Below are positions 1-64,000 of a DNA stretch of 64,000 bases, one piece after another. A model generated the notes under the pieces. The model did not search any database. It had not been told where the DNA came from and worked only from the letters and a program-made list of their open reading frames with translations. The stretch is from Bacteroidales bacterium (GTDB lineage: Bacteria > Bacteroidota > Bacteroidia > Bacteroidales > UBA10428), in the NCBI GenBank assembly GCA_016938235.1, contig JAFGVA010000058.1, forward strand, positions 62,001 through 126,000, read 5' to 3'. A program made the position numbers and the translations under genes. Position 1 is the stretch's first letter, and every line of letters begins with the position of its first letter.

Positions 1-2
1 CC

Positions 3-1151
3 TTTGGGCTTAATCCATTTATTACAGGAGGGGTACTTGCCATATTATTGGGTCTGGTTATTATCGGGGGAATAAAACGTATAGCCAAAGTAACATCAAA
101 GCTTGTTCCGGGAATGGCAATTCTTTATTTTGTAGGTGCTATTGCTGTTCTTGTAGTGAATTATACAAATATCTGGCCATCCCTTGAATCGATATTTTCA
201 AATGTATTTACAGGAAGCGCTGCTGCCGGAGGTTTCCTTGGAGCATCGTTCAGGTATACCTTTAACAAAGGTGTTGCTAGAGGCTTGTTCTCGAACGAAG
301 CAGGGCAGGGTTCTGCACCAATAGCCCATGCTGCAGCCAGGGCACATGAACCGGTTTCGGAAGGAATGGTGGCGATACTTGAGCCTTTTTTTGATACGAT
401 AATTATTTGCTTCATTACCGGACTAACCATCTTGTCGTCAGGAGTATGGACCGAGAAATTTGAGAATCGTTTCGATGAAACTTCGACTTATTTTATTTCC
501 GGGCAACTTTCTGACAAAAACAAGCCAGATATTCCAAAACTTCATGATTTGATTAATGATAAGGATAATTCTTTATTGTATACAGGTGTTGTGGATATTG
601 AGCAAGGAATTATTAATTCTGATGTAACGGTAATAAGCTCACGCTCGGTAGCAGAAGATGTAAGGGTGTATACCGGGATGGACAGCTTGTATACCGGAAA
701 TCTTCATATTATTGACGGCCTAATTAATAACGATGTTAACGAAGAACATGAAGATATTTATCTTTCAGGTTTATCTTTGTTGCATAGTGCACCTTTAACA
801 ACTAAAGCATTCATGCGTGGGTTTAAAGGTGGATGGGGACAATACATTGTATCGATTGGCTTGCTGCTTTTTGCATTCTCCACGGCCATATCATGGTCGT
901 ATTATGGCGACAGAGCCGTAACCTATTTATGGGGTACTAAATATGTTCTTTATTACCGAATTGCCTATGTTGCTGGTTTTTTTATTGCCGCATTTGCCAA
1001 CACCAATGTTATTTGGGCTATCTCCTATGTTACCATTGCACTCATGGCTATTCCAAACCTGATAGGTATACTCGTTTTAAGTCCCGAAGTAAAAAGAACT
1101 ATAAAAGAATACTGGATTGATTTTAAAGAGAATTTTGGTTCTCCGGATTAG
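3..1151 (+). CDS. Sodium:alanine (AGCS family) symporter, 5' end truncated by window edge
   Basis: Frame is open from nt 3 (FGLNPFITGGVLAILLGLV...). AGCS hallmarks: RYTFNKGVARGLFSNEAGQGSAPIAHAAA and LLLFAFSTAISWSYYGDRA. Confidence 0.93.
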   Translation, partial: FGLNPFITGGVLAILLGLVIIGGIKRIAKVTSKLVPGMAILYFVGAIAVLVVNYTNIWPSLESIFSNVFTGSAAAGGFLGASFRYTFNKGVARGLFSNEAGQGSAPIAHAAARAHEPVSEGMVAILEPFFDTIIICFITGLTILSSGVWTEKFENRFDETSTYFISGQLSDKNKPDIPKLHDLINDKDNSLLYTGVVDIEQGIINSDVTVISSRSVAEDVRVYTGMDSLYTGNLHIIDGLINNDVNEEHEDIYLSGLSLLHSAPLTTKAFMRGFKGGWGQYIVSIGLLLFAFSTAISWSYYGDRAVTYLWGTKYVLYYRIAYVAGFFIAAFANTNVIWAISYVTIALMAIPNLIGILVLSPEVKRTIKEYWIDFKENFGSPD

Positions 1152-1257
1152 CCCGTTGAATTGTTTTATATTTTTTTAAATTCATTTCTGATATTTTAAC
1201 AACAATATTTATCAGCTTTAGCCGTTAAATTTTTTTAAACTATCAAACCAGACCTAC

Positions 1258-3666
1258 ATGAAGTGGAAAAATCTTTTTCTAATGCTTTTGTCATTAAGCA
1301 TTAGTTTAATATCCTATTGTCAGAAATATACCATTAGTGGATTTGTTGAAGATGCAAAATCAGGCGAAAAACTGCTTGCAGCTACAGTTTACGATAAATT
1401 TACCGGACTGGGAACTTCTACAAATGAATACGGTTACTTTGCGCTGACCCTTCCTGAAAGTGAAATATCATTGTCGGTATCCTATGTTGGATATACAACT
1501 TATTGTGATACTGTGATGCTTAACAAAGACTTGTCTGTAAACATCAAAATGGAGCCATCGCTGTTGCTCGATGAGGTAATTGTTACCACCAGCAGTCCGA
1601 AAGATGTAGTAGAAAATGTACAAATGAGCATGATTTCCATTCCCATAAAGGAAATTAAAAGCATTCCAATGTTTATGGGTGAGGCTGATGTTATAAAAAC
1701 CATTCAGCTTATGCCGGGTGTACAATCAGGAACAGAAGGCACAAGCGGTTTGTATGTTAGGGGCGGAGGTCCGGATCAGAATCTTTTTTTACTCGATGGT
1801 GTACCCATCTATAACGTTAGCCACCTTTTTGGTTTTTTTTCAGTTTTTAATCCCGATGCAATTTCTAATATAACATTAACAAAAGGCGGATTTCCGGCGC
1901 ACTATGGAGGTAGATTATCGTCGGTAATTGACATCAGGCTGAAAGATGGAAACATGAAAGAGTTTCATGGCTCAGGTTCAGTTGGATTAATTGCTTCAAA
2001 ACTAATGCTTGAAGGGCCAATAGTGAAAGATAAAGCTTCGTTTATTATTACCGGCAGAAGAACTTATGTTGATTATTTGGCACGCCCCATCATCAGGGCT
2101 GTAAACAATTCCCAGGGGACAACGGCTGACATGGGTTATTATTTCTATGATTTAAATGCGAAATTAAACTATAAAATCTCTGATAAGGACAGAATATTCC
2201 TGAGCGGATATTTTGGAAAAGATAATCTATACAGCAACGATGAAGTTCAATATGTTTATGACGATGTACAGTACAAAGTACTGAAAAAGTATGGACTTAT
2301 TTGGGGAAATGGTTCGGCAGCATTTCGCTGGAATCATGTATATGGAAGTAAACTATTCAGCAATACTTCCCTAATATACAGCAACTATAGTTACAACAAC
2401 TACGATCACTATTCAAAAAATGCTAAAACTTATTCGTCAGAAGGAGACACTTTAGATGAAAAATATATCTATGATAATTTTTCGGGTATAGAAGATTATG
2501 GAGGAGTTATTGATTTTGATTACAGGCCATTACCTTCACACACCATGCGTTTTGGAGGGAAGTATTTGTACCATACTTTTAATCCGAATACCGAATCGGT
2601 AGAAGCAGAAGGAAACACCGATTCAATCATCAGCATAAACAGCAACAATAAAAACGTATATGCACATGAGTATTACCTCTATGCCGAAGACAATCTTCAG
2701 ATAGGCTCCCGAATAAGGGCAAATATTGGAGCTCATTATTCGGCTTTCTTTGTAAATGGCGAGGCCTATCATTCTATTCAACCCCGTTTAAGCGGCCGGC
2801 TTTTACTAAGCGATAACTTGTCATTCAAGGTAGCGTTTTCAAGAATGGATCAATATATCCATTTGCTTACAAACAGTTCAATCGGGTTACCTAACGATTT
2901 GTGGGTTCCGGCAACCAACAGAACCCCGCCTCAAACATCTTATCAATCAGCCCTGGGAATGGCATATAATTTAAATGATAAATGGTCTTTTACAGTTGAG
3001 GGTTTTTACAAAACCATGAAGAATCTTATTGATTATGAAGAGGGTTCGAATCTGTCTACACGAACTGGAGACTGGGAAGACGCAATTGAAAGAAATGGGA
3101 AAGGTGCTTCATACGGAGCAGAATTCTTAGTTAGGAAAGACCTTGGTAAATTGAAGGGATGGGTTGGATATACACTCTCTTATGCTAACCGTCAGTTCGA
3201 AAATATAAACAACGGAAATGTCTTTCCATATACTTATGATCGTCGCCATGATATTTCTGTTGTATTAATGTATAAGTTGAATGAAAAAACAGATTTTGGT
3301 TTAACCTGGGTTTATGGAACCGGTAGGGCAACAACTTTAGGTGTTGCCAGGTATAGCACATACCAGAATGAGCCATCCTATAACAACGGCTATGTTTATT
3401 ATTCATTTTACGACAGTGATATCGAATACTACAAGGGCAAGAATGGATTCAGGGAACCAGCCTACCATCGGCTCGATGTATCGGTAAACAGACATAAGGA
3501 TACCCGCTGGGGGCACCGTACATTGAGTTTTGGTTTGTATAATGGCTATAATCACCTGAATACTTTTTATATGCATTTTGGAACTGATATGTATGGATAC
3601 AGACAATTATACTCAAAGTCTTTTTTCCCGATAATTCCATCAATAAGCTATTCGTTTGATTTTTAA
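1258..3666 (+). CDS. TonB-dependent receptor with N-terminal carboxypeptidase-regulatory-like (CarboxypepD_reg-like) domain
   Basis: Signal peptide, SGFVEDAKSGEKLLAATVYD repeat domain, plug motif LYVRGGGPDQNLFLLDGVPIYN, C-terminal beta-barrel ending in SYSFDF. Confidence 0.93.
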   Translation: MKWKNLFLMLLSLSISLISYCQKYTISGFVEDAKSGEKLLAATVYDKFTGLGTSTNEYGYFALTLPESEISLSVSYVGYTTYCDTVMLNKDLSVNIKMEPSLLLDEVIVTTSSPKDVVENVQMSMISIPIKEIKSIPMFMGEADVIKTIQLMPGVQSGTEGTSGLYVRGGGPDQNLFLLDGVPIYNVSHLFGFFSVFNPDAISNITLTKGGFPAHYGGRLSSVIDIRLKDGNMKEFHGSGSVGLIASKLMLEGPIVKDKASFIITGRRTYVDYLARPIIRAVNNSQGTTADMGYYFYDLNAKLNYKISDKDRIFLSGYFGKDNLYSNDEVQYVYDDVQYKVLKKYGLIWGNGSAAFRWNHVYGSKLFSNTSLIYSNYSYNNYDHYSKNAKTYSSEGDTLDEKYIYDNFSGIEDYGGVIDFDYRPLPSHTMRFGGKYLYHTFNPNTESVEAEGNTDSIISINSNNKNVYAHEYYLYAEDNLQIGSRIRANIGAHYSAFFVNGEAYHSIQPRLSGRLLLSDNLSFKVAFSRMDQYIHLLTNSSIGLPNDLWVPATNRTPPQTSYQSALGMAYNLNDKWSFTVEGFYKTMKNLIDYEEGSNLSTRTGDWEDAIERNGKGASYGAEFLVRKDLGKLKGWVGYTLSYANRQFENINNGNVFPYTYDRRHDISVVLMYKLNEKTDFGLTWVYGTGRATTLGVARYSTYQNEPSYNNGYVYYSFYDSDIEYYKGKNGFREPAYHRLDVSVNRHKDTRWGHRTLSFGLYNGYNHLNTFYMHFGTDMYGYRQLYSKSFFPIIPSISYSFDF

Positions 3667-3678
3667 CGCCAGGAAATT

Positions 3679-4752
3679 ATGAAAGTGTTTACCAGATATT
3701 TTATAAAAACCCCAAAATTATTTTTTGGTTTCATGTTATTGATTTTTACTGTTTCATGCGATTCAATTGTTGAAATAGAAATTGAAGATGTTGAAAAACT
3801 TATTGTTGTGAATTCAGTTATCAGCCCTGATTCACCAATTTCGGTTAATCTTTCTCTAACACGACATATTTTAGATAATGCCGAGATTCAGCAGATGATT
3901 CCACCAAAATATAATCCAAATATTAAGTTGTTTGTAAACAATGAATATTCAGAAGATTTAGCTTATAACGAAATAACTAAAAAGTATGTATCGTCTTTTA
4001 AACCCCAAATCGGAGATAGTTATTCGATTGAGATCATACAAGACGGTTATGAACCTGTTACTGCAACATCCGTCATTCCAGAGAATGTAAAAATTGTAAG
4101 CATAGATACAGCCACGATTGATGATGACCCGGGGGGCAGTTCCTATAATGGTGGTTATGGGGTTTTTGTATCGGATGAAAATTTACATTGCGAAATTGAA
4201 ATTGATGATCCGGAGGGGGTGAAAAACTATTATATGATTAGCATGTCTGCCGATGTTTCGCGCATGGAATGGAGAGATACTTCGTATTATGTTGTCGATT
4301 CTGTATTTTTTAATGAGATTTGGTATACTGAGCTTCGCGAAGTTACCAGTTATGAAAAATACACCAGGTACCTCAATGAGAATCTCTTATTTAGTTCCGG
4401 GGATTTATCCATACTCTTTCATGATTACCAAGGTTATGTGCTGGATGATAGTTTTTTTGATGGCAAGAAATATTCAATAAAAACAAAAATTCCGGTTCAA
4501 AACTTATATTCTTTAGACTCTGCAATAGTTACAATAAAAGTAAAAACCCTGTCAGAAGATTATTTCAGGTATTTAAATACAAGGTTCAGGCACTACAGTT
4601 CAAAAGATGATTTTTTCACAACACCTGTAATTGTTTACGATAATATTGAAGGAGGCGTTGGTGTTATGGGGGCTTATTCAACCGATAGTTTAAGCTTTTC
4701 GGTGTCATATACTAATCCCTGGGAAAACAGGGAATATATCATTTATGAATAA
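3679..4752 (+). CDS. DUF4249-family lipoprotein
   Basis: Lipobox-like SCDS, conserved VVNSVISPDSPISVNLS start, paired downstream of a TonB receptor. Confidence 0.82.
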   Translation: MKVFTRYFIKTPKLFFGFMLLIFTVSCDSIVEIEIEDVEKLIVVNSVISPDSPISVNLSLTRHILDNAEIQQMIPPKYNPNIKLFVNNEYSEDLAYNEITKKYVSSFKPQIGDSYSIEIIQDGYEPVTATSVIPENVKIVSIDTATIDDDPGGSSYNGGYGVFVSDENLHCEIEIDDPEGVKNYYMISMSADVSRMEWRDTSYYVVDSVFFNEIWYTELREVTSYEKYTRYLNENLLFSSGDLSILFHDYQGYVLDDSFFDGKKYSIKTKIPVQNLYSLDSAIVTIKVKTLSEDYFRYLNTRFRHYSSKDDFFTTPVIVYDNIEGGVGVMGAYSTDSLSFSVSYTNPWENREYIIYE

Positions 4753-4878
4753 TCTCTGTTAACAGAAGAACTACCCAAAGGTATTTTATAATTATTTGTT
4801 CTTTTTCTAAAATTTTAAAAAAAATATTTGCCAGCTTTACATGTTCATTTAAAACAAAACCTATTAAACCAAACCTAC

Positions 4879-7317
4879 ATGAAGAGAATATTCTTGTGTT
4901 TTCTAGCGGGCTTTTTTGTGTATTCTTTTTTATCTGCCCAAAAAATTTCAATTTCCGGCATAATATCAGATCAGGAGACTGGCGAATCAATGCTATCAGC
5001 TAATATTTACGATGAATTTACGCTGAATGGAACGGTGTCTAATAATTATGGATTTTATGTATTGCATGTATCGAAAGGCCCCGTAAAGCTTGTATGTTCG
5101 TACATAGGCTATAATTCGAAAATAGTTGAGTTTAAAGCCACCCACGATACTGTAATAAACCTGAGTTTATCGCAAAATCTTCAGATCGAAGAAGTTGTAG
5201 TAACCGATAAAGGTCCTCAGCAGACTGTTCAGAGCACCCAGATGAGCCAGATAGAACTCAAAGTTGCTGATATTAAGTCGGCTCCGGTTTTACTTGGTGA
5301 AGTTGACATTATTAAAACCCTGCAGCTTATGCCCGGTGTGCAGGGCGGAACAGAAGGTTCCTCCGGGTTTTTTGTCCGCGGAGGAGCACCCGATCAAAAC
5401 CTTATTTTATTAGATGGTGTGCCGGTTTACAATGTCAATCATCTGTTTGGTTTCTTTTCGGTTTTTAATGCCGATGCCGTTAAAAATGTCACCCTGATTA
5501 AGGGCGGATTTCCGGCGCGTTATGGAGGAAGACTTTCTTCGGTTGTTGATATCCGTTTAAAAGAAGGCAACATGAAAAATTGGGAAGGCGAGGGATCCAT
5601 TGGCCTGTTATCTTCAAAACTCACGGTTGAAGGGCCAATTAAGAAGGACACATCTTCTATTCTGATTTCCGGGAGGCGAACCTATTACGATATTCTTACC
5701 TATCCGTTTCAGGCATTGTATAATAAATCGTATGCCGGGGAGATGGGTAAAATTCGGTTTGGCGCATTTTTCTACGATTTAAACCTGAAATATAATCATA
5801 TACTTTCATCAAAGGACAGAATATATTTAAGCGCATACCTTGGCAAGGATAAGTTTTACCTTCGGAATAAGTACAAATATGAAGGGGAAGATGAATATAA
5901 TAACTATGACACCGATTTTGGGTTAGGATGGGGGAATATAACCACTGCTCTCAGGTGGAATCATATTCATTCACAGAGCTTATTTAGTAACCTGGCGGCG
6001 ACTTTTAGCGATTATACTTTCTTAACCGAGGTAAAAGACAAATATGAATACAAGTACGAGGAAGAATATTCTTTTTTTGATCTTGAAGTTGAATATTATT
6101 CGAGAATCAGGGATTTTGGCTTAAAGTATGACTTTGATTTACCTGTTAACAACAATAATTATGTTCGTTATGGAATGAACTATACCCTGCATACTTTTTC
6201 ACCGGGGGTTGGGGCCTTTCGCGAAGATTCTGATGTTGAAGGCTGGGATTTCGACACCACAGTTGGCATTAAAAATATTCCGGGGAATGAGTTTTATGTG
6301 TATCTCGAAGATGATATTACATTTTCCCGAAGACTAAAAGCCAATGTAGGTGGTCATTTCAGTATGTTTTTTATTAAAGGGAAAACCTATTATTCTCCCG
6401 AACCAAGAGCATCGGCCAGATTTCTTATCACAGATAAACTATCGCTAAAAGGTAGTTATGTCTGGATGACCCAGTACATTAATCTTCTGACTAATTCAAC
6501 CATTGGTTTACCTACGGATCTTTGGGTGCCAAGCACCAAAATACTTCTCCCTCAGAAATCATGGCAAACCGCTACAGGACTTGCCTATAATCTGAACAAC
6601 AAGTATGAAATAACCGTAGAGGGTTATTACAAGGAAATGGAAAACCTTGTTGAATTTAAAGAGGGGTCTGGATTTTTTAGCCTGGGGTTTGAAAGCCTTG
6701 ATGATATTACAACTCAAGGAGTTGGCAAAAGCTATGGAGCAGAATTTATGGTTCAGAAATCTTCAGGATCATTTCGAGGCTGGTTAAGTTATACTTTATC
6801 GAAAAGCAATCGTAAGTTCGAAGAGATTTCTTATGGCAGGGTATTTCCATTTACCTATGACAGAAGGCACAACATGGCCATTGTTGGGTCATACGATATA
6901 AATCCAAATTTTAATTTTAGTTTTAGCTGGACATATTATACCGGACAGGCCTTTACGCTTCCTGATGAAAAATCAATTTCAGCCAGCTATTTTGAACGAC
7001 TTAGCTCGGATATATCAGGCGATTACTGGTATAATGATGATTCTGAATATCCTTCGGACGGGTATTTTGAAACCAGGAATAATTACCGCATGCCGGATTA
7101 TCACAGACTTGATATAGGTGTTAATTTAAAAAAGAACTTGCAAAGGGCAGAACGCACATGGAGCTTTGGTGCATATAATGCCTATTTCAGGCCGAACGCC
7201 TTTATCATTTATGAAGGTTATGATTATAGCCCTTTAACAGGAGAGTCAAAGTCGGTGCTTAAACAGCTTTCGATATTTCCTTTTGTCCCTTATTTCCGCT
7301 ATTCATTAAAATTTTAA
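4879..7317 (+). CDS. TonB-dependent receptor, paralog of the 1258..3666 gene
   Basis: Start at internal ATG MKRIFLCF. Same architecture and long shared stretches (FVRGGAPDQNLILLDGVPVYNVNHLFGFFSVFN). Confidence 0.93.
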   Translation: MKRIFLCFLAGFFVYSFLSAQKISISGIISDQETGESMLSANIYDEFTLNGTVSNNYGFYVLHVSKGPVKLVCSYIGYNSKIVEFKATHDTVINLSLSQNLQIEEVVVTDKGPQQTVQSTQMSQIELKVADIKSAPVLLGEVDIIKTLQLMPGVQGGTEGSSGFFVRGGAPDQNLILLDGVPVYNVNHLFGFFSVFNADAVKNVTLIKGGFPARYGGRLSSVVDIRLKEGNMKNWEGEGSIGLLSSKLTVEGPIKKDTSSILISGRRTYYDILTYPFQALYNKSYAGEMGKIRFGAFFYDLNLKYNHILSSKDRIYLSAYLGKDKFYLRNKYKYEGEDEYNNYDTDFGLGWGNITTALRWNHIHSQSLFSNLAATFSDYTFLTEVKDKYEYKYEEEYSFFDLEVEYYSRIRDFGLKYDFDLPVNNNNYVRYGMNYTLHTFSPGVGAFREDSDVEGWDFDTTVGIKNIPGNEFYVYLEDDITFSRRLKANVGGHFSMFFIKGKTYYSPEPRASARFLITDKLSLKGSYVWMTQYINLLTNSTIGLPTDLWVPSTKILLPQKSWQTATGLAYNLNNKYEITVEGYYKEMENLVEFKEGSGFFSLGFESLDDITTQGVGKSYGAEFMVQKSSGSFRGWLSYTLSKSNRKFEEISYGRVFPFTYDRRHNMAIVGSYDINPNFNFSFSWTYYTGQAFTLPDEKSISASYFERLSSDISGDYWYNDDSEYPSDGYFETRNNYRMPDYHRLDIGVNLKKNLQRAERTWSFGAYNAYFRPNAFIIYEGYDYSPLTGESKSVLKQLSIFPFVPYFRYSLKF

Positions 7318-7328
7318 ATTCTGCCGAA

Positions 7329-8384
7329 ATGATACACATACGAATAATATATATAAGTTTCATAATAACTGCAATTGCATCTATTTCGTGCGAGTCAACC
7401 TTGCAGAACTTCGATATTAAAAACCCAGAACCAAAGCTGGTTCTGAACACTTTCCTTGGAGCCGACAGCATACCTGTGCTGCATGTTTCAAGAAATTTAA
7501 AAATATCCAAAACTTTGAAAAAGGATTCGCTGGTTAATGCGGAAGTTTTACTTTACAACGGAACCGAAATTATCGGAAATCTTAATTATAAATCGGAGGG
7601 TTGGTTTGAGAATTCGGAAATTAAGTTAAACCAGGGGCAGCATTATACCTTTGTTGTAAAATACAGCGATTATCCCGAAGCCCGGGCAGATTATTATATT
7701 CCAAATATACCGGTTGTAAGTTCAATTGATACGCAATTGTTGAAAATAACGGATCCGGATTGTATTGGATGTGGAATGGAGTATGTATTGCAGATAACGA
7801 TAGATTTTGAAAACAACAATAACGAAGACGAATATTTCTCGGTGGAAGTGACTAGTGTTGCACCGGATGCGGGTGTTATGTATTTTCCCGGTGAAGGTGG
7901 AATAACCGACACGGAGAATGATGATACTATTATGTTTACCCGATGGGCTGAGATGGAAACCCAGGCTCCGTTTATCGAAGCTGTTTTAGATTGGGGAGAT
8001 AGGTATAGCAATGTTTCACAACAAGATGGGGGTAGCAATGGAACGAAGTTTTATTTTAGCGATGAACTGTTAAACGCGGGAGCAAACAGACTTATTCTGA
8101 AAATAAACATCTATTCGTTGACAAGTTATTATTATGATGTTGCCGAATTAAAGGAATTTTCAGTCCATTTCAAGAAAATTGATAAACATTTGTTGGAGTA
8201 TGCCAAATCAAAAGGCAGAAACGGCAAGGCCGAGGATAATCCCTTTGTTGAGCCTGTTTCAATTTACACCAATGTAGAAAATGGCTTGGGAATTGTGTCG
8301 GGGTTTGCTGACTATAAGGCCAGTTATGGTGGAGAGTTGATAACCGAAATGCTGGAACAAATGTATAGCAACACAGATTATTAA
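7329..8384 (+). CDS. DUF4249-family lipoprotein, paralog of the 3679..4752 gene
   Basis: SISCES lipobox, KLVLNTFLGADSIPVLHVSRNLKI, same position after a TonB receptor. Confidence 0.8.
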   Translation: MIHIRIIYISFIITAIASISCESTLQNFDIKNPEPKLVLNTFLGADSIPVLHVSRNLKISKTLKKDSLVNAEVLLYNGTEIIGNLNYKSEGWFENSEIKLNQGQHYTFVVKYSDYPEARADYYIPNIPVVSSIDTQLLKITDPDCIGCGMEYVLQITIDFENNNNEDEYFSVEVTSVAPDAGVMYFPGEGGITDTENDDTIMFTRWAEMETQAPFIEAVLDWGDRYSNVSQQDGGSNGTKFYFSDELLNAGANRLILKINIYSLTSYYYDVAELKEFSVHFKKIDKHLLEYAKSKGRNGKAEDNPFVEPVSIYTNVENGLGIVSGFADYKASYGGELITEMLEQMYSNTDY

Positions 8385-8386
8385 AA

Positions 8387-8423
8387 GCAGAGATTAATCT
8401 GATAGCTATCGGATTAATCCTGC
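8387..8423. terminator. Near-perfect palindrome between convergent genes, candidate bidirectional terminator
   Basis: GCAGaGATTAATCTGATAGCTATCGGATTAATCCTGC. The arms pair almost completely, and it sits between the DUF4249 gene (+) and recA (-). Confidence 0.55.
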
Positions 8424-8438
8424 CAGAATATTTTGAGT

Positions 8439-9452
8439 TTAAGCATTTAGCTTCTCAACAATTTTCACTTCAATTTCTTCAGCTAGTTCAGGATTGTCAA
8501 ATAACAAGGCTTTAACAGCATCGCGTCCCTGTCCGAGGCGGGTTTCACCATAGCTAAACCACGAGCCGGCTTTTTTAAGAATTTCGTAATCAACACCAAG
8601 ATCAATAATTTCACCGATTTTCGAGATTCCCTCGCCATACATAAGGTCAAATTCAGCTTTTCTGAACGGGGGAGCCATTTTATTTTTAACCACTTTTACT
8701 CTTACCCTGTTACCATTCACTTCGTCGCCATCTTTTATCTGGCTTATTTTACGGATGTCAAGCCTTGTGCTGGCATAAAATTTAAGTGCATTACCACCGG
8801 TAGTAGTTTCGGGGTTACCAAACATAACACCAATTTTTTCACGAAGCTGGTTTATAAAGATGCAGCATGTATTGGTTTTGTTAATGTTGGCAGTAAGTTT
8901 TCTAAGTGCCTGTGACATAAGTCTGGCCTGTAATCCCATTTTTGAATCGCCCATTTCACCTTCAATTTCGGCCTTGGGGGTTAAGGCGGCAACCGAGTCA
9001 ATTACAATAATGTCTATCGCTCCGGAGCGAATCAGGTGATCGGTAATTTCTAAAGCCTGTTCGCCATTATCGGGTTGTGAAATAAGCAGGTTTTCAACAT
9101 CTACTCCAAGTTTTTGAGCATAAAAACGGTCGAAAGCGTGTTCGGCATCAATAAATGCAGCTATTCCGCCAGCCTTTTGAGCTTCAGCCAATGCATGTAT
9201 GGTTAGTGTTGTTTTACCCGACGATTCAGGTCCGTAAATTTCAACAATTCTTCCACGCGGATAGCCGCCAATACCCATTGCATAATCTAATGATATCGAT
9301 CCACTTGAGATTGTTGGAACTTCAGCAATGGCGTGATCGCCCAGTTTCATAATGGTGCCCTTACCAAAATCTTTTTCAATCTTTCCAATAGTAAGTTCAA
9401 GAGCTTTTAACTTCTCTTTTCTTATATCATCATTCTTAACATCTTTTGCCAT
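8439..9452 (-). CDS. recA: Recombinase RecA
   Basis: [27 protein letters not shown] Walker [39 protein letters not shown]. Confidence 0.99.
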
Positions 9453-9593
9453 CTATAATTAGTTTTATTTTAGTTTTAAGTTATTTGATTATTTAATAAT
9501 CAAAATCAGGATGGTTAAAATAGAAAAATAGATTACAAATACCAAGATTCAAACTGATAAAGTTATTAAAAGAAGCCAAATATAAAATCTAAA

Positions 9594-10511
9594 TTACCTG
9601 TACAGGTGAATGAAGCTACATTGATTATACCTGTCATCGGCAGCACCTGATACAGCTTCAAGAACATAATAATAAACGCCGGTTTCCATATTCTGGCCGT
9701 TGAAATTCCTTCCGTCCCAATAAATCTCAGGCGATTCCATGGCAAAAACTAAAACTCCTGTTCGGGTAAAAAGTTTAAATGACAGAATTACACCCGGATC
9801 ATCGGGAGTGATAGTGTAGTAAGTCTCTTCCTCAGGGATGAAAAAATTCTGAACAGGAAAGGCTGTTGTATCTCCAACAGTGTCGATTACCGGCAAATTG
9901 GTAACCTCTACCTCAACTGCTGTAGAGTCATAACAGTTTTCAGGGCTGTTTCTTAAATTGAGAGTGACCAGGTAATTTCCATAATCAGGGAATTCGAATG
10001 TGTCCGTTGCATTGTCCTGGTTTGCGGTGGTAGCTATTTTCGTAATAGTTCGTAAAGAGGTATTAGCCTCATCATAGTATGCCCACCTGAAAAAATAGCT
10101 TGATGCATCATCAGCAAGGGCATCTGAAGGCACCATGGCATAAATGTACGGAGCCTCAACCAGAACAGCCTCGAAGTCAGCAGAAATGCTTCCTCGATCA
10201 AATGATACTGTTCTTTGTGTTATAACATCGTTGGTGTTTAATCCCGAAACCAGCCTTACATCATAATCACCGGCCTTTTTAATAATATAATTAATGGGGC
10301 TGTTGTTGGTAATCGGAAAATTATCGGTACCAATCATATAAATCAGGCCAATATTTAAAGTGTCAAAATCAATGCTATCAGAATTTAGTGTAAAACTCAC
10401 AGTATCAGGCACACAGCCTCTTATTCCGGAAACCTGAATAAAATCCTGGGTATAAACCGAATATGAGAACAACAGACTTACTGTTAAAAAAAATATCGTT
10501 CTAAACTTCAT
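9594..10511 (-). CDS. Secreted protein with gliding-motility-associated (CHU/T9SS type B-like) C-terminal domain
   Basis: Signal peptide, PKD-like middle, C-terminal FKLFTRTGVLVFAMESPEIYWDGRNFNGQNMETGVYYYVLEA. Confidence 0.78.
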   Translation of the reverse strand: MKFRTIFFLTVSLLFSYSVYTQDFIQVSGIRGCVPDTVSFTLNSDSIDFDTLNIGLIYMIGTDNFPITNNSPINYIIKKAGDYDVRLVSGLNTNDVITQRTVSFDRGSISADFEAVLVEAPYIYAMVPSDALADDASSYFFRWAYYDEANTSLRTITKIATTANQDNATDTFEFPDYGNYLVTLNLRNSPENCYDSTAVEVEVTNLPVIDTVGDTTAFPVQNFFIPEEETYYTITPDDPGVILSFKLFTRTGVLVFAMESPEIYWDGRNFNGQNMETGVYYYVLEAVSGAADDRYNQCSFIHLYR

Positions 10512-10556
10512 CCCTGATAGTTCTGTCCATGTAAATATAAGAACATGTACAGCTTT

Positions 10557-11663
10557 CTATTCAATTTTACGGGTCAACTTTTTAACAACTTTGAATTTAT
10601 TAAAGAATTCTTTCGCAAATACCCTTAGGATAGTATAAATAGGGACAGCCAGTATCATACCGGGAATACCGGCAGTGCTGCCAGCTATCATAATAACCAG
10701 AAATATTTCCAAAGGGTGTGCATTCACGCTATTTGAAAAAATAAAGGGTTGAAAAACAAAATTGTCGGTTAGCTGAGCTGCAACAAAAACAATGCTCATT
10801 TTACCAATAAGGGGTAGCAGTTGAGAATAAAAATCGAGGTCGAGGTGTGTTGCAATTCCAAGAATTATACCTATTACCCCACCCAAAACGGGACCAAGAT
10901 ATGGTATAATATTCAGTGTAGCAGCAATTAACCCGATGAGGATGCTGTGGCTAAAACCAACACCAAATATTGTTAATCCGCAGGTTACAATGGTAAAGAT
11001 TCCTGTAACCTGAATCAGGATACCAATAAAATAGCGGACAAGTAACCGACGGGTAGAAGACAAGGCATGGCTAAAAGCTTCTACGTGTTTATCCGGAACA
11101 AGGGTCAGCAGAGATTCTGCAAACAGATTTTCATCGCGCAGGAAGAAAAAAGTAATAAAAGTTATAGAAAACAGCGCAAGAAATATATTTCCCAGGGTTC
11201 CTGCAATATTCGTAAAGAAATTAGTAAGAAATGAAACATTGAAAACAGAAAGAAGTTTATCATTTACAAACTGAACCACAGTAGATTCTATATTGCCGTC
11301 AACCTTATATTTAGCTATAACCGATTCTATATAGACAATAGGCTCATTTAAAGATGTAACAATACTTTCTGTATCGATTTGTGAAAGGTTACCAAGTTCA
11401 TGGGCTACCAGTGGTATTATAAAGCGGAAGAAGGCTATAAAACCCATCCAAATTAGTAATAGAGTCACTAAGGCCCGAATAGATATAGGGATCTTACGTT
11501 TTCTGATTTTTATGCTGCCCAGAATTTCCACAATTGGTCTGCCAATAAACGATAAAACGGCCGAAATAAGAATATAGGCAACCAGATTCGAAAAGTACCA
11601 GACAATAAAGCCTCCCAGGAGTACTCCAAGCGCAATTAGTATATACCGAAAAGTTTGATTCAT
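10557..11663 (-). CDS. AI-2E family (PerM-like) transporter
   Basis: Multiple TM helices, TLNIIPYLGPVLGGVIGIILG and PLEIFLVIMIAGSTAGIPGMILAVPIYTILRVF. Confidence 0.92.
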   Translation of the reverse strand: MNQTFRYILIALGVLLGGFIVWYFSNLVAYILISAVLSFIGRPIVEILGSIKIRKRKIPISIRALVTLLLIWMGFIAFFRFIIPLVAHELGNLSQIDTESIVTSLNEPIVYIESVIAKYKVDGNIESTVVQFVNDKLLSVFNVSFLTNFFTNIAGTLGNIFLALFSITFITFFFLRDENLFAESLLTLVPDKHVEAFSHALSSTRRLLVRYFIGILIQVTGIFTIVTCGLTIFGVGFSHSILIGLIAATLNIIPYLGPVLGGVIGIILGIATHLDLDFYSQLLPLIGKMSIVFVAAQLTDNFVFQPFIFSNSVNAHPLEIFLVIMIAGSTAGIPGMILAVPIYTILRVFAKEFFNKFKVVKKLTRKIE

Positions 11664-11892
11664 TGAAGCTTTTGTTTTACAGGCACTAAGATATATTATT
11701 CATAAACTGTTAACAAAAATTGGATTATTATTTCGATAAAAAAAGTATTGGTGAAGAATGGAAAACTATTTTTGTGTATTTATAGTTAGTAGCATAGATG
11801 TTACCGAATAGTAAATATTTGGAAGCATGCTTTATGCATTCAAAAGTAGTTGTTATTAGGTTAAAACTAAACGGAAATAAACTGATTAAAGG

Positions 11893-12687
11893 ATGAAACA
11901 ATATCTGGAATTACTGAACCACGTAATTGAAACAGGAGTTGACAGGACAGACAGAACAGGAACGGGTACAAAAAGTGTTTTTGGATACCAGATGCGTTTT
12001 AATCTGAAGGATGGATTTCCGATGATGACAACAAAGAAACTGCATCTTAAATCAATTGTGCATGAACTCTTATGGTTCTTAAAAGGTGACACGAACGTCA
12101 GATATCTGCAGGAAAATGGTGTAAAAATCTGGAATGAGTGGGCCGACGATATGGGTAATCTTGGTCCGATTTATGGATTTCAATGGCGATCCTGGACAGC
12201 AGACGGAAACAGACATATCGATCAGATTAAAAATGTTATTGAATCCATTCAGAAAAATCCCGATTCACGCAGGCATATTGTAAGTGCATGGAATGTAGGC
12301 GATTTGGACAAAATGGCCTTGCCTCCCTGTCATATTTTGTTCCAGTTTTATGTGGCTAACGGGAAACTTTCGCTTCAGCTTTATCAGCGCAGTGCCGATA
12401 TTTTTCTTGGAGTTCCTTTTAATATTGCATCGTACACATTATTATTAATGATGGTGGCTCAGGTTACCGGTCTTGAAGCATATGAATTTGTTCACACACT
12501 TGGCGATGCCCACCTTTACAGCAATCACCTTGAACAAGCCAGGCTGCAGTTGACCAGAGAACCAAAGCTGTTGCCTGCCATGAAAATTAATCCGGCAGTA
12601 AAAGACATTTTCAGCTTTACTTTTAACGACTTTGCATTGGAGAACTACGATGCTCATCCACACATAAAAGGGGCTATTTCTGTTTAG
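11893..12687 (+). CDS. thyA: Thymidylate synthase
   Basis: [51 protein letters not shown]. Confidence 0.99.
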
Positions 12688-12711
12688 TAAGTTTTTAAAA
12701 CATTGAATTTG

Positions 12712-13215
12712 ATGGCAAAAACAATTTCAATTATAGTAGCAGTTGCCGAGGACTATGGCATTGGACATAAGAATCAATTACTCACTCATCTGTCGAATGA
12801 TTTAAAACGGTTCAGGGAAATTACAACCGGTCATCCCGTGATTATGGGAAGAAACACCTGGTTTTCTTTGCCTAACAAACCGCTTAAAAACCGCAAGAAT
12901 ATTGTTATTACTAATATTGAGAATGAAAAATTCGAGGGTGCTGAGGCTGTGTTTTCCATAGATGAGGCTATTGCACATTGTCCGGAAAATGAAGAAAGCT
13001 TTATTATTGGAGGGGCAATGATATACAGGCAATTCTTTACTATTGCCAACAAGTTGTATATAACCCGCATGCATAAAAAATTTGAAGCCGACACCTTTTT
13101 TCCGGAAATAGAAGAAGAACACTGGAAAGTTGAAAAAGAAAGTGAATTTTTCTACGATGAAAAAGCAGATTTAAAATATCAATATATTACCTTTAGCAGA
13201 AGGCAAGATGTTTAA
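12712..13215 (+). CDS. folA: Dihydrofolate reductase
   Basis: ATG at 12712 (MAKTISIIVAVAEDYGIG), VIMGRNTWFSLPNKPLKNRKNIVIT, FIIGGAMIYRQF. Follows thyA. Confidence 0.97.
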   Translation: MAKTISIIVAVAEDYGIGHKNQLLTHLSNDLKRFREITTGHPVIMGRNTWFSLPNKPLKNRKNIVITNIENEKFEGAEAVFSIDEAIAHCPENEESFIIGGAMIYRQFFTIANKLYITRMHKKFEADTFFPEIEEEHWKVEKESEFFYDEKADLKYQYITFSRRQDV

Positions 13216-13230
13216 CTAAATCTTCGAAAT

Positions 13231-13662
13231 ATGAAAACAAGTTTTATTTTTTTACTCACATTTTTATTTGCATTAAAAATTTCAGCCCAGGAGGAGTCAG
13301 TTCTCGGAGTATATTACAATACCGAAAAAACTTCCAAAATCAGGATTTTCAAAGCTACAAATGGCAAATTTTACGGTAAAATTGAATGGATGCAAAATCC
13401 TGAAAAGAAAGATGTAAATAATCCTGACGATGCTAAAAAGACCGATCCGATTATGGGTATGCTTATTGTTAAAGGTTTTGATTATGATGCAGAAGAAAAA
13501 CAATGGAACAATGGCACTATATATGACCCGGACAATGGCAAAACTTACGATTGTTTCATGTGGTTCGAAGATGGAGACAGCGAGATTCTGCATGTAAAAG
13601 GATATATCATGGGGATGAAGTTTGCCGGCAGAGAAGTGGAATGGACCAGAACAGAACTCTGA
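13231..13662 (+). CDS. DUF2147 domain-containing secreted protein
   Basis: Signal peptide, IRIFKATNGKFYGKIEWM, GTIYDPDNGKTYDCFMW, LHVKGYI. Confidence 0.85.
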   Translation: MKTSFIFLLTFLFALKISAQEESVLGVYYNTEKTSKIRIFKATNGKFYGKIEWMQNPEKKDVNNPDDAKKTDPIMGMLIVKGFDYDAEEKQWNNGTIYDPDNGKTYDCFMWFEDGDSEILHVKGYIMGMKFAGREVEWTRTEL

Positions 13663-13725
13663 TCTTTTAAGATTTCGTTAACCTCCCTTAACAGCGCGTT
13701 AACATTCTTTTATTCACAGCTGTAA

Positions 13726-13733
13726 TATATTTG
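13726..13733 (+). promoter_or_regulatory. Candidate Bacteroidetes -7 element (TATATTTG)
   Basis: Matches the TAnnTTTG consensus about 24 nt upstream of the ATG at 13758. No clear -33 element seen. Confidence 0.4.
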
Positions 13734-13757
13734 TTGTGAACAAAAACTTAAAAGATT

Positions 13758-14024
13758 ATGAAAAAATTAGTAATTGTATTATCAATAGTATTCTTTGCAT
13801 CCTTTGCTTTCATAGCATATGCTTCAGTTAGCAATAACAACTCAGTTGTAGAAAAACTAGACGAAAAACCTAAAAAAGAAGTTAAAAAAGGAGAGCAGAA
13901 AGAAGAAAAGGCAGAGGCTAAAACAGAAGAGAAGAAAGATTGCACTGCCGAAAAGAAAGAGTGCACTAAGACTGAAAAGAAAAGTTGCGGTGAAAAGGCT
14001 GAAAGCTCTTGCAGTAAAAAATAA
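13758..14024 (+). CDS. Small secreted/periplasmic Lys/Glu/Cys-rich protein of unknown function
   Basis: Signal-like N-terminus MKKLVIVLSIVFFASFAFIAYA, KE-rich linker and five Cys in the C-terminal half. Flanked by a promoter-like element and its own terminator. Confidence 0.65.
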   Translation: MKKLVIVLSIVFFASFAFIAYASVSNNNSVVEKLDEKPKKEVKKGEQKEEKAEAKTEEKKDCTAEKKECTKTEKKSCGEKAESSCSKK

Positions 14025-14042
14025 ATCAAACAAAATTTCAGG

Positions 14043-14070
14043 AAGCTGTCCCAAAAGGGCAGCTTTTTTT
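14043..14070 (+). terminator. Rho-independent terminator
   Basis: AAGCTGtCCC-AAAA-GGGCAGCTT followed by TTTTTTT. Confidence 0.85.
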
Positions 14071-14095
14071 ATGAATTTTAAAAAGAAAGAAATTA

Positions 14096-14103
14096 TACAT
14101 TTG
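14096..14103 (+). promoter_or_regulatory. Candidate Bacteroidetes -7 element (TACATTTG) for the flavodiiron gene
   Basis: Matches TAnnTTTG, 37 nt upstream of ATG 14140 and after the preceding terminator. Confidence 0.4.
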
Positions 14104-14139
14104 CATAAAACTTATTAATAAACGGTAATCAATAGAGCA

Positions 14140-15342
14140 ATGAGCAAAGGCATTTTAGAAATCAATAAAGATATTTTCTGGTTAGGCGCACTTGATAAAG
14201 AATTAGAGACTTTCGATATTGTTATGGAAACGCAATATGGAACAACATATAACAGTTACCTTGTTAATGCAGAGAAAAAAGCTGTAATCGACACGGTAAA
14301 AGAGAACTACAAGGAAGAATACCTTGAAAAGATAAAATCGCTTATAGATCCATCTGAAATTGAAATTATTGTTGTAAACCATACTGAGCCTGATCATTCA
14401 GGTAGTGTAGCCTTTTTACTGGAATATGCTCCCAATGCTACCGTATATGGAAGCAAAATTGCTATAAGTTACCTGGCAGAAATTGTGAATAAGCCTTTTA
14501 ATTCGGTTGCAGTAAAGGATGGAGATTCTGTTTCTTTAGGAAACAAAACCCTGGAGTTTATTTCAGCTCCGAACTTACACTGGCCCGATACAATATATAC
14601 CTATTTAAAGGAAGATAAATTATTGTTTACCTGCGATTCATTTGGCGCCCATTATTGTGATGAAGCCATGTTTGATGATCTGGTTGATGAAACGAATTAT
14701 GCCAAAGCCTTTGACTATTATTTCGATGTTATTCTAAAGCCTTTTAGTAGCTTCATGATGAAAGCTATTGACAAAGTTAAGGCTCTTGAAATAGCAGCTA
14801 TTTGTCCAGGTCACGGACCAATTCTGAGAAAGAATTGGACACGCGCTCTTGCACGTTCAGAAGAACTGGCCAATGAGTATATTGACTGTTCGGGATGTGA
14901 AGGCAATAATATTCTGGTCACTTATGTTTCGGCCTATGGTTATACAAAACAAATGGCCGAGGATATTGTAAAAGGAATAAAATCGGTAACCGACAGTCCG
15001 GTTGAACTTGTTGATATTGAAAATATATTGCTTGGCGAGTTGGAATCTAAAATCGTAAGAAGCAACGCGATTCTGGTTGGTTCTCCAACTATTAATAAGA
15101 ATACTGTGTTACCTGTTTACCGTTTGTTTTCGGTATTGACACCTTTGCGCGACAGGAATAAAAAAGCAGCAGCTTTTGGTTCTTATGGGTGGAGCGGGGA
15201 GGCTGTCGGACATATAGAAACCATGCTAAAATCGCTGGGATTAAATGTAGTTATAGATGGTGTTCGAGCTAAGTTTGCCCCGGCCAATGAGAAAGAAACC
15301 AGTTTAATAGAATTCGGAAAAGAATTTGCTGAAGCACTTTAA
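14140..15342 (+). CDS. FprA-family A-type flavoprotein (flavodiiron protein)
   Basis: HTEPDHSGS metal-site motif, APNLHWPDTIYTY, FGAHYCDE, CPGHGPI, and C-terminal flavodoxin domain VTYVSAYGYTKQMAEDI. Confidence 0.95.
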   Translation: MSKGILEINKDIFWLGALDKELETFDIVMETQYGTTYNSYLVNAEKKAVIDTVKENYKEEYLEKIKSLIDPSEIEIIVVNHTEPDHSGSVAFLLEYAPNATVYGSKIAISYLAEIVNKPFNSVAVKDGDSVSLGNKTLEFISAPNLHWPDTIYTYLKEDKLLFTCDSFGAHYCDEAMFDDLVDETNYAKAFDYYFDVILKPFSSFMMKAIDKVKALEIAAICPGHGPILRKNWTRALARSEELANEYIDCSGCEGNNILVTYVSAYGYTKQMAEDIVKGIKSVTDSPVELVDIENILLGELESKIVRSNAILVGSPTINKNTVLPVYRLFSVLTPLRDRNKKAAAFGSYGWSGEAVGHIETMLKSLGLNVVIDGVRAKFAPANEKETSLIEFGKEFAEAL

Positions 15343-15364
15343 CTGTTAAGAAATAAAATAGTAT

Positions 15365-15400
15365 ATATGAGTTCTCTGGTTTAAACTTAAGAGCTCATAT
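15365..15400. terminator. Inverted repeat, candidate bidirectional terminator
   Basis: ATATGAGTTCT...AGAGCTCATAT (one G.U pair) followed by TATTTTA, between convergent genes. Confidence 0.5.
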
Positions 15401-15463
15401 TATTTTAGTGCAATTTTAATTCTTTAATAGTTGCCGGTATTCAATTGAAATTAGCAACGGGGT

Positions 15464-18400
15464 TTAATTACATACAGTACGGTATTCAATATCGTTGCCA
15501 ATATAGGTATTCCACTCTTGTTGCGATAGCTGACGTACAATGAAATTACACATCTCATCGGCCATATTTTCAGCCTTAACAGGCCATCTGTAGATTAAAT
15601 TCTCATTATTACTCGATGTAATAAGCATATTTCCATCGGGACTAAAACTGAGTGAATTAACCCACGACTCCTGTTCTCTGATTTCAATTGGCAGATCATT
15701 CCAATCAGTTGCATTCCAGATTCGAACGACTCCATCCATACCCGAAGAAGCTATAAGCCTGTTATCTGGGCTGAAAGAGACAGCAAGTATTCTTGAAGAA
15801 TGAGCATTTATTGATTTTTGCAGATTTCCGCCAGCACTCAGAATCATTAAATTTCCATATTGGTCCGAGACTGCAATTTTCTCACTTTCAAAATCATAAG
15901 TAACAGCGGTTAATGGGCTTTTGTGGGTAAATATTATTTTACTTTGTTTGGTTCTAACATTCCATTCAATTAGCTGGCCATTATTAGTAGCGATTAATAC
16001 AGTTTTGCCATTTAGCGAAGTGCAGATATCATTTACGCCTGCTTGTTCCTGCAGAATTACAGTGCTTTCATCAACCAACAGATCCCAGTACTTTACTTTA
16101 TTATCGGTTCCTCTGGAAACCATAGCATTTCTTCCGGGGATAAAACAAATATCCAATACACTACCATCGTGTGCATCAAAAATTCTCGGGCGTTGTTCAG
16201 GCTGTAATGCATTTATCAGTTGTATTGTTCTTACCTCCAAACCTACAGCAATCCACCTGCCATCAATGGTCAGGGCAATGCAGGTATTTGCATCTTCGTT
16301 TGCAACAATTGAGACTGGAGTTGGTGTATTGTTTCTAAAACTCCATCTTTCCACATATCCTTCGTTATCGGAACTGTATAACAGATTTCTTGCCGGGTCG
16401 AAAAGCAAACAGGTAACAGAACCTTTCTGTCCTTTTAGCGTGTTATACTCCATCCCTTTAAGCTCGCGCAGGGCATAATAGAGGCCTCTGTATATTTCCG
16501 GATGGTTAATTTGTCCTCCATTTTCACGATTAATTAAATAGGCCTGGTAGGCTAATAAACCTGAAAGTTGTTTATCCGGAACCTGCAATGCTTTTAGGGC
16601 AACAGATTGAGAAAGCGTTATCATTCTTTTTTTCTTTTCCATCATTTTCTCAACTTCAAGCTTAGATAAGCCTTGTTGAGCTCTGATTGCCAGTTCCTCG
16701 GCCTGTTGTTTTTCCTGTTCAAACTGTTCGGCGTTTTTTTCTAATTCTGCTGTTCGCTGAGTAACCTCATCAATTAGCAGGTATGCCTGCTCAGTTTCTT
16801 CTTCCTGCTGCAGTATTTTCATTGTGCTGGCTTTCTCTAGAGAGTCTCTCTGGTGAAGTGCCAGTAACCTTTCATATTCCTTGACATGATATCCTCTTAC
16901 AGCAGTATCCTTCTCTGATTCAAGTATTTTTGCGTAGCCTTCGGCAAGTTCTTTTTGTTCGGTAGCTTCCAGGCTTAAATTATAGGTCCAAAACATGAGG
17001 GCAAAAAAGGCAATGGCAAAAAATCCCATAATTACAGCAAGCCTTCTTGTTCTGCGAAGTTCTCGTTTTTGAATCCTGACTTTAATTTCCTCCTCCTGCT
17101 GGAAGCGCTTTTCGCTGGTATTAAGATATACCATGGCTTTGTCAAACGCAATATTATAGCGTTTCGCCCAGGCACGGTTCGGGCTTTGATTTTTTTTCCA
17201 TGTACTTGCCAGGTGTAAATCAGGTGGGCGCATTAATCCTGTTCTGCCAATCTGGTATAATCCCGACAAATGCACTAAGCGTAAATACATTTCGGACGAT
17301 GCAGCCTCCTCATCAACCCAGTCTTTAAGTTTGTCCCAAACACGCATCAAACTTTCATGAGAAATATCTATTACAGAATCTTCGTTTAGCTCTATGCCAG
17401 CCGATGGGGTTAAGAATGATCTTCCAGGCTTTCGGAATACATTAATTACCTTAATTATTTCTGTTGGTTGTTTGAGAGAAAGCTCCGATATTTCTTTTAT
17501 AGTAATTGGTCTGCGTATGCCTTTCCCCTCTTTACCCTTGTCGGTGATTGACTTAAAAAAAACTTTGCATAATTGCCGTTCTTCATCATCCAGTTCATTA
17601 TAGGCTTCATTGGCGTGCAGCGAAAGGGCGTTCTCCAGTTTACCAGCCGACATATAATCGCGCATACTCAGCGGATTGTCGGGGGTATTGTTTTTAAGCC
17701 AGAATTTCCATGTACGCATTAGGGTATGCTGCAATACCGGCAACTGATCATTGTCTTTATCAAGATTATTAAGCAGGGTTTGCAATAAATTTGGCTCAAT
17801 TTCAACATTTGCTATCCTTAATGGGCCGGTTATAACATGCTCATAGTCTGTTCTTGTCATCAATGGAACCAGGTAGCTGCTTTTATTTATCAGTTGGGTA
17901 AGTCCATGAAAAACAGAACATTCTCCAATAAAATCGGAGCGCATGGTTATCACGATGTAAACTCTGGAATTGAGTTTTTTTGTGGTTTCCACCAGCAGGT
18001 TAACAAACTTTTCGGGATCATCGCCATGAGATTTAAGGGTTTTACGGCTTTCTTTATACCGGAATAATTCTTCAAACTGGTCAACAACAATAAGAAGGTT
18101 TTCATCGTTGGTGTGTAGAATTTGGTCGACAGCTTCACTTAACCCGAGCGAATGCCTCTTCAGTACTGCATAAAAGTAATTTATTACAGAGTCATCGGAA
18201 TCATCCTTCTGTTTTTCAGCATTTAGTTTTGCTATTCCTTTAGCAAGATTCCATATGGGAGTATTACCGGGGCGAATGGCTATTGTTTTCCAGTTAGTTC
18301 CTGCTTCGGGCATATACCCGCCGCATAATAACGGAATAACTCCGCAATAAATTAACGATGATTTACCGCTACCCGAGGCTCCGGTTATTACCGAGAATTT

Positions 18401-18535
18401 GTATCGTGATAAATAGTTAACTATTGTCTCGCTTTGACCTTCCCTGCCAAAAAACAAATGGCTCTCTTCCGGGTCGAAAGGTCTTAGACCAGGAAAAGGA
18501 TTTTGTAGATTTTTATGGAGATCAGATTGCTGCAT
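15464..18535 (-). CDS. nSTAND-type ATPase with TM segment, coiled coil and C-terminal seven-repeat WD40 propeller
   Basis: NPFPGLRPFDPEESHLFFGREGQ, Walker A VITGASGSGKSSLIY, Walker B NLLIVVDQFEELF, TM AVIMGFFAIAFFALMFWTY, about seven WD repeats (GHxxx...VRIWNA type), and the typical tail QLSQQEWNTYIG...YRTVC. Confidence 0.9.
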   Translation of the reverse strand: MQQSDLHKNLQNPFPGLRPFDPEESHLFFGREGQSETIVNYLSRYKFSVITGASGSGKSSLIYCGVIPLLCGGYMPEAGTNWKTIAIRPGNTPIWNLAKGIAKLNAEKQKDDSDDSVINYFYAVLKRHSLGLSEAVDQILHTNDENLLIVVDQFEELFRYKESRKTLKSHGDDPEKFVNLLVETTKKLNSRVYIVITMRSDFIGECSVFHGLTQLINKSSYLVPLMTRTDYEHVITGPLRIANVEIEPNLLQTLLNNLDKDNDQLPVLQHTLMRTWKFWLKNNTPDNPLSMRDYMSAGKLENALSLHANEAYNELDDEERQLCKVFFKSITDKGKEGKGIRRPITIKEISELSLKQPTEIIKVINVFRKPGRSFLTPSAGIELNEDSVIDISHESLMRVWDKLKDWVDEEAASSEMYLRLVHLSGLYQIGRTGLMRPPDLHLASTWKKNQSPNRAWAKRYNIAFDKAMVYLNTSEKRFQQEEEIKVRIQKRELRRTRRLAVIMGFFAIAFFALMFWTYNLSLEATEQKELAEGYAKILESEKDTAVRGYHVKEYERLLALHQRDSLEKASTMKILQQEEETEQAYLLIDEVTQRTAELEKNAEQFEQEKQQAEELAIRAQQGLSKLEVEKMMEKKKRMITLSQSVALKALQVPDKQLSGLLAYQAYLINRENGGQINHPEIYRGLYYALRELKGMEYNTLKGQKGSVTCLLFDPARNLLYSSDNEGYVERWSFRNNTPTPVSIVANEDANTCIALTIDGRWIAVGLEVRTIQLINALQPEQRPRIFDAHDGSVLDICFIPGRNAMVSRGTDNKVKYWDLLVDESTVILQEQAGVNDICTSLNGKTVLIATNNGQLIEWNVRTKQSKIIFTHKSPLTAVTYDFESEKIAVSDQYGNLMILSAGGNLQKSINAHSSRILAVSFSPDNRLIASSGMDGVVRIWNATDWNDLPIEIREQESWVNSLSFSPDGNMLITSSNNENLIYRWPVKAENMADEMCNFIVRQLSQQEWNTYIGNDIEYRTVCN

Positions 18536-18540
18536 ATTAA

Positions 18541-19932
18541 TTATTTCGAAAGTATTTGTAACAATTGTTTTTCGTCGGGTTGGTTATTTTCAATTGCAAT
18601 TATTTCTAAAGCATGGAGCCAGGGTTTGTATTTTTCGGTTAGCATGCTGCCTGCATATAATAGCACCATATTCTTAAAAGGCGAGTTCTTTCCCATTCCA
18701 ATAGCTTTTATAACATCACCAAGTTTGGTATCGAGCCATACCTGGTTATTGTCGGCAATTACAATAAGATTGTCGGTTTTTCGTAAGTTATTCAGGTGCT
18801 CAGTGTAGAAGTGTCCGCTTTTCTCATCGGTTTCAAAAAAAGAAACATTACTCATTTTGCCGATAATATCTTTTACTATTTTAGAATATTCAACATTATT
18901 AGAAACAATGTAATAGGTATTCTGCCTGTTATCTGGTTCTGCTTTATTAAAGTTATTCGAGGCAACAGTAAATTTGGTTGCCAGTAGCGCTTTGAATTCT
19001 TCCAGATTTGCTTCTATGATGAAGCTATTATCTGAAGAATCATCTTTTTTGAGCCTGTTAATAAACAATTGCTGTCGCGATTCTTTGATTTCCATATCGC
19101 CCGGAATCCATATGTAGCGCTGTTTATTTGGGTTGCTGGCAATATGCTCTCTTATTATTGAATTCTCAAATTCGGCGAAGGAGTATTTTTCGCCTCTCCG
19201 AACATTTTCGTATTTTCCGCCAACAGCCTGAATGATAAGCTGACAGCTTTCAAGTTCTTTTTTAATAATTTCCTGAGTGCTTTCAGACTGATCGTTGTAA
19301 TTAAAAACCGGCAAAACTTTGTATCCGTAGTAAAGCAATTCTCTTTTAATATCAAGCCAGTATTGTTTTTGCTCCTGAACGTAACTTCCCAGGTAAGCAA
19401 AGTTATGAACTGCTTTTTCTTCTTTAAGCAGAGTAGTGTCTTTGATATCGTAAACCAAATCCAGAACTACCGACCATAATTTTGTATCTTCTGAAGAGCT
19501 TTCGAATGGTTTTGCATTTCTGCCCCTTCCGGGAAAGTCAAAAAACTCATATGCAATTAGTTTTTTGAGTGTTTCAGGTTGTTCAATAATATCGTTTGGT
19601 TCGAGCAGCAGTTTAGAAAATCTCAGGGATTTATTTAATACTTGTTTATCTGAAAGTAGCGCTGTTTCTATTCCATTTAGGTTTTCTTTAACAACTTCAT
19701 TTTGATTTATACTGGAATCAAGTATAAGTAAATAATAATCGTTGATGTTATTTGTAATATGCAAAGCCTGTTCCAGGTTTATTTTTTTTATTGTTGTTCT
19801 GAATGTTGGGAAAAGAACTTTTTTGGCAGCAAAATCTAACGATTGTATGATGTCTTCGATAGCTTTCTTGTTGTTATCTGTTTCGAAAAGGGCAATATTT
19901 ATATTCATGTTATGTTGTTCCATTCCCTCCAT
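18541..19932 (-). CDS. DUF4062/TIR-like multidomain protein, partner of the nSTAND ATPase
   Basis: FAYLGSYVQEQKQYWLDIKRELLYYGYKVLPVF...CQLIIQAVGGKYE...FAEFENSIIREH...RYIWIPGDMEIKESRQQLFINRL. This pattern is typical of TIR-like domains fused or linked to nSTAND proteins. An inner ATG (MNINIALFETD) may be the true start. Confidence 0.6.
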   Translation of the reverse strand: MEGMEQHNMNINIALFETDNNKKAIEDIIQSLDFAAKKVLFPTFRTTIKKINLEQALHITNNINDYYLLILDSSINQNEVVKENLNGIETALLSDKQVLNKSLRFSKLLLEPNDIIEQPETLKKLIAYEFFDFPGRGRNAKPFESSSEDTKLWSVVLDLVYDIKDTTLLKEEKAVHNFAYLGSYVQEQKQYWLDIKRELLYYGYKVLPVFNYNDQSESTQEIIKKELESCQLIIQAVGGKYENVRRGEKYSFAEFENSIIREHIASNPNKQRYIWIPGDMEIKESRQQLFINRLKKDDSSDNSFIIEANLEEFKALLATKFTVASNNFNKAEPDNRQNTYYIVSNNVEYSKIVKDIIGKMSNVSFFETDEKSGHFYTEHLNNLRKTDNLIVIADNNQVWLDTKLGDVIKAIGMGKNSPFKNMVLLYAGSMLTEKYKPWLHALEIIAIENNQPDEKQLLQILSK

Positions 19933-22900
19933 TTAATTTGAAGTTTTCGATTGAATCCAATATGCAGTTTGCAAAGTCAAAATTGTCGTACAAAAGTTCG
20001 TTAACTACTATATCCTTAAAACACCATAGCACACCCTCTGATTTCAAAGTTAAAGATTTAATATTTAAAGCCTTTAACAAGCCTACATGAATAATTGCTG
20101 ATTTTGTGCTAAACTTCTGGCCATTTAAAGGCAGCAATTCTGTTCCAGAAACAATAAGAGAATAATCTTTAAGGTGTTCTTCAACTTCAATAATTTCGGT
20201 TGATTTAAAGCTAAGTTCATGAGCATTTTGGGCCAGTGTTTGCAATACGAATTCACTTAAATTTGTTAAGCCCTGTATCTGTTTAAATTTTATAAGTTTT
20301 GATGCAATAAGCCCCTTATATGTTTCTAATATTTCAGATTCCGGAATGGCTTTCCGATAATTAGCTTTGCTTTTCTTTTTGAGATTTTGAGGCAGGTTTA
20401 TTCTACTTCTTACGAAATGAGCCGTTTCGCTTAAAACTTTCTCAGGATGTGAAGCACAGAAACTAATTTCATCTTCGAAGTCGTGTATTTTTAACCTGTC
20501 AATCAGGATTAATGCACAGATTCGCGGATATATTGTCAGCGAGTTAAAATCACTTGTTAATGTTTGATAAAATATTTCCTGCAATGAAGGTTTGGGTTGT
20601 GGAAAATAGTAGTCTAAACGTTCAATTTTTTCATCCAGGCTGATATCCTCTACAAAACTAAATATTAAGGATTTTATATCGGCATCAATATATTGGTCTG
20701 CCAACTCAACAGAGAAACTAATTTCTGCCCTGCTGCCTTCAAGGAACATTTTGTGCAAGGAGCCAATAATATTCGGATTATATATAAGCGAAAGCAGCTT
20801 GAAAAGCTTGTCGGTATTTGCTTCAATTTCGTTTTTATAAGCATTACAGAGTATTTCCAGGGCAGTTTTTTTATTCAAAAACCGGTAGGTGTTAAGATGT
20901 GATGTAATTATTCCGGAAAGTTTGACGATGTAATCCAATATCTTGTAAATATTATCTTTTGATGCCTGGAACTTTGTCTCTATAAGTGTGTTAATAGAAT
21001 TATTCAGAATGTATGAATCTGCCGATTCTAATTTTGAAAGTAAAAGGTTTGTTGCTTTCGTCGTATTAATTTTTCCTAATAAATGCAAAATTCTGCCCAG
21101 CACCTGATTATCCAGTTCCGGAACATTGAGTTCACGTTCCAGAAAATACAATGAAGCATCTTTTAAAGAAACAATAGCCTCAAAGGCATAAGGATTAAAT
21201 GATTGGGGGTAAATAAAGTCCAGCAATATGTAGGTATATTTTTCATCGCCGGTTTTTGCGAGCAGGCGAATGGCTAAATTCCGAATGTCTTCATGTAAAT
21301 CTTTTGAAAGACTTAATAAGATGCTCTCTTTATCGGGTAAATTACTATAGAAAAGTGCATAAACAGCTTGAACACGAACAAATAAATCAGTTGATAAAAG
21401 CTGTGACTTTATTTGATATTCCGATAATACATTTTTACTTGAGAGTTGGTGAAGTTTATCTATTACAATCCGGCATTTTTTTAAAGCTTCACCATTCAGG
21501 GTATTTATTTTCTGTTCCAGCACATGCAGTGCGTCAACTATGAGCTTTTCGTCAATTTTAGTCAGAATATAATTAAAGAGCTTATCAGATGGGTGTGATA
21601 TAAGTTTAATAAGATCGTTCTCATATTCAACCGGATAAAACCTCGCGGTAATATCTAAAGCTAAAATGATTTTTTCAATTTCTTCAGAAGAAAACAGTTT
21701 TGACTTTCGCTCGTCATAACTAATGAATCTTTCAGATAAATTACGGTTGTACCTGAATTTTCCTATAATACTTTCTTGTTCTTTTTTAAAACTCTTTATC
21801 ATTCTAACAGCGTTCCAGAACCAGAAACCAGCTAAAACAATAGCCAATATTAATACCATGGTGAGGCTGTAATATTTAAAGAATGAAAGACCTAAAATCA
21901 GTATACTCACAAACAGCAACCCGGTAAATCTTGCTGTCCCTTCGATGCGAGGATAGGCCGACTGTCTGATTCGAAGATCCAGACTGTGAAAAAGCGTTTG
22001 AAAAGATCTTTTCTCGATTAAACGATAGGCGCTCAGGTAACCGACCTGCAACATGGCTATCATTAAAAAGAAAAGGGAGAAGTGTTCCCGGGCTAATACA
22101 TTTCCGGCAAGAATTTTAACAAGAAGGGCCAGAAAAAGCGCTATTATTAAGATGGGAGGTAAAAGTGCCAGGCTGTAAGGAGAATCGTATGAATATAAAA
22201 GTCGTTTGATAAGATACCTGTCAACCCCATAGATAAACACCAGTAAAACCACAATGAACAGGCTGTAGAACTTAGTCATTCCATAAAAACTTCTGAACCC
22301 AATCCATGCTGTATTAATGAACACATAATGAATGGCGAATCCGACCATTGATGACAATATAGCATAAAAAAGTACCTGGCGGCTGTATTTAGTCGAAAAA
22401 AACAGTTTGTAGCTTTTCTGAACAGGAATAAACTTTTCTTTTTCCTTTATTGGAAAATCAGCTTTATAAAAAAGATAGATAACTACAAACTGAAGCAGTA
22501 AAATAGCAAATAAGCTGGAAAAGGAAATTACTACTCCAAGTCGGTAATAGAACAGGTAAATGACAAACAAAATACTAATACCGCTGAGCAACATTCCAAA
22601 CGAAAAATAAAAATTCATTTTTGGATAGACTATTCGTGTGGCTTCGGGTAAAAGTAATTTTCTGATAAATCTCCAAAGTACCAGAATTGTAAGAATATTT
22701 ACCGGGAAGAAGCAAATCATCCCATATAGTTCTGTATAAATATAGTCGGTGTAAAGATTAAGGATATAGTAGGCTCCACAGGTAATTACAACCAAAGTAA
22801 GAATTGTAACAAGCAATATTTTCGGATTCATTTTTTTATAAAGACGAGAATAGGCGTAGCTCACCACAATTCCCGAGAAACCTGAAATTATATAGGTGCC

Positions 22901-23056
22901 GGCTAAATCTTTATATCCAAAACCTAAAAAGAAATTTGAATGTACAAGAATGTCAAAAGAACCAATAAAAAAGCCCGTAAAAGCCACCAGTAAATAATAG
23001 CTGAATAAAAAAATATTTTGTCGTTTACTGAATTTTTGTAGGATTACTGAGGGCAT
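19910..23056 (-). CDS. NTT (ATP/ADP translocase)/MFS-like membrane protein with HEAT-repeat region and degenerate C-terminal cNMP-binding-like domain
   Basis: About 12 hydrophobic segments in the first ~430 aa, HEAT-like helical repeats (SDKLFNYILTKIDEKLIVDALHVLEQ, DLHEDIRNLAIRLLAKTGDEKYTYILLDFI), and a C-terminal domain reading like a cNMP-binding fold. Confidence 0.65.
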   Translation of the reverse strand: MPSVILQKFSKRQNIFLFSYYLLVAFTGFFIGSFDILVHSNFFLGFGYKDLAGTYIISGFSGIVVSYAYSRLYKKMNPKILLVTILTLVVITCGAYYILNLYTDYIYTELYGMICFFPVNILTILVLWRFIRKLLLPEATRIVYPKMNFYFSFGMLLSGISILFVIYLFYYRLGVVISFSSLFAILLLQFVVIYLFYKADFPIKEKEKFIPVQKSYKLFFSTKYSRQVLFYAILSSMVGFAIHYVFINTAWIGFRSFYGMTKFYSLFIVVLLVFIYGVDRYLIKRLLYSYDSPYSLALLPPILIIALFLALLVKILAGNVLAREHFSLFFLMIAMLQVGYLSAYRLIEKRSFQTLFHSLDLRIRQSAYPRIEGTARFTGLLFVSILILGLSFFKYYSLTMVLILAIVLAGFWFWNAVRMIKSFKKEQESIIGKFRYNRNLSERFISYDERKSKLFSSEEIEKIILALDITARFYPVEYENDLIKLISHPSDKLFNYILTKIDEKLIVDALHVLEQKINTLNGEALKKCRIVIDKLHQLSSKNVLSEYQIKSQLLSTDLFVRVQAVYALFYSNLPDKESILLSLSKDLHEDIRNLAIRLLAKTGDEKYTYILLDFIYPQSFNPYAFEAIVSLKDASLYFLERELNVPELDNQVLGRILHLLGKINTTKATNLLLSKLESADSYILNNSINTLIETKFQASKDNIYKILDYIVKLSGIITSHLNTYRFLNKKTALEILCNAYKNEIEANTDKLFKLLSLIYNPNIIGSLHKMFLEGSRAEISFSVELADQYIDADIKSLIFSFVEDISLDEKIERLDYYFPQPKPSLQEIFYQTLTSDFNSLTIYPRICALILIDRLKIHDFEDEISFCASHPEKVLSETAHFVRSRINLPQNLKKKSKANYRKAIPESEILETYKGLIASKLIKFKQIQGLTNLSEFVLQTLAQNAHELSFKSTEIIEVEEHLKDYSLIVSGTELLPLNGQKFSTKSAIIHVGLLKALNIKSLTLKSEGVLWCFKDIVVNELLYDNFDFANCILDSIENFKLNGGNGTT

Positions 23057-23206
23057 GTATACTTGATTCTATAAGAATATAAAAATATTAAAACTTTATA
23101 CTTATTCAATGATACGGTGAAGATATTAGGCTAAGATGCAATAATAAATCAATCAAAAGCATAAACTAATTGATAAAGATATTGTTGATTTGTATAAATT
23201 AAAACC

Positions 23207-23995
23207 GTGGAAATGTTATTTGATCCCGCTAAAGATATCAATAAGTATCATCAAAGACGAGAACTAGTATTTATTATTTTGTCAGGCTTGTTTGTTGGAA
23301 CACTTGCCATGCTTAATATCCTGGGCATCACCAGGCTCATAGACCTTTCATTTAGTGTATTCGGAATAGAAATACCCTTTACCGTTTTTGTTGGAGTTTT
23401 GCCTTATCCGATAACTTTTTTATGCACAGATATAATTAGTGAATTATATGGCAAACGTAGAGCAACTTATGTAGTCTGGACCGGTTTTATATTAAACATA
23501 TGGGTGATTTTTATTCTATGGATTGGAGGCATTTTACCACCAACACCCGAAATTCAAAGTGAGACAGGGTTGCCGGTTCCCGGTTCATCAGATTATATCT
23601 TTTATCAGCTTAGAAGATACACCTTCAGTGCTACCACAGCATCGATGATTGCATACCTTACAGCACAATTTGTTGATGTACATGTGTTTCACTATTTGAA
23701 GAAATTATCGAAAGGAAAGTTGTTGTGGCTAAGAAATAATGGGTCAACGCTTACCAGTCAGTTGGTTGACTCTTTATCGGTTGTTTTGATAACTTATTTC
23801 TTTACGAATGCGATACGTATTCCCGGTGATTATTCCGCAACTCATTATTTGTTTATTCTGATTGCTTCAAACTATGTGTTTAAAATGGTAGCCGCTTTGG
23901 TCGATACAATTCCTTTCTATATCAGCGTTCGCAGACTTTCGGTATACCTTAATATTGATCCAAATGCTGAATTTCATGAAGAGAAACCCGGATAG
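23207..23995 (+). CDS. Queuosine precursor transporter (YhhQ/QueT-like)
   Basis: VFVGVLPYPITFLCTDIISELYGKRRATYVVWTGF, LTAQFVDVHVFHYLK, STLTSQLVDSLSVVLITYFF. Confidence 0.9.
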   Translation: MEMLFDPAKDINKYHQRRELVFIILSGLFVGTLAMLNILGITRLIDLSFSVFGIEIPFTVFVGVLPYPITFLCTDIISELYGKRRATYVVWTGFILNIWVIFILWIGGILPPTPEIQSETGLPVPGSSDYIFYQLRRYTFSATTASMIAYLTAQFVDVHVFHYLKKLSKGKLLWLRNNGSTLTSQLVDSLSVVLITYFFTNAIRIPGDYSATHYLFILIASNYVFKMVAALVDTIPFYISVRRLSVYLNIDPNAEFHEEKPG

Positions 23996-24050
23996 ATTTT
24001 AACGCACTATCAGCTTGTAAATACGAACTTGAATATAACAGTTTGTTTTT

Positions 24051-24551
24051 TTAGATGCTCAAAGCATTAAGTATTCTGTCGACGGTTAAGTCTTTTCCTT
24101 CAACAGTATATTTTGCTCTCGCATAATGATGTTCACAGTTATTTCTCTGATTGAGAACGTATTCACGAAGTTCTTCGTCGGTTTTATTTAAAACAATTGG
24201 ACGATCTTTAGTGGCACGTTTTAAACGGCTCACAAGCGTATCGCTGTCAAGATGGATATAAATCACATCTCCGTGTTCTTCCATGAGGTTCATGTTGTCG
24301 CAATGGCATGGTGCACCTCCACCTGTTGACACTACAATATTATCTTTCTTTATGACGTCTTTAAGGGCTTTCCATTCCAGAATTCTAAATTTTTCATCTC
24401 CGATTTCAGAGTATAATTCGGGAATAGTTTTGTTTTCTTTTTTTTCAATTACTTCATCCAGATCAATAAACTCCAGGTTAAGCCTGTTGGCAACCTTTTT
24501 CCCTATGGTGGTTTTACCACAGTTTTTATATCCAATAATAAATAATCTCAC
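24051..24551 (-). CDS. aroK: Shikimate kinase
   Basis: IGYKNCGKTTIGKKVANRLNLEFIDLDEVIE and VVSTGGGAPC. Next to aroC and aroA. Confidence 0.96.
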   Translation of the reverse strand: MRLFIIGYKNCGKTTIGKKVANRLNLEFIDLDEVIEKKENKTIPELYSEIGDEKFRILEWKALKDVIKKDNIVVSTGGGAPCHCDNMNLMEEHGDVIYIHLDSDTLVSRLKRATKDRPIVLNKTDEELREYVLNQRNNCEHHYARAKYTVEGKDLTVDRILNALSI

Positions 24552-24666
24552 TTTGTCTCTATTTATGAAATTGAATACAGAATATCTTCAGTTTTGTTCA
24601 AAAAGATGTCCCTGCGAATTTATTAATCCACAGGGACATTTCAACAAAAATAATAGTGCAATATTT

Positions 24667-25986
24667 TTATTTTTTCAGCTTCATCGACTGATAAGCAACA
24701 TGTTGCATATAAGCGTCAAGTATAATAAGTGCTGTGTTTGCTTCTACCACAGGCCACATTCTGGCAACAATAGTCGGGTCTCTTCTGGTTACAGCTGCAA
24801 GATCTTTATCTTCAAGACTTACTTTATCAATAGTATGCTGAGGTTTTGCAATTGTGGGAGTGGGTTTAACAGCTACTCTTGCAATAATGTCTTGTCCGGT
24901 AGTTAGTCCACCGGTAATACCACCGGCATTATTTGAACCGAAAACTACTTTTCCATTTTCCATGTGCATCTGGTCATTGCATTCTGAACCAGTCATTGTT
25001 GCTGCTTTCATTCCGCATCCAACCTCTACTGCTTTTACTGTACCGATAGCCATTAAACGTCCCAGTTCTCCGTCGAGTTTGTTGAAAATTGGCTCACCCA
25101 TACCAGCAGGAACACCTGTTACAGCAACTTCAACTATACCACCGGAAGAGTCACCTTCTTTCATGATGCGTACAATCTCGTCATGCATTGCATCGGCAAC
25201 ATCGGCATCGGGGCAGAATATTTTAGGATTGATGCCATATTTCTCTTTTATTTCTGCTTCGTTATATACAGGCTTTTTAATCTCCGGAATTCTTTTTTCC
25301 AAATCAGCCAGAATCGCAGCTTTCTCGAAGAATCGTAAATCCTGATTCATTTTACCTGAAGCATAAAGCTCAAGATATATGGGGTCGTATTGTTTACGTA
25401 CCTCGCGATAGGCTGCGGCTTTTTTCTTAATCTCGTCCAAAGACATTTCGCCCATTTTAATACCGGCAGCTTCTCTTACATAAGAAACAACTTCAATGCC
25501 GTGGTCTTTTAATATTCTTTTGGCAATTGTTCCGGCAGCAACAATTGAAGAAGTATATCTGCCGCTGAAGAATCCGGCTCCAATGGAATCGTCAAACTCA
25601 CCGTATTTCTGATACGAAGCATACGAAGCATGGCCGGGCCTTGGGGTTCTGTTTGTCAGCTGATATTGTTCAATATGTTCAAAATGCCTGTCGACATTTG
25701 GTATTAAGATTACCAGAGGAGTACCGTTAGTAAATCCTTTGTTTTTAAATCCGGGCATTGTATCTGCAGCATTTACCCCACTGTAAATAATTGGCACATC
25801 GGCCTCCCTTCGTGGAGAAGTTAGTTCGCCCTGACCCGGTTTACGAAGCATACATTCAACATATATTTCTTCTTCGGTAAAATAATAACCGGTAGGCACT
25901 CCTTGCATATTAACTGACAGGCCTTCCTGGTATGAACCACCAGCAACTGTGGTTTTAAATAAATTTCCGTACGTACATCCTAGCAT
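24667..25986 (-). CDS. aroC: Chorismate synthase, divergent form with ~70-aa internal insertion
   Basis: YGNLFKTTVAGGSYQEG, RPGHASYASYQKYG, SGGIVEVAVTGVPAGMGEPIFNKLDGELGRLMAIGTVKAVEVG, SNNAGGITGGLTTGQDI. Located between aroK and aroA. Confidence 0.9.
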   Translation of the reverse strand: MLGCTYGNLFKTTVAGGSYQEGLSVNMQGVPTGYYFTEEEIYVECMLRKPGQGELTSPRREADVPIIYSGVNAADTMPGFKNKGFTNGTPLVILIPNVDRHFEHIEQYQLTNRTPRPGHASYASYQKYGEFDDSIGAGFFSGRYTSSIVAAGTIAKRILKDHGIEVVSYVREAAGIKMGEMSLDEIKKKAAAYREVRKQYDPIYLELYASGKMNQDLRFFEKAAILADLEKRIPEIKKPVYNEAEIKEKYGINPKIFCPDADVADAMHDEIVRIMKEGDSSGGIVEVAVTGVPAGMGEPIFNKLDGELGRLMAIGTVKAVEVGCGMKAATMTGSECNDQMHMENGKVVFGSNNAGGITGGLTTGQDIIARVAVKPTPTIAKPQHTIDKVSLEDKDLAAVTRRDPTIVARMWPVVEANTALIILDAYMQHVAYQSMKLKK

Positions 25987-26004
25987 AATTCAAAAAGTTT
26001 TATG

Positions 26005-27336
26005 TTATTTACCTAAAATCTGCATATTTGCTCCTATAGCTACCATGTCTTCTACAAAGGTAGGATAGGTTATTTTGATTGATTCGGCAGTATCAATGAT
26101 TGTTTCACCTTCAGCATTTAATCCTGCCAATGCCAGCGACATGACCATTCGATGATCATCATAACCATGAACTAATGTGCCTTTCAGGTTTGATTTCCTT
26201 ATTACCAAACCATCAGGTAGTTCACTTATATCGGCGCCCATCTTTTTTAGTTCGGTTGCAATAGCGTTTATCCGGTCACACTCTTTAAGGCGTGCCTGGG
26301 CAACATTTAACAACCGTGTTTCTCCCTCGGCAAAGCAACTGATTACAGCCATTGCGGGTAAAGCATCCGGTGTGTCATTCATATCAATATCAATGCCGTG
26401 TAATTCTCTGCCTCTTACATTAACACCATCATTCAAACGTATAATATCCATACCCATTTCTTTCAGGTAATCAAAAACCTTTTTATCTCCCTGATGGTCT
26501 TTAAAATCGAGTCCTTGAATTTTAATTTGGGATTTTGTTACTGCAGCCGCACATAAAGCAAAAGTTGCCGAAGAAAAATCGGCTGCAATATGATTGTCAA
26601 AAGCAGAATATTTTTGATTTCCGGGAACTTTAAACCGTTTAAAACCTTTTTGCTGAAATGTTATTTGTTGTTTTGTAAGCCAATCGAGCGTAATTGATAC
26701 ATAAGATTGCTCGTGCAGGTTTTCAACCAGAATTTCGGTTTCGCCCTTTATTAAGGGTGCAGTAAACAGCAGGGCAGTTACAAATTGAGAACTTATGCCA
26801 TTTACAGTTGTTTTTCCACCTTTTAGCGGACCACAGATTGTGAAAGGACATTTTTCATCAGTTGAATTAATTTTAGCCCCCAGGTTAGTTAATGCAGAAA
26901 ACAGTGGGGTCATTGGCCGCTGACGGATAGATTTATCGCCGTCGAATTTAACCTCAGTATTATAAAGCGCAGCAAGAGCCGTAAAAATCCTTAAGGTAGT
27001 TCCGGAATTTCCGACATCAATAAATGCACCTTCAGGAACCGGGTTATTGCCAATACCTTCAATAGTAATTATATCGCCTGCTATATCGACCTTAGCTCCA
27101 AAAACAGTTGCAGCTTTTATGGCAGAACGGGTATCTTCCGAATCAAGAGCTCCCCTGAGTACTGATTTTCCTTCGGCCATGGTTGCAATGGCTATTGCCC
27201 GTATAGTATGGGATTTTGACCCGGGAATACTTATAGCGCCATTTAATCTGGATGCTTTTGAATATATTTTCAATCTGATTACAATTTTATTCAGGCGCAA
27301 AAATAGTAAAATCAGCGAAATATCAGCTTTGAACAA
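26005..27336 (-). CDS. aroA: 3-phosphoshikimate 1-carboxyvinyltransferase (EPSP synthase); true start probably internal, near 27273 (TTG)
   Basis: GAISIPGSKSHTIRAIAIATMAEGKS, DVGNSGTTLRIFTALAAL, DGDKSIRQRPM, KECDRINAIATELKKMGADI, VHGYDDHRMVMSLALAGL. Confidence 0.97.
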   Translation of the reverse strand: MFKADISLILLFLRLNKIVIRLKIYSKASRLNGAISIPGSKSHTIRAIAIATMAEGKSVLRGALDSEDTRSAIKAATVFGAKVDIAGDIITIEGIGNNPVPEGAFIDVGNSGTTLRIFTALAALYNTEVKFDGDKSIRQRPMTPLFSALTNLGAKINSTDEKCPFTICGPLKGGKTTVNGISSQFVTALLFTAPLIKGETEILVENLHEQSYVSITLDWLTKQQITFQQKGFKRFKVPGNQKYSAFDNHIAADFSSATFALCAAAVTKSQIKIQGLDFKDHQGDKKVFDYLKEMGMDIIRLNDGVNVRGRELHGIDIDMNDTPDALPAMAVISCFAEGETRLLNVAQARLKECDRINAIATELKKMGADISELPDGLVIRKSNLKGTLVHGYDDHRMVMSLALAGLNAEGETIIDTAESIKITYPTFVEDMVAIGANMQILGK

Positions 27337-27364
27337 AAACCAATTTTAGGATTGATGAAATGAA

Positions 27365-27445
27365 AATGCAGAGCTCAGCAGGGAAATTTTATAACAGCCA
27401 GATTATCCATAGAAAACAGATGAATATCCCCGCAAGCTCTGCATT
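27365..27445 (-). other. Intergenic structured element, long stem with ~59-nt interior between bcp and aroA
   Basis: AATGCAGAGCT (27365-27375) pairs perfectly with AGCTCTGCATT (27435-27445). An inner GGGA/TCCC pair extends it. On the minus strand the 3' arm runs into TTTTCATTTC. Confidence 0.4.
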
Positions 27446-27458
27446 AGATTGTAATACT

Positions 27459-27920
27459 TTATTGTAGCGATTCCAGAATTTGATTTGTATGATCGCCCGT
27501 AATGACTTTATTAAAGACTTTAAGAATTTTTCCTTCTTCGTCAATTATATAGGTTGTTCTTAAAACACCTTCATACTCTTTCCCATAATTTTTCTTTAAT
27601 CCCCAAGCCCCGTAAGCCTTAAGTATTTCTTTATCGGTATCAGCAATTAAAGTAAAGGGGAGGGTGTATTTACTTATGAAATTTGTATGCGATTTTTCAT
27701 TATCAGGACTTACCCCAATAACTTCAAAACCTTTTGCTATTAAATCGTTATAATTGTCTCGTAAATTACAAGCTTCGGTTGTACAGCCCGGTGTATTATC
27801 TTTTGGATAAAAGTATAGAATTACTTTTTTTCCCTTAAAAGAACTTAGAGAAATAGCTTCACCATTTTGGTTTTTTGCTGTAAAATCGGGTGCTTGTGAT
27901 TGCTCGTCCAGAAGTGCCAT
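27459..27920 (-). CDS. bcp: Thioredoxin-dependent thiol peroxidase (Bcp/PrxQ)
   Basis: APDFTAKNQNGEAISLSSFKGKKVILYFYPKDNTPGCTTEACNLRDNY. Confidence 0.97.
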   Translation of the reverse strand: MALLDEQSQAPDFTAKNQNGEAISLSSFKGKKVILYFYPKDNTPGCTTEACNLRDNYNDLIAKGFEVIGVSPDNEKSHTNFISKYTLPFTLIADTDKEILKAYGAWGLKKNYGKEYEGVLRTTYIIDEEGKILKVFNKVITGDHTNQILESLQ

Positions 27921-27981
27921 GTTATATTTATTTAACTTGGCATTTTAACATTCAGTTTCGAAAAAAGTTCAATCGATAAAT

Positions 27982-29118
27982 TTATAAAACAAGAAGTTTT
28001 TTAACCACAACTGCCTTTTTTGTTTGAATTTTCACAAAACAATATCCTTTTGGCAAGAATTCAATGTTGAAAGTACTGCCTGACGGAATCTCATTTTTTA
28101 TTAGTCTTCCTGAAAGGGAGTAGAAACTGATATTTTCTATTAAGCTTGGATCAATTCCTGACAAAGAAACTGAATTAGTTGCCGGATTTGGAAATATTTC
28201 AATAATTGAATTGTCAGATGGATTATAAACTGATGAATAATTTGAACGATAATAAGTACTATTTGTTTCCAGAAATAATTCTTCCTTATAGAAAATATAA
28301 AACTTCTCTTGTTTTATCATTCCTGCTTCGTCGTATGAATATTCCAAAATGCTCAATGTGTCAGTATATTCAGAGCTTTCCTCATTTTTATCCAATTCAA
28401 TGATTTTTGTATTTCTTCCCTGGTCATCGTAAGTATATTTCCTTAAAAATAAAGGAGAAAATTCAGTCACCAGGCAATCTATTAATAATCCTTCAGGGTT
28501 GTAAGTGTTTGTGAAGGTTCTGTACCAAGAATTCCATGTATCAGAATTAGAATAATAGACTCGTGTTTTTATTGTATCGTAGTTTGAATGCGCGTCATAG
28601 ATATAGTCGTATTCGAAATACTCCCATTCTTCAGTTCCGTTTCTGAAAGTGTCGGTTTTATGAATTAGTTTGGATTGACTGTTGTAATAGTATTTTTCAT
28701 GCTTGATGAGCTCGCCGTGATTTATTTGAATGAATTCAGAAATTAAATCATTATTGTTAAAAATGAAATGTGATGATATATTATTCGCTAAATCAGCAAC
28801 TGTTTCAAGTAAACCATTGTTGTTACAGGAATAATTATAATTATAAGATATTGAAAAGCCATCAGAAAACCAGTAATGGCTAACTTTTTTATTTGTTATA
28901 ATGGCATTACCTGAATAATTATAGCTTGTAGTGTTTTTAATTACAGGTTCTTTTGTGTCCCAATCGTAAGAAATTTGCACTAGACTATCTAAAACATAAC
29001 TTCCTTTATTTTCCGGCAGGAAATAAGGAAGTTGAGTTATTTCCTGTGCAAATAATGCATTATAACTACCTATTATTAAATAAATTATTGCAGCCAACTC
29101 CATCGCTCTTAATCTCAT
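27982..29118 (-). CDS. Secreted protein with T9SS type A sorting domain
   Basis: YD-like repeats (YTYDDQGRNTKIIELD, YSYDEAGMI) and C-terminal IEIFPNPATNSVSLSG...FYSLSGRLIKNE...KGYCFVKIQTKKAVVVKKLLVL. Confidence 0.85.
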   Translation of the reverse strand: MRLRAMELAAIIYLIIGSYNALFAQEITQLPYFLPENKGSYVLDSLVQISYDWDTKEPVIKNTTSYNYSGNAIITNKKVSHYWFSDGFSISYNYNYSCNNNGLLETVADLANNISSHFIFNNNDLISEFIQINHGELIKHEKYYYNSQSKLIHKTDTFRNGTEEWEYFEYDYIYDAHSNYDTIKTRVYYSNSDTWNSWYRTFTNTYNPEGLLIDCLVTEFSPLFLRKYTYDDQGRNTKIIELDKNEESSEYTDTLSILEYSYDEAGMIKQEKFYIFYKEELFLETNSTYYRSNYSSVYNPSDNSIIEIFPNPATNSVSLSGIDPSLIENISFYSLSGRLIKNEIPSGSTFNIEFLPKGYCFVKIQTKKAVVVKKLLVL

Positions 29119-29157
29119 ATCTATAAATTTTAAGGTTGCAAAGAAAAGTAAATTATT

Positions 29158-29859
29158 TTATTTAGAGGCTTTAATTGCTCTTAATATTTCACGTTTACCC
29201 GGAGGTCCCGGTAGCCTTTCCACCTTAAAGCCTGCAGACAGTATTGCTCTCCGAACTGCACCTTTAGCACAATAAGTTGTAAGTATACCTTCATCTTCCA
29301 TTATGGAATACATTTTTTTGAAAATCCTTTCAGTCCATAATTCCGGTTGTACATTTGGTGAGAAAGCATCGAAATATACCAGGTCGAATAGCGCATCCGT
29401 TGTAAAACTATTCAAATCAGTTTTTTCTTTTTTCAGAATGAAATCAGGAGTAAGTTCTGCATTTATATTCCATTTGCAAGAGTGAATTTCTGAAAAAATA
29501 CCGCTGTCTTTAGCAGATAGTTTCAGGTGTTCAGCATAATTCAGTTTTGAAAACAATTCTTCCGAAAGAGGATAGCGTTCAATCGAATTGTAAAAAATTT
29601 TCAGTTTTTTTGTTTGCAGATAGGTTAAGATACAATTGAGTCCGGTGCCCAGGCCCATCTCAAAGATCTTTATTTCGGTTTTAGGCTTCATCTGTTTTAA
29701 TCCTGCTTCAATAAAAACATGCATCGATTCCTGAACTGCTCCATGCGTGCTGTGGTATTGTTCGTTCCATTCAGGAATAGCAAGACTTGATGAGCCGTCC
29801 TCTGTTTTTATTAGTTCAATTTTCAATACGATTCTGGTTTGTATAAAGAAATACTTCAA
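29158..29859 (-). CDS. mnmD: tRNA U34 5-methylaminomethyl-2-thiouridine methyltransferase domain protein (MnmD-like); start may be ~29826
   Basis: TEDGSSSLAIPEWNEQYHSTHGAVQESMHVFIEAGL, FEMGLGTGLNCILTYL, DLVYFDAFSPNVQPELWTERIFKKM. Confidence 0.88.
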   Translation of the reverse strand: MKYFFIQTRIVLKIELIKTEDGSSSLAIPEWNEQYHSTHGAVQESMHVFIEAGLKQMKPKTEIKIFEMGLGTGLNCILTYLQTKKLKIFYNSIERYPLSEELFSKLNYAEHLKLSAKDSGIFSEIHSCKWNINAELTPDFILKKEKTDLNSFTTDALFDLVYFDAFSPNVQPELWTERIFKKMYSIMEDEGILTTYCAKGAVRRAILSAGFKVERLPGPPGKREILRAIKASK

Positions 29860-29882
29860 CGATCTTTACAAAAGTAAGCATT

Positions 29883-30959
29883 ATGAGGGTACGCAAAATC
29901 ATTCATATCGATATGGATGCCTTTTATGCATCTATTGAGCAAAGAGACAATCCTTTGCTAAGGGGAAAGCCTGTTGCTGTCGGAGGCTCGCGAAACAGGG
30001 GAGTGGTGGCTGCTGCAAGCTACGAAGCCAGGAAGTTTGGTGTGTTTTCAGCCATGCCTTCGTTGGTTGCAAAACGTAAATGTCCAAAAATTATTTTTGT
30101 TAAACCCCGGTTCGATGTTTATCAGAAAGTTTCGGGGCAAATACAAGAAATATTTCATGAGTATACCGACCTGGTTGAACCACTTTCGCTAGACGAGGCT
30201 TTTCTGGATGTTACAGAAAACAAACCGGGAATAAAGCTTGCTACAGATATAGCCAAAGAAATAAAATTCAGGATAAAAGAAGAGACGGGCTTGACTGCAT
30301 CTGCCGGGGTCTCGTTCAATAAATTTCTGGCAAAAATTGCTTCAGATTACGACAAGCCCGATGGTTTGTATGTTATTAAACCCAAAATGGCAGAATCGTT
30401 TATTGAAAAATTACCTGTACGGAAATTTTTTGGTGTTGGAGCAGTTACTGCCGAGAAAATGCACAAAATAGGAATTGCTACCGGCAAAGATTTAAAGCAA
30501 TGGAGCCTGGACGCTCTTGTCAGAAATTTTGGTAAATCGGGACATTTCTTTTATAACATTGCCAGAGGAACAGATAATCGTCCGGTTAATCCCTCGCGAA
30601 TCAGGAAATCGATTGGAGCTGAACATACCTATGACATCGATTTGCAAGGTAAAAATGAAATTCTGGATGCCCTTGCAATAATTGGGAAAGAACTTAATAA
30701 CCGTTTATCAATTAAGCAGAGAAAAGGGAGAACGCTAACCTTAAAAGTTAAGTTCGATAATTTTGAAAAAATCACCCGGAGTAAAAGTCTTGAAGACTAT
30801 CTTTCTCCATCCAATATCAATGATATAATGCACCAACTTATCGACGAACTTGACTTTTCGAACAGAGGGGTCAGACTTCTGGGGCTCACAATTTCCAATC
30901 TTGATAAACCTTCGCATGAGGTTGTGCAACTTGAAATACCTTACGAATACAACAAGTAA
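29883..30959 (+). CDS. dinB: DNA polymerase IV
   Basis: IIHIDMDAFYASIEQRDNPLLRGKPVAVGG, EPLSLDEAFLDVTENK, ASAGVSFNKFLAKIASDYDKPDGLYVI. Confidence 0.98.
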   Translation: MRVRKIIHIDMDAFYASIEQRDNPLLRGKPVAVGGSRNRGVVAAASYEARKFGVFSAMPSLVAKRKCPKIIFVKPRFDVYQKVSGQIQEIFHEYTDLVEPLSLDEAFLDVTENKPGIKLATDIAKEIKFRIKEETGLTASAGVSFNKFLAKIASDYDKPDGLYVIKPKMAESFIEKLPVRKFFGVGAVTAEKMHKIGIATGKDLKQWSLDALVRNFGKSGHFFYNIARGTDNRPVNPSRIRKSIGAEHTYDIDLQGKNEILDALAIIGKELNNRLSIKQRKGRTLTLKVKFDNFEKITRSKSLEDYLSPSNINDIMHQLIDELDFSNRGVRLLGLTISNLDKPSHEVVQLEIPYEYNK

Positions 30960-30970
30960 CGGACTTTGTT

Positions 30971-31336
30971 TTAAAATGGCAAATCATCTTCTTCAGGCAA
31001 AGAATTATCCTGAGAAGGAGCGAAATCTGCTTCATCCATTATTGGTGGTGGGCCATCCGGTGCTGCCCCCTGGTCCTGGGTTTCAATCTTCCAGCCCTTA
31101 ACATCGGTATACCATCTGCCATTGAATTCGCGACTTTCAATATCAAAGAGAACCTTTACCATATCACCTTCTTTTACAGGGTTCTGGTCGATTTTGTCAC
31201 CCCACAGATTAAAACAAACTTTCCTGGGATATTGATCCTGCGTCTCAAGAATATATTCTTGCTTGCGCCATTGGCCATTTTTTCCGGTCCCCGATTGCTC
31301 CGGCAATAGTTGTATAATTTTTCCCTGAATTTCCAT
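30971..31336 (-). CDS. DUF3127 domain-containing protein
   Basis: Start at ATG 31336: MEIQGKIIQLLPEQSGTGKNGQWRKQEYILETQDQYPRKVCFNLWGDKI, acidic tail LPEEDDLPF. Confidence 0.88.
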   Translation of the reverse strand: MEIQGKIIQLLPEQSGTGKNGQWRKQEYILETQDQYPRKVCFNLWGDKIDQNPVKEGDMVKVLFDIESREFNGRWYTDVKGWKIETQDQGAAPDGPPPIMDEADFAPSQDNSLPEEDDLPF

Positions 31337-31439
31337 GTTGAGCTTTTTTTTCACAAAGAAAAATAAATTCACATAAATCTAAAACCATTGTTGAAAAGTA
31401 TTGAAGACTTCCTGAAAAGTTATTCAAAGAGCCGAAATC

Positions 31440-31455
31440 CTACATTTTTGTAGTT
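31440..31455 (+). promoter_or_regulatory. Palindromic element CTACATTTTTGTAGTT, copy 1, upstream of the NifX-like gene
   Basis: Inverted repeat CTACA-TTTT-TGTAG. An identical 16-mer occurs in the same gene-relative orientation upstream of modBC. Confidence 0.5.
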
Positions 31456-31591
31456 TTCTTATTTTATTCTGACATGAAGGTTTAAAATTTTTCGTCTGAT
31501 GAATTATGTAAAATGCTATTAAACAACGCTGTATTGTTTATGGTATGGCGATTGAATAAAAGAATTTACATAATTGAAAAAAAACTGAGAG

Positions 31592-31984
31592 ATGAAAGTA
31601 GTAATCCCTGTTGTTGACAATGGAACGGCAAAAGATGCTCTGGCTCCAGCTTTTCATAATTCTGATTTTGTTTGCATTTACGACTCGGAAAGCGAAAATT
31701 ACGAATGGATGAAAACTGTTGAAATTTCGGAAAAACCCGGAAATTTAAGTCTTGGTTTTAAACAAAAGGGCATTGGAACAGTAATTAGCAAAAGCATGTC
31801 GGGTATGGCCTTGTCACTTTTCAAAGCTTTGGGCTTAGAGGTTTATGAGGCTGTCAGTAATAGTGTAGCTGAAAACATATCCTTATTGGTTGAAAACAAA
31901 CTTAAACCAATTATGGCAGCGTCTGCAAGCGATTCAAGCTGTAATGGTTTATGCAGCAGTTGTTCCAGCGATACTTGCAAATAA
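31592..31984 (+). CDS. Dinitrogenase iron-molybdenum cofactor (NifX/NifB C-terminal-like) family protein with Cys-rich tail
   Basis: MKVVIPVVDNGTAKDALAPAFHNSDFVCIYD and GIGTVISKSMSGMALSLFKALGLEVYEA. C-terminus CNGLCSSCSSDTC. Confidence 0.85.
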   Translation: MKVVIPVVDNGTAKDALAPAFHNSDFVCIYDSESENYEWMKTVEISEKPGNLSLGFKQKGIGTVISKSMSGMALSLFKALGLEVYEAVSNSVAENISLLVENKLKPIMAASASDSSCNGLCSSCSSDTCK

Positions 31985-32037
31985 TATTTTTTTTTTGATG
32001 GCTTATAAGAGAATTTCTTTCGAAAAGGATTTTTTTT

Positions 32038-32110
32038 ATACTCAGTGCAACTCTGAGTCTTCTTTGTGAACCTTTGTGAAAAAATTAATCACATAAATAA
32101 ATTTTGAGAT
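32038..32110. repeat. Degenerate dispersed intergenic repeat-like sequence
   Basis: CTCAGTGCAACTCTGAGTCTTCTTTGTGAACCTTTGTGAAAAAATTAATCACA resembles a common Bacteroidota intergenic repeat (recalled, not searched). Confidence 0.25.
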
Positions 32111-32181
32111 TACCAGAGATTTTCAGACAAGCTCAGATTGAATTGTTCTGGCTTGTTTTTTTTGAGATTAGTTTTTAAGTC

Positions 32182-33279
32182 TTATACCTGAATTGAATCC
32201 AGAGCCAGTGTTTTAAACAGGCAAAAGACCTCTGCTCCGGTTTTAAGATTTAAAGCATCAGCTGCTGCCATGCTAACTTCGGCCAACAAAGGAAAACCGC
32301 AATCAACTACCACTAACACTCTGGGCTTATCGTCAATAATGTCAATTACAGAACCTTTAAGCTGGTTTCTGAAAGATGTACCGGAAATCTGGCTTTCTGC
32401 CAGTACAATATCTGAAGTTTTAAGAAATACTTTCACCTTGTCGCCTATCTCGTATTTGTTGCGCTTAGGTTCAAACAGAATTTTAACTTTTTGTTCCTTG
32501 CCTAAACCGTTTAATACAATAATACCATCCGTTTCATTTATTTCTTTCACTTCAAGGCTGAGGGTATTTAATGCATCAGTTGCCGGTAAAACTTTAAAAA
32601 GAGCCTGATTTTTTATTAGGTCATTGTAATCGCCATGACTGATGACCAATCCCTTGTTAATCAGACAAATATCAGATGTAAGTTTCAGAATATCAGGCAT
32701 ATCGTGACTAACTACTAGCACCGGGATATCTAATCTTTTGGCAATTTTAGATATAAATGGTATGATTTGTTTGCGAAGTTTCTGATCCAATGCGCTGAAT
32801 GGCTCATCGAGCAGAAGTACTTCCGGAGCTGCAAGTAAAGCCCTGCCCAGCGCTACACGCTGACGCTGACCGCCGGAAAGCTCATCAGGGAATTTATTCA
32901 GTAGATGGTCAATCTCAAACATTTGAACCACACCTTCAAAATCAATGCTGCTTTTTCTTCCCTTTAAAAACCTTGTTCCATAAAGCAGGTTTTTTTTCAC
33001 TGTAAAATGAGGGAATAATCTTCCCTCCTGAAAGACATACCCAACATGTCTTTTGTTGGTTGCCAGGTTAACTTTTTGTTTTGAAGAAAACAGAATGGTA
33101 TCTGAGGATACTATTTCGCCCGTGTCGGGCATAATTACACCGCTGATACATTGTAAAAGCGTGGTCTTGCCTGCACCGCTATGACCAAAAATTCCGGTTA
33201 TCCCCGATTCAAACTTTTCATTAATTCTGAAAGTAAAACCAGGTCGGGTAAGGGTAATATTTATGGTAATCTGACTCAT
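32182..33279 (-). CDS. modC: Molybdate ABC transporter ATP-binding protein with C-terminal molybdate-binding (Mop/TOBE) domain
   Basis: GIFGHSGAGKTTLLQCISG, LSGGQRQRVALGRALL, C-terminal GTSFRNQLKGSVIDIIDD...AAADALNLKTGAEVFCLFKTLAL. Confidence 0.94.
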   Translation of the reverse strand: MSQITINITLTRPGFTFRINEKFESGITGIFGHSGAGKTTLLQCISGVIMPDTGEIVSSDTILFSSKQKVNLATNKRHVGYVFQEGRLFPHFTVKKNLLYGTRFLKGRKSSIDFEGVVQMFEIDHLLNKFPDELSGGQRQRVALGRALLAAPEVLLLDEPFSALDQKLRKQIIPFISKIAKRLDIPVLVVSHDMPDILKLTSDICLINKGLVISHGDYNDLIKNQALFKVLPATDALNTLSLEVKEINETDGIIVLNGLGKEQKVKILFEPKRNKYEIGDKVKVFLKTSDIVLAESQISGTSFRNQLKGSVIDIIDDKPRVLVVVDCGFPLLAEVSMAAADALNLKTGAEVFCLFKTLALDSIQV

Positions 33280-33998
33280 TCAGCGTTTTGATATCCAATT
33301 TTTTTCTTACTGAGTTTCGATTTCTTCTTATTCCTGTAGAAATATTCTGAAGCAACAATAGCCGCAAAAGAAATTATTACTGAGATCGCTACAAGAGCAA
33401 AGGTTTCAGTTTCTTTTCCCGGCACCTGCATTTTCGAAAAAATAGCCAATGGCAAAGTTCTGGTTTCACCCTGGATATTCCCGGCAAAAGTTATTGTGGC
33501 GCCAAATTCTCCCAGACTTCGTGCAAAAGCCAAAACAAAACCGCCTAATATTCCCGGCCAGGCAAGTGGTAAGGTTATTAAAATGAAAGTTTTAAACCAA
33601 GATGCTCCCAGGGTTCTGGAGGCTTGTTCAAGATTGGGATCTACCATTTCCATAGAAACTTTTACCGAGCGGATTATTAGTGGAAATGATACAACAATAG
33701 CGGCAATTACTGCGGCAGAAAATGAAAAAGCAATGCGAATACCAAAAACACTAAACAGCCACTTACCAATTATACCGTTTGTGCCCAGTATTAACAGCAA
33801 CAAATATCCGGTTGTAACCGGAGGCATGACCATGGGCAGATGAATTATTGCTTCAAGAATTACTTTTCCTCTGAATTGTTTCCTGGCCAGAACATAACCC
33901 AGCAGAATAGCAACAGGCAAAGCAATTGCTGAGGTGTAAAGTGCCACCTTAAGCGAAAGCCAGACTGCCTGGTAATCTATTGCAAGGTTTCTAATCAT
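33276..33998 (-). CDS. modB: Molybdate ABC transporter permease
   Basis: LPMVMPPVTTGYLLLLILG, ASRTLGASWFKTFILITLPLAWPGILGGFVLAFARSLGEFGATITFAGN. 4-nt overlap with modC. Confidence 0.95.
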   Translation of the reverse strand: MIRNLAIDYQAVWLSLKVALYTSAIALPVAILLGYVLARKQFRGKVILEAIIHLPMVMPPVTTGYLLLLILGTNGIIGKWLFSVFGIRIAFSFSAAVIAAIVVSFPLIIRSVKVSMEMVDPNLEQASRTLGASWFKTFILITLPLAWPGILGGFVLAFARSLGEFGATITFAGNIQGETRTLPLAIFSKMQVPGKETETFALVAISVIISFAAIVASEYFYRNKKKSKLSKKKIGYQNAE

Positions 33999-34141
33999 AC
34001 CGGAAAAATAATTTGCACTGTCTAAGTTAACAATGATAAAATAACTCTTTAGAAAATAATATCAGATAGTGTGCCAACCTATAAACAGGAAAGGCAAAAA
34101 TCAGTAAATCAGGAATATATGATTTTTATGAAATTTAAGGA

Positions 34142-34157
34142 ACTACAAAAATGTAGT
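34142..34157 (-). promoter_or_regulatory. Palindromic element CTACATTTTTGTAGTT, copy 2, upstream of modBC
   Basis: ACTACA-AAAA-TGTAGT on the plus strand. Its reverse complement shares 16 nt with 31440-31455, at similar distance (~140 nt) from the start codon. Confidence 0.5.
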
Positions 34158-34314
34158 ATGATATAGTGTTAAAAACTTAAATGTCAGCTATACATAAATT
34201 GGTTTATTCTATTGTGGTTATTTATTTCTTTTTGAATTAGAGCTCAAAACAAAGAAAAAAATGTCGCCAGAAATTATAATTTAGCTAAAACCTTATCAAA
34301 AAAGAATAAATGTT

Positions 34315-34806
34315 ATGAGCCATAAAATTATAAATCCCTTTGCTGTTTTAGATCGTGGAGAACGTTATAATTGCTTTGGTTGTTCTCCCAACAATGCCTT
34401 AGGTCTGCAACTGCATTTTCAAGATTGTGGAGAGAACGAAATTGAATCGTTCTGGCAACCCCAGAAGCATTTAGAAGGCTTTTTTAATGTTTTGCATGGT
34501 GGCATACAAGCTACCTTGCACGATGAGGTTGCAGGCTGGATAGTTTTTACAAAATGTAAAACCTCGGGAGTTACACAAAATTTGAATGTAAAATATTTGA
34601 AGCCTGTATTTATTAATGGTCCAAAAATAAGGATAGCGGGTAAACTCATTGAGATTAAGGATAAAACTGCAATTATAAAAACCGGAATCTACAACTCAGA
34701 AGGGCAATTGTGTTCCGAGGGAGAAGTTGAATATTTTGTTTTTCCTGAAGCAGTTGCAAAGAAAAGACACTTTTATCCGGGAGTTGAAGCGTTTTATGAG
34801 GGTTGA
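34315..34806 (+). CDS. PaaI-family (hotdog) thioesterase
   Basis: CFGCSPNNALGLQLHF, FNVLHGGIQATLHDEVAGWIVF, NVKYLKPVFINGPKIRIAGKL. Confidence 0.88.
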   Translation: MSHKIINPFAVLDRGERYNCFGCSPNNALGLQLHFQDCGENEIESFWQPQKHLEGFFNVLHGGIQATLHDEVAGWIVFTKCKTSGVTQNLNVKYLKPVFINGPKIRIAGKLIEIKDKTAIIKTGIYNSEGQLCSEGEVEYFVFPEAVAKKRHFYPGVEAFYEG

Positions 34807-34924
34807 TAATTTTCTTTTACAAAGATTGGATTGTCTTGATTTGTTCTGGAATATACCCCGAATCCGCTCGATATTTCTCTAAATTCAGCGGAGTCGGGAA
34901 CTATAATTCATTAAAAAACAAGTT

Positions 34925-36652
34925 TTATTTTATCTCAACTAAAACTTCTTTTTCGGTAACGCCATTTTCATTAAAAGCTTCAATCGTGAAATAATATCCT
35001 AATCCGGAGTTTAAACTATTTATTGTAAGTGAGGTATCTCCATAAACAGTATAATTCAGGTAGAGTTTATCTTGGTCAGTTCCGTAGCAGATATTATATC
35101 CTGTTGCATTTTCAGATTTGCTCCAGTTTAGTTGAACACTTCTGCCATCCTCCCCATTACGCTTCGCTTCCAGGGTTTTTATTTTTCCTGGAAGTTCACC
35201 TTTGCCATTTCCGAAAACACGGAAACCACTCAATGCAAAATTTCCATCCGGGACTTCAATGTTAGTAAGCTTTAGATATCGGCAAGTAATCATTTCATCA
35301 AGCTGGGTATAATCGTGTGTATTATCCAGATTGTGACTTGATTTATCAACAAGCATTTTCCAGTCAGCCTTGTTGTCTGAATATTCAACGGTATACCTGT
35401 GTTTTAGTTCTTCCTGCCTGTCAAAGAGATTGGTGTTGTGTTCGGCAAAGTTAACCTGAAGGGCATAAACGTCTACGGGTTTTTCCAAATCAAGGATTGC
35501 AAATTCTCCACTGTCTCCGCTTGCTGCAGCCCAATAAGTTCTGATATTTTCGTCGGTAATATTGCAAGCTGGTAAAGCGTCAATGGAGGAGGAAACTTCA
35601 ATTTTTTTCTGATAGGAAAGAAGCATCCAACCCGGGAAAATATTCTTGAAGTTGTTTATTTTTTGCTGTGGCATTATAATAGGGTAATCACCAAATTTTG
35701 TTTCAGCATGCATGTTTCCTTCTGCGTCAAAAAACAAGGGATATAGTCCTAAGCGGCGTTCGAACATATGTTTTTGCGAAATAGTGATTGTGCCAATGTG
35801 CCACCAGTTTCCATTTTTATCTTTAAAAGTACTTCCATGTCCTGCACCCGCAGCAAAACCTTCTGGTTTATAGGCAAAGGGATTGTGCTGCTGAATGTTA
35901 AATGGTCCCAAAGGATTTTCAGAAACATAAACGCCATCGGAGTAGCTTTTAAATTCAGTTCCCGGGCCGGCGTACTGCAGATAATATTTTCCGTTTTGCT
36001 TATTCATCCAGGCACCTTCAATCCAGGGTTTTTGATTTACAAGAGTATTGTAGTCACCTGGTACTTCCCAACCACATTCTTCAGGATTTTGGTGTTTTAG
36101 CTCAACGGGCTTAGTCATAAATGAGAAATTGTTATTATAATCCACCTCAACACCATAGATTGGATTTTGGTTAGAGCAACCCCAATACAGATAAAGCTTA
36201 TTGTCATCATCGAGAAAGAATGCCGGATCCCAAACAGGCATTTCAAGCTCCGGAACGGCGACTTGCCATTTGCCACTTAAAGGGTTAGCACTTTTATAGA
36301 TGGTGCTCAAATCGTTTGATGAGGCCAGGAAAAATAAGGTGTCACCCAAAGCTATTACGGTTGGGGCATATTCTTCAACAGGAATTTGTTCAGTCTGGAT
36401 AAAGTTCCATTCCATCAGATCGTGAGAATACCAATAGCCCCCCGATTTAGAGGCAAACAAGAAATATTTATCCTGAAATAAAAAAACTGTTGGATCTGCA
36501 GCTTCTCTTCTCGAGGGTTCATCGAGGCAAAACCTGTAGCTGATATTTAGCGGATTGCAAAATGTTTTGATGTCTGTATTTGTTACTTCGGATTTTGGCT
36601 GGCAACTAACCAGAAAGTAAACCAATAAGGCTAAAATTTCTGTATGTTTCAT
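34925..36652 (-). CDS. Glycoside hydrolase family 43-like lipoprotein with F5/8-type (discoidin) and fibronectin III-like modules
   Basis: READPTVFLFQDKYFLFASKSGGYWYSHDLMEW, WDPAFFLDDDNKLYLYWG, EGAWMNKQNGKYYLQYAGPGTEFKSYSDGVYVS. Confidence 0.87.
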   Translation of the reverse strand: MKHTEILALLVYFLVSCQPKSEVTNTDIKTFCNPLNISYRFCLDEPSRREAADPTVFLFQDKYFLFASKSGGYWYSHDLMEWNFIQTEQIPVEEYAPTVIALGDTLFFLASSNDLSTIYKSANPLSGKWQVAVPELEMPVWDPAFFLDDDNKLYLYWGCSNQNPIYGVEVDYNNNFSFMTKPVELKHQNPEECGWEVPGDYNTLVNQKPWIEGAWMNKQNGKYYLQYAGPGTEFKSYSDGVYVSENPLGPFNIQQHNPFAYKPEGFAAGAGHGSTFKDKNGNWWHIGTITISQKHMFERRLGLYPLFFDAEGNMHAETKFGDYPIIMPQQKINNFKNIFPGWMLLSYQKKIEVSSSIDALPACNITDENIRTYWAAASGDSGEFAILDLEKPVDVYALQVNFAEHNTNLFDRQEELKHRYTVEYSDNKADWKMLVDKSSHNLDNTHDYTQLDEMITCRYLKLTNIEVPDGNFALSGFRVFGNGKGELPGKIKTLEAKRNGEDGRSVQLNWSKSENATGYNICYGTDQDKLYLNYTVYGDTSLTINSLNSGLGYYFTIEAFNENGVTEKEVLVEIK

Positions 36653-36682
36653 CTTATAAAAATTTTTAAGTATTATAAGTTA

Positions 36683-37933
36683 TTAATGTTTTATTCCCAA
36701 AGCATTGCAATAGCCTTCATTCGGATAACAATTTTCAAACTTACTGTTTTCTACAAATTGGTTTAACACTTTGATTATTTCTTCTGGTTTTATGCCATCC
36801 AGGCTATCTTTCAGAGCCCTTATATTGCCGAAAGTTGTTCTGTCACTCTCGGCATATTGCACAAAACTATCATAAGCTTCGGGTTTATTAAAATTCATAG
36901 GGCCGCGGGTGTTGTCCATTTTTTTGTAAGGCCAGAATGTCCAATGTATGTTATTTGAGTCTAAGAGTTCTCTGAAAGCTTTCACCCATTCATCATCATT
37001 TTCACCACTTTCTCCCATTAGAATCGGGACATTGTGTTCATCCCTGAAATCGATATATTGTTGAATTTCGTTTTGAACCGGAGGCATCCAGTATTTGTGG
37101 AAAGTATAGGCTAAATTCTTGTCGAAGGGTTCAGTAAAAACCGAGAAATCTGTTTCCCAAACCGCACCGCCAATAAATACAATGTGATTTTTATCAACTT
37201 CCCTGATTGCTGCAGTAATTCTTTTGTACAAAGGCTCCAGGCTGGGTTTCAGACTATCTTTATCGAAATAATGCGGAATAGGTTCATTCAATAAATTATA
37301 ACCGATAACTGTGGTATCCTTGGCATATCTTTCCGCAATTTCCTGCCAGACTTGGCATGTTATTTCTTTCATACCTTCATCGACCATCAGCCAGGGGTAT
37401 CCATCGCTGTTATCAATATTGTCGCCGGTTTGTCCGCCCGGAGCTCCGTGCATATCCATGAGAACATAAATATTGTTTTTGGCGCACCAGGTTATAGCGC
37501 TGTCTAAATATTTGTAGCCATGAATATCTCTGCCCAGGAAATCGTCGTGCGTTAACAGGCGATAATCGAAAGGCAGACGAACAATATTTACTCCCGATTC
37601 TGAAAGCCATTTTATATCGGGCTCCGTAATGTAGTTATCAAGGAAAGAATCCCAGAAAGCAGTGGTAGCGCTATTACCAATTAATTCGCGTATGGCCTGG
37701 TCTATTTTGTTTGGTGAGTTACACTTACGAAGTTTGAACATATAACCTTCGGGTAACAACCAGTTCCCCAGGTTTACACCGGTTAGGTGCAGCAGTTCAC
37801 CTTCTGCAGAATAAATATTTTCGCCGTCAACAAAGGCATATTTCTTTTCATTTTGCACGCAGGATATGAATGCCAGAATCATAAGAGGGAGTAACCATTT
37901 TATTAGTTTCATAGAAATTGAATTTTTACTCAA
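36683..37933 (-). CDS. Glycoside hydrolase family 5 (cellulase-like) lipoprotein
   Basis: GVNLGNWLLPEGYMF, WLSESGVNIVRLPFDYRLL, YVLMDMHGAPGGQTGDN, IGYNLLNEPIP, ILMGESGEN. Confidence 0.92.
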   Translation of the reverse strand: MSKNSISMKLIKWLLPLMILAFISCVQNEKKYAFVDGENIYSAEGELLHLTGVNLGNWLLPEGYMFKLRKCNSPNKIDQAIRELIGNSATTAFWDSFLDNYITEPDIKWLSESGVNIVRLPFDYRLLTHDDFLGRDIHGYKYLDSAITWCAKNNIYVLMDMHGAPGGQTGDNIDNSDGYPWLMVDEGMKEITCQVWQEIAERYAKDTTVIGYNLLNEPIPHYFDKDSLKPSLEPLYKRITAAIREVDKNHIVFIGGAVWETDFSVFTEPFDKNLAYTFHKYWMPPVQNEIQQYIDFRDEHNVPILMGESGENDDEWVKAFRELLDSNNIHWTFWPYKKMDNTRGPMNFNKPEAYDSFVQYAESDRTTFGNIRALKDSLDGIKPEEIIKVLNQFVENSKFENCYPNEGYCNALGIKH

Positions 37934-38056
37934 TTAAGAACTTGGTTTAATACCAATTTACAAATTTATGCTTTTATTGATGGTATTGGGTATTCCAATT
38001 TGTAATTCAGCAAGAAAGAATAGGAGAAAAAAAAACAAGAAATTATTATTCAGCAG

Positions 38057-38809
38057 CTAATTCTCAAGCCAAAGTTTAAACTTCTGCACCCTTTCCCGAC
38101 TTACAATCAATTCTTCTGGTGAATGATGTTCAAGCTTAATTTCTAATCGGCTATTTGAATAACTCAGAATATCTTTAATAGCTGAGAATGCAACAATATG
38201 TTTCCTGCTAATTCTGAAAAACCTTGAAGGATCGAGTAATTCTTCCAGTTGGTCGAGGGTATAATTCACAGCATAATCATGTCCTTGCTTATTTTGCAGG
38301 AAAACAGCTTTTTCCATGCTGTAAAAACACTGGATATCATCGGAAGTAAAAATTTTAAGGCGTTCACCTACCTTAATAACAAACTTATTTTTGTATTTGT
38401 TTGAAAGTTGGTTTAGCAGGTTCTCAAAAAGTGCCGGCGGATATTCTTTGGTCTTTGACTTTTCAGAAAATTTATCGATTGCGCATTGCAATTCGTCCTG
38501 ATCGATTGGTTTGAGCAGGTAATCGATGCTGTTTAACTTGAATGCTTTTAAAGCGTATTCGTCATAGGCAGTGGTGAAGATAATCGGAGCGGTAATTTGT
38601 GCTTGTTCAAAAATTTCGAAACTAAGCCCGTCAGATAATTGAATATCCATAAAAATAAGATCGGGCTGAGCATTATGCATAAACCAGTCTACTGCATTTT
38701 TTACTGACTGTATAACTTCTACAATTTCAGCTTCATTACTCGATTGAACAACTAATTTCTGTAACCGTTCAGCCGCTACTTTTTCATCTTCAATTATCAG
38801 GCATTTCAT
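38057..38809 (-). CDS. LytTR-family DNA-binding response regulator
   Basis: Receiver domain PDLIFMDIQLSDGLSFEIFE...FTTAYDEYALKAFKLNSIDYLLKPID and LytTR domain FRISRKHIVAFSAIKDI. Confidence 0.95.
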   Translation of the reverse strand: MKCLIIEDEKVAAERLQKLVVQSSNEAEIVEVIQSVKNAVDWFMHNAQPDLIFMDIQLSDGLSFEIFEQAQITAPIIFTTAYDEYALKAFKLNSIDYLLKPIDQDELQCAIDKFSEKSKTKEYPPALFENLLNQLSNKYKNKFVIKVGERLKIFTSDDIQCFYSMEKAVFLQNKQGHDYAVNYTLDQLEELLDPSRFFRISRKHIVAFSAIKDILSYSNSRLEIKLEHHSPEELIVSRERVQKFKLWLEN

Positions 38810-39858
38810 AGTTCCGGTTGATCAATGATTGGGATTTTCACTACAAATTCATTCGCTGATTCTTCAACCTGGACAGGTTTATCCGAAATATATTCATACC
38901 TGTTTATCAGGTTTTCAATTCCCTGTGGCTCTTTATTTTTTATTGAGTTTTTCTTTTGCAGGTTGTTTTTTACCACCAGATATCCATCCTCTTCAGATAT
39001 TTGAATCGATAAAGGCTGATCATCGCTAATAATGTTGTGTTTAATAGCATTTTCAACCAACAACTGAATTCCAAGGGGTACAATGTATTTATCGGCGGAG
39101 CCAATTGATATTTCCGTTTTCAGGCCTTCCCCATGTCTTATTTCAGACAGGTATATGAAGTCGTTCAGAAATTCAAGTTCTTTTGAGATCTGAATGAGTT
39201 CTTTGTTTTGTTGTTCAAGCACATACCGATAAATATCCGATAGTTTCTTAATATATTTTACAGCCAGTTGCTGATCCTGTTCAACAACGCCTGTTAAAGT
39301 ATTTAAGCTATTAAACAGGAAATGGGGATTAACCTGATTTTTTAAAGCATTGTATTTAGCATTAATGTTTTCACGCTTCAAGTCTTCATATCTTTCCAAC
39401 GCTTTGTTCCAGTAGTAAACCAGGTAGAAAGAATAATATACAGATATCACAACCAGATCTATTGCAATGTTTATAAATGCATTCTCTATTATAGCATACT
39501 TAAGATTATCCCCGGTAAGTTTCCAAATGTATGTTCCAAAATAATAGGGAACTATTATGCTGACAATAATCCCATAAAATATAAATGTTAGTAAGGCAAT
39601 CAGATTGCTCCTGACAAGTTTCCTTCTCCAGTTGAGTAATCTGCCAGTAAAAACCCCAATTGCCCAGTTACCTATTCCAAAGAAGAAACCAACAACAAAA
39701 CCATAGATGGTCCTGTTAAATAAGTCTTCCCAGGAACTAAACCACTTAAATCCTGAAAACGCCAAACTAAGTAGTATAGTTAATGCAACTAAACCAACAA
39801 TCATTAATAAGAATGATCGGATTAATTTCTTGAAGCTGAGTTTAGGTTTTTTCTCCAT
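38806..39858 (-). CDS. LytS-like sensor histidine kinase (His_kinase family)
   Basis: Four TM segments, LKNQVNPHFLFNSLNTLTGVV, VPLGIQLLVENAIKHN. 4-nt overlap with the regulator. Confidence 0.95.
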   Translation of the reverse strand: MEKKPKLSFKKLIRSFLLMIVGLVALTILLSLAFSGFKWFSSWEDLFNRTIYGFVVGFFFGIGNWAIGVFTGRLLNWRRKLVRSNLIALLTFIFYGIIVSIIVPYYFGTYIWKLTGDNLKYAIIENAFINIAIDLVVISVYYSFYLVYYWNKALERYEDLKRENINAKYNALKNQVNPHFLFNSLNTLTGVVEQDQQLAVKYIKKLSDIYRYVLEQQNKELIQISKELEFLNDFIYLSEIRHGEGLKTEISIGSADKYIVPLGIQLLVENAIKHNIISDDQPLSIQISEEDGYLVVKNNLQKKNSIKNKEPQGIENLINRYEYISDKPVQVEESANEFVVKIPIIDQPEL

Positions 39859-39981
39859 TTTAATACTGAAATTAATTCAAATATAAGACTATAGCTATTA
39901 GAATCTCACTTTTCTAATTAAGAATCTCAACTCCAATCGGAGATAAAAATATTTTTAATGGAGTTGAGATTACGGCTTGAT

Positions 39982-40656
39982 TTAGCTCGATTTACAAGAT
40001 TCCAGCTGACTTTCACAATCTTCTTTGCCCCAGTTCGGGTACAACGGATTCTCTGGTTGAAATGTCTCGTATAATTCCATTGCCTTCTCAAATAAGGGCA
40101 AAGCGGACTTTTTGCCTCCACCAAATTGTTCCGGAGTATAGAAAACTGATACAGCCTGCATGTAATAAGGCCTTGGGTTTTTAGGGTTCAGGCTGGTTGC
40201 CTTTTTAAAACTGTTGTCGGCTTTTGATCCGTAAATCTGGCCATTGGTTATCGGATCTATGGCCATTAAAGACTGATAAATCATACCCTGCAGAGTATAT
40301 AGCTCAGATTCATTTTCAGTTATTAACATAGCTTTATCCATTACCGATTGTGCTTTTTCAATATAGGTTTCTTTCTGTTTAGCATCTTGTGTCCGGAATG
40401 AAAGAATACAGTGAATAAAAGAAGCATAATAGAGGGGTAACCACTCGGAAGTATCAACAGACGCAATGCGTTCAAATTTGTTTGCAACTTCAATCATTTC
40501 TTCGGGAGTGCTACTGTTTCCAAATTCTTCAAGCGTTTCGCTCATAATTTCCTCAAAGTTACTCTGAGCGTTTAGGCTAAGCGTAAGAATGATGACTGCT
40601 GTCAGAATAAATAAACGTTTCAATCGTTTATTTTTGTTTTTTAATACTTGTTTCAT
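39982..40656 (-). CDS. Secreted TPR-like protein of unknown function
   Basis: Signal peptide, helical repeats KAMLITENESELYTLQGMIYQSLMAIDP, KATSLNPKNPRPYYMQAVSVFYTPEQFGGG. Likely operonic with the TonB receptor. Confidence 0.7.
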   Translation of the reverse strand: MKQVLKNKNKRLKRLFILTAVIILTLSLNAQSNFEEIMSETLEEFGNSSTPEEMIEVANKFERIASVDTSEWLPLYYASFIHCILSFRTQDAKQKETYIEKAQSVMDKAMLITENESELYTLQGMIYQSLMAIDPITNGQIYGSKADNSFKKATSLNPKNPRPYYMQAVSVFYTPEQFGGGKKSALPLFEKAMELYETFQPENPLYPNWGKEDCESQLESCKSS

Positions 40657-40694
40657 AATTATATATTTTGGTTAATTTTTGATTCATGTTTTTT

Positions 40695-42827
40695 TTAATC
40701 GATGGAAATAAACACACCTATGATTACACTTCTTTCCAATCCTGATTTTATGGGCGTGGACGAATAAAATCCGCTATTGTCGGGTTGTCGCGAGAAGCGG
40801 TAAGCATAAATATTTTCTTTGCCCAGAATGTTTGAAACAGACAGGTGGACAACCGTAAGGTTACCTGAGATATTTGTTATATAGCTGATGTTTCCGCTTA
40901 AATCATGCCAGTCCATAGTTTTTGAGGACATAAACTGGTCGGAATTAGGGTTATTATAGGGTCTTCCTTTGGCATAACTGTAGGTTAGGCTTAGCTGTGA
41001 ATGAATTTTATCAATCCAGTATTTACTAGCCAGGTTAAAATTGTGTTTCGAAACAAATTCAGGGCAAACGGCAGTTGGATAATCTTTGAATTTTCGTTTG
41101 CTGTCAACAAAAGAGTATGAAGCATAAAAATCGAGATAACTTATTGTTTTACTATCCTTAATAAACAAATCGAAACCACGGGCATAACCTGTTCCAGTAT
41201 TCTGAATATTCTCGTATTCTTTTTGTATTCCCGGAGTAAATGTTACCAGAGAATTGTATTTTTTGTAATAAACTTCGGTTCTGAACATACGATTGTCTTT
41301 CTCTGCCTGGTAATTGAGAATATAATGTTGCGCTTTTTCAAAATTCAGGCTTGGGTTATACTTTAAATAGGCATGATGGCTTTGCTGACTGAAACTTCCA
41401 CCGGCAAATGAAAGCTGGGAAGCTTTATTTATTTTATAGGCAATAGATGTTCTGGGACTGAGACTTACATTTTCGGTAAGTGATGAATATTCTCCACGAA
41501 GGCCTAGGCGTACGGCAAGTTTTTTAGTGATTCTGAGATCATTTTCAACGTAGCAGCTGTTTATGTTGTCGGTTGTATTTAGTGGAATATTCGTGTTCAA
41601 ATCGGAGGTAACATAATTAAATGAATAATCCAGCAGATAGTCTTCCAGTCCTATTTTAAGGGTAATATTTTTATTGTAGTAGTTGGTAAAGCCTAGCCTG
41701 AAATGTGCAGATTGGAGGTTTTCATTCAGTTTGTCGTTATTGAATTCTTTCTTATCGATATTCCTGTTAAAGGCAACACCGGTTTTCATAATCCATTTAT
41801 CGGTTAGTTCGCTATTGTAGTTGGTTTTTGCATACATGTTTGTATTTTCCAATCCAATACGCTGATATTCATCACTCATTTCAGAATAGTCGAGAATACT
41901 ATTGCCATGACTGATATTGAAGTCTGATTTTATTAAACCCGAGTTTTTGGTTTTTTGCCGGTAATGCAATTTCCCACTATAGCTTTCAGGAATCTTTATC
42001 CAGTTCAGGTTGCTTTTCGACATTAAAAAATAGGGGAATAAATTGTTGTAGTTTACGCCGCCGCTAAATGCCCTGGTGTCGTTGTGTCGGGTGTAGCTAA
42101 TTCCCGGGCCTACATTTATCAGACTAATACTTAGCATATCTTCTTCGAACAGCGCAGGAGTTTTTAGTTCGAGTACCGACGACAAAGCTTGTCCGTATTC
42201 AGCCGAATAGCCACCTGTGCTGAACATGACCCCACTAAACATAAAGGGCTCAAACCTCCCTCTTGCCGGAAGGTCTGGAGTTGTTGAAGTGTAGGGTGAT
42301 GAAACAAGCATTCCATCGATGTAGGTTTTTGATTCATCGGCTTCGCCACCCCGGACAATTATTTTTCCTGTTTCACCTTGTTTCTGCACACCGGGAAAGG
42401 TTGCCAGTACATTATAAATGTCTCCATCGGAACCACCGGTTGTTGCTATTTCAATTGGATTTAGGGTTACTGCCCTTTTTTTCTCTCCTGCTTCAAATGT
42501 TCCGGCAGAAATTATTACTTCATCGAGGCTATTTGTGCTCTCAGTTAAAGTAATTTTTAAAGCTTTTTTTACTAAACTTTTTGTTAATAGCAGGTTATAC
42601 GATTCATATCCCAGGAAACTTACCACCAGCATACAGGAATCGTGCATAGATGTTTGCAAAAGGAAATACCCTGAAGTATCGCTGGTAGCTCCATTATATG
42701 TGCCTTTAATGTAAATATTGGCGCTGGGCAGCGGTTTATTATGCTTGTCGAATATATGACCTGAAATAGTTTGCCCCATCAGGCTGACAGAGAATAGAAA
42801 TAAAAACAGGCTTACAATTGATTTCAT
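40695..42827 (-). CDS. TonB-dependent receptor with CarboxypepD_reg-like domain
   Basis: Start MKSIVSLFLFLFSVSLMGQ, ISGHIFDKHNKPLPSANIYIKGTYNGATSDTSGYF, plug KIIVRGGEADESKTYIDGMLVSSPY. Confidence 0.9.
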   Translation of the reverse strand: MKSIVSLFLFLFSVSLMGQTISGHIFDKHNKPLPSANIYIKGTYNGATSDTSGYFLLQTSMHDSCMLVVSFLGYESYNLLLTKSLVKKALKITLTESTNSLDEVIISAGTFEAGEKKRAVTLNPIEIATTGGSDGDIYNVLATFPGVQKQGETGKIIVRGGEADESKTYIDGMLVSSPYTSTTPDLPARGRFEPFMFSGVMFSTGGYSAEYGQALSSVLELKTPALFEEDMLSISLINVGPGISYTRHNDTRAFSGGVNYNNLFPYFLMSKSNLNWIKIPESYSGKLHYRQKTKNSGLIKSDFNISHGNSILDYSEMSDEYQRIGLENTNMYAKTNYNSELTDKWIMKTGVAFNRNIDKKEFNNDKLNENLQSAHFRLGFTNYYNKNITLKIGLEDYLLDYSFNYVTSDLNTNIPLNTTDNINSCYVENDLRITKKLAVRLGLRGEYSSLTENVSLSPRTSIAYKINKASQLSFAGGSFSQQSHHAYLKYNPSLNFEKAQHYILNYQAEKDNRMFRTEVYYKKYNSLVTFTPGIQKEYENIQNTGTGYARGFDLFIKDSKTISYLDFYASYSFVDSKRKFKDYPTAVCPEFVSKHNFNLASKYWIDKIHSQLSLTYSYAKGRPYNNPNSDQFMSSKTMDWHDLSGNISYITNISGNLTVVHLSVSNILGKENIYAYRFSRQPDNSGFYSSTPIKSGLERSVIIGVFISID

Positions 42828-42981
42828 TACGGTTTCTTTTGATTTCCGTACCAAAACTCAGTATTTTATATAGACCTAAGAAAAAAAACAAGACGAGTTG
42901 TTGAATAAGTGCGATGAGCTGCAAAATTCAAGGATGAATGAAAAGCCAGTATTCAAAAGTATGGCAGATATGCAAAGAAAG

Positions 42982-43031
42982 GCCACGAGCGCATGAATAA
43001 AATTTAAGCCGTAAAGTCGTGTATTCGTGGC
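42982..43031. repeat. REP-like inverted repeat (GCCACGA...TCGTGGC)
   Basis: GCCACGAGCGCATGAATAAAATTTAAGCCGTAAAGTCGTGTATTCGTGGC. Arms are imperfectly complementary. Confidence 0.5.
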
Positions 43032-43094
43032 AAATAAAACAAAAATTCCCCCTTAAAAAAATAAGGAGGAATTGGATTTATAAAAGTCACTGCG

Positions 43095-43751
43095 CTAATA
43101 TTTGTAGGTAAAAATTTTCTCGAATATTGAATCATCGTAAGCTGTAGAACGAAAACGCACTATAACCGAATCTGTAGCCTCATTTTCAAGCGATGAGATA
43201 TCAAATGAAATATAGGCCGTATACCTGTCTATCTTAGGGTCATTATTGTTATTGTGTCTGAGCTCCAGGTCAATAGTATCGGAATATTCATCACTGAGCC
43301 TAACCAGATTTACATAATGCTTTTTATTAAAACCAAGAAATTCAATGGATACATCCAGAAAATTCAGGCCAACCTTAATGCCCTCAACTACAATAGGATC
43401 AAAGCCCAGGGAATCAGGAACTGTATCTGTAATATTAATTACTGGTTTTGTAGGTATAATATCTATTGAAAGTAAATCTGCCATATAATCAATGTGCCGG
43501 GGCATTTGCTCATCCTCAACCAATGAAAAATAGGCATAAACACGAGCTCCTGAATCCAAAGTCTCTTTGCCTTCGAAGGTGCTGTTTGTAATATAGATTA
43601 AGTTCAGGTTATCTGAATATATATATGAACTATCGCCAGATACCTGATAGACACCAATTGACGGATAGAAACTTACTGTTGGTTCGTCATTACACGACGT
43701 AAATCCACCTATTGCCACACACACCCAAAATAAGTGTTTGAAAAACTTCAT
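43095..43751 (-). CDS. NigD-like lipoprotein
   Basis: Lipobox SCND and NigD-like pattern (ITNSTFEGKETLDSGARVYAYFSLVED). Confidence 0.65.
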   Translation of the reverse strand: MKFFKHLFWVCVAIGGFTSCNDEPTVSFYPSIGVYQVSGDSSYIYSDNLNLIYITNSTFEGKETLDSGARVYAYFSLVEDEQMPRHIDYMADLLSIDIIPTKPVINITDTVPDSLGFDPIVVEGIKVGLNFLDVSIEFLGFNKKHYVNLVRLSDEYSDTIDLELRHNNNNDPKIDRYTAYISFDISSLENEATDSVIVRFRSTAYDDSIFEKIFTYKY

Positions 43752-43862
43752 CGTTTCCAGAATTTAAAAGGTTTTATATGTTAGATTGAAATCAAGCCCT
43801 AAAGGTTGCTTGGGTTTTAAAAAAAACGAGTCGTATTTCTGTATGTATCAGTAAATCAGGCT

Positions 43863-44828
43863 TTAAACTGAAAAAAAATAATTACACATCCGGCTTATAT
43901 CTTTTTCATAAGTGCTTAGGGAGGTTGTTTTTAATAGTTTCAGAACGGGATCATACAAATGCCAGCTGTGTAAAAGTTTTTCTTCCAACAATTTATTTTG
44001 TGAGCCTTCTATAATGATTTTTGAATTCACAATTTTTCCCTTTTCAATGTGAAGTTCAATATCCCATATTTGATTATTAAAAATGAAGCTGTTTTTGAAA
44101 TTATACCTGGGAGAATATCCAAAAATCCATTCTGTGGTTTTGTATTTCTCAGTTTTCAGATTATTGATCAGTTCGGTTTCTTCAGTGCTTAATTTGTAGC
44201 TTTTTGCAGCTTGTTGCATTATGTGGGTTGATAGTCCTTCAACGAATTCTTCAATTTTTAATTTCGTACTAAGATGATTTGTAATGTTGGTAACACCTGA
44301 ACGATTTGATTGAACAGCCTTATCGAAATACAGACCTTGAGTTACCTGAATTGCCTTTCTCAATTGTTCCAGGTCAGAATTGAACAGCAAGGTACCATGA
44401 TGCAAGACTCGTTTCCTAAAAACGTGTTCGGCGTTTCCTGAAATTTTCAGATCATTTATTCTGATATCGTTTTTTTCTCCGATAGTTGCTTGTAAACCAA
44501 TAGTAGCAAGGTAGTCGATTACCGGAGAAATATATTTTTTAAAGTCAATAAGCTTTCCTTCTTCACCTTTTGAAATGAAAGAAAAATTCAGATTCTGAAG
44601 GTCGTGCACTACTGTTCCACCGCCTGATAATCTGCGGGCTACAAGAATATTGTTTTCCCTTACATATTTATAATTTATTTCAGCAAGTGCATTCTGATGT
44701 TTGCCTACAACAACTGCCGGGGGAGAGCGCCATAAAAAGAAAATATCCTCGGTTTTATTTTTAAGCAGATACTCCTCAGTAGCCAGATTGAAATAAGGGT
44801 CGAAAGAATCACTGAGAATGTATAACAT
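43863..44828 (-). CDS. lplA: Lipoate-protein ligase A
   Basis: [86 protein letters not shown]. Confidence 0.95.
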
Positions 44829-44892
44829 GAAGGGAAGTTTTAAAATATTATTTGTATTTTCAATGATTAATACAAAAACAAGCTACGAATAT

Positions 44893-46113
44893 ATGGAAAA
44901 GTTAATTGAACGCTTTTTAAAATACGTAAAAATAGAGACCTCATCGGACGAGAATTCCAAAGACTGTCCAAGTACACCAATGCAAATGGATTTTCAGAAG
45001 ATGCTTGTAGAAGAATTAAAAGAAATTGGTCTGGAAGAAATTGACCTGGATGAGAAAGGATATCTAATGGCAACTTTGCCTGCAAATACCGACAAGCTTG
45101 TACCGGTTATAGGTTTTGTTGCCCACGTTGATACAAGTCCGGATTTTAGTGCAAAAAAGGTAAATCCTCAAATTCAGGTTTATAAAGGGAAATCGCTGGT
45201 TTTAAATGAAAAGAAAAATATTACACTTGGTGCCCGTGAATTCCCATCGCTTGTAAATTACCTCAACGAAGAACTAATTACCACAGACGGAACAACACTG
45301 CTCGGAGCAGATGATAAAGCCGGAATTGCAGAAATTATCACCGCCATGGAAATGCTTAAACAAAATCCGGAAATAAAACATGGCAGGATAAGAATCTGTT
45401 TTACGCCTGATGAAGAAATTGGCCGTGGTGCCGACCATTTCGATGTAAATAAATTTGGAGCAAACTTTGCTTACACACTCGATGGTGGTCAGATTGGCGA
45501 ACTTGAGTTTGAAAATTTCAATGCTGCAAGTGCAAAAATTACCATCCAGGGACTAAATGTTCACCCGGGTACGGCTAAAAACCGCATGAAAAATTCGATG
45601 CGCATAGGCATGGAGTTAAACGGAATGCTTCCTGCTAACGAAAGACCCGAATTTACTGATGATTACGAGGGATTTTATCATTTAACGGAGTTTACAGGTA
45701 CAGTTGATTATACCAAAATGAGTTACATTATTCGCGATCATGATAAAGAAAAATTTTCGCAAAAAAAAGAACTTATGATTAAGATTGTTGACCACCTGAA
45801 TATCAAATATGGCACAGGAACTGTTAAGCTCATAATGTTCGATCAGTACTATAACATGCGCGAAAAAATCGAACCTGTAATGCATATTGTTAATCTGGCA
45901 CAGAAAGCCATGGAGCAGGTTGGGGTTAAACCAAAGATTAAACCAATTCGTGGCGGCACCGATGGTTCAAGACTATCTTATATGGGGCTTCCGTGTCCGA
46001 ATATTTTTGCCGGGGGTCATAATTTTCACAGCCGTTATGAATACATTCCAACCAATTCTATGAAAAAAGCAGTTGATGTCATTATGAAAATTGCTGAACT
46101 GAATGCACAATAG
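44893..46113 (+). CDS. pepT: Peptidase T (tripeptide aminopeptidase)
   Basis: Start [103 protein letters not shown]. Confidence 0.97.
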
Positions 46114-46125
46114 AAATTATATATA

Positions 46126-46162
46126 AAGAGGAATACAATTTTATTAATTAGGTATTCCTCTT
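46126..46162. terminator. Inverted repeat between convergent genes, candidate terminator
   Basis: AAGAGGAATAC...GTATTCCTCTT, perfect 11-bp stem with a 15-nt loop. Confidence 0.6.
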
Positions 46163-46205
46163 ATAACTATACGCCCGATTTGCTGTTCAAATCCATTAGT
46201 AGGTT

Positions 46206-47519
46206 TTATTTATTAATTCTCTTTAATTGGTCAAAGAAACTTAGATAGTCTACATCATATAAATTGCTATCGAATTTTAACCAAATATAAAAACCCTGAT
46301 CAGAATCCAGTCTATCGACCATTAATAAGCATGCTACTACCATACCATCAAGAGTGCCTGAAATCATATATTCAATGTAATCGGGATTATCTTCAATTTT
46401 TTCAGGGCCATATAACAACTCAATCTGGTTATTTCTTGCCCATCTTAAAATATCATTCAACCGATCAATGTCGGAGTAAATTGTAAGCGTTCTGGGATAA
46501 ATTGAATAAAACAAAGTACCATTATCTGCTGAAAATATATTTTTGTCACTTGCACTGACTACCAAATCATTGGGAATGGAATAGGACATATTATATAATA
46601 TCCAGTTGTATTCGACAAGGTTTTTTTTAGTTTCCTCAGCCAAATAATAATTAACAAGCTCTTCTGCCAGTCTTTCAGCCTCAGATTTATTAATTGTTTC
46701 GGGATTCGAGTTCCCGTAATAAACCCCGGCCACCCAGTTTCCTTCTGATATCGAACCATTGCAATAGGTCATGGCTCCGGATCCATCAGGCAACTCATTT
46801 TTAAGATCCCCATTGTACTTTCTTCCGTCTTTATATACAAGTAAACCATAGTTAGGCAAATCATCTCTGTAAGTGCCTTTGAAATACAGATAGTCACTGT
46901 TCGAATTATATATTTGCAATCCAGCGCCCGATCGGTTGTTATTTATCCAAAAGCCTCTGTAAATGGTTCCGCTGGGAAAAATATTTGTTCCGTATCCATT
47001 TCTGGAGTTATTAATAAAACTTCCGGAATATTGTTCTCCAGTCATTAGAAGGAAAACACCTTCTCCGTTTTCACAATTACCCGAAACACAGGCATCTTCA
47101 TATATTCTTGATGACTCATCAAAAACATTATTTGTATAGCGTCCTATATTTTTTGTTCCATTGGCATTAATGTTTAAACCGAAACCATTTCTTTTATGAT
47201 TGTACCATTGACCAATATAGGTTTCACCGTTTGTCCACTTGTGTTGACCGTAACCACTCATGAGATTTGACGAGAATTCTCCTATGTAGATATTTCCGGT
47301 ATTAAAATAATAGATACCGAAACCATTCAGGTATCCTTTTGAAAATTCTCCTAAATATTTATTTCCTTTAAACTCATCTTCCTCCCAGGTATAAATGCCA
47401 AAAGAATCCTGACAATCACCGCATGAGCAAGGGCTGTCTGCAACAAAATCTGCCTGAGCAAACGAATTTGAGCTGCAAAACAGTACGGTTAGCACTTTCA
47501 GAAGTGTGTATTTTTTCAT
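46206..47519 (-). CDS. Secreted MORN-repeat protein
   Basis: Start MKKYTLLKVLTVLFC. Repeats such as YLGEFSKGYLNGFGIYYFNTGNIYIGEFSSNLMSGYGQHKWTNGETYIGQW. Confidence 0.88.
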   Translation of the reverse strand: MKKYTLLKVLTVLFCSSNSFAQADFVADSPCSCGDCQDSFGIYTWEEDEFKGNKYLGEFSKGYLNGFGIYYFNTGNIYIGEFSSNLMSGYGQHKWTNGETYIGQWYNHKRNGFGLNINANGTKNIGRYTNNVFDESSRIYEDACVSGNCENGEGVFLLMTGEQYSGSFINNSRNGYGTNIFPSGTIYRGFWINNNRSGAGLQIYNSNSDYLYFKGTYRDDLPNYGLLVYKDGRKYNGDLKNELPDGSGAMTYCNGSISEGNWVAGVYYGNSNPETINKSEAERLAEELVNYYLAEETKKNLVEYNWILYNMSYSIPNDLVVSASDKNIFSADNGTLFYSIYPRTLTIYSDIDRLNDILRWARNNQIELLYGPEKIEDNPDYIEYMISGTLDGMVVACLLMVDRLDSDQGFYIWLKFDSNLYDVDYLSFFDQLKRINK

Positions 47520-47834
47520 GTAATTTTTATTTGGTTGATTAATATTATTTAATGGATGTAAATGTAGGTATATGCATAATGGGTGATTCATTCTGAATAG
47601 CAACTTTTATATATAGCTCAAAAAGCCTGACAGACAGGGTATTTATCATGACCATTATGTATTTATTAAAGGTAGGCTGAAAAATAATATATAAACAAAA
47701 TGCTTTGTAACTTAAAGATTCCTTTGTATATTTCTTTGTTTCAACTTTTACCTCATATCACACGAGGGTAAACACTTAATAAACAAGAATATATAAAAAA
47801 GTTTGCTTTAAAATCTGAGCAACCGGGGTTACAA

Positions 47835-49799
47835 CTAAAACTTTAAAATAGTCTGAAACTTAACACCATTCTTATTTACTGTTTCCTTGTCAAAGTATTC
47901 AGTATGCTCATACTTAAACCACAGGGAAAATGTTTTATTAAGGTTGTGCTGGTATAAGATATATGCTCTCCAACCATTCCCATAATATGCAGGAACTGAA
48001 AAACCATATAATACATCGTTTTCATAAGCATAAATTCTTGCGCTATAATCAGGAACAGTAAAGAATGCATACCGGGCAGTTATTTTATGCTTTGAATCGG
48101 GTTTAAAATTTACATCCTGAAAAAGGAGGTAACCATTTGAATTTGAAATACTCGTAACATTACCTTTACACCATTCAAATCTTGTTTTCATGTTTAGTTT
48201 TTCAGAAAGCATATAGCTGGCCTGAAGTTTTAAGTTTTCTCTTTCTTCTGGCATTAAAGAATTTGTAGGCTGTTCTGGCTGGCTGAAGTTTTTCATTTTT
48301 GCTTTCAACCTGTATTTTATTTCGATTTTCAATGCCTGCGTAGGTTGGTAAATGAGTTTATAATCATAATGGTATCCTCTGGCAATTCCATCGGCGGTGT
48401 AGCTTAGCCAGGGTGATGTAAAGCGATCGGTAAATGCTGAAATCTGAAAGCCTTTTGGCAGGCTCCAATTCATGCCAATAAATATGCCTTCTTCGTTTTG
48501 AACTTTGCCCGTTTCGGAGAATGCACCCGGATAAGGAGTGTAATATGCTGCGGGGTAATACCTGTAAACCACACCAATATTCAGCGCAGATACCGGCATA
48601 AAATTAATACCATTAACCGAGGCAGCATGTTGGTTCTGGACAGCGGTTTCGCCATAAACTTGTATTTGCTGCAAAAGCAGAGAATAATCGGCTGACCAGC
48701 CAAGATAGTTGGTGCCAAAGAAGCTTTTAGTTTTGTAAGGTTCAAAAGATTGCAAAACAGGTAAATTGTAGTGCATTCCCAGGGAGTTTAGTCCAAGCTG
48801 CATGTTACTGGTTTTGAATTTCAGGCTTGTTCCGTATGTTATTTCATTAAAAGAGTTTTTGTTTTCCAGTTCACTGGCTGTCCGATGGTAGCCGGTATTA
48901 TAAATTGTTGATAAGCCTGTTTCGCCGTTTACGGTATCAATATTACCGTCACGGTTTTGCATGGATGAAAAAACTGTAAGACTTATATTCTTATATTTTA
49001 AAACACAAGCCGCGCCACGTAAAAAGTTAAATTCATTTTTTGAAGTGTTCGATAACAGTGTCGGACTTTTTTTTCTTAGGCTGCCTGTTTCCGAAGTCTT
49101 ACCCGGTGAAAAACCGTTCCAGATTAATAAACCCTGGCCCAGCCTTATTCTGTATTCGCCCAAAACAATTTTATCTGTATATTTTAGTTCCGAAATCTCC
49201 ACAAAACCTGAATAATGGTCGAACCCATAATTGTTTAATGGCTCGTTCAAATCGTTTTCAGCTAAAATCCCGGCATTTATATGCCTGTTAAGCTTATAGA
49301 TATACCTCGTATACATCTCGGGCAAATGAACATCATAATTGTCTGGAGAACTTGTTCTGTATCCGGTTCGAAGTAAAAGCTCGCCTGAAGAATTTTTTAG
49401 TTCAGGCTTAAAAGAAAAACTGTCTGCAAGGTTTTTTGGCCCAATATAAACAAAGGGCTGAATTTTAATGACCAAATCTTCGTTGAAACCGAATATGTAG
49501 CTTAATTCATAAACCGAAATTATTTGACCCATTTTTTTTCTGTAATCCAACAAAGAACGAATCTGAAAATCATTCAGTAAATAAAGTCTGGAAAGTTCTT
49601 CGGCACTGGTTGCGTTCAGATTTATAGGATATTGACTAAAATATTCCAGTTCCTGAACGAGGGATTCAACATCTATTTCTTCTTCGGCACTGAAAATTTG
49701 ATCTTCAATCAATTGTTCAATAACAGTTTGTGCGGGATTTTGTGCATGCAAAAGCGAAGTCACCATAAACAGACATGATATAAATAGCTGTTTTATCAT
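47835..49799 (-). CDS. Secreted helix-hairpin-helix (ComEA-like) domain protein with predicted beta-strand-rich C-terminal region
   Basis: Signal peptide, HHH-like INLNATSAEELSRLYLLNDFQIRSLLDYRKKMGQIISVYELSYIFG, then alternating aromatic beta strands to the end (FQTILKF). Confidence 0.75.
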   Translation of the reverse strand: MIKQLFISCLFMVTSLLHAQNPAQTVIEQLIEDQIFSAEEEIDVESLVQELEYFSQYPINLNATSAEELSRLYLLNDFQIRSLLDYRKKMGQIISVYELSYIFGFNEDLVIKIQPFVYIGPKNLADSFSFKPELKNSSGELLLRTGYRTSSPDNYDVHLPEMYTRYIYKLNRHINAGILAENDLNEPLNNYGFDHYSGFVEISELKYTDKIVLGEYRIRLGQGLLIWNGFSPGKTSETGSLRKKSPTLLSNTSKNEFNFLRGAACVLKYKNISLTVFSSMQNRDGNIDTVNGETGLSTIYNTGYHRTASELENKNSFNEITYGTSLKFKTSNMQLGLNSLGMHYNLPVLQSFEPYKTKSFFGTNYLGWSADYSLLLQQIQVYGETAVQNQHAASVNGINFMPVSALNIGVVYRYYPAAYYTPYPGAFSETGKVQNEEGIFIGMNWSLPKGFQISAFTDRFTSPWLSYTADGIARGYHYDYKLIYQPTQALKIEIKYRLKAKMKNFSQPEQPTNSLMPEERENLKLQASYMLSEKLNMKTRFEWCKGNVTSISNSNGYLLFQDVNFKPDSKHKITARYAFFTVPDYSARIYAYENDVLYGFSVPAYYGNGWRAYILYQHNLNKTFSLWFKYEHTEYFDKETVNKNGVKFQTILKF

Positions 49800-50647
49800 T
49801 TTTTATTTCCGAGACTAATTTGAACACTTATGCCTGAAGAAAAACCCAGAACTGGATGTTTCATAAAAGCTATATCGGCGTTGATTTTCGCCAGGTTGTA
49901 GCCTATTCCGAAGGTATAGCTCATAAGGGCGTTTGTTGAAATACCCAGTCTGAGAGCCAGGTGTTTTATTGGTATAATCTCGGCTCCGGCACTAAATTCT
50001 GCGGGTTCATTTTTGTTTATTTTAACCTGCGAAGTCAGAACAAAAAGTTTATCGGTGTAGGCTGCACCTGCTGCCATAAAACAAGAAAGTTCTTCATCGG
50101 GAAAAGGTTTAACCGATGAGTTGCTGATATTATAGGCATGCACTCCAACAGATACTCTTTCGGTTGCCTGTACAAGCATACCTATTTCACCCAGTAAAGC
50201 ATAGGCATGGCCGTATTCATCGGGAAGTCTGGCAGATAAATAGTCAAAGGAGATTCCGGCATTTATTCGATCGCCAAGCACATGCGAATAACACATGGTG
50301 TATTGTTGTTTGTTAAAGCGGCTGTTCCCGAAATAGCTTGCTGAGATTCCACCAGTTCCCTTAACCGACACCGGAATGATTGCCGAGAGTGATGATGTAT
50401 TTAACTCCGGAAGCATATACCTGTTATTGCTGGAGAGCATAAAGGAGGGCGAACTCATCCCGGCTATGCCGGCAGGATTTAAAAGAACAATACCACTATG
50501 ATACAAAGCAATGGTGGAGTTTGCTAATGCGGAATTCCTTGCGTTTGTTGGAGAAATGAAGTCAGAAGCCGAAAGCGTATAAACACAAAAGAGTCCTAAA
50601 AAAAATAGTTTACAACAAATTTTGTTGCAAAATACTGCGCATAACAT
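49796..50647 (-). CDS. PorV/PorQ-like outer-membrane beta-barrel protein
   Basis: FISPTNARNSALANSTIALYHSGIVLLNPAGIAGMSSPSFMLSSNNRYMLPELNTSSLSAIIPV. 4-nt overlap with the HHH gene. Confidence 0.65.
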   Translation of the reverse strand: MLCAVFCNKICCKLFFLGLFCVYTLSASDFISPTNARNSALANSTIALYHSGIVLLNPAGIAGMSSPSFMLSSNNRYMLPELNTSSLSAIIPVSVKGTGGISASYFGNSRFNKQQYTMCYSHVLGDRINAGISFDYLSARLPDEYGHAYALLGEIGMLVQATERVSVGVHAYNISNSSVKPFPDEELSCFMAAGAAYTDKLFVLTSQVKINKNEPAEFSAGAEIIPIKHLALRLGISTNALMSYTFGIGYNLAKINADIAFMKHPVLGFSSGISVQISLGNKK

Positions 50648-50749
50648 AGTATTGGTATGATATGGATTAACAGCTGAGAAGATACAAAAAATCCCGCAAA
50701 ATATTTTATTTACATATTGCGGGAATTGTATTTATTTCGAATTCTGATT

Positions 50750-51256
50750 CTAATTTGTCTTGAAGTCGTATTTTACCTCCTTTAGTTCTTCATTGGCTTT
50801 TACAATTTTCTTTTTTAAGCTTGATTTGAATTCAGCTAATTTTGCTGACAACTCTTTATCGGCGGTAGCCATAATCTGGGCTGCCAGAATAGCTGCATTT
50901 TGTGCACCATCTATTCCAACAGTAGCTACCGGAATTCCGGGAGGCATTTGCACAATTGCCAGTAAAGCATCCAAACCATCGAGGCTGGCTTTAATAGGCA
51001 CTCCAATTACAGGTATTTTAACCATGGAGGCGATAACGCCAGGAAGGTGCGCAGCCATGCCCGCAGCTGCTATTATTACCTGTATACCTCTCGATTCAGC
51101 ATTTTTAGCAAATTCTTCTACTTCGGAAGGAGTTCGGTGTGCCGAAAGTGCATTAATTTCGAAAGGAATTTGCATCTCGTTCAGAAAGTCGGCAGCTTTT
51201 TTCATAACCGGAAGATCGGACGTACTGCCCATGATAATACTAACTTTTGGATTCAT
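50750..51256 (-). CDS. purE: N5-carboxyaminoimidazole ribonucleotide mutase
   Basis: VSIIMGSTSDLPVMKKAADFL, SAHRTPSEVEEFAKNA, IIAAAGMAAHLPGVIASM, MPPGIPVATVGIDGAQNAAILA. Confidence 0.98.
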   Translation of the reverse strand: MNPKVSIIMGSTSDLPVMKKAADFLNEMQIPFEINALSAHRTPSEVEEFAKNAESRGIQVIIAAAGMAAHLPGVIASMVKIPVIGVPIKASLDGLDALLAIVQMPPGIPVATVGIDGAQNAAILAAQIMATADKELSAKLAEFKSSLKKKIVKANEELKEVKYDFKTN

Positions 51257-51496
51257 ATAACTTATTTTATGTTGACGTATTTACTGTTTGCAAAGGTACT
51301 AAGATATTTTAAGTTGAACTTTATAAATAAGTCCGTCAAAGCTATTTTGTTCGAAATGCAATTCTTTTTTTATTATGCATTGGGCGAAATATTTAAAAAT
51401 ATACTGGGCGGTTTATAGCTTATTATTTTTATTTTAGCACTTACTTTGTATCATACTATAAGTTATTATTCATTGTAAACTATTTCAATATTGTAA

Positions 51497-52033
51497 ATGA
51501 AGACTATTCAGATTCTGGATAAAAAATTTAGTATCAGTATTCCTGCAAGTGAGATTCAATTAAAAATTGAGGAGCTGGCTGAACAATTGAATTCTGAATT
51601 GCATGAAAAAGCTGTAGTTTTTGTGGTTATTCTGAATGGAGCTTTTATGTTTGCCAGTGATTTATACAAACTTGTAACACTCGACAGCAGAATTTCTTTC
51701 CTGAAACTGGCTTCTTATTCCGGCACTTCATCTTCGGGACAGGTTAAACAGCTTATTGGGCTTAATGAATCTTTAAAAGATAAAACGGTTGTAATTCTTG
51801 AAGATATAATTGACACCGGGGTAACACTTGACAGTATATTAAAACAACTCAAAGGATTTGAGCCTGCCGAAATTAAAATTGCTACTTTATTGCATAAACC
51901 GGATGCTTATACCTTCAAACATAAGATTGATTACATTGGATTTAGTATACCAAACGATTTTATTGTTGGATATGGGCTCGATTATGATGGTTTTGGCAGA
52001 AATCTCGACAGCATTTACACCGTAATTGATTAA
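51497..52033 (+). CDS. hpt: Hypoxanthine phosphoribosyltransferase
   Basis: VVILNGAFMFASDLY, VVILEDIIDTGVTLDSILKQL, YIGFSIPNDFIVGYGLDYDGFGRNL. Confidence 0.96.
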   Translation: MKTIQILDKKFSISIPASEIQLKIEELAEQLNSELHEKAVVFVVILNGAFMFASDLYKLVTLDSRISFLKLASYSGTSSSGQVKQLIGLNESLKDKTVVILEDIIDTGVTLDSILKQLKGFEPAEIKIATLLHKPDAYTFKHKIDYIGFSIPNDFIVGYGLDYDGFGRNLDSIYTVID

Positions 52034-52050
52034 ACCTAAAAGATATAGCT

Positions 52051-52623
52051 ATGTTGAATATTGTACTTTTTGGTCCTCCCGGTGCGGGAAAGGGAACACA
52101 GGCAGAAAAATTAATTGAAAAATATAATCTTGTTCACCTTTCAACAGGTGATATTTTAAGAGCTGAACTAAAGGCTGAAACTGAACTTGGAAAAGAAGCT
52201 AAAAAATTCATGGAAAAGGGAGAATTGGTTCCTGATTCAGTTGTCATTGGTATGATTGTAGCAAAGATTGATGCCAATCCCAATGCCAAAGGATTTATTT
52301 TCGACGGATTTCCAAGAACAACGGCACAGGCTGAGGCTCTTGACGAGGTGCTGAACAAGAAAGGAACACCTATATCCATTATGTTGGCTCTGTTTGTTGA
52401 TGACGATGAACTTATAAAGAGATTACTATTAAGAGGCAAGGATTCAGGTCGCGCCGATGACCAGGACCAGTCAATTATCGAGAACCGGATTAAGGTTTAT
52501 AATAAAGACACAGCCCCTGTAATCGATTTTTACGATGATAAAAACAAATATAAAGCAATTGATGGTGTAGGTAGCATAGACGAAATTTTTTTCCGTTTAT
52601 GTGAAGCTATTGATTCTGTTTAA
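52051..52623 (+). CDS. adk: Adenylate kinase
   Basis: NIVLFGPPGAGKGTQAEKLIEKYNLVHLSTGDILRAE, GFIFDGFPRTTAQAEALD, RGKDSGRADDQD. Confidence 0.98.
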   Translation: MLNIVLFGPPGAGKGTQAEKLIEKYNLVHLSTGDILRAELKAETELGKEAKKFMEKGELVPDSVVIGMIVAKIDANPNAKGFIFDGFPRTTAQAEALDEVLNKKGTPISIMLALFVDDDELIKRLLLRGKDSGRADDQDQSIIENRIKVYNKDTAPVIDFYDDKNKYKAIDGVGSIDEIFFRLCEAIDSV

Positions 52624-52632
52624 TATTTAATT

Positions 52633-52783
52633 TCCTGGCGCGCGTTTGTAACGCGTGTCGATTTATTTAATAAACTGGCTTCGATTCTGCTCAAGGAGAC
52701 TGTCAGGTTGAGTGTAGTCGAACCCTGAATTTACAAACAATACTGGCGCGTCCCGATAGTTATAGGAACCTCGCTTGCAGTGA
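52633..52783. repeat. Compound REP-like intergenic element between adk and obgE
   Basis: Contains GGCGCGCGTTTGTAACGCGTG, an inverted repeat TTCGATTCTGCTCAA-N13-TTGAGTGTAGTCGAA (52680-52722), and GGCGCGTCCCGATAGTTATAGGAACCTCGC. Confidence 0.6.
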
Positions 52784-52795
52784 TAAAAAATAAAT

Positions 52796-53785
52796 ATGGC
52801 AAGTTCAAACTTTGTTGACTACATTAAAATATTCTGCCGATCAGGGCGCGGAGGTCCGGGATCTACACATCTTCGCAGGGAGAAATTTGTCCCTAAAGGT
52901 GGCCCCGATGGTGGTGATGGCGGACGAGGCGGCCATATCATTCTTAAAGGAAACCGAAACCTTTGGACACTTTTACACCTCAGGTATAAGAAGCATATTT
53001 TTGCTGGCCACGGAGCATCGGGCGGTGGTGCCCTTAAAACAGGTTCCGATGGAGAAGATGTTATTATTGAGGTTCCACTCGGAACCGTAGTGAGAGAAAT
53101 GGAGACCGAAGAGTTTATCATGGAAATTACCGGGCACGATGAGGAGAAAATTCTGCTGAAGGGAGGCAGGGGAGGTCTAGGGAACAATCATTTTAAAACC
53201 CCAACAAACCAAACTCCACGGTATTCCCAGCCGGGAGAACCGGAAACAGAAGCATGGTTTACCCTTGAGCTTAAAGTTCTGGCAGATGTTGGTCTTGTAG
53301 GTTTTCCCAATGCAGGTAAATCAACTCTTTTGTCGGTAGTTTCTGCCGCAAAGCCTGAAATTGCAAATTATCCGTTTACAACTCTTGTACCTAACCTTGG
53401 TATTGTATCGTACCGCGATAACCACTCGTTTGTAATGGCCGATATACCGGGTATAATTGAAGGTGCTGCCGAGGGTAAAGGATTAGGAACACGATTTTTG
53501 CGACATATCGAAAGAAATTCAACCCTTTTATTCATGGTACCTGCCGATGCTGAAGATATTGCCAATGAGTACCGTATACTTTTAAAAGAACTGGAAAAGT
53601 ACAATCCCGAATTACTTGATAAGAAAAGAGTGCTTGCCATTACAAAATGCGATTTGCTTGACGAGGAGCTTATGAAAGAAGTTGAAAAAGATTTACCGGC
53701 CATTCCCTATACTTTTATCTCATCGGTTACAAACTTCAATATTCAGAAGTTGAAGGATTTGTTGTGGGAAGAGTTGAAAAGCTAA
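52796..53785 (+). CDS. obgE: GTPase Obg/CgtA
   Basis: Glycine-rich Obg fold ([28 protein letters not shown]), [65 protein letters not shown]. Confidence 0.98.
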
Positions 53786-53880
53786 AAAAATCTTTCATTT
53801 TGTAAGGGATATGATTTTGGGGTGAGTCCTTGTAAAAAAAGAATAATATCTTGGACCAAATTAGAAATCCTCGAATCCTG

Positions 53881-54420
53881 ATGCAAAAAGCTGAATACCT
53901 TGCTGGAATTAGCGAAGATTTATTCAACGAAATCTATATTAAGTATTTTATAAAGCTCTGTCGGTTCGCCTATTTCTTCCTTAACTCAAAGGAGATGGCC
54001 GAAGAGACTGTTCAGGATTTCTTCTCAAACCTTTGGCAAAAAAGAGAAAATATTCGTATCGAGGGTAGTCTGGAAACCTATCTTTTTATTTCAATCCGAA
54101 ATGCGGCATATTCAAAATACAAAAAAAAGCAGAGGCTTGTTCAAACAGAACAGGCATATAATAGTAACGAATCGTCCAATCCAATTCTGAACAAGGAAGC
54201 TTTTGTGCGACGGTTAAACGATTCGCTTTTAAAGCTGCCTGTCAAATGCAGAATCGTATACAGCCTGAAGTTTCTTGAAGGGCTTACATACGAAGAGATT
54301 GCACAATTTCTTGAACTCTCGGTAAAAACCGTTGAAACTCAAATTTACCGTGCCTTAAAAAAGCTCCGTAAGGAACTTGCTCCATACAAACTGGAATTTT
54401 ATAATACCGATGAGCTATGA
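53881..54420 (+). CDS. ECF RNA polymerase sigma-70 factor (module 1)
   Basis: Likely ATG start 53881 (MQKAEYLAG). Region 2 LNSKEMAEETVQDFFSNLWQKRENI, region 4 LPVKCRIVYSLKFLEGLTYEEIAQFLELSVKTVETQIYRALKKLRKEL. Confidence 0.93.
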   Translation: MQKAEYLAGISEDLFNEIYIKYFIKLCRFAYFFLNSKEMAEETVQDFFSNLWQKRENIRIEGSLETYLFISIRNAAYSKYKKKQRLVQTEQAYNSNESSNPILNKEAFVRRLNDSLLKLPVKCRIVYSLKFLEGLTYEEIAQFLELSVKTVETQIYRALKKLRKELAPYKLEFYNTDEL

Positions 54421-55400
54421 AATGGGATAAATCAACATTGATACTGAAGTACCTCGATAAATCCATTTCAGATGAGGAAGAAATGGAATTGAAAAAACTA
54501 ATGCTAACGGGTGCAATTGATGAAGAAGAGATTAATGATTTTCGAGGCATAATAAACGAATCTTCTAATATTACTTTGCCCGAATTTGAGCTAAAAGCGT
54601 TTAACTCGGGCGATATAAAAATTGAACCTAAAATACAGGATGTTCAAAAAGCCCCCTTTCATTTTACCAAACTGTTAAAGATCGCAGCCTTGCTAATCGC
54701 AGGTATATCTGTGGGTGCAATAATAATGTACACACAAATAAAAAGAGAAGACCAGTATATCGATATTGAAACAAAAAAGGGAGATAAGATTCATCTTACT
54801 TTACCGGGTAAAAATGAAGTCTGGTTAAACTCACAAAGCAAACTCAGGTATTCTGCGGTTTTTAAAGGAACATCAAGAATTATTGAACTGACAGGTGAAG
54901 CTTATTTCCAATTAAACAGCTCAGTAAATATTCCAGTTATTATTCAATGCAATGAAACACAGATTGTATGCAGCGAAAGTTCTCTGAATATCGATAACAA
55001 CTTTGAAACCGGAAGTGTTGAAATTGAGGTAGAAAAAGGATGGGTCGCCATAAACAGTCCAAAGTTGCATGGCCGGCAGTTTATTGTTGAATCCGGGTTT
55101 AAAGGTGTAATTGAAGAAATGATTCCAATCTGGATTGAGCAAAACAAGAACCCAAATTACCTGGCATGGCATACCGGAAAAATGAATTTCGAAAACACAC
55201 CTTTAAAGGATGTAACCAAAACGTTATCCGAAGTATATGATGTGGAAATTGACCTCCCCAGAGAACTCAATTATTGCTTTGTCAACCACAGATTCGATAA
55301 CGAAAACCTCGATGAAATATTAAAAAAGATTGGCGACGAGCTCAATATAAAAATACGAAAAAATCAAAGCGCTATAATTATTACCGGTAAACCATGTTGA
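54417..55400 (+). CDS. FecR-family anti-sigma factor (module 1)
   Basis: One TM, ETKKGDKIHLTLPGKNEVWLNSQSKLRYSAVFKGTSRIIELTGEAYFQ, C-terminal NENLDEILKKIGDELNIKIRKNQSAIIITGKPC. Confidence 0.93.
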   Translation: MKWDKSTLILKYLDKSISDEEEMELKKLMLTGAIDEEEINDFRGIINESSNITLPEFELKAFNSGDIKIEPKIQDVQKAPFHFTKLLKIAALLIAGISVGAIIMYTQIKREDQYIDIETKKGDKIHLTLPGKNEVWLNSQSKLRYSAVFKGTSRIIELTGEAYFQLNSSVNIPVIIQCNETQIVCSESSLNIDNNFETGSVEIEVEKGWVAINSPKLHGRQFIVESGFKGVIEEMIPIWIEQNKNPNYLAWHTGKMNFENTPLKDVTKTLSEVYDVEIDLPRELNYCFVNHRFDNENLDEILKKIGDELNIKIRKNQSAIIITGKPC

Positions 55401-55417
55401 ACTTAAATTAACGAAAA

Positions 55418-56200
55418 ATGAAAACAATAATAGTAATATTAATTTCTGTCCTTTTTTCAATTGGTGGATTTGGACAATGTAAATTTCCGTCTGAAAACTT
55501 TAAACAGCCTGGTTATGAGACAATAAAAACTCTGGAAATTAAGATGGAGGAATTTAGCGATACACTTCAAAAATTCTCCTTCATTTTGAATTCAGATAAC
55601 GAATACCGTTTGTTTTTTGCTGAAGCAAATGAATATGCAGGAAAAGCTAAAATTGACCTCTATGCTGACTCTAAACTAATAGGTACAAACTACATTAAAG
55701 AATCTGAAAAATTAGTTTCGTATTTTGATTTTAAGTGTCAGAAAACACAGGTATATACTATTAACATAACAAAGAAAACGACTGAAGAATATTGTGGGCT
55801 GTGTGTCATTATGCAAAAAGAGGATAATTCAGAGATAAAAACCGAACAGTCAAATACTGGAACAACTAACAACGATCAAGTCTTTGTAGTAGTTGACAAA
55901 ATGCCGGAATTTAAAGCAGGTAAAGGACTTGATTCTTTTAGTGAATGGATAGGTCAAAACATGATATATCCCGAAGAAGCAGCAAAGAAAGGGATATCAG
56001 GGAAGGTTTATATCCAATTCCAGGTTAACAGCAATGGCGAAGTAGAAAATGCGAAAGTAGTAAGAAGTGTTGATCCCGATTTGGATAAAGAAGCTGTAAG
56101 GGTTGTGAACAGTTCACCTGTATGGGAGAAACCAGGCATGCAAAGGGGTAAGGCTGTTAATGTGCAATACACGGTGCAGATAATATTCCAACTTCAATAA
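55418..56200 (+). CDS. Secreted protein with novel N-terminal domain and C-terminal TonB domain (module 1)
   Basis: Signal peptide. C-terminal GISGKVYIQFQVNSNGEVENAKVVRSVDPDLDKEAVRVVNSSPVWEKPGMQRGKAVNVQYTVQIIFQLQ is TonB_C-like. Confidence 0.85.
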   Translation: MKTIIVILISVLFSIGGFGQCKFPSENFKQPGYETIKTLEIKMEEFSDTLQKFSFILNSDNEYRLFFAEANEYAGKAKIDLYADSKLIGTNYIKESEKLVSYFDFKCQKTQVYTINITKKTTEEYCGLCVIMQKEDNSEIKTEQSNTGTTNNDQVFVVVDKMPEFKAGKGLDSFSEWIGQNMIYPEEAAKKGISGKVYIQFQVNSNGEVENAKVVRSVDPDLDKEAVRVVNSSPVWEKPGMQRGKAVNVQYTVQIIFQLQ

Positions 56201-56220
56201 TTTAAACAAAAATATTGCAG

Positions 56221-56260
56221 CCTCACTTTCCAGTTATTTGTAACAGGAAGGTGGGGTTTT
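56221..56260 (+). terminator. Rho-independent terminator of sigma/FecR module 1
   Basis: CCTCACTTTCC-N14-GGAAGGTGGGG followed by TTTT, with G.U pairs. Confidence 0.7.
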
Positions 56261-56262
56261 AT

Positions 56263-56334
56263 TTTATCTCGTTGTTAACAAACTTCAATATTCAGAAACT
56301 GAAGGATTTGTTGTGAGAAGAGTTGAAAAGCTGA
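56263..56334 (+). pseudogene. 72-nt decayed duplicate of the obgE 3' end
   Basis: 64/72 nt identical by hand alignment to 53714-53785. Reads [22 protein letters not shown] versus [23 protein letters not shown] in ObgE. Confidence 0.9.
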
Positions 56335-56336
56335 AC

Positions 56337-57257
56337 TCAAAACAGTCGGTCAAACTTTCGGGGCACAGCCGTTTTAAACTGGAGCTTTTCATTTGTAACC
56401 GGATGAATAAAAGACAGTACCGAGGCATGCAAAGCCAAACGGCCTATCGGGTTGGAAACTGCTCCGTATTTTTTATCTCCGGCTATTGGGTGGCCTATTT
56501 CTCCCATGTGTACCCTAATCTGATTTTTTCGCCCGGTTTCGAGGTTCACCTTGAGCAATGAATAATTGTTCTTCGATTTAATTTTTTGATAACGGGTTAT
56601 AGCCAGTTTTCCCTGAGTCTTATCTTTTGTAGTATGCACTTTTAAGGCCTTGCTTTCATATAAATAAGAGCGTATTTCATCTTCTTGTTTTTCAACATGA
56701 CCTTCAACAATAGCCAGGTAAGTTCTCTCAATTAACAGGCTGCTCCAGTTTTCCTGCAATGTTTTCTGTACATCCTGATTTTTTGCATAAACCAACAATC
56801 CAGAGGTATCCCGGTCGAGCCGGTGAACAATAAATATTTTGTTTGCCGGATCTTCCTGTTTAACATGATAACTGAGCATGTTGTAAGCTGTAGGTGTTTC
56901 TTTGTTGGGAGCAGCAACAGACAATAAGCCTGCATGTTTATCAATCACAACTATTTGATCATCTTCGTATACAATACTAATACCTTTTAAGGATTTGCTG
57001 AGCAGGGTTTCTTTGTTGCCAATTTCAATCTTTTGTCCGGCAATAAGCGGGTGATTGTATTGGGTTACAATTTTCCCATCAACAATAACTTGTTTGTCGC
57101 GTAGCAGCGTTTTAATATTATTACGGTTTTTCTGAGGCATATTTGCCAGTAGAAAATTCATTAATTCATCGGCCTGGCTTACCTGGAAAGATACATTCTG
57201 GAGCTTGTGTTTTTGTGGGCGGCCAAAGCCTTTTTTATTTCGGTTATCTTGTTTCAT
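56337..57257 (-). CDS. RluA-family 23S rRNA pseudouridine synthase
   Basis: S4-like N-terminus and IVHRLDRDTSGLLVYAKNQDVQKTLQENW, TGRKNQIRVHMGEIGHPIAGDKKYG. Confidence 0.95.
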   Translation of the reverse strand: MKQDNRNKKGFGRPQKHKLQNVSFQVSQADELMNFLLANMPQKNRNNIKTLLRDKQVIVDGKIVTQYNHPLIAGQKIEIGNKETLLSKSLKGISIVYEDDQIVVIDKHAGLLSVAAPNKETPTAYNMLSYHVKQEDPANKIFIVHRLDRDTSGLLVYAKNQDVQKTLQENWSSLLIERTYLAIVEGHVEKQEDEIRSYLYESKALKVHTTKDKTQGKLAITRYQKIKSKNNYSLLKVNLETGRKNQIRVHMGEIGHPIAGDKKYGAVSNPIGRLALHASVLSFIHPVTNEKLQFKTAVPRKFDRLF

Positions 57258-57463
57258 ATAAGTTCAGATTCATTTGCAAAGATGCGCATAATCAGATTAT
57301 TAATTTGTCAATATCAAAATTTATATTTATTGAAAGGTATATTGAAAGATAACCATTAGGTTTATAGATGAAAAGCAGCAGTCTTTTTAAAAAAGATTAA
57401 ATTGTTTGTAGCGTTTCTCAAACAAATTGCATTTAAGATATAAAAGACAACAAAAACCGTTTC

Positions 57464-57985
57464 ATGAGCGATAAAAGATTTCATAGAATTATTCAAAACG
57501 ATTTCAAGGCTCAGAAAGAGTTTTATATGGCATATTCCCAAAAGCTTTTTCTTACTATTTATCGCTACGTAAAGAATGAGCAGGATGCCGGGAGCATAAT
57601 TAACATGGGGTTCTACAAAATTTTCAAAGCTTTGAGCGATTTTGAGTATCAAAACGAACAAATGCTGGTGGCCTGGATGAAAAAGATTATGATAAACGAA
57701 GCACTAACTTTTCTAAGGCAAAACTCAAAGTTTACCAATACAGCTCTGGAAATTATTGAAGAACCAAGCCTGGATGAATTGCCTTCGGATAAACTGGTTT
57801 TTGAAGACTATTTAAAAATGGTTCACGAATTACCACAGGATCTCAGAACTGTTTTTAACCTTTATGCCATCGACGGATTCAGCCATAAAGAAATTGCTGA
57901 AAAGCTGGAAATAAAGGAATCCAGTTCGAGAGTCTACCTTGCAAGAGCACGAAAAATACTTCAGCAAAAAATTTTAGACAGATGA
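57464..57985 (+). CDS. ECF RNA polymerase sigma-70 factor (module 2)
   Basis: VKNEQDAGSIINMGFYKIFKAL and LPQDLRTVFNLYAIDGFSHKEIAEKLEIKESSSRVYLARARKILQQKI. Confidence 0.93.
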   Translation: MSDKRFHRIIQNDFKAQKEFYMAYSQKLFLTIYRYVKNEQDAGSIINMGFYKIFKALSDFEYQNEQMLVAWMKKIMINEALTFLRQNSKFTNTALEIIEEPSLDELPSDKLVFEDYLKMVHELPQDLRTVFNLYAIDGFSHKEIAEKLEIKESSSRVYLARARKILQQKILDR

Positions 57986-58860
57986 AAGACAAGATTGACA
58001 AGCTCTTTAAGCACAAAATTGAAGAACCGGAGAAGCTGCCCGCCGGCCTTAACTGGACACCGGAGCAGGGTTGGGAAAATTACAACAAAGATTTCCTGCA
58101 AGGTCGAAAAACATTCTCATTAAAGTATTTATATATTGCTCTTGCTGCAGCCTGCATTGCGTTTTTTGCTATCCTGTTACCCCTAATTAATTCAGATTCT
58201 GAAAAGATAAAAGTTGTAGAAAACACTACGCAGGAGGTTATGCAAATTACCTTACCTGATGGGAGCTTGTTGTGGTTAAACAAAAACACCCGTATACAAT
58301 ACCCTGCCAGGTTTAAAACACCTGTTATTGAAATATTTCTTGAAGGTGAAGCTTATTTTGAGATTGATAAATCAAATCAATATGAATATCTGGTTAAGGC
58401 ATTTAATGCCTCAGTCAGGACTGCAGTCGAAACGGCATTTAACATAAGAGCCTTTGCGAATGAAAAGCACGTAACCGTTACAGTTGCAAGAGGTGGGGCA
58501 AAAGTTTCAGGCAACGAAACAGACGAAATGGTTTTGGTGGTTCCTGAGGGTAGCTATTGTTCTGTAAACCGTTCAGAGAAATTGATTTTTGCTTCGGTTA
58601 ATTCGAACCAGAATTTTCAGGCATGGCGCACCGGAAGGTTAATTTTCGATTATCAGTCTGTAGCCAGTGTTGCCGATATTCTGGCTGAGTATTTTAATAC
58701 AGAAATTGAAATTACAGATAAGCAGGTTGCCTATTGCATGTTTACCGGCGAATTTCACAAAAAATCGATTGATGAGATTCTGCAGCAAATCCAATCTGAA
58801 TTCAAAATTAATATTGAACACCAAGGCTCGAAGATAATTCTTTCCGGAAAAGGATGTTAA
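57982..58860 (+). CDS. FecR-family anti-sigma factor (module 2)
   Basis: One TM, MQITLPDGSLLWLNKNTRIQYPARFKTPVIEIFLEGEAYFEI, C-terminal KKSIDEILQQIQSEFKINIEHQGSKIILSGKGC. Confidence 0.93.
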   Translation: MKDKIDKLFKHKIEEPEKLPAGLNWTPEQGWENYNKDFLQGRKTFSLKYLYIALAAACIAFFAILLPLINSDSEKIKVVENTTQEVMQITLPDGSLLWLNKNTRIQYPARFKTPVIEIFLEGEAYFEIDKSNQYEYLVKAFNASVRTAVETAFNIRAFANEKHVTVTVARGGAKVSGNETDEMVLVVPEGSYCSVNRSEKLIFASVNSNQNFQAWRTGRLIFDYQSVASVADILAEYFNTEIEITDKQVAYCMFTGEFHKKSIDEILQQIQSEFKINIEHQGSKIILSGKGC

Positions 58861-58898
58861 TAGGTTTATTACAGTTGTTTAATTTAAAATGTAGAATC

Positions 58899-59813
58899 AT
58901 GAAAACAAGAATACTTATACTGATTTTAAGCATAGTGATTGCTAACAAAGCAAAAACTCAATGCGACATTAATTATGAAGAAATACTGAAAGAGAATTGC
59001 GAGGGCGAATACCTGATGCATAAACAAATTGACAACAGGCACGACAGCACTTTTTCACTGGTTTTAAGTCCGGATCAACGTTATGCTCTATATATACTCA
59101 ATGCAAATAATAAACTGCCTGAATTTGAATTAATTGATCCCGGAAAATCCAACTTAAGCTCTATGATTAGCTTCTCGGGCAAAAAGGACAAATACAAATT
59201 ATACACCTTAATGGTTAACAAACCCGGGTCATTGAATTTTGCGTTTAGATTTAATACGAGTGAGGATGCCTGTGCACTTTCAGCCATCTATTATCTGGGA
59301 ACCGACAAATACAAGCCTGGCTTTTATGAGACTTTCGAAGAATTTAAGGCAAATAAACCTTCAGTTAAATTCAATTATGAAATTATCTCGAATGTGAAAA
59401 AATATTCGAATGAAGAGTTAGATTATTTTCAGCTCGAAATTTCAAGACCCGAATGGAAACAAATCGATAAAATGTATGGGTTTAGCGATGGTCAGAAATT
59501 TTACATCAATTTTCAAAGTCTTGATGTCAGAGGCGGCACAGAATATGTTGAGCTACAGGATTTTGGAAGGTATGGCTATTATGCATACATAGCTTACCTG
59601 ATAACTTCTACCGGAAATGTAACAATAACCACTCCTTACCTTGAACAAAAGCTTGTTGACATGAAAACAGGCCAAAAAACCGATTTATCAGTAAAATCGC
59701 TTCGCTCGCTGATAGCTGATGATAAGGAATTATCTGCCAGGTTTGAGGCTGAAAAAAAGAAATCGAAAAAGCTAAAGGATTATTTGATGGAATATTGTGA
59801 GCGGAATAAGTAA
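58899..59813 (+). CDS. Secreted protein of unknown function (module 2); N-terminal region resembles that of the module-1 TonB protein
   Basis: Start MKTRILILILSIVIANKAKTQCD. DSTFSLVLSPDQRYALYILNANN compares with DTLQKFSFILNSDNEYRLFFAEAN of 55418..56200. Confidence 0.7.
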   Translation: MKTRILILILSIVIANKAKTQCDINYEEILKENCEGEYLMHKQIDNRHDSTFSLVLSPDQRYALYILNANNKLPEFELIDPGKSNLSSMISFSGKKDKYKLYTLMVNKPGSLNFAFRFNTSEDACALSAIYYLGTDKYKPGFYETFEEFKANKPSVKFNYEIISNVKKYSNEELDYFQLEISRPEWKQIDKMYGFSDGQKFYINFQSLDVRGGTEYVELQDFGRYGYYAYIAYLITSTGNVTITTPYLEQKLVDMKTGQKTDLSVKSLRSLIADDKELSARFEAEKKKSKKLKDYLMEYCERNK

Positions 59814-59819
59814 TAAAAA

Positions 59820-60218
59820 TTAAAGGGCTTTCTCTTCCTTTATTTCTCCCATATCTGTCAAAAGTATCAATTGCCTTTTCAGGAATTTGTCTCTTATAAT
59901 TAGTTCATATTCTAACATATTCCCCTTATTTTTTAATACCGAGTTCATTATCTCACCTTTTGAAAGGGCTATATTTTTAATCACTTCAGGAAGATATTCA
60001 ACGGAAAGGTTTTGCCTGTATTCCAATAAAACTCCATTTAAACTAAAAGCTGCAATATGTTCCAGGTTATTCTGGTAAAAAACAACTTCATAATACCCCT
60101 TTTTACTAAACCACTCTACGTTGACGGCATCAGCAAAATTACCATTAAATGATTGTAAACAAACTTCTGAGGGCGATACCCCATTACCCACTAATATTTT
60201 TTTTAAAAATTTTTTCAT
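59820..60218 (-). CDS. Small PepSY-like/hypothetical protein
   Basis: FNGNFADAVNVEWFSKKGYYEVVFYQNNLEHIAAFSLNGVLLEYRQNLSVEYLPEVIKNIA, a PepSY-like pattern. Confidence 0.6.
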   Translation of the reverse strand: MKKFLKKILVGNGVSPSEVCLQSFNGNFADAVNVEWFSKKGYYEVVFYQNNLEHIAAFSLNGVLLEYRQNLSVEYLPEVIKNIALSKGEIMNSVLKNKGNMLEYELIIRDKFLKRQLILLTDMGEIKEEKAL

Positions 60219-60269
60219 GATTGATATTTGTTTTACTTTTTGACGGTAATACTTTATTAGGTAACAATT

Positions 60270-60842
60270 TTAGCTCCTTAGATATTTTTGAGTGTATAAA
60301 TACAAAACCCTGGCACGAGCTCTTTTTAAACGCATTTTTGCTGCATCTTCACTAATCCTTAAAGCAACGCCTATCTGTTTCATTGACAGTTCATCCTTAT
60401 ACTTCATTAACAGTAAGGCTTTTTCTTCAGGGTGAATGAGTTCCAATATCGTTAGCAGGTTCTCGTAATTTATCTCTTCAATTATCTCTTCGGTATCATC
60501 TATAATTTCAGGAAGTTCATTCTCTTTATCCCAGTTTGGATAATGGATTTTCTTTTTCTCTCGCAGGTAATCAATACAATGATTATAGGTAACTGAATAT
60601 AGCCAGGAAGAAAATGATGATAGTTGCTTGAATGATGGAAGTTTTTCAAACACCTTCGAAAAAATATCTTCTACCAACTCTTCTGCCAGCTGCCTGTTTT
60701 TCACAAAAGAATAACATTTATCTAATACTTTGGAATAATAACGATTATAGAGCACCTCAAAATATTTTGAAGAATTTTCATCCCGGATTTTATTGATTAT
60801 CTCTTCATCTTTTAAACTCAACAAACTTTCGCTCATAAACAA
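60270..60842 (-). CDS. ECF RNA polymerase sigma-70 factor (third)
   Basis: FVKNRQLAEELVEDIFSKVFEKLPSFKQLSSFSSWLYSVTYNHCIDYLREKKK and LIHPEEKALLLMKYKDELSMKQIGVALRISEDAAKMRLKRARARV. Confidence 0.93.
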   Translation of the reverse strand: MFMSESLLSLKDEEIINKIRDENSSKYFEVLYNRYYSKVLDKCYSFVKNRQLAEELVEDIFSKVFEKLPSFKQLSSFSSWLYSVTYNHCIDYLREKKKIHYPNWDKENELPEIIDDTEEIIEEINYENLLTILELIHPEEKALLLMKYKDELSMKQIGVALRISEDAAKMRLKRARARVLYLYTQKYLRS

Positions 60843-61060
60843 GATATTTCTTCACAAAATTACTCTTATTTAAGAGTATTTTATGATTTTTTCAAAATGC
60901 TATCTCTTGATATTTAATTATTTAAAAAATATATAATTATTTCTCGTTACCTAATTGATTAGATACGTCATAATACCAAATTAAAAAAGATTTGAATTCA
61001 TAGTATCTCTTTATTTGAGCGATTCAATGATTTTAAACAAGAACAATTAATAATTAAGAA

Positions 61061-61675
61061 ATGAAAAACAGGTTTTTTACAATTATTGCATTTTTAGGAT
61101 TAACAGCCCTATTTTTTTCAAGCTGTTCTAAAGTACCCCAGGCCGAAATTGATGCTGCCAATACAGCTATTGAGCAAGCTAAATTAGCCGGAGCCGATGT
61201 TTATGTTCAGGATAATTTTGTTGCATTACAAGATTCATTGAACAATGTAATGGTAAGTATCGAATCACAAAAATCGAAATTTATTAAAAACTTCTCAACA
61301 GCAAAGGAACATTTAGCTGGTGTAACCCAATATGCCGGAGAAGTGAAACAACAAGCTGAAACCCGCAAGGAAGAACTGAAAGTGGAAATTCAGAATACAA
61401 TTTCAGAAGTTAAAACCCTGATTGAAACGAACAGACAATTAATCCTTGAAGCACCGAAAGGTAAAGAAGGTACATCTGCTCTTGTTGCAATTAAAGGTGA
61501 AATTGATGCAGTAGAAACATCAATAAATGAAACAAGCACCTTGTTTGAATCAGGCGATTACCTGGCTACTCTTGATAAGGCAAAAGCTGCTAAGGAAAAA
61601 GCAACAGCTATTAATACTGAATTATCAGGTGTTATAGCCAAGTATAAAACTAATGTTAAGAATAAAAAAGCATAA
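61061..61675 (+). CDS. Lipoprotein, helical, unknown function
   Basis: Lipobox FSSCSK followed by long amphipathic helices (VPQAEIDAANTAIEQAKLAGADVYVQDNFVALQDSLNNVM). Confidence 0.75.
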   Translation: MKNRFFTIIAFLGLTALFFSSCSKVPQAEIDAANTAIEQAKLAGADVYVQDNFVALQDSLNNVMVSIESQKSKFIKNFSTAKEHLAGVTQYAGEVKQQAETRKEELKVEIQNTISEVKTLIETNRQLILEAPKGKEGTSALVAIKGEIDAVETSINETSTLFESGDYLATLDKAKAAKEKATAINTELSGVIAKYKTNVKNKKA

Positions 61676-61702
61676 GCTGGTTAAATAGCTGAAGGTATTA
61701 TA

Positions 61703-61736
61703 CCCTGGTTCCAATTATTCGGAACCGGGGTTTTTT
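61703..61736 (+). terminator. Rho-independent terminator
   Basis: CCCTGGTTCC-AATTATTC-GGAACCGGGG-TTTTTT. Confidence 0.9.
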
Positions 61737-61756
61737 ATACTTCTGATGTATAATTT

Positions 61757-62863
61757 ATGAAAAACAAGATATTGCTTTTGGTTTCTTTTTTAGTACTGGT
61801 AATTGCAACTGTTACATCAATTCGGATAAAAACGAATAAGCCTCCGGAAATAGAGGTGATGAAAGCAGCGAATATGTTAGCCAAGGCACAATATGAAAAA
61901 TCTCCAAAATTTGCAAAGGAGGCATTTCATGAAGCTACTTTTCATTACAACTCAGCTATGACCGAATGGAAAAAGCAAAATGAAAAGTTTATTTTACTTA
62001 GAGATTACCGGAAAGTTTCGGAATTTGCCAAAAAATCAATGGAATATAGCGAAAAAGCAATTGACAAATCAAGAATTTTTATTGCCAGCACCGAGGACAT
62101 ACTTAAAATCAGAATTGAAACAATAGGCCAAAAAATTAAAGGTTTCGAAGAATACTACGGCAAATTTCCATTAGATAAAAAAAGAGATAATTATACGAGG
62201 TGTAAATTGCTTTACACTGAAAGCCTGCATGCTTATAACAGCAAGAATTATTCAATTTGTAAAGTTAAACTCGATTCTGTGGAAATTGTAATAAACGATG
62301 TTTTTAATCACTGCCAGGAAAACCTGATAAATTATTTTGAAGATTATTCAAAATGGAATGAAATGGTGAAAATAACCATTTCCTGGTCAAAGAAAAATCA
62401 GTCTTATGCAGTTATAGTTGATAAACTTAACAGGGAACTTTATTTATACAAAAACGGAAAACCCGACAAAAAGTATACTGTTGAGCTAGGTGCCAATTGG
62501 ATTGGCGATAAAATTCAACAGGGCGATAAAACTACGCCAGAAGGATTGTATAAAATAGTAGAGAAGAAACAAAACGGACAAACAAAATATTACAAAGCTT
62601 TATTGCTGGATTACCCGAATGAGGAGGACAAGAAACGATTCTCGATGAATAAAAGGAATGGAATTCTAAATCAAGACGCAGAAATTGGGAACCTGATAGA
62701 AATACACGGAAGTGGTGGAAAAGGAATTGACTGGACAGACGGATGTATTGCTTTAACAGATAAAGAAATGGACGAAATATTTAAAAGTTGTACGATTGGC
62801 ACAAAAGTCACCATTGTAGGTTCTGTTAAAACATTAAGCGAACTTTCATATAACATTAAATGA
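61757..62863 (+). CDS. L,D-transpeptidase (YkuD domain) with N-terminal helical region
   Basis: AVIVDKLNRELYLYKNGKPDKKYTVELGANWIGDKIQQGDKTTPEGLYKI...IEIHGSGGKGIDWTDGCIALTDKEMD. Confidence 0.92.
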   Translation: MKNKILLLVSFLVLVIATVTSIRIKTNKPPEIEVMKAANMLAKAQYEKSPKFAKEAFHEATFHYNSAMTEWKKQNEKFILLRDYRKVSEFAKKSMEYSEKAIDKSRIFIASTEDILKIRIETIGQKIKGFEEYYGKFPLDKKRDNYTRCKLLYTESLHAYNSKNYSICKVKLDSVEIVINDVFNHCQENLINYFEDYSKWNEMVKITISWSKKNQSYAVIVDKLNRELYLYKNGKPDKKYTVELGANWIGDKIQQGDKTTPEGLYKIVEKKQNGQTKYYKALLLDYPNEEDKKRFSMNKRNGILNQDAEIGNLIEIHGSGGKGIDWTDGCIALTDKEMDEIFKSCTIGTKVTIVGSVKTLSELSYNIK

Positions 62864-63621
62864 ACACAAATTTTTTAGATAGTATAAAAGAGCGGTATTC
62901 TCTTTATAGGCAAAAAATTAATAAATGTGCATCGAAAACCACAGGATTCTGTTTTGAAATTTATAAGCAGTCGCTCAGTTATTTTCAGAAATATAAATTT
63001 GTTTTTACAGGAATTGCATTCATCATAGTGGTGCCTGTAATTGTGAGGTTAATAATTTGGATGGCACTCTCAATTAATCACGCTCCTTTTCAATCCAACG
63101 ATGCGGAGCTCTTAAAAGCCCGGGATAATATTAAACGCGAAATCGGTTTAGTAGACAAAAAGCTGAATTCGAAAAGGCCAAGATCGTATTTTATTGTCAT
63201 TAACAGTGCTTCCAATGAATTTGTCTTATATAAAGGCAATGAAATCATAAAAAAAGATAAGTGCTCAACAGGAAGTTATGTTTTACTGAAAAACGGTGAC
63301 GACCAGCAGTGGATGTTCAATACACCAAAAGGGGAATTCAGAATTCAGGGAAAAACCACTTCGCCGGTTTGGAAAAAACCCGACTGGGCATTTGTTGAAG
63401 AAGGATTACCTGTACCAACAGCAAATCATTATTCGCGATTCGAATATGGCGTTTTGGGCGATTATGCCTTAAGTCTGGGACATGGCTATTTAATTCACGG
63501 AACCCTTTACCAGCGATTTTTAGGGTTGCCTGTAACACATGGGTGCATCCGGTTAAACGATGAAAATCTTGAACTTGTTTACAGGTCGCTTCAGGTCGGG
63601 TCAAAAGTTTATATTTATTAA
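62860..63621 (+). CDS. L,D-transpeptidase (YkuD domain), membrane anchored
   Basis: TM FVFTGIAFIIVVPVIVRLIIWMAL and catalytic GYLIHGTLYQRFLGLPVTHGCIRLNDENL. 4-nt overlap with the upstream gene. Confidence 0.92.
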   Translation: MNTNFLDSIKERYSLYRQKINKCASKTTGFCFEIYKQSLSYFQKYKFVFTGIAFIIVVPVIVRLIIWMALSINHAPFQSNDAELLKARDNIKREIGLVDKKLNSKRPRSYFIVINSASNEFVLYKGNEIIKKDKCSTGSYVLLKNGDDQQWMFNTPKGEFRIQGKTTSPVWKKPDWAFVEEGLPVPTANHYSRFEYGVLGDYALSLGHGYLIHGTLYQRFLGLPVTHGCIRLNDENLELVYRSLQVGSKVYIY

Positions 63622-63633
63622 CGAACAACAGAA

Positions 63634-64000
63634 ATGCAACAAATTAATTCGTATTTAAAGATATTTTACCGGATGAAATGGACTGGTTTTGTCGGTATAT
63701 TTTTTGGGCTGGTGTTTTTTATCTGGCTTATTGCCATTGCAGTTGCACCTGTTCATAAAGCAAAGGAAATCCAAAATCTGGTAAATGCCGATTCGGTCTT
63801 TACTGAGAAATTTGACAGTATTTTCTATCACCCCGATATTGTTAATCTGATTAAGGGAAAAGCATATAAAGAAGCATTATTAAACCTTTCAAAGAATGAT
63901 TCTATTCAATTGGTCATTAATTTATCCGACAGCATAATTAATTTGAGTATTAAAGGTGTAGTTATACACCAGACAAATATTACCGAATTCAAAAAAGACC
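63634..64000 (+). CDS. Membrane-anchored protein of unknown function, truncated by window end
   Basis: Open frame MQQINSYLKIFYRMKWTGFVGIFFGLVFFIWLIAIAVAPVHKAKEIQNLV... to the window end. 12 nt after the L,D-transpeptidase stop. Confidence 0.65.
   Translation, partial: MQQINSYLKIFYRMKWTGFVGIFFGLVFFIWLIAIAVAPVHKAKEIQNLVNADSVFTEKFDSIFYHPDIVNLIKGKAYKEALLNLSKNDSIQLVINLSDSIINLSIKGVVIHQTNITEFKKD

What the first reader, a model, noticed from the sequence alone, without database searches (positions are those of the whole stretch)
15464..23056. Three-gene operon: NTT/MFS-HEAT membrane protein, TIR-like protein, nSTAND ATPase with WD40 propeller
Seen: three minus-strand ORFs packed with a 23-nt overlap (19910-19932) and a 5-nt gap (18536-18540), bounded by a divergent promoter region and a terminator. 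Established: nSTAND ATPases with WD40 sensors and TIR/DUF4062-like partners are recurrent in bacterial conflict and signalling systems, usually as single fusion proteins. Inference: here the modules are split into separate translationally coupled genes and joined to a large 12-TM plus HEAT protein, suggesting a membrane-associated sensing or cell-fate complex, possibly defence. This is my best candidate for an undescribed system.
Basis: partly seen in the sequence, partly recalled or inferred. Interest (0 to 1): 0.75.

Follow-up and report, generated by a model that had tools for sequence, protein, structure and literature searches.

The report
Envelope-spanning STAND ATPase operon in Bacteroidota
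Three linked genes form the core of an undescribed, widely conserved Bacteroidota operon that appears to connect an apoptosome-like ATPase inside the cell to a sensor and a giant surface protein outside it; this copy has lost the outer parts.

Summary
The three ORFs exist exactly as stated, and their co-conservation is overwhelming. The trio is not the whole unit. In 66 of 68 relatives with enough downstream sequence, the nSTAND gene is followed at once by an outer-membrane barrel gene and a lipoprotein gene. In 39 of 42 with room, a giant ORF (≥1000 aa) comes next; nearly all the complete ones end in a type IX secretion tail. About half of the operons also carry a HAMP-SpoIIE gene. The ATPase is therefore predicted cytoplasmic and the WD40 propeller periplasmic. 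The middle protein is three TIR-like domains, the central one DUF4062. Its NADase catalytic Glu is Gln in 56/65 relatives. The first protein is an NTT-HEAT-cNBD protein. The operon follows bacterial phylogeny and often sits beside the same housekeeping gene. No neighbouring defence gene was found. Defence is thus disfavoured; I propose a trans-envelope STAND switch that reads or controls a surface module. The window copy and its sister are a derived, stripped form: outer module lost, catalytic Glu present. I found no published description of the operon. Function is inferred, not shown.

The parts
19910..23056 (-). Gene 1: NTT/MFS-HEAT-cNBD-like membrane protein, 1048 aa; single copy in the genome
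21749..23026 (-). Gene 1 residues 11-436: 12-TM NTT-like fold
   Evidence: AF2 model; top Foldseek hits AtNTT1 and chlamydial NTT1, prob 1.00, TMt 0.63-0.71
20282..21718 (-). Gene 1 residues 447-925: HEAT-like alpha solenoid, predicted cytoplasmic
   Evidence: AF2 helices; Pfam HEAT_2
19946..20269 (-). Gene 1 residues 930-1037: cNMP-binding-like beta domain, degenerate in this copy
   Evidence: family profile A8 positions about 910-1050 hit canonical PF00027 domains elsewhere; the window domain itself has no Pfam hit
18541..19932 (-). Gene 2: protein of three TIR-like/DUF4062-like Rossmannoid domains, 463 aa
18949..19404 (-). Gene 2 residues 177-328: DUF4062 domain
   Evidence: PF13271 in 37 of 65 relatives; KpSwz profile hit
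19165..19167 (-). Codon for E256, the column of the KpSwz E97 NADase catalytic Glu; Gln in 56 of 65 relatives, Glu here and in sister L040
18547..18921 (-). Gene 2 residues 338-462: third TIR-like domain, with family-invariant W399, D406 and K409
15464..18535 (-). Gene 3: nSTAND1 NTPase - TM - stalk - WD40 propeller, 1023 aa
17270..18499 (-). Gene 3 residues 13-422: nSTAND1 NTPase domain, predicted cytoplasmic
   Evidence: PF20703 E=7.4e-89
18356..18382 (-). Walker A GASGSGKSS (residues 52-60)
   Evidence: G52, G55, G57, K58 and S60 invariant in 17 homologues
16985..17041 (-). Gene 3 residues 499-517: single transmembrane helix
   Evidence: hydropathy; 80 of 80 homologues, N-side more positive in 80 of 80
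15581..16438 (-). Gene 3 residues 700-985: WD40 propeller, predicted periplasmic
23207..23995 (+). Divergent Vut_1 gene, a conserved syntenic neighbour and not part of the system
   Evidence: PF02592 E=2e-44; immediately upstream of gene 1 in 26 of 59 relatives

Best explanation
A trans-envelope STAND signalling operon. The nSTAND NTPase sits in the cytoplasm, tethered by one TM helix to a periplasmic coiled stalk and WD40 propeller. In most relatives the propeller would read the state of a co-encoded outer module: an outer-membrane barrel, a lipoprotein and a giant type IX-secreted surface protein. Ligand-driven release would let the nSTAND domains oligomerise with ATP. The triple TIR-like protein is, in most members, probably a non-catalytic adaptor or scaffold that docks on the nSTAND ring. 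The NTT-HEAT-cNBD protein is probably the membrane-anchored, nucleotide-responsive partner. The SpoIIE-type phosphatase, where present, would relay the signal to secretion, adhesion or gene expression. The window copy is a derived minimal form without outer module or SpoIIE gene, so it must sense another periplasmic cue. Shown here: gene content, order, co-occurrence, topology prediction, loss of the outer-membrane gene in two sister genomes, and the Glu/Gln pattern. Inferred: sensing, oligomerisation, docking and output.
For: Operon order HEAT-(SpoIIE)-TIR3-nSTAND-OMP-LIP-giant, with median gaps 1 bp (TIR-nSTAND), 7 bp (nSTAND-OMP) and 1 bp (OMP-LIP). OMP and LIP in 66 of 68, HEAT in 58 of 61, TIR in 56 of 61 with room. 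Giant ORF of at least 1000 aa next in 39 of 42; nearly all the complete ones end in a type IX sorting tail. The reverse seed (gene 2) finds nSTAND beside every hit. Genome co-occurrence P about 3e-28. TM with positive-inside N side in 80 of 80. Some members carry a SPOR-like periplasmic extension after the WD40 (E 0.006 and 0.019, below cut-off). Lipobox-like motif in 64 of 74 LIP proteins. OMP orthologue absent from the window genome and from the genome of sister L040, present full-length in three relatives; window+L040 nested among full-operon members. All 17 operon genomes have SprA, though 187 of 198 do.
Against: No experiment. The periplasmic WD40 location rests on one TM helix and charge bias. 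SpoIIE is missing from about half of the operons and the outer module from the window copy, so neither can be essential to the core. The SprA correlation is uninformative because nearly all genomes in the order have it. No protein-protein contact was modelled.
Confidence: 0.45

Rival explanations
1. Anti-phage or cell-death system: the TIR-like/DUF4062 protein is an NADase effector held by the nSTAND-WD40 sensor, a split counterpart of TEP1/APAF-1-like fusions or of Swarozyc.
For: DUF4062 is an experimentally shown TIR-like NADase in KpSwz and TEP1, and TEP1 combines DUF4062 with NACHT and WD40 (PMC13174449). Window and L040 copies carry Glu at the catalytic column. nSTAND/TIR pairs are common in conflict systems (PMC7159879, PMC10907252).
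Against: Catalytic Glu is Gln in 56 of 65 relatives. Tree congruent with bacterial orders, conserved Vut_1 synteny, no defence neighbours of the window copy. Co-operonic with outer-membrane and secreted surface proteins. No PADLOC match for genes 1-2 beyond a weak HEAT hit.
Confidence: 0.2
2. Structural or mechanical system: the proteins form an inner-to-outer-membrane scaffold that anchors, assembles or moves the giant surface protein, and ATP hydrolysis powers assembly rather than signalling.
For: Coiled stalk and SPOR-like domain, OMP and lipoprotein, giant type IX cargo with PKD/SprB/Ig repeats in one operon.
Against: The window copy and L040 keep the intact core without any outer module beside it and without the OMP gene anywhere, and a HAMP sensor with a SpoIIE domain in half of the operons argues for regulation.
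Confidence: 0.2
3. Nucleotide or energy transport regulation: the NTT-HEAT-cNBD protein is a nucleotide exchanger gated by the nSTAND/TIR-like proteins.
For: Fold closest to ATP/ADP translocators; NTT-HEAT-cNBD fusions are a known family of unknown function (PMC5381601); cNBD-type C-terminus.
Against: No Pfam NTT (PF03219) hit for the window protein; MFS_1 only in some relatives. Does not explain the outer-membrane module. NTT-HEAT relatives also occur without the operon (51 genomes against 41).
Confidence: 0.1

Closest known systems
TEP1 / NWD1 / NPHP3-type DUF4062-NACHT-WD40 proteins and APAF-1
   Same: TIR-like (DUF4062) or adaptor module plus STAND NTPase plus WD40 sensor (PMC13174449)
   Different: Split into two genes here; a TM helix puts the ATPase and the WD40 on opposite sides of the inner membrane; DUF4062 Glu mostly replaced by Gln; three TIR-like domains
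Swarozyc (KpSwz) DUF4062 anti-phage NADase
   Same: DUF4062 fold; profile hit to KpSwz; catalytic column aligned through a canonical homologue
   Different: KpSwz is a stand-alone protein in defence islands with a conserved Glu; here an operonic three-domain protein, mostly Gln, no defence island seen
NTT-HEAT(-cNBD) fusion proteins (PMC5381601)
   Same: 12-TM NTT-like fold, HEAT solenoid and C-terminal cNBD-type domain
   Different: No PF03219 match; consistently operonic with nSTAND and TIR-like genes; the paper passages read mention a neighbouring cNBD gene but no such operon
STAND/ternary conflict systems (PMC7159879, PMC10907252)
   Same: nSTAND NTPase with sensor and TIR-type partners
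   Different: Those are described as conflict systems and partly diversified by DGRs; this one is coupled to outer-membrane and type IX-secreted proteins
PG1058 and other T9SS accessory proteins (PMC5053529)
   Same: WD40 protein acting in the Bacteroidota envelope
   Different: PG1058 is a single multidomain T9SS component with no STAND ATPase (domain content from general knowledge)

Membership tests
nSTAND1 NTPases | PF20703 domain with intact Walker A/B | tested here: met
   E=7.4e-89; GASGSGKSS and VVDQFEE invariant residues
WD40 beta-propeller proteins | multiple PF00400 repeats | tested here: met
   4 stretches, whole-protein score above cut-off, E=9e-30
DUF4062 TIR-like NADases (Swarozyc/TEP1 type) | DUF4062 fold/sequence | tested here: met
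   37 of 65 family members match PF13271 at E<=0.01; window copy only E=0.052, below cut-off; fold supported by AF2 and Foldseek NDT hits
DUF4062 TIR-like NADases (Swarozyc/TEP1 type) | conserved catalytic Glu (KpSwz E97) | tested here: inconclusive
   met in the window copy (E256) and L040; not met in 56 of 65 relatives (Gln)
DUF4062 TIR-like NADases (Swarozyc/TEP1 type) | NADase activity or phage protection | not testable with these tools
   needs enzymology and phage assays
Anti-phage defence systems | location in defence islands / horizontal spread | tested here: not met
   ten sampled window neighbours have no credible PADLOC hit (the RecA-mad8 hit at 4e-4 is RecA homology); conserved Vut_1 synteny and order-level tree congruence. 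Neighbours of the other loci were not scanned against PADLOC
NTT-HEAT-cNBD fusion family | NTT-type 12-TM domain | tested here: inconclusive
   fold best matches NTT structures but no PF03219 sequence hit
NTT-HEAT-cNBD fusion family | HEAT solenoid and cNBD at the C-terminus | tested here: met
   HEAT_2; family profile matches PF00027 domains; degenerate in the window copy
Type IX secretion-linked operon (full form) | downstream OMP, lipoprotein and type IX-tailed giant protein | tested here: not met
   absent beside the window trio; no OMP orthologue in the genome, best E=0.009, lipoprotein profile only weak or partial hits; present in relatives

The most novel reading that the evidence does not exclude
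A bacterial trans-envelope apoptosome-like machine: a STAND ATPase and TIR-like adaptor inside the cell read a giant type IX-secreted surface protein through a periplasmic WD40 propeller. In the window lineage the core broke free of its surface module and kept or regained the NADase Glu, possibly becoming a stand-alone stress or defence switch.
Probability: 0.25. Interest if true: 0.85.

Novelty: new variant of a known kind. Interest (0 to 1): 0.62.

Why it matters
STAND ATPases with WD40 sensors are usually thought of as cytoplasmic death or immunity switches. A family in which the ATPase and its sensor lie on opposite sides of the inner membrane, genetically welded to an outer-membrane and secreted module, would extend STAND signalling to surface sensing. 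It would give a function to NTT-HEAT-cNBD proteins, whose role was reported as unknown, and offer a natural pseudo-enzyme form of DUF4062. Isolates carrying the operon exist (Reichenbachiella, Imperialibacter, Fulvivirga, Raineya, Dawidia, Shiella, Perlabentimonas), so it can be tested.

Tried and rejected
Defence island: ten window neighbours scanned against PADLOC, none credible. SprA/type IX co-occurrence: all 17 operon genomes positive, but 187 of 198 are, so uninformative. Special divergence of the WD40 part in the window lineage: not seen; nSTAND and WD40 both diverged. Promoters and terminators: not above shuffles. Rfam: nothing. NACHT (PF05729) as marker: hits only an unrelated locus. 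Viral fold library: only generic MFS proteins. PDB fold search of the whole three-domain gene 2 gave no E<0.001; single-domain NDT-type hits (DNPH1, BcmB; prob 1.00, TMt 0.63-0.70) were used instead. Literature searches found no paper on the operon.

Full report
OBSERVATION. The three minus-strand ORFs are present at the stated coordinates, with a 5-nt gap and a 23-nt overlap. Gene 1 (19910-23056) has 12 TM helices, a HEAT solenoid and a C-terminal beta domain in a confident AlphaFold2 model (pLDDT 86.4). Its best fold matches are the ATP/ADP translocators AtNTT1 and chlamydial NTT1. The family profile of its C-terminus hits canonical cNMP-binding domains in other proteins, although the window's own domain has no Pfam match. 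Gene 2 (18541-19932) is three Rossmannoid TIR-like domains (pLDDT 84.8). Of 65 relatives, 37 match DUF4062 and 25 match TIR_2, and single-domain fold matches are nucleoside deoxyribosyltransferase-like proteins. Gene 3 (15464-18535) is nSTAND1 plus WD40. The claimed terminator was not found, and promoter hits are not above chance.

TOPOLOGY. Gene 3 has one TM helix (residues 499-517) preceded by eight K/R. All 80 best homologues have it, all with the more positive flank on the nSTAND side. By the positive-inside rule the ATPase is cytoplasmic and the stalk and WD40 are periplasmic. Two relatives carry SPOR-like C-terminal extensions (weak, below cut-off), which fits a periplasmic end.

THE REAL UNIT. 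Starting from gene 2, 17 of 198 genomes of the order have a homologue, and every hit lies beside an nSTAND-WD40 gene. Starting from the nSTAND family, the 80 best loci from public genomes show one order: gene 1, optional HAMP-SpoIIE, gene 2, gene 3, an OMP_b-brl_2 barrel, a lipoprotein, then a giant ORF. Where there is room, HEAT occurs in 58 and TIR in 56 of 61, and OMP and LIP in 66 of 68. A giant ORF of at least 1000 aa follows in 39 of 42; nearly all the complete ones end in a type IX sorting tail. Because these 80 loci were chosen as the best nSTAND matches, I also compared genomes. Among 198 genomes of the order, nSTAND (41) and NTT-HEAT (51) co-occur in 39 against 10.6 expected (P about 3e-28), within 10 kb in 33 of 41.

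THE WINDOW COPY IS DERIVED. Its closest relative, L040, also lacks the outer module. The OMP orthologue is missing from both whole genomes, while three related genomes have full-length copies. The lipoprotein profile finds only weak or partial hits in the window genome, and the SpoIIE profile matches only C-terminal SpoIIE domains of other proteins. In the nSTAND tree, window+L040 sit inside a 14-row Bacteroidales clade whose other members have the OMP, so loss is the simplest reading. The window lies on a 184-kb contig of a 99% complete bin, so assembly gaps are an unlikely cause.

CATALYTIC RESIDUE. A 2026 preprint shows DUF4062 is a TIR-like NADase family needing one Glu (KpSwz E97, TEP1 E1008; PMC13174449). 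A canonical DUF4062 homologue aligns its Glu with the mutated position of KpSwz in the PDB chain. The same column is P0002 residue 256. It is Gln in 56 of 65 family members but Glu in the window copy and in L040. Most members are therefore probably not NADases; the window copy could be.

DEFENCE? Against it: the nSTAND tree clusters by bacterial order (5 label changes, 24.4 in shuffles). Vut_1 is the immediate upstream gene in 26 of 59 relatives and beside the window copy. The window neighbours are RecA, thymidylate synthase, an AI-2E family transporter and a flavodiiron-like protein, with no credible PADLOC hit. PADLOC was not run on the neighbours of the other loci.

MECHANISM. The best reading is a trans-envelope STAND switch with a periplasmic propeller, a TIR-like adaptor and an NTT-HEAT-cNBD membrane partner, normally coupled to a secreted surface module. 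Anatomy and co-inheritance are shown; ligand, oligomerisation and output are inferred.

KNOWN OR NEW. Each domain family is known. NTT-HEAT-cNBD fusions were described in 2017 without function (PMC5381601), and DUF4062-NACHT-WD40 fusions are known in TEP1 and relatives. The operon, the membrane split of the STAND protein and its tie to a secreted giant protein were not found in the open-access library searched. That library lacks most subscription papers, so novelty is not certain.

Noticed in passing
L167:183-2057 (-): A cNMP-binding domain fused to a fumarase/aspartase-type lyase (Lyase_1 plus FumaraseC_C), 624 aa, in a related genome.
   Followed up: no
L026:5920-6279 and L030:3245-3604: C-terminal SPOR-like extension after the WD40 propeller of the nSTAND protein (Pfam E 0.006 and 0.019), suggesting peptidoglycan binding.
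   Followed up: partly
L084, L088, L094, L095, L096 upstream of gene 1: A second gene matching the TIR-like (gene 2) family profile upstream of the NTT-HEAT gene.
   Followed up: no
L112:10001-13093: nSTAND homologue in a Cytophagales bin preceded by a 1676-aa ORF, without the OMP or lipoprotein genes: a different context.
   Followed up: no
window 9594-10511 (-): Small PKD plus CHU_C type IX secretion cargo next to recA.
   Followed up: no
L121-L123, L127-L129, L137-L139: Other Bacteroidota DUF4062-like proteins also carry Gln at the catalytic column, so the Glu-to-Gln form is wider than this operon.
   Followed up: partly
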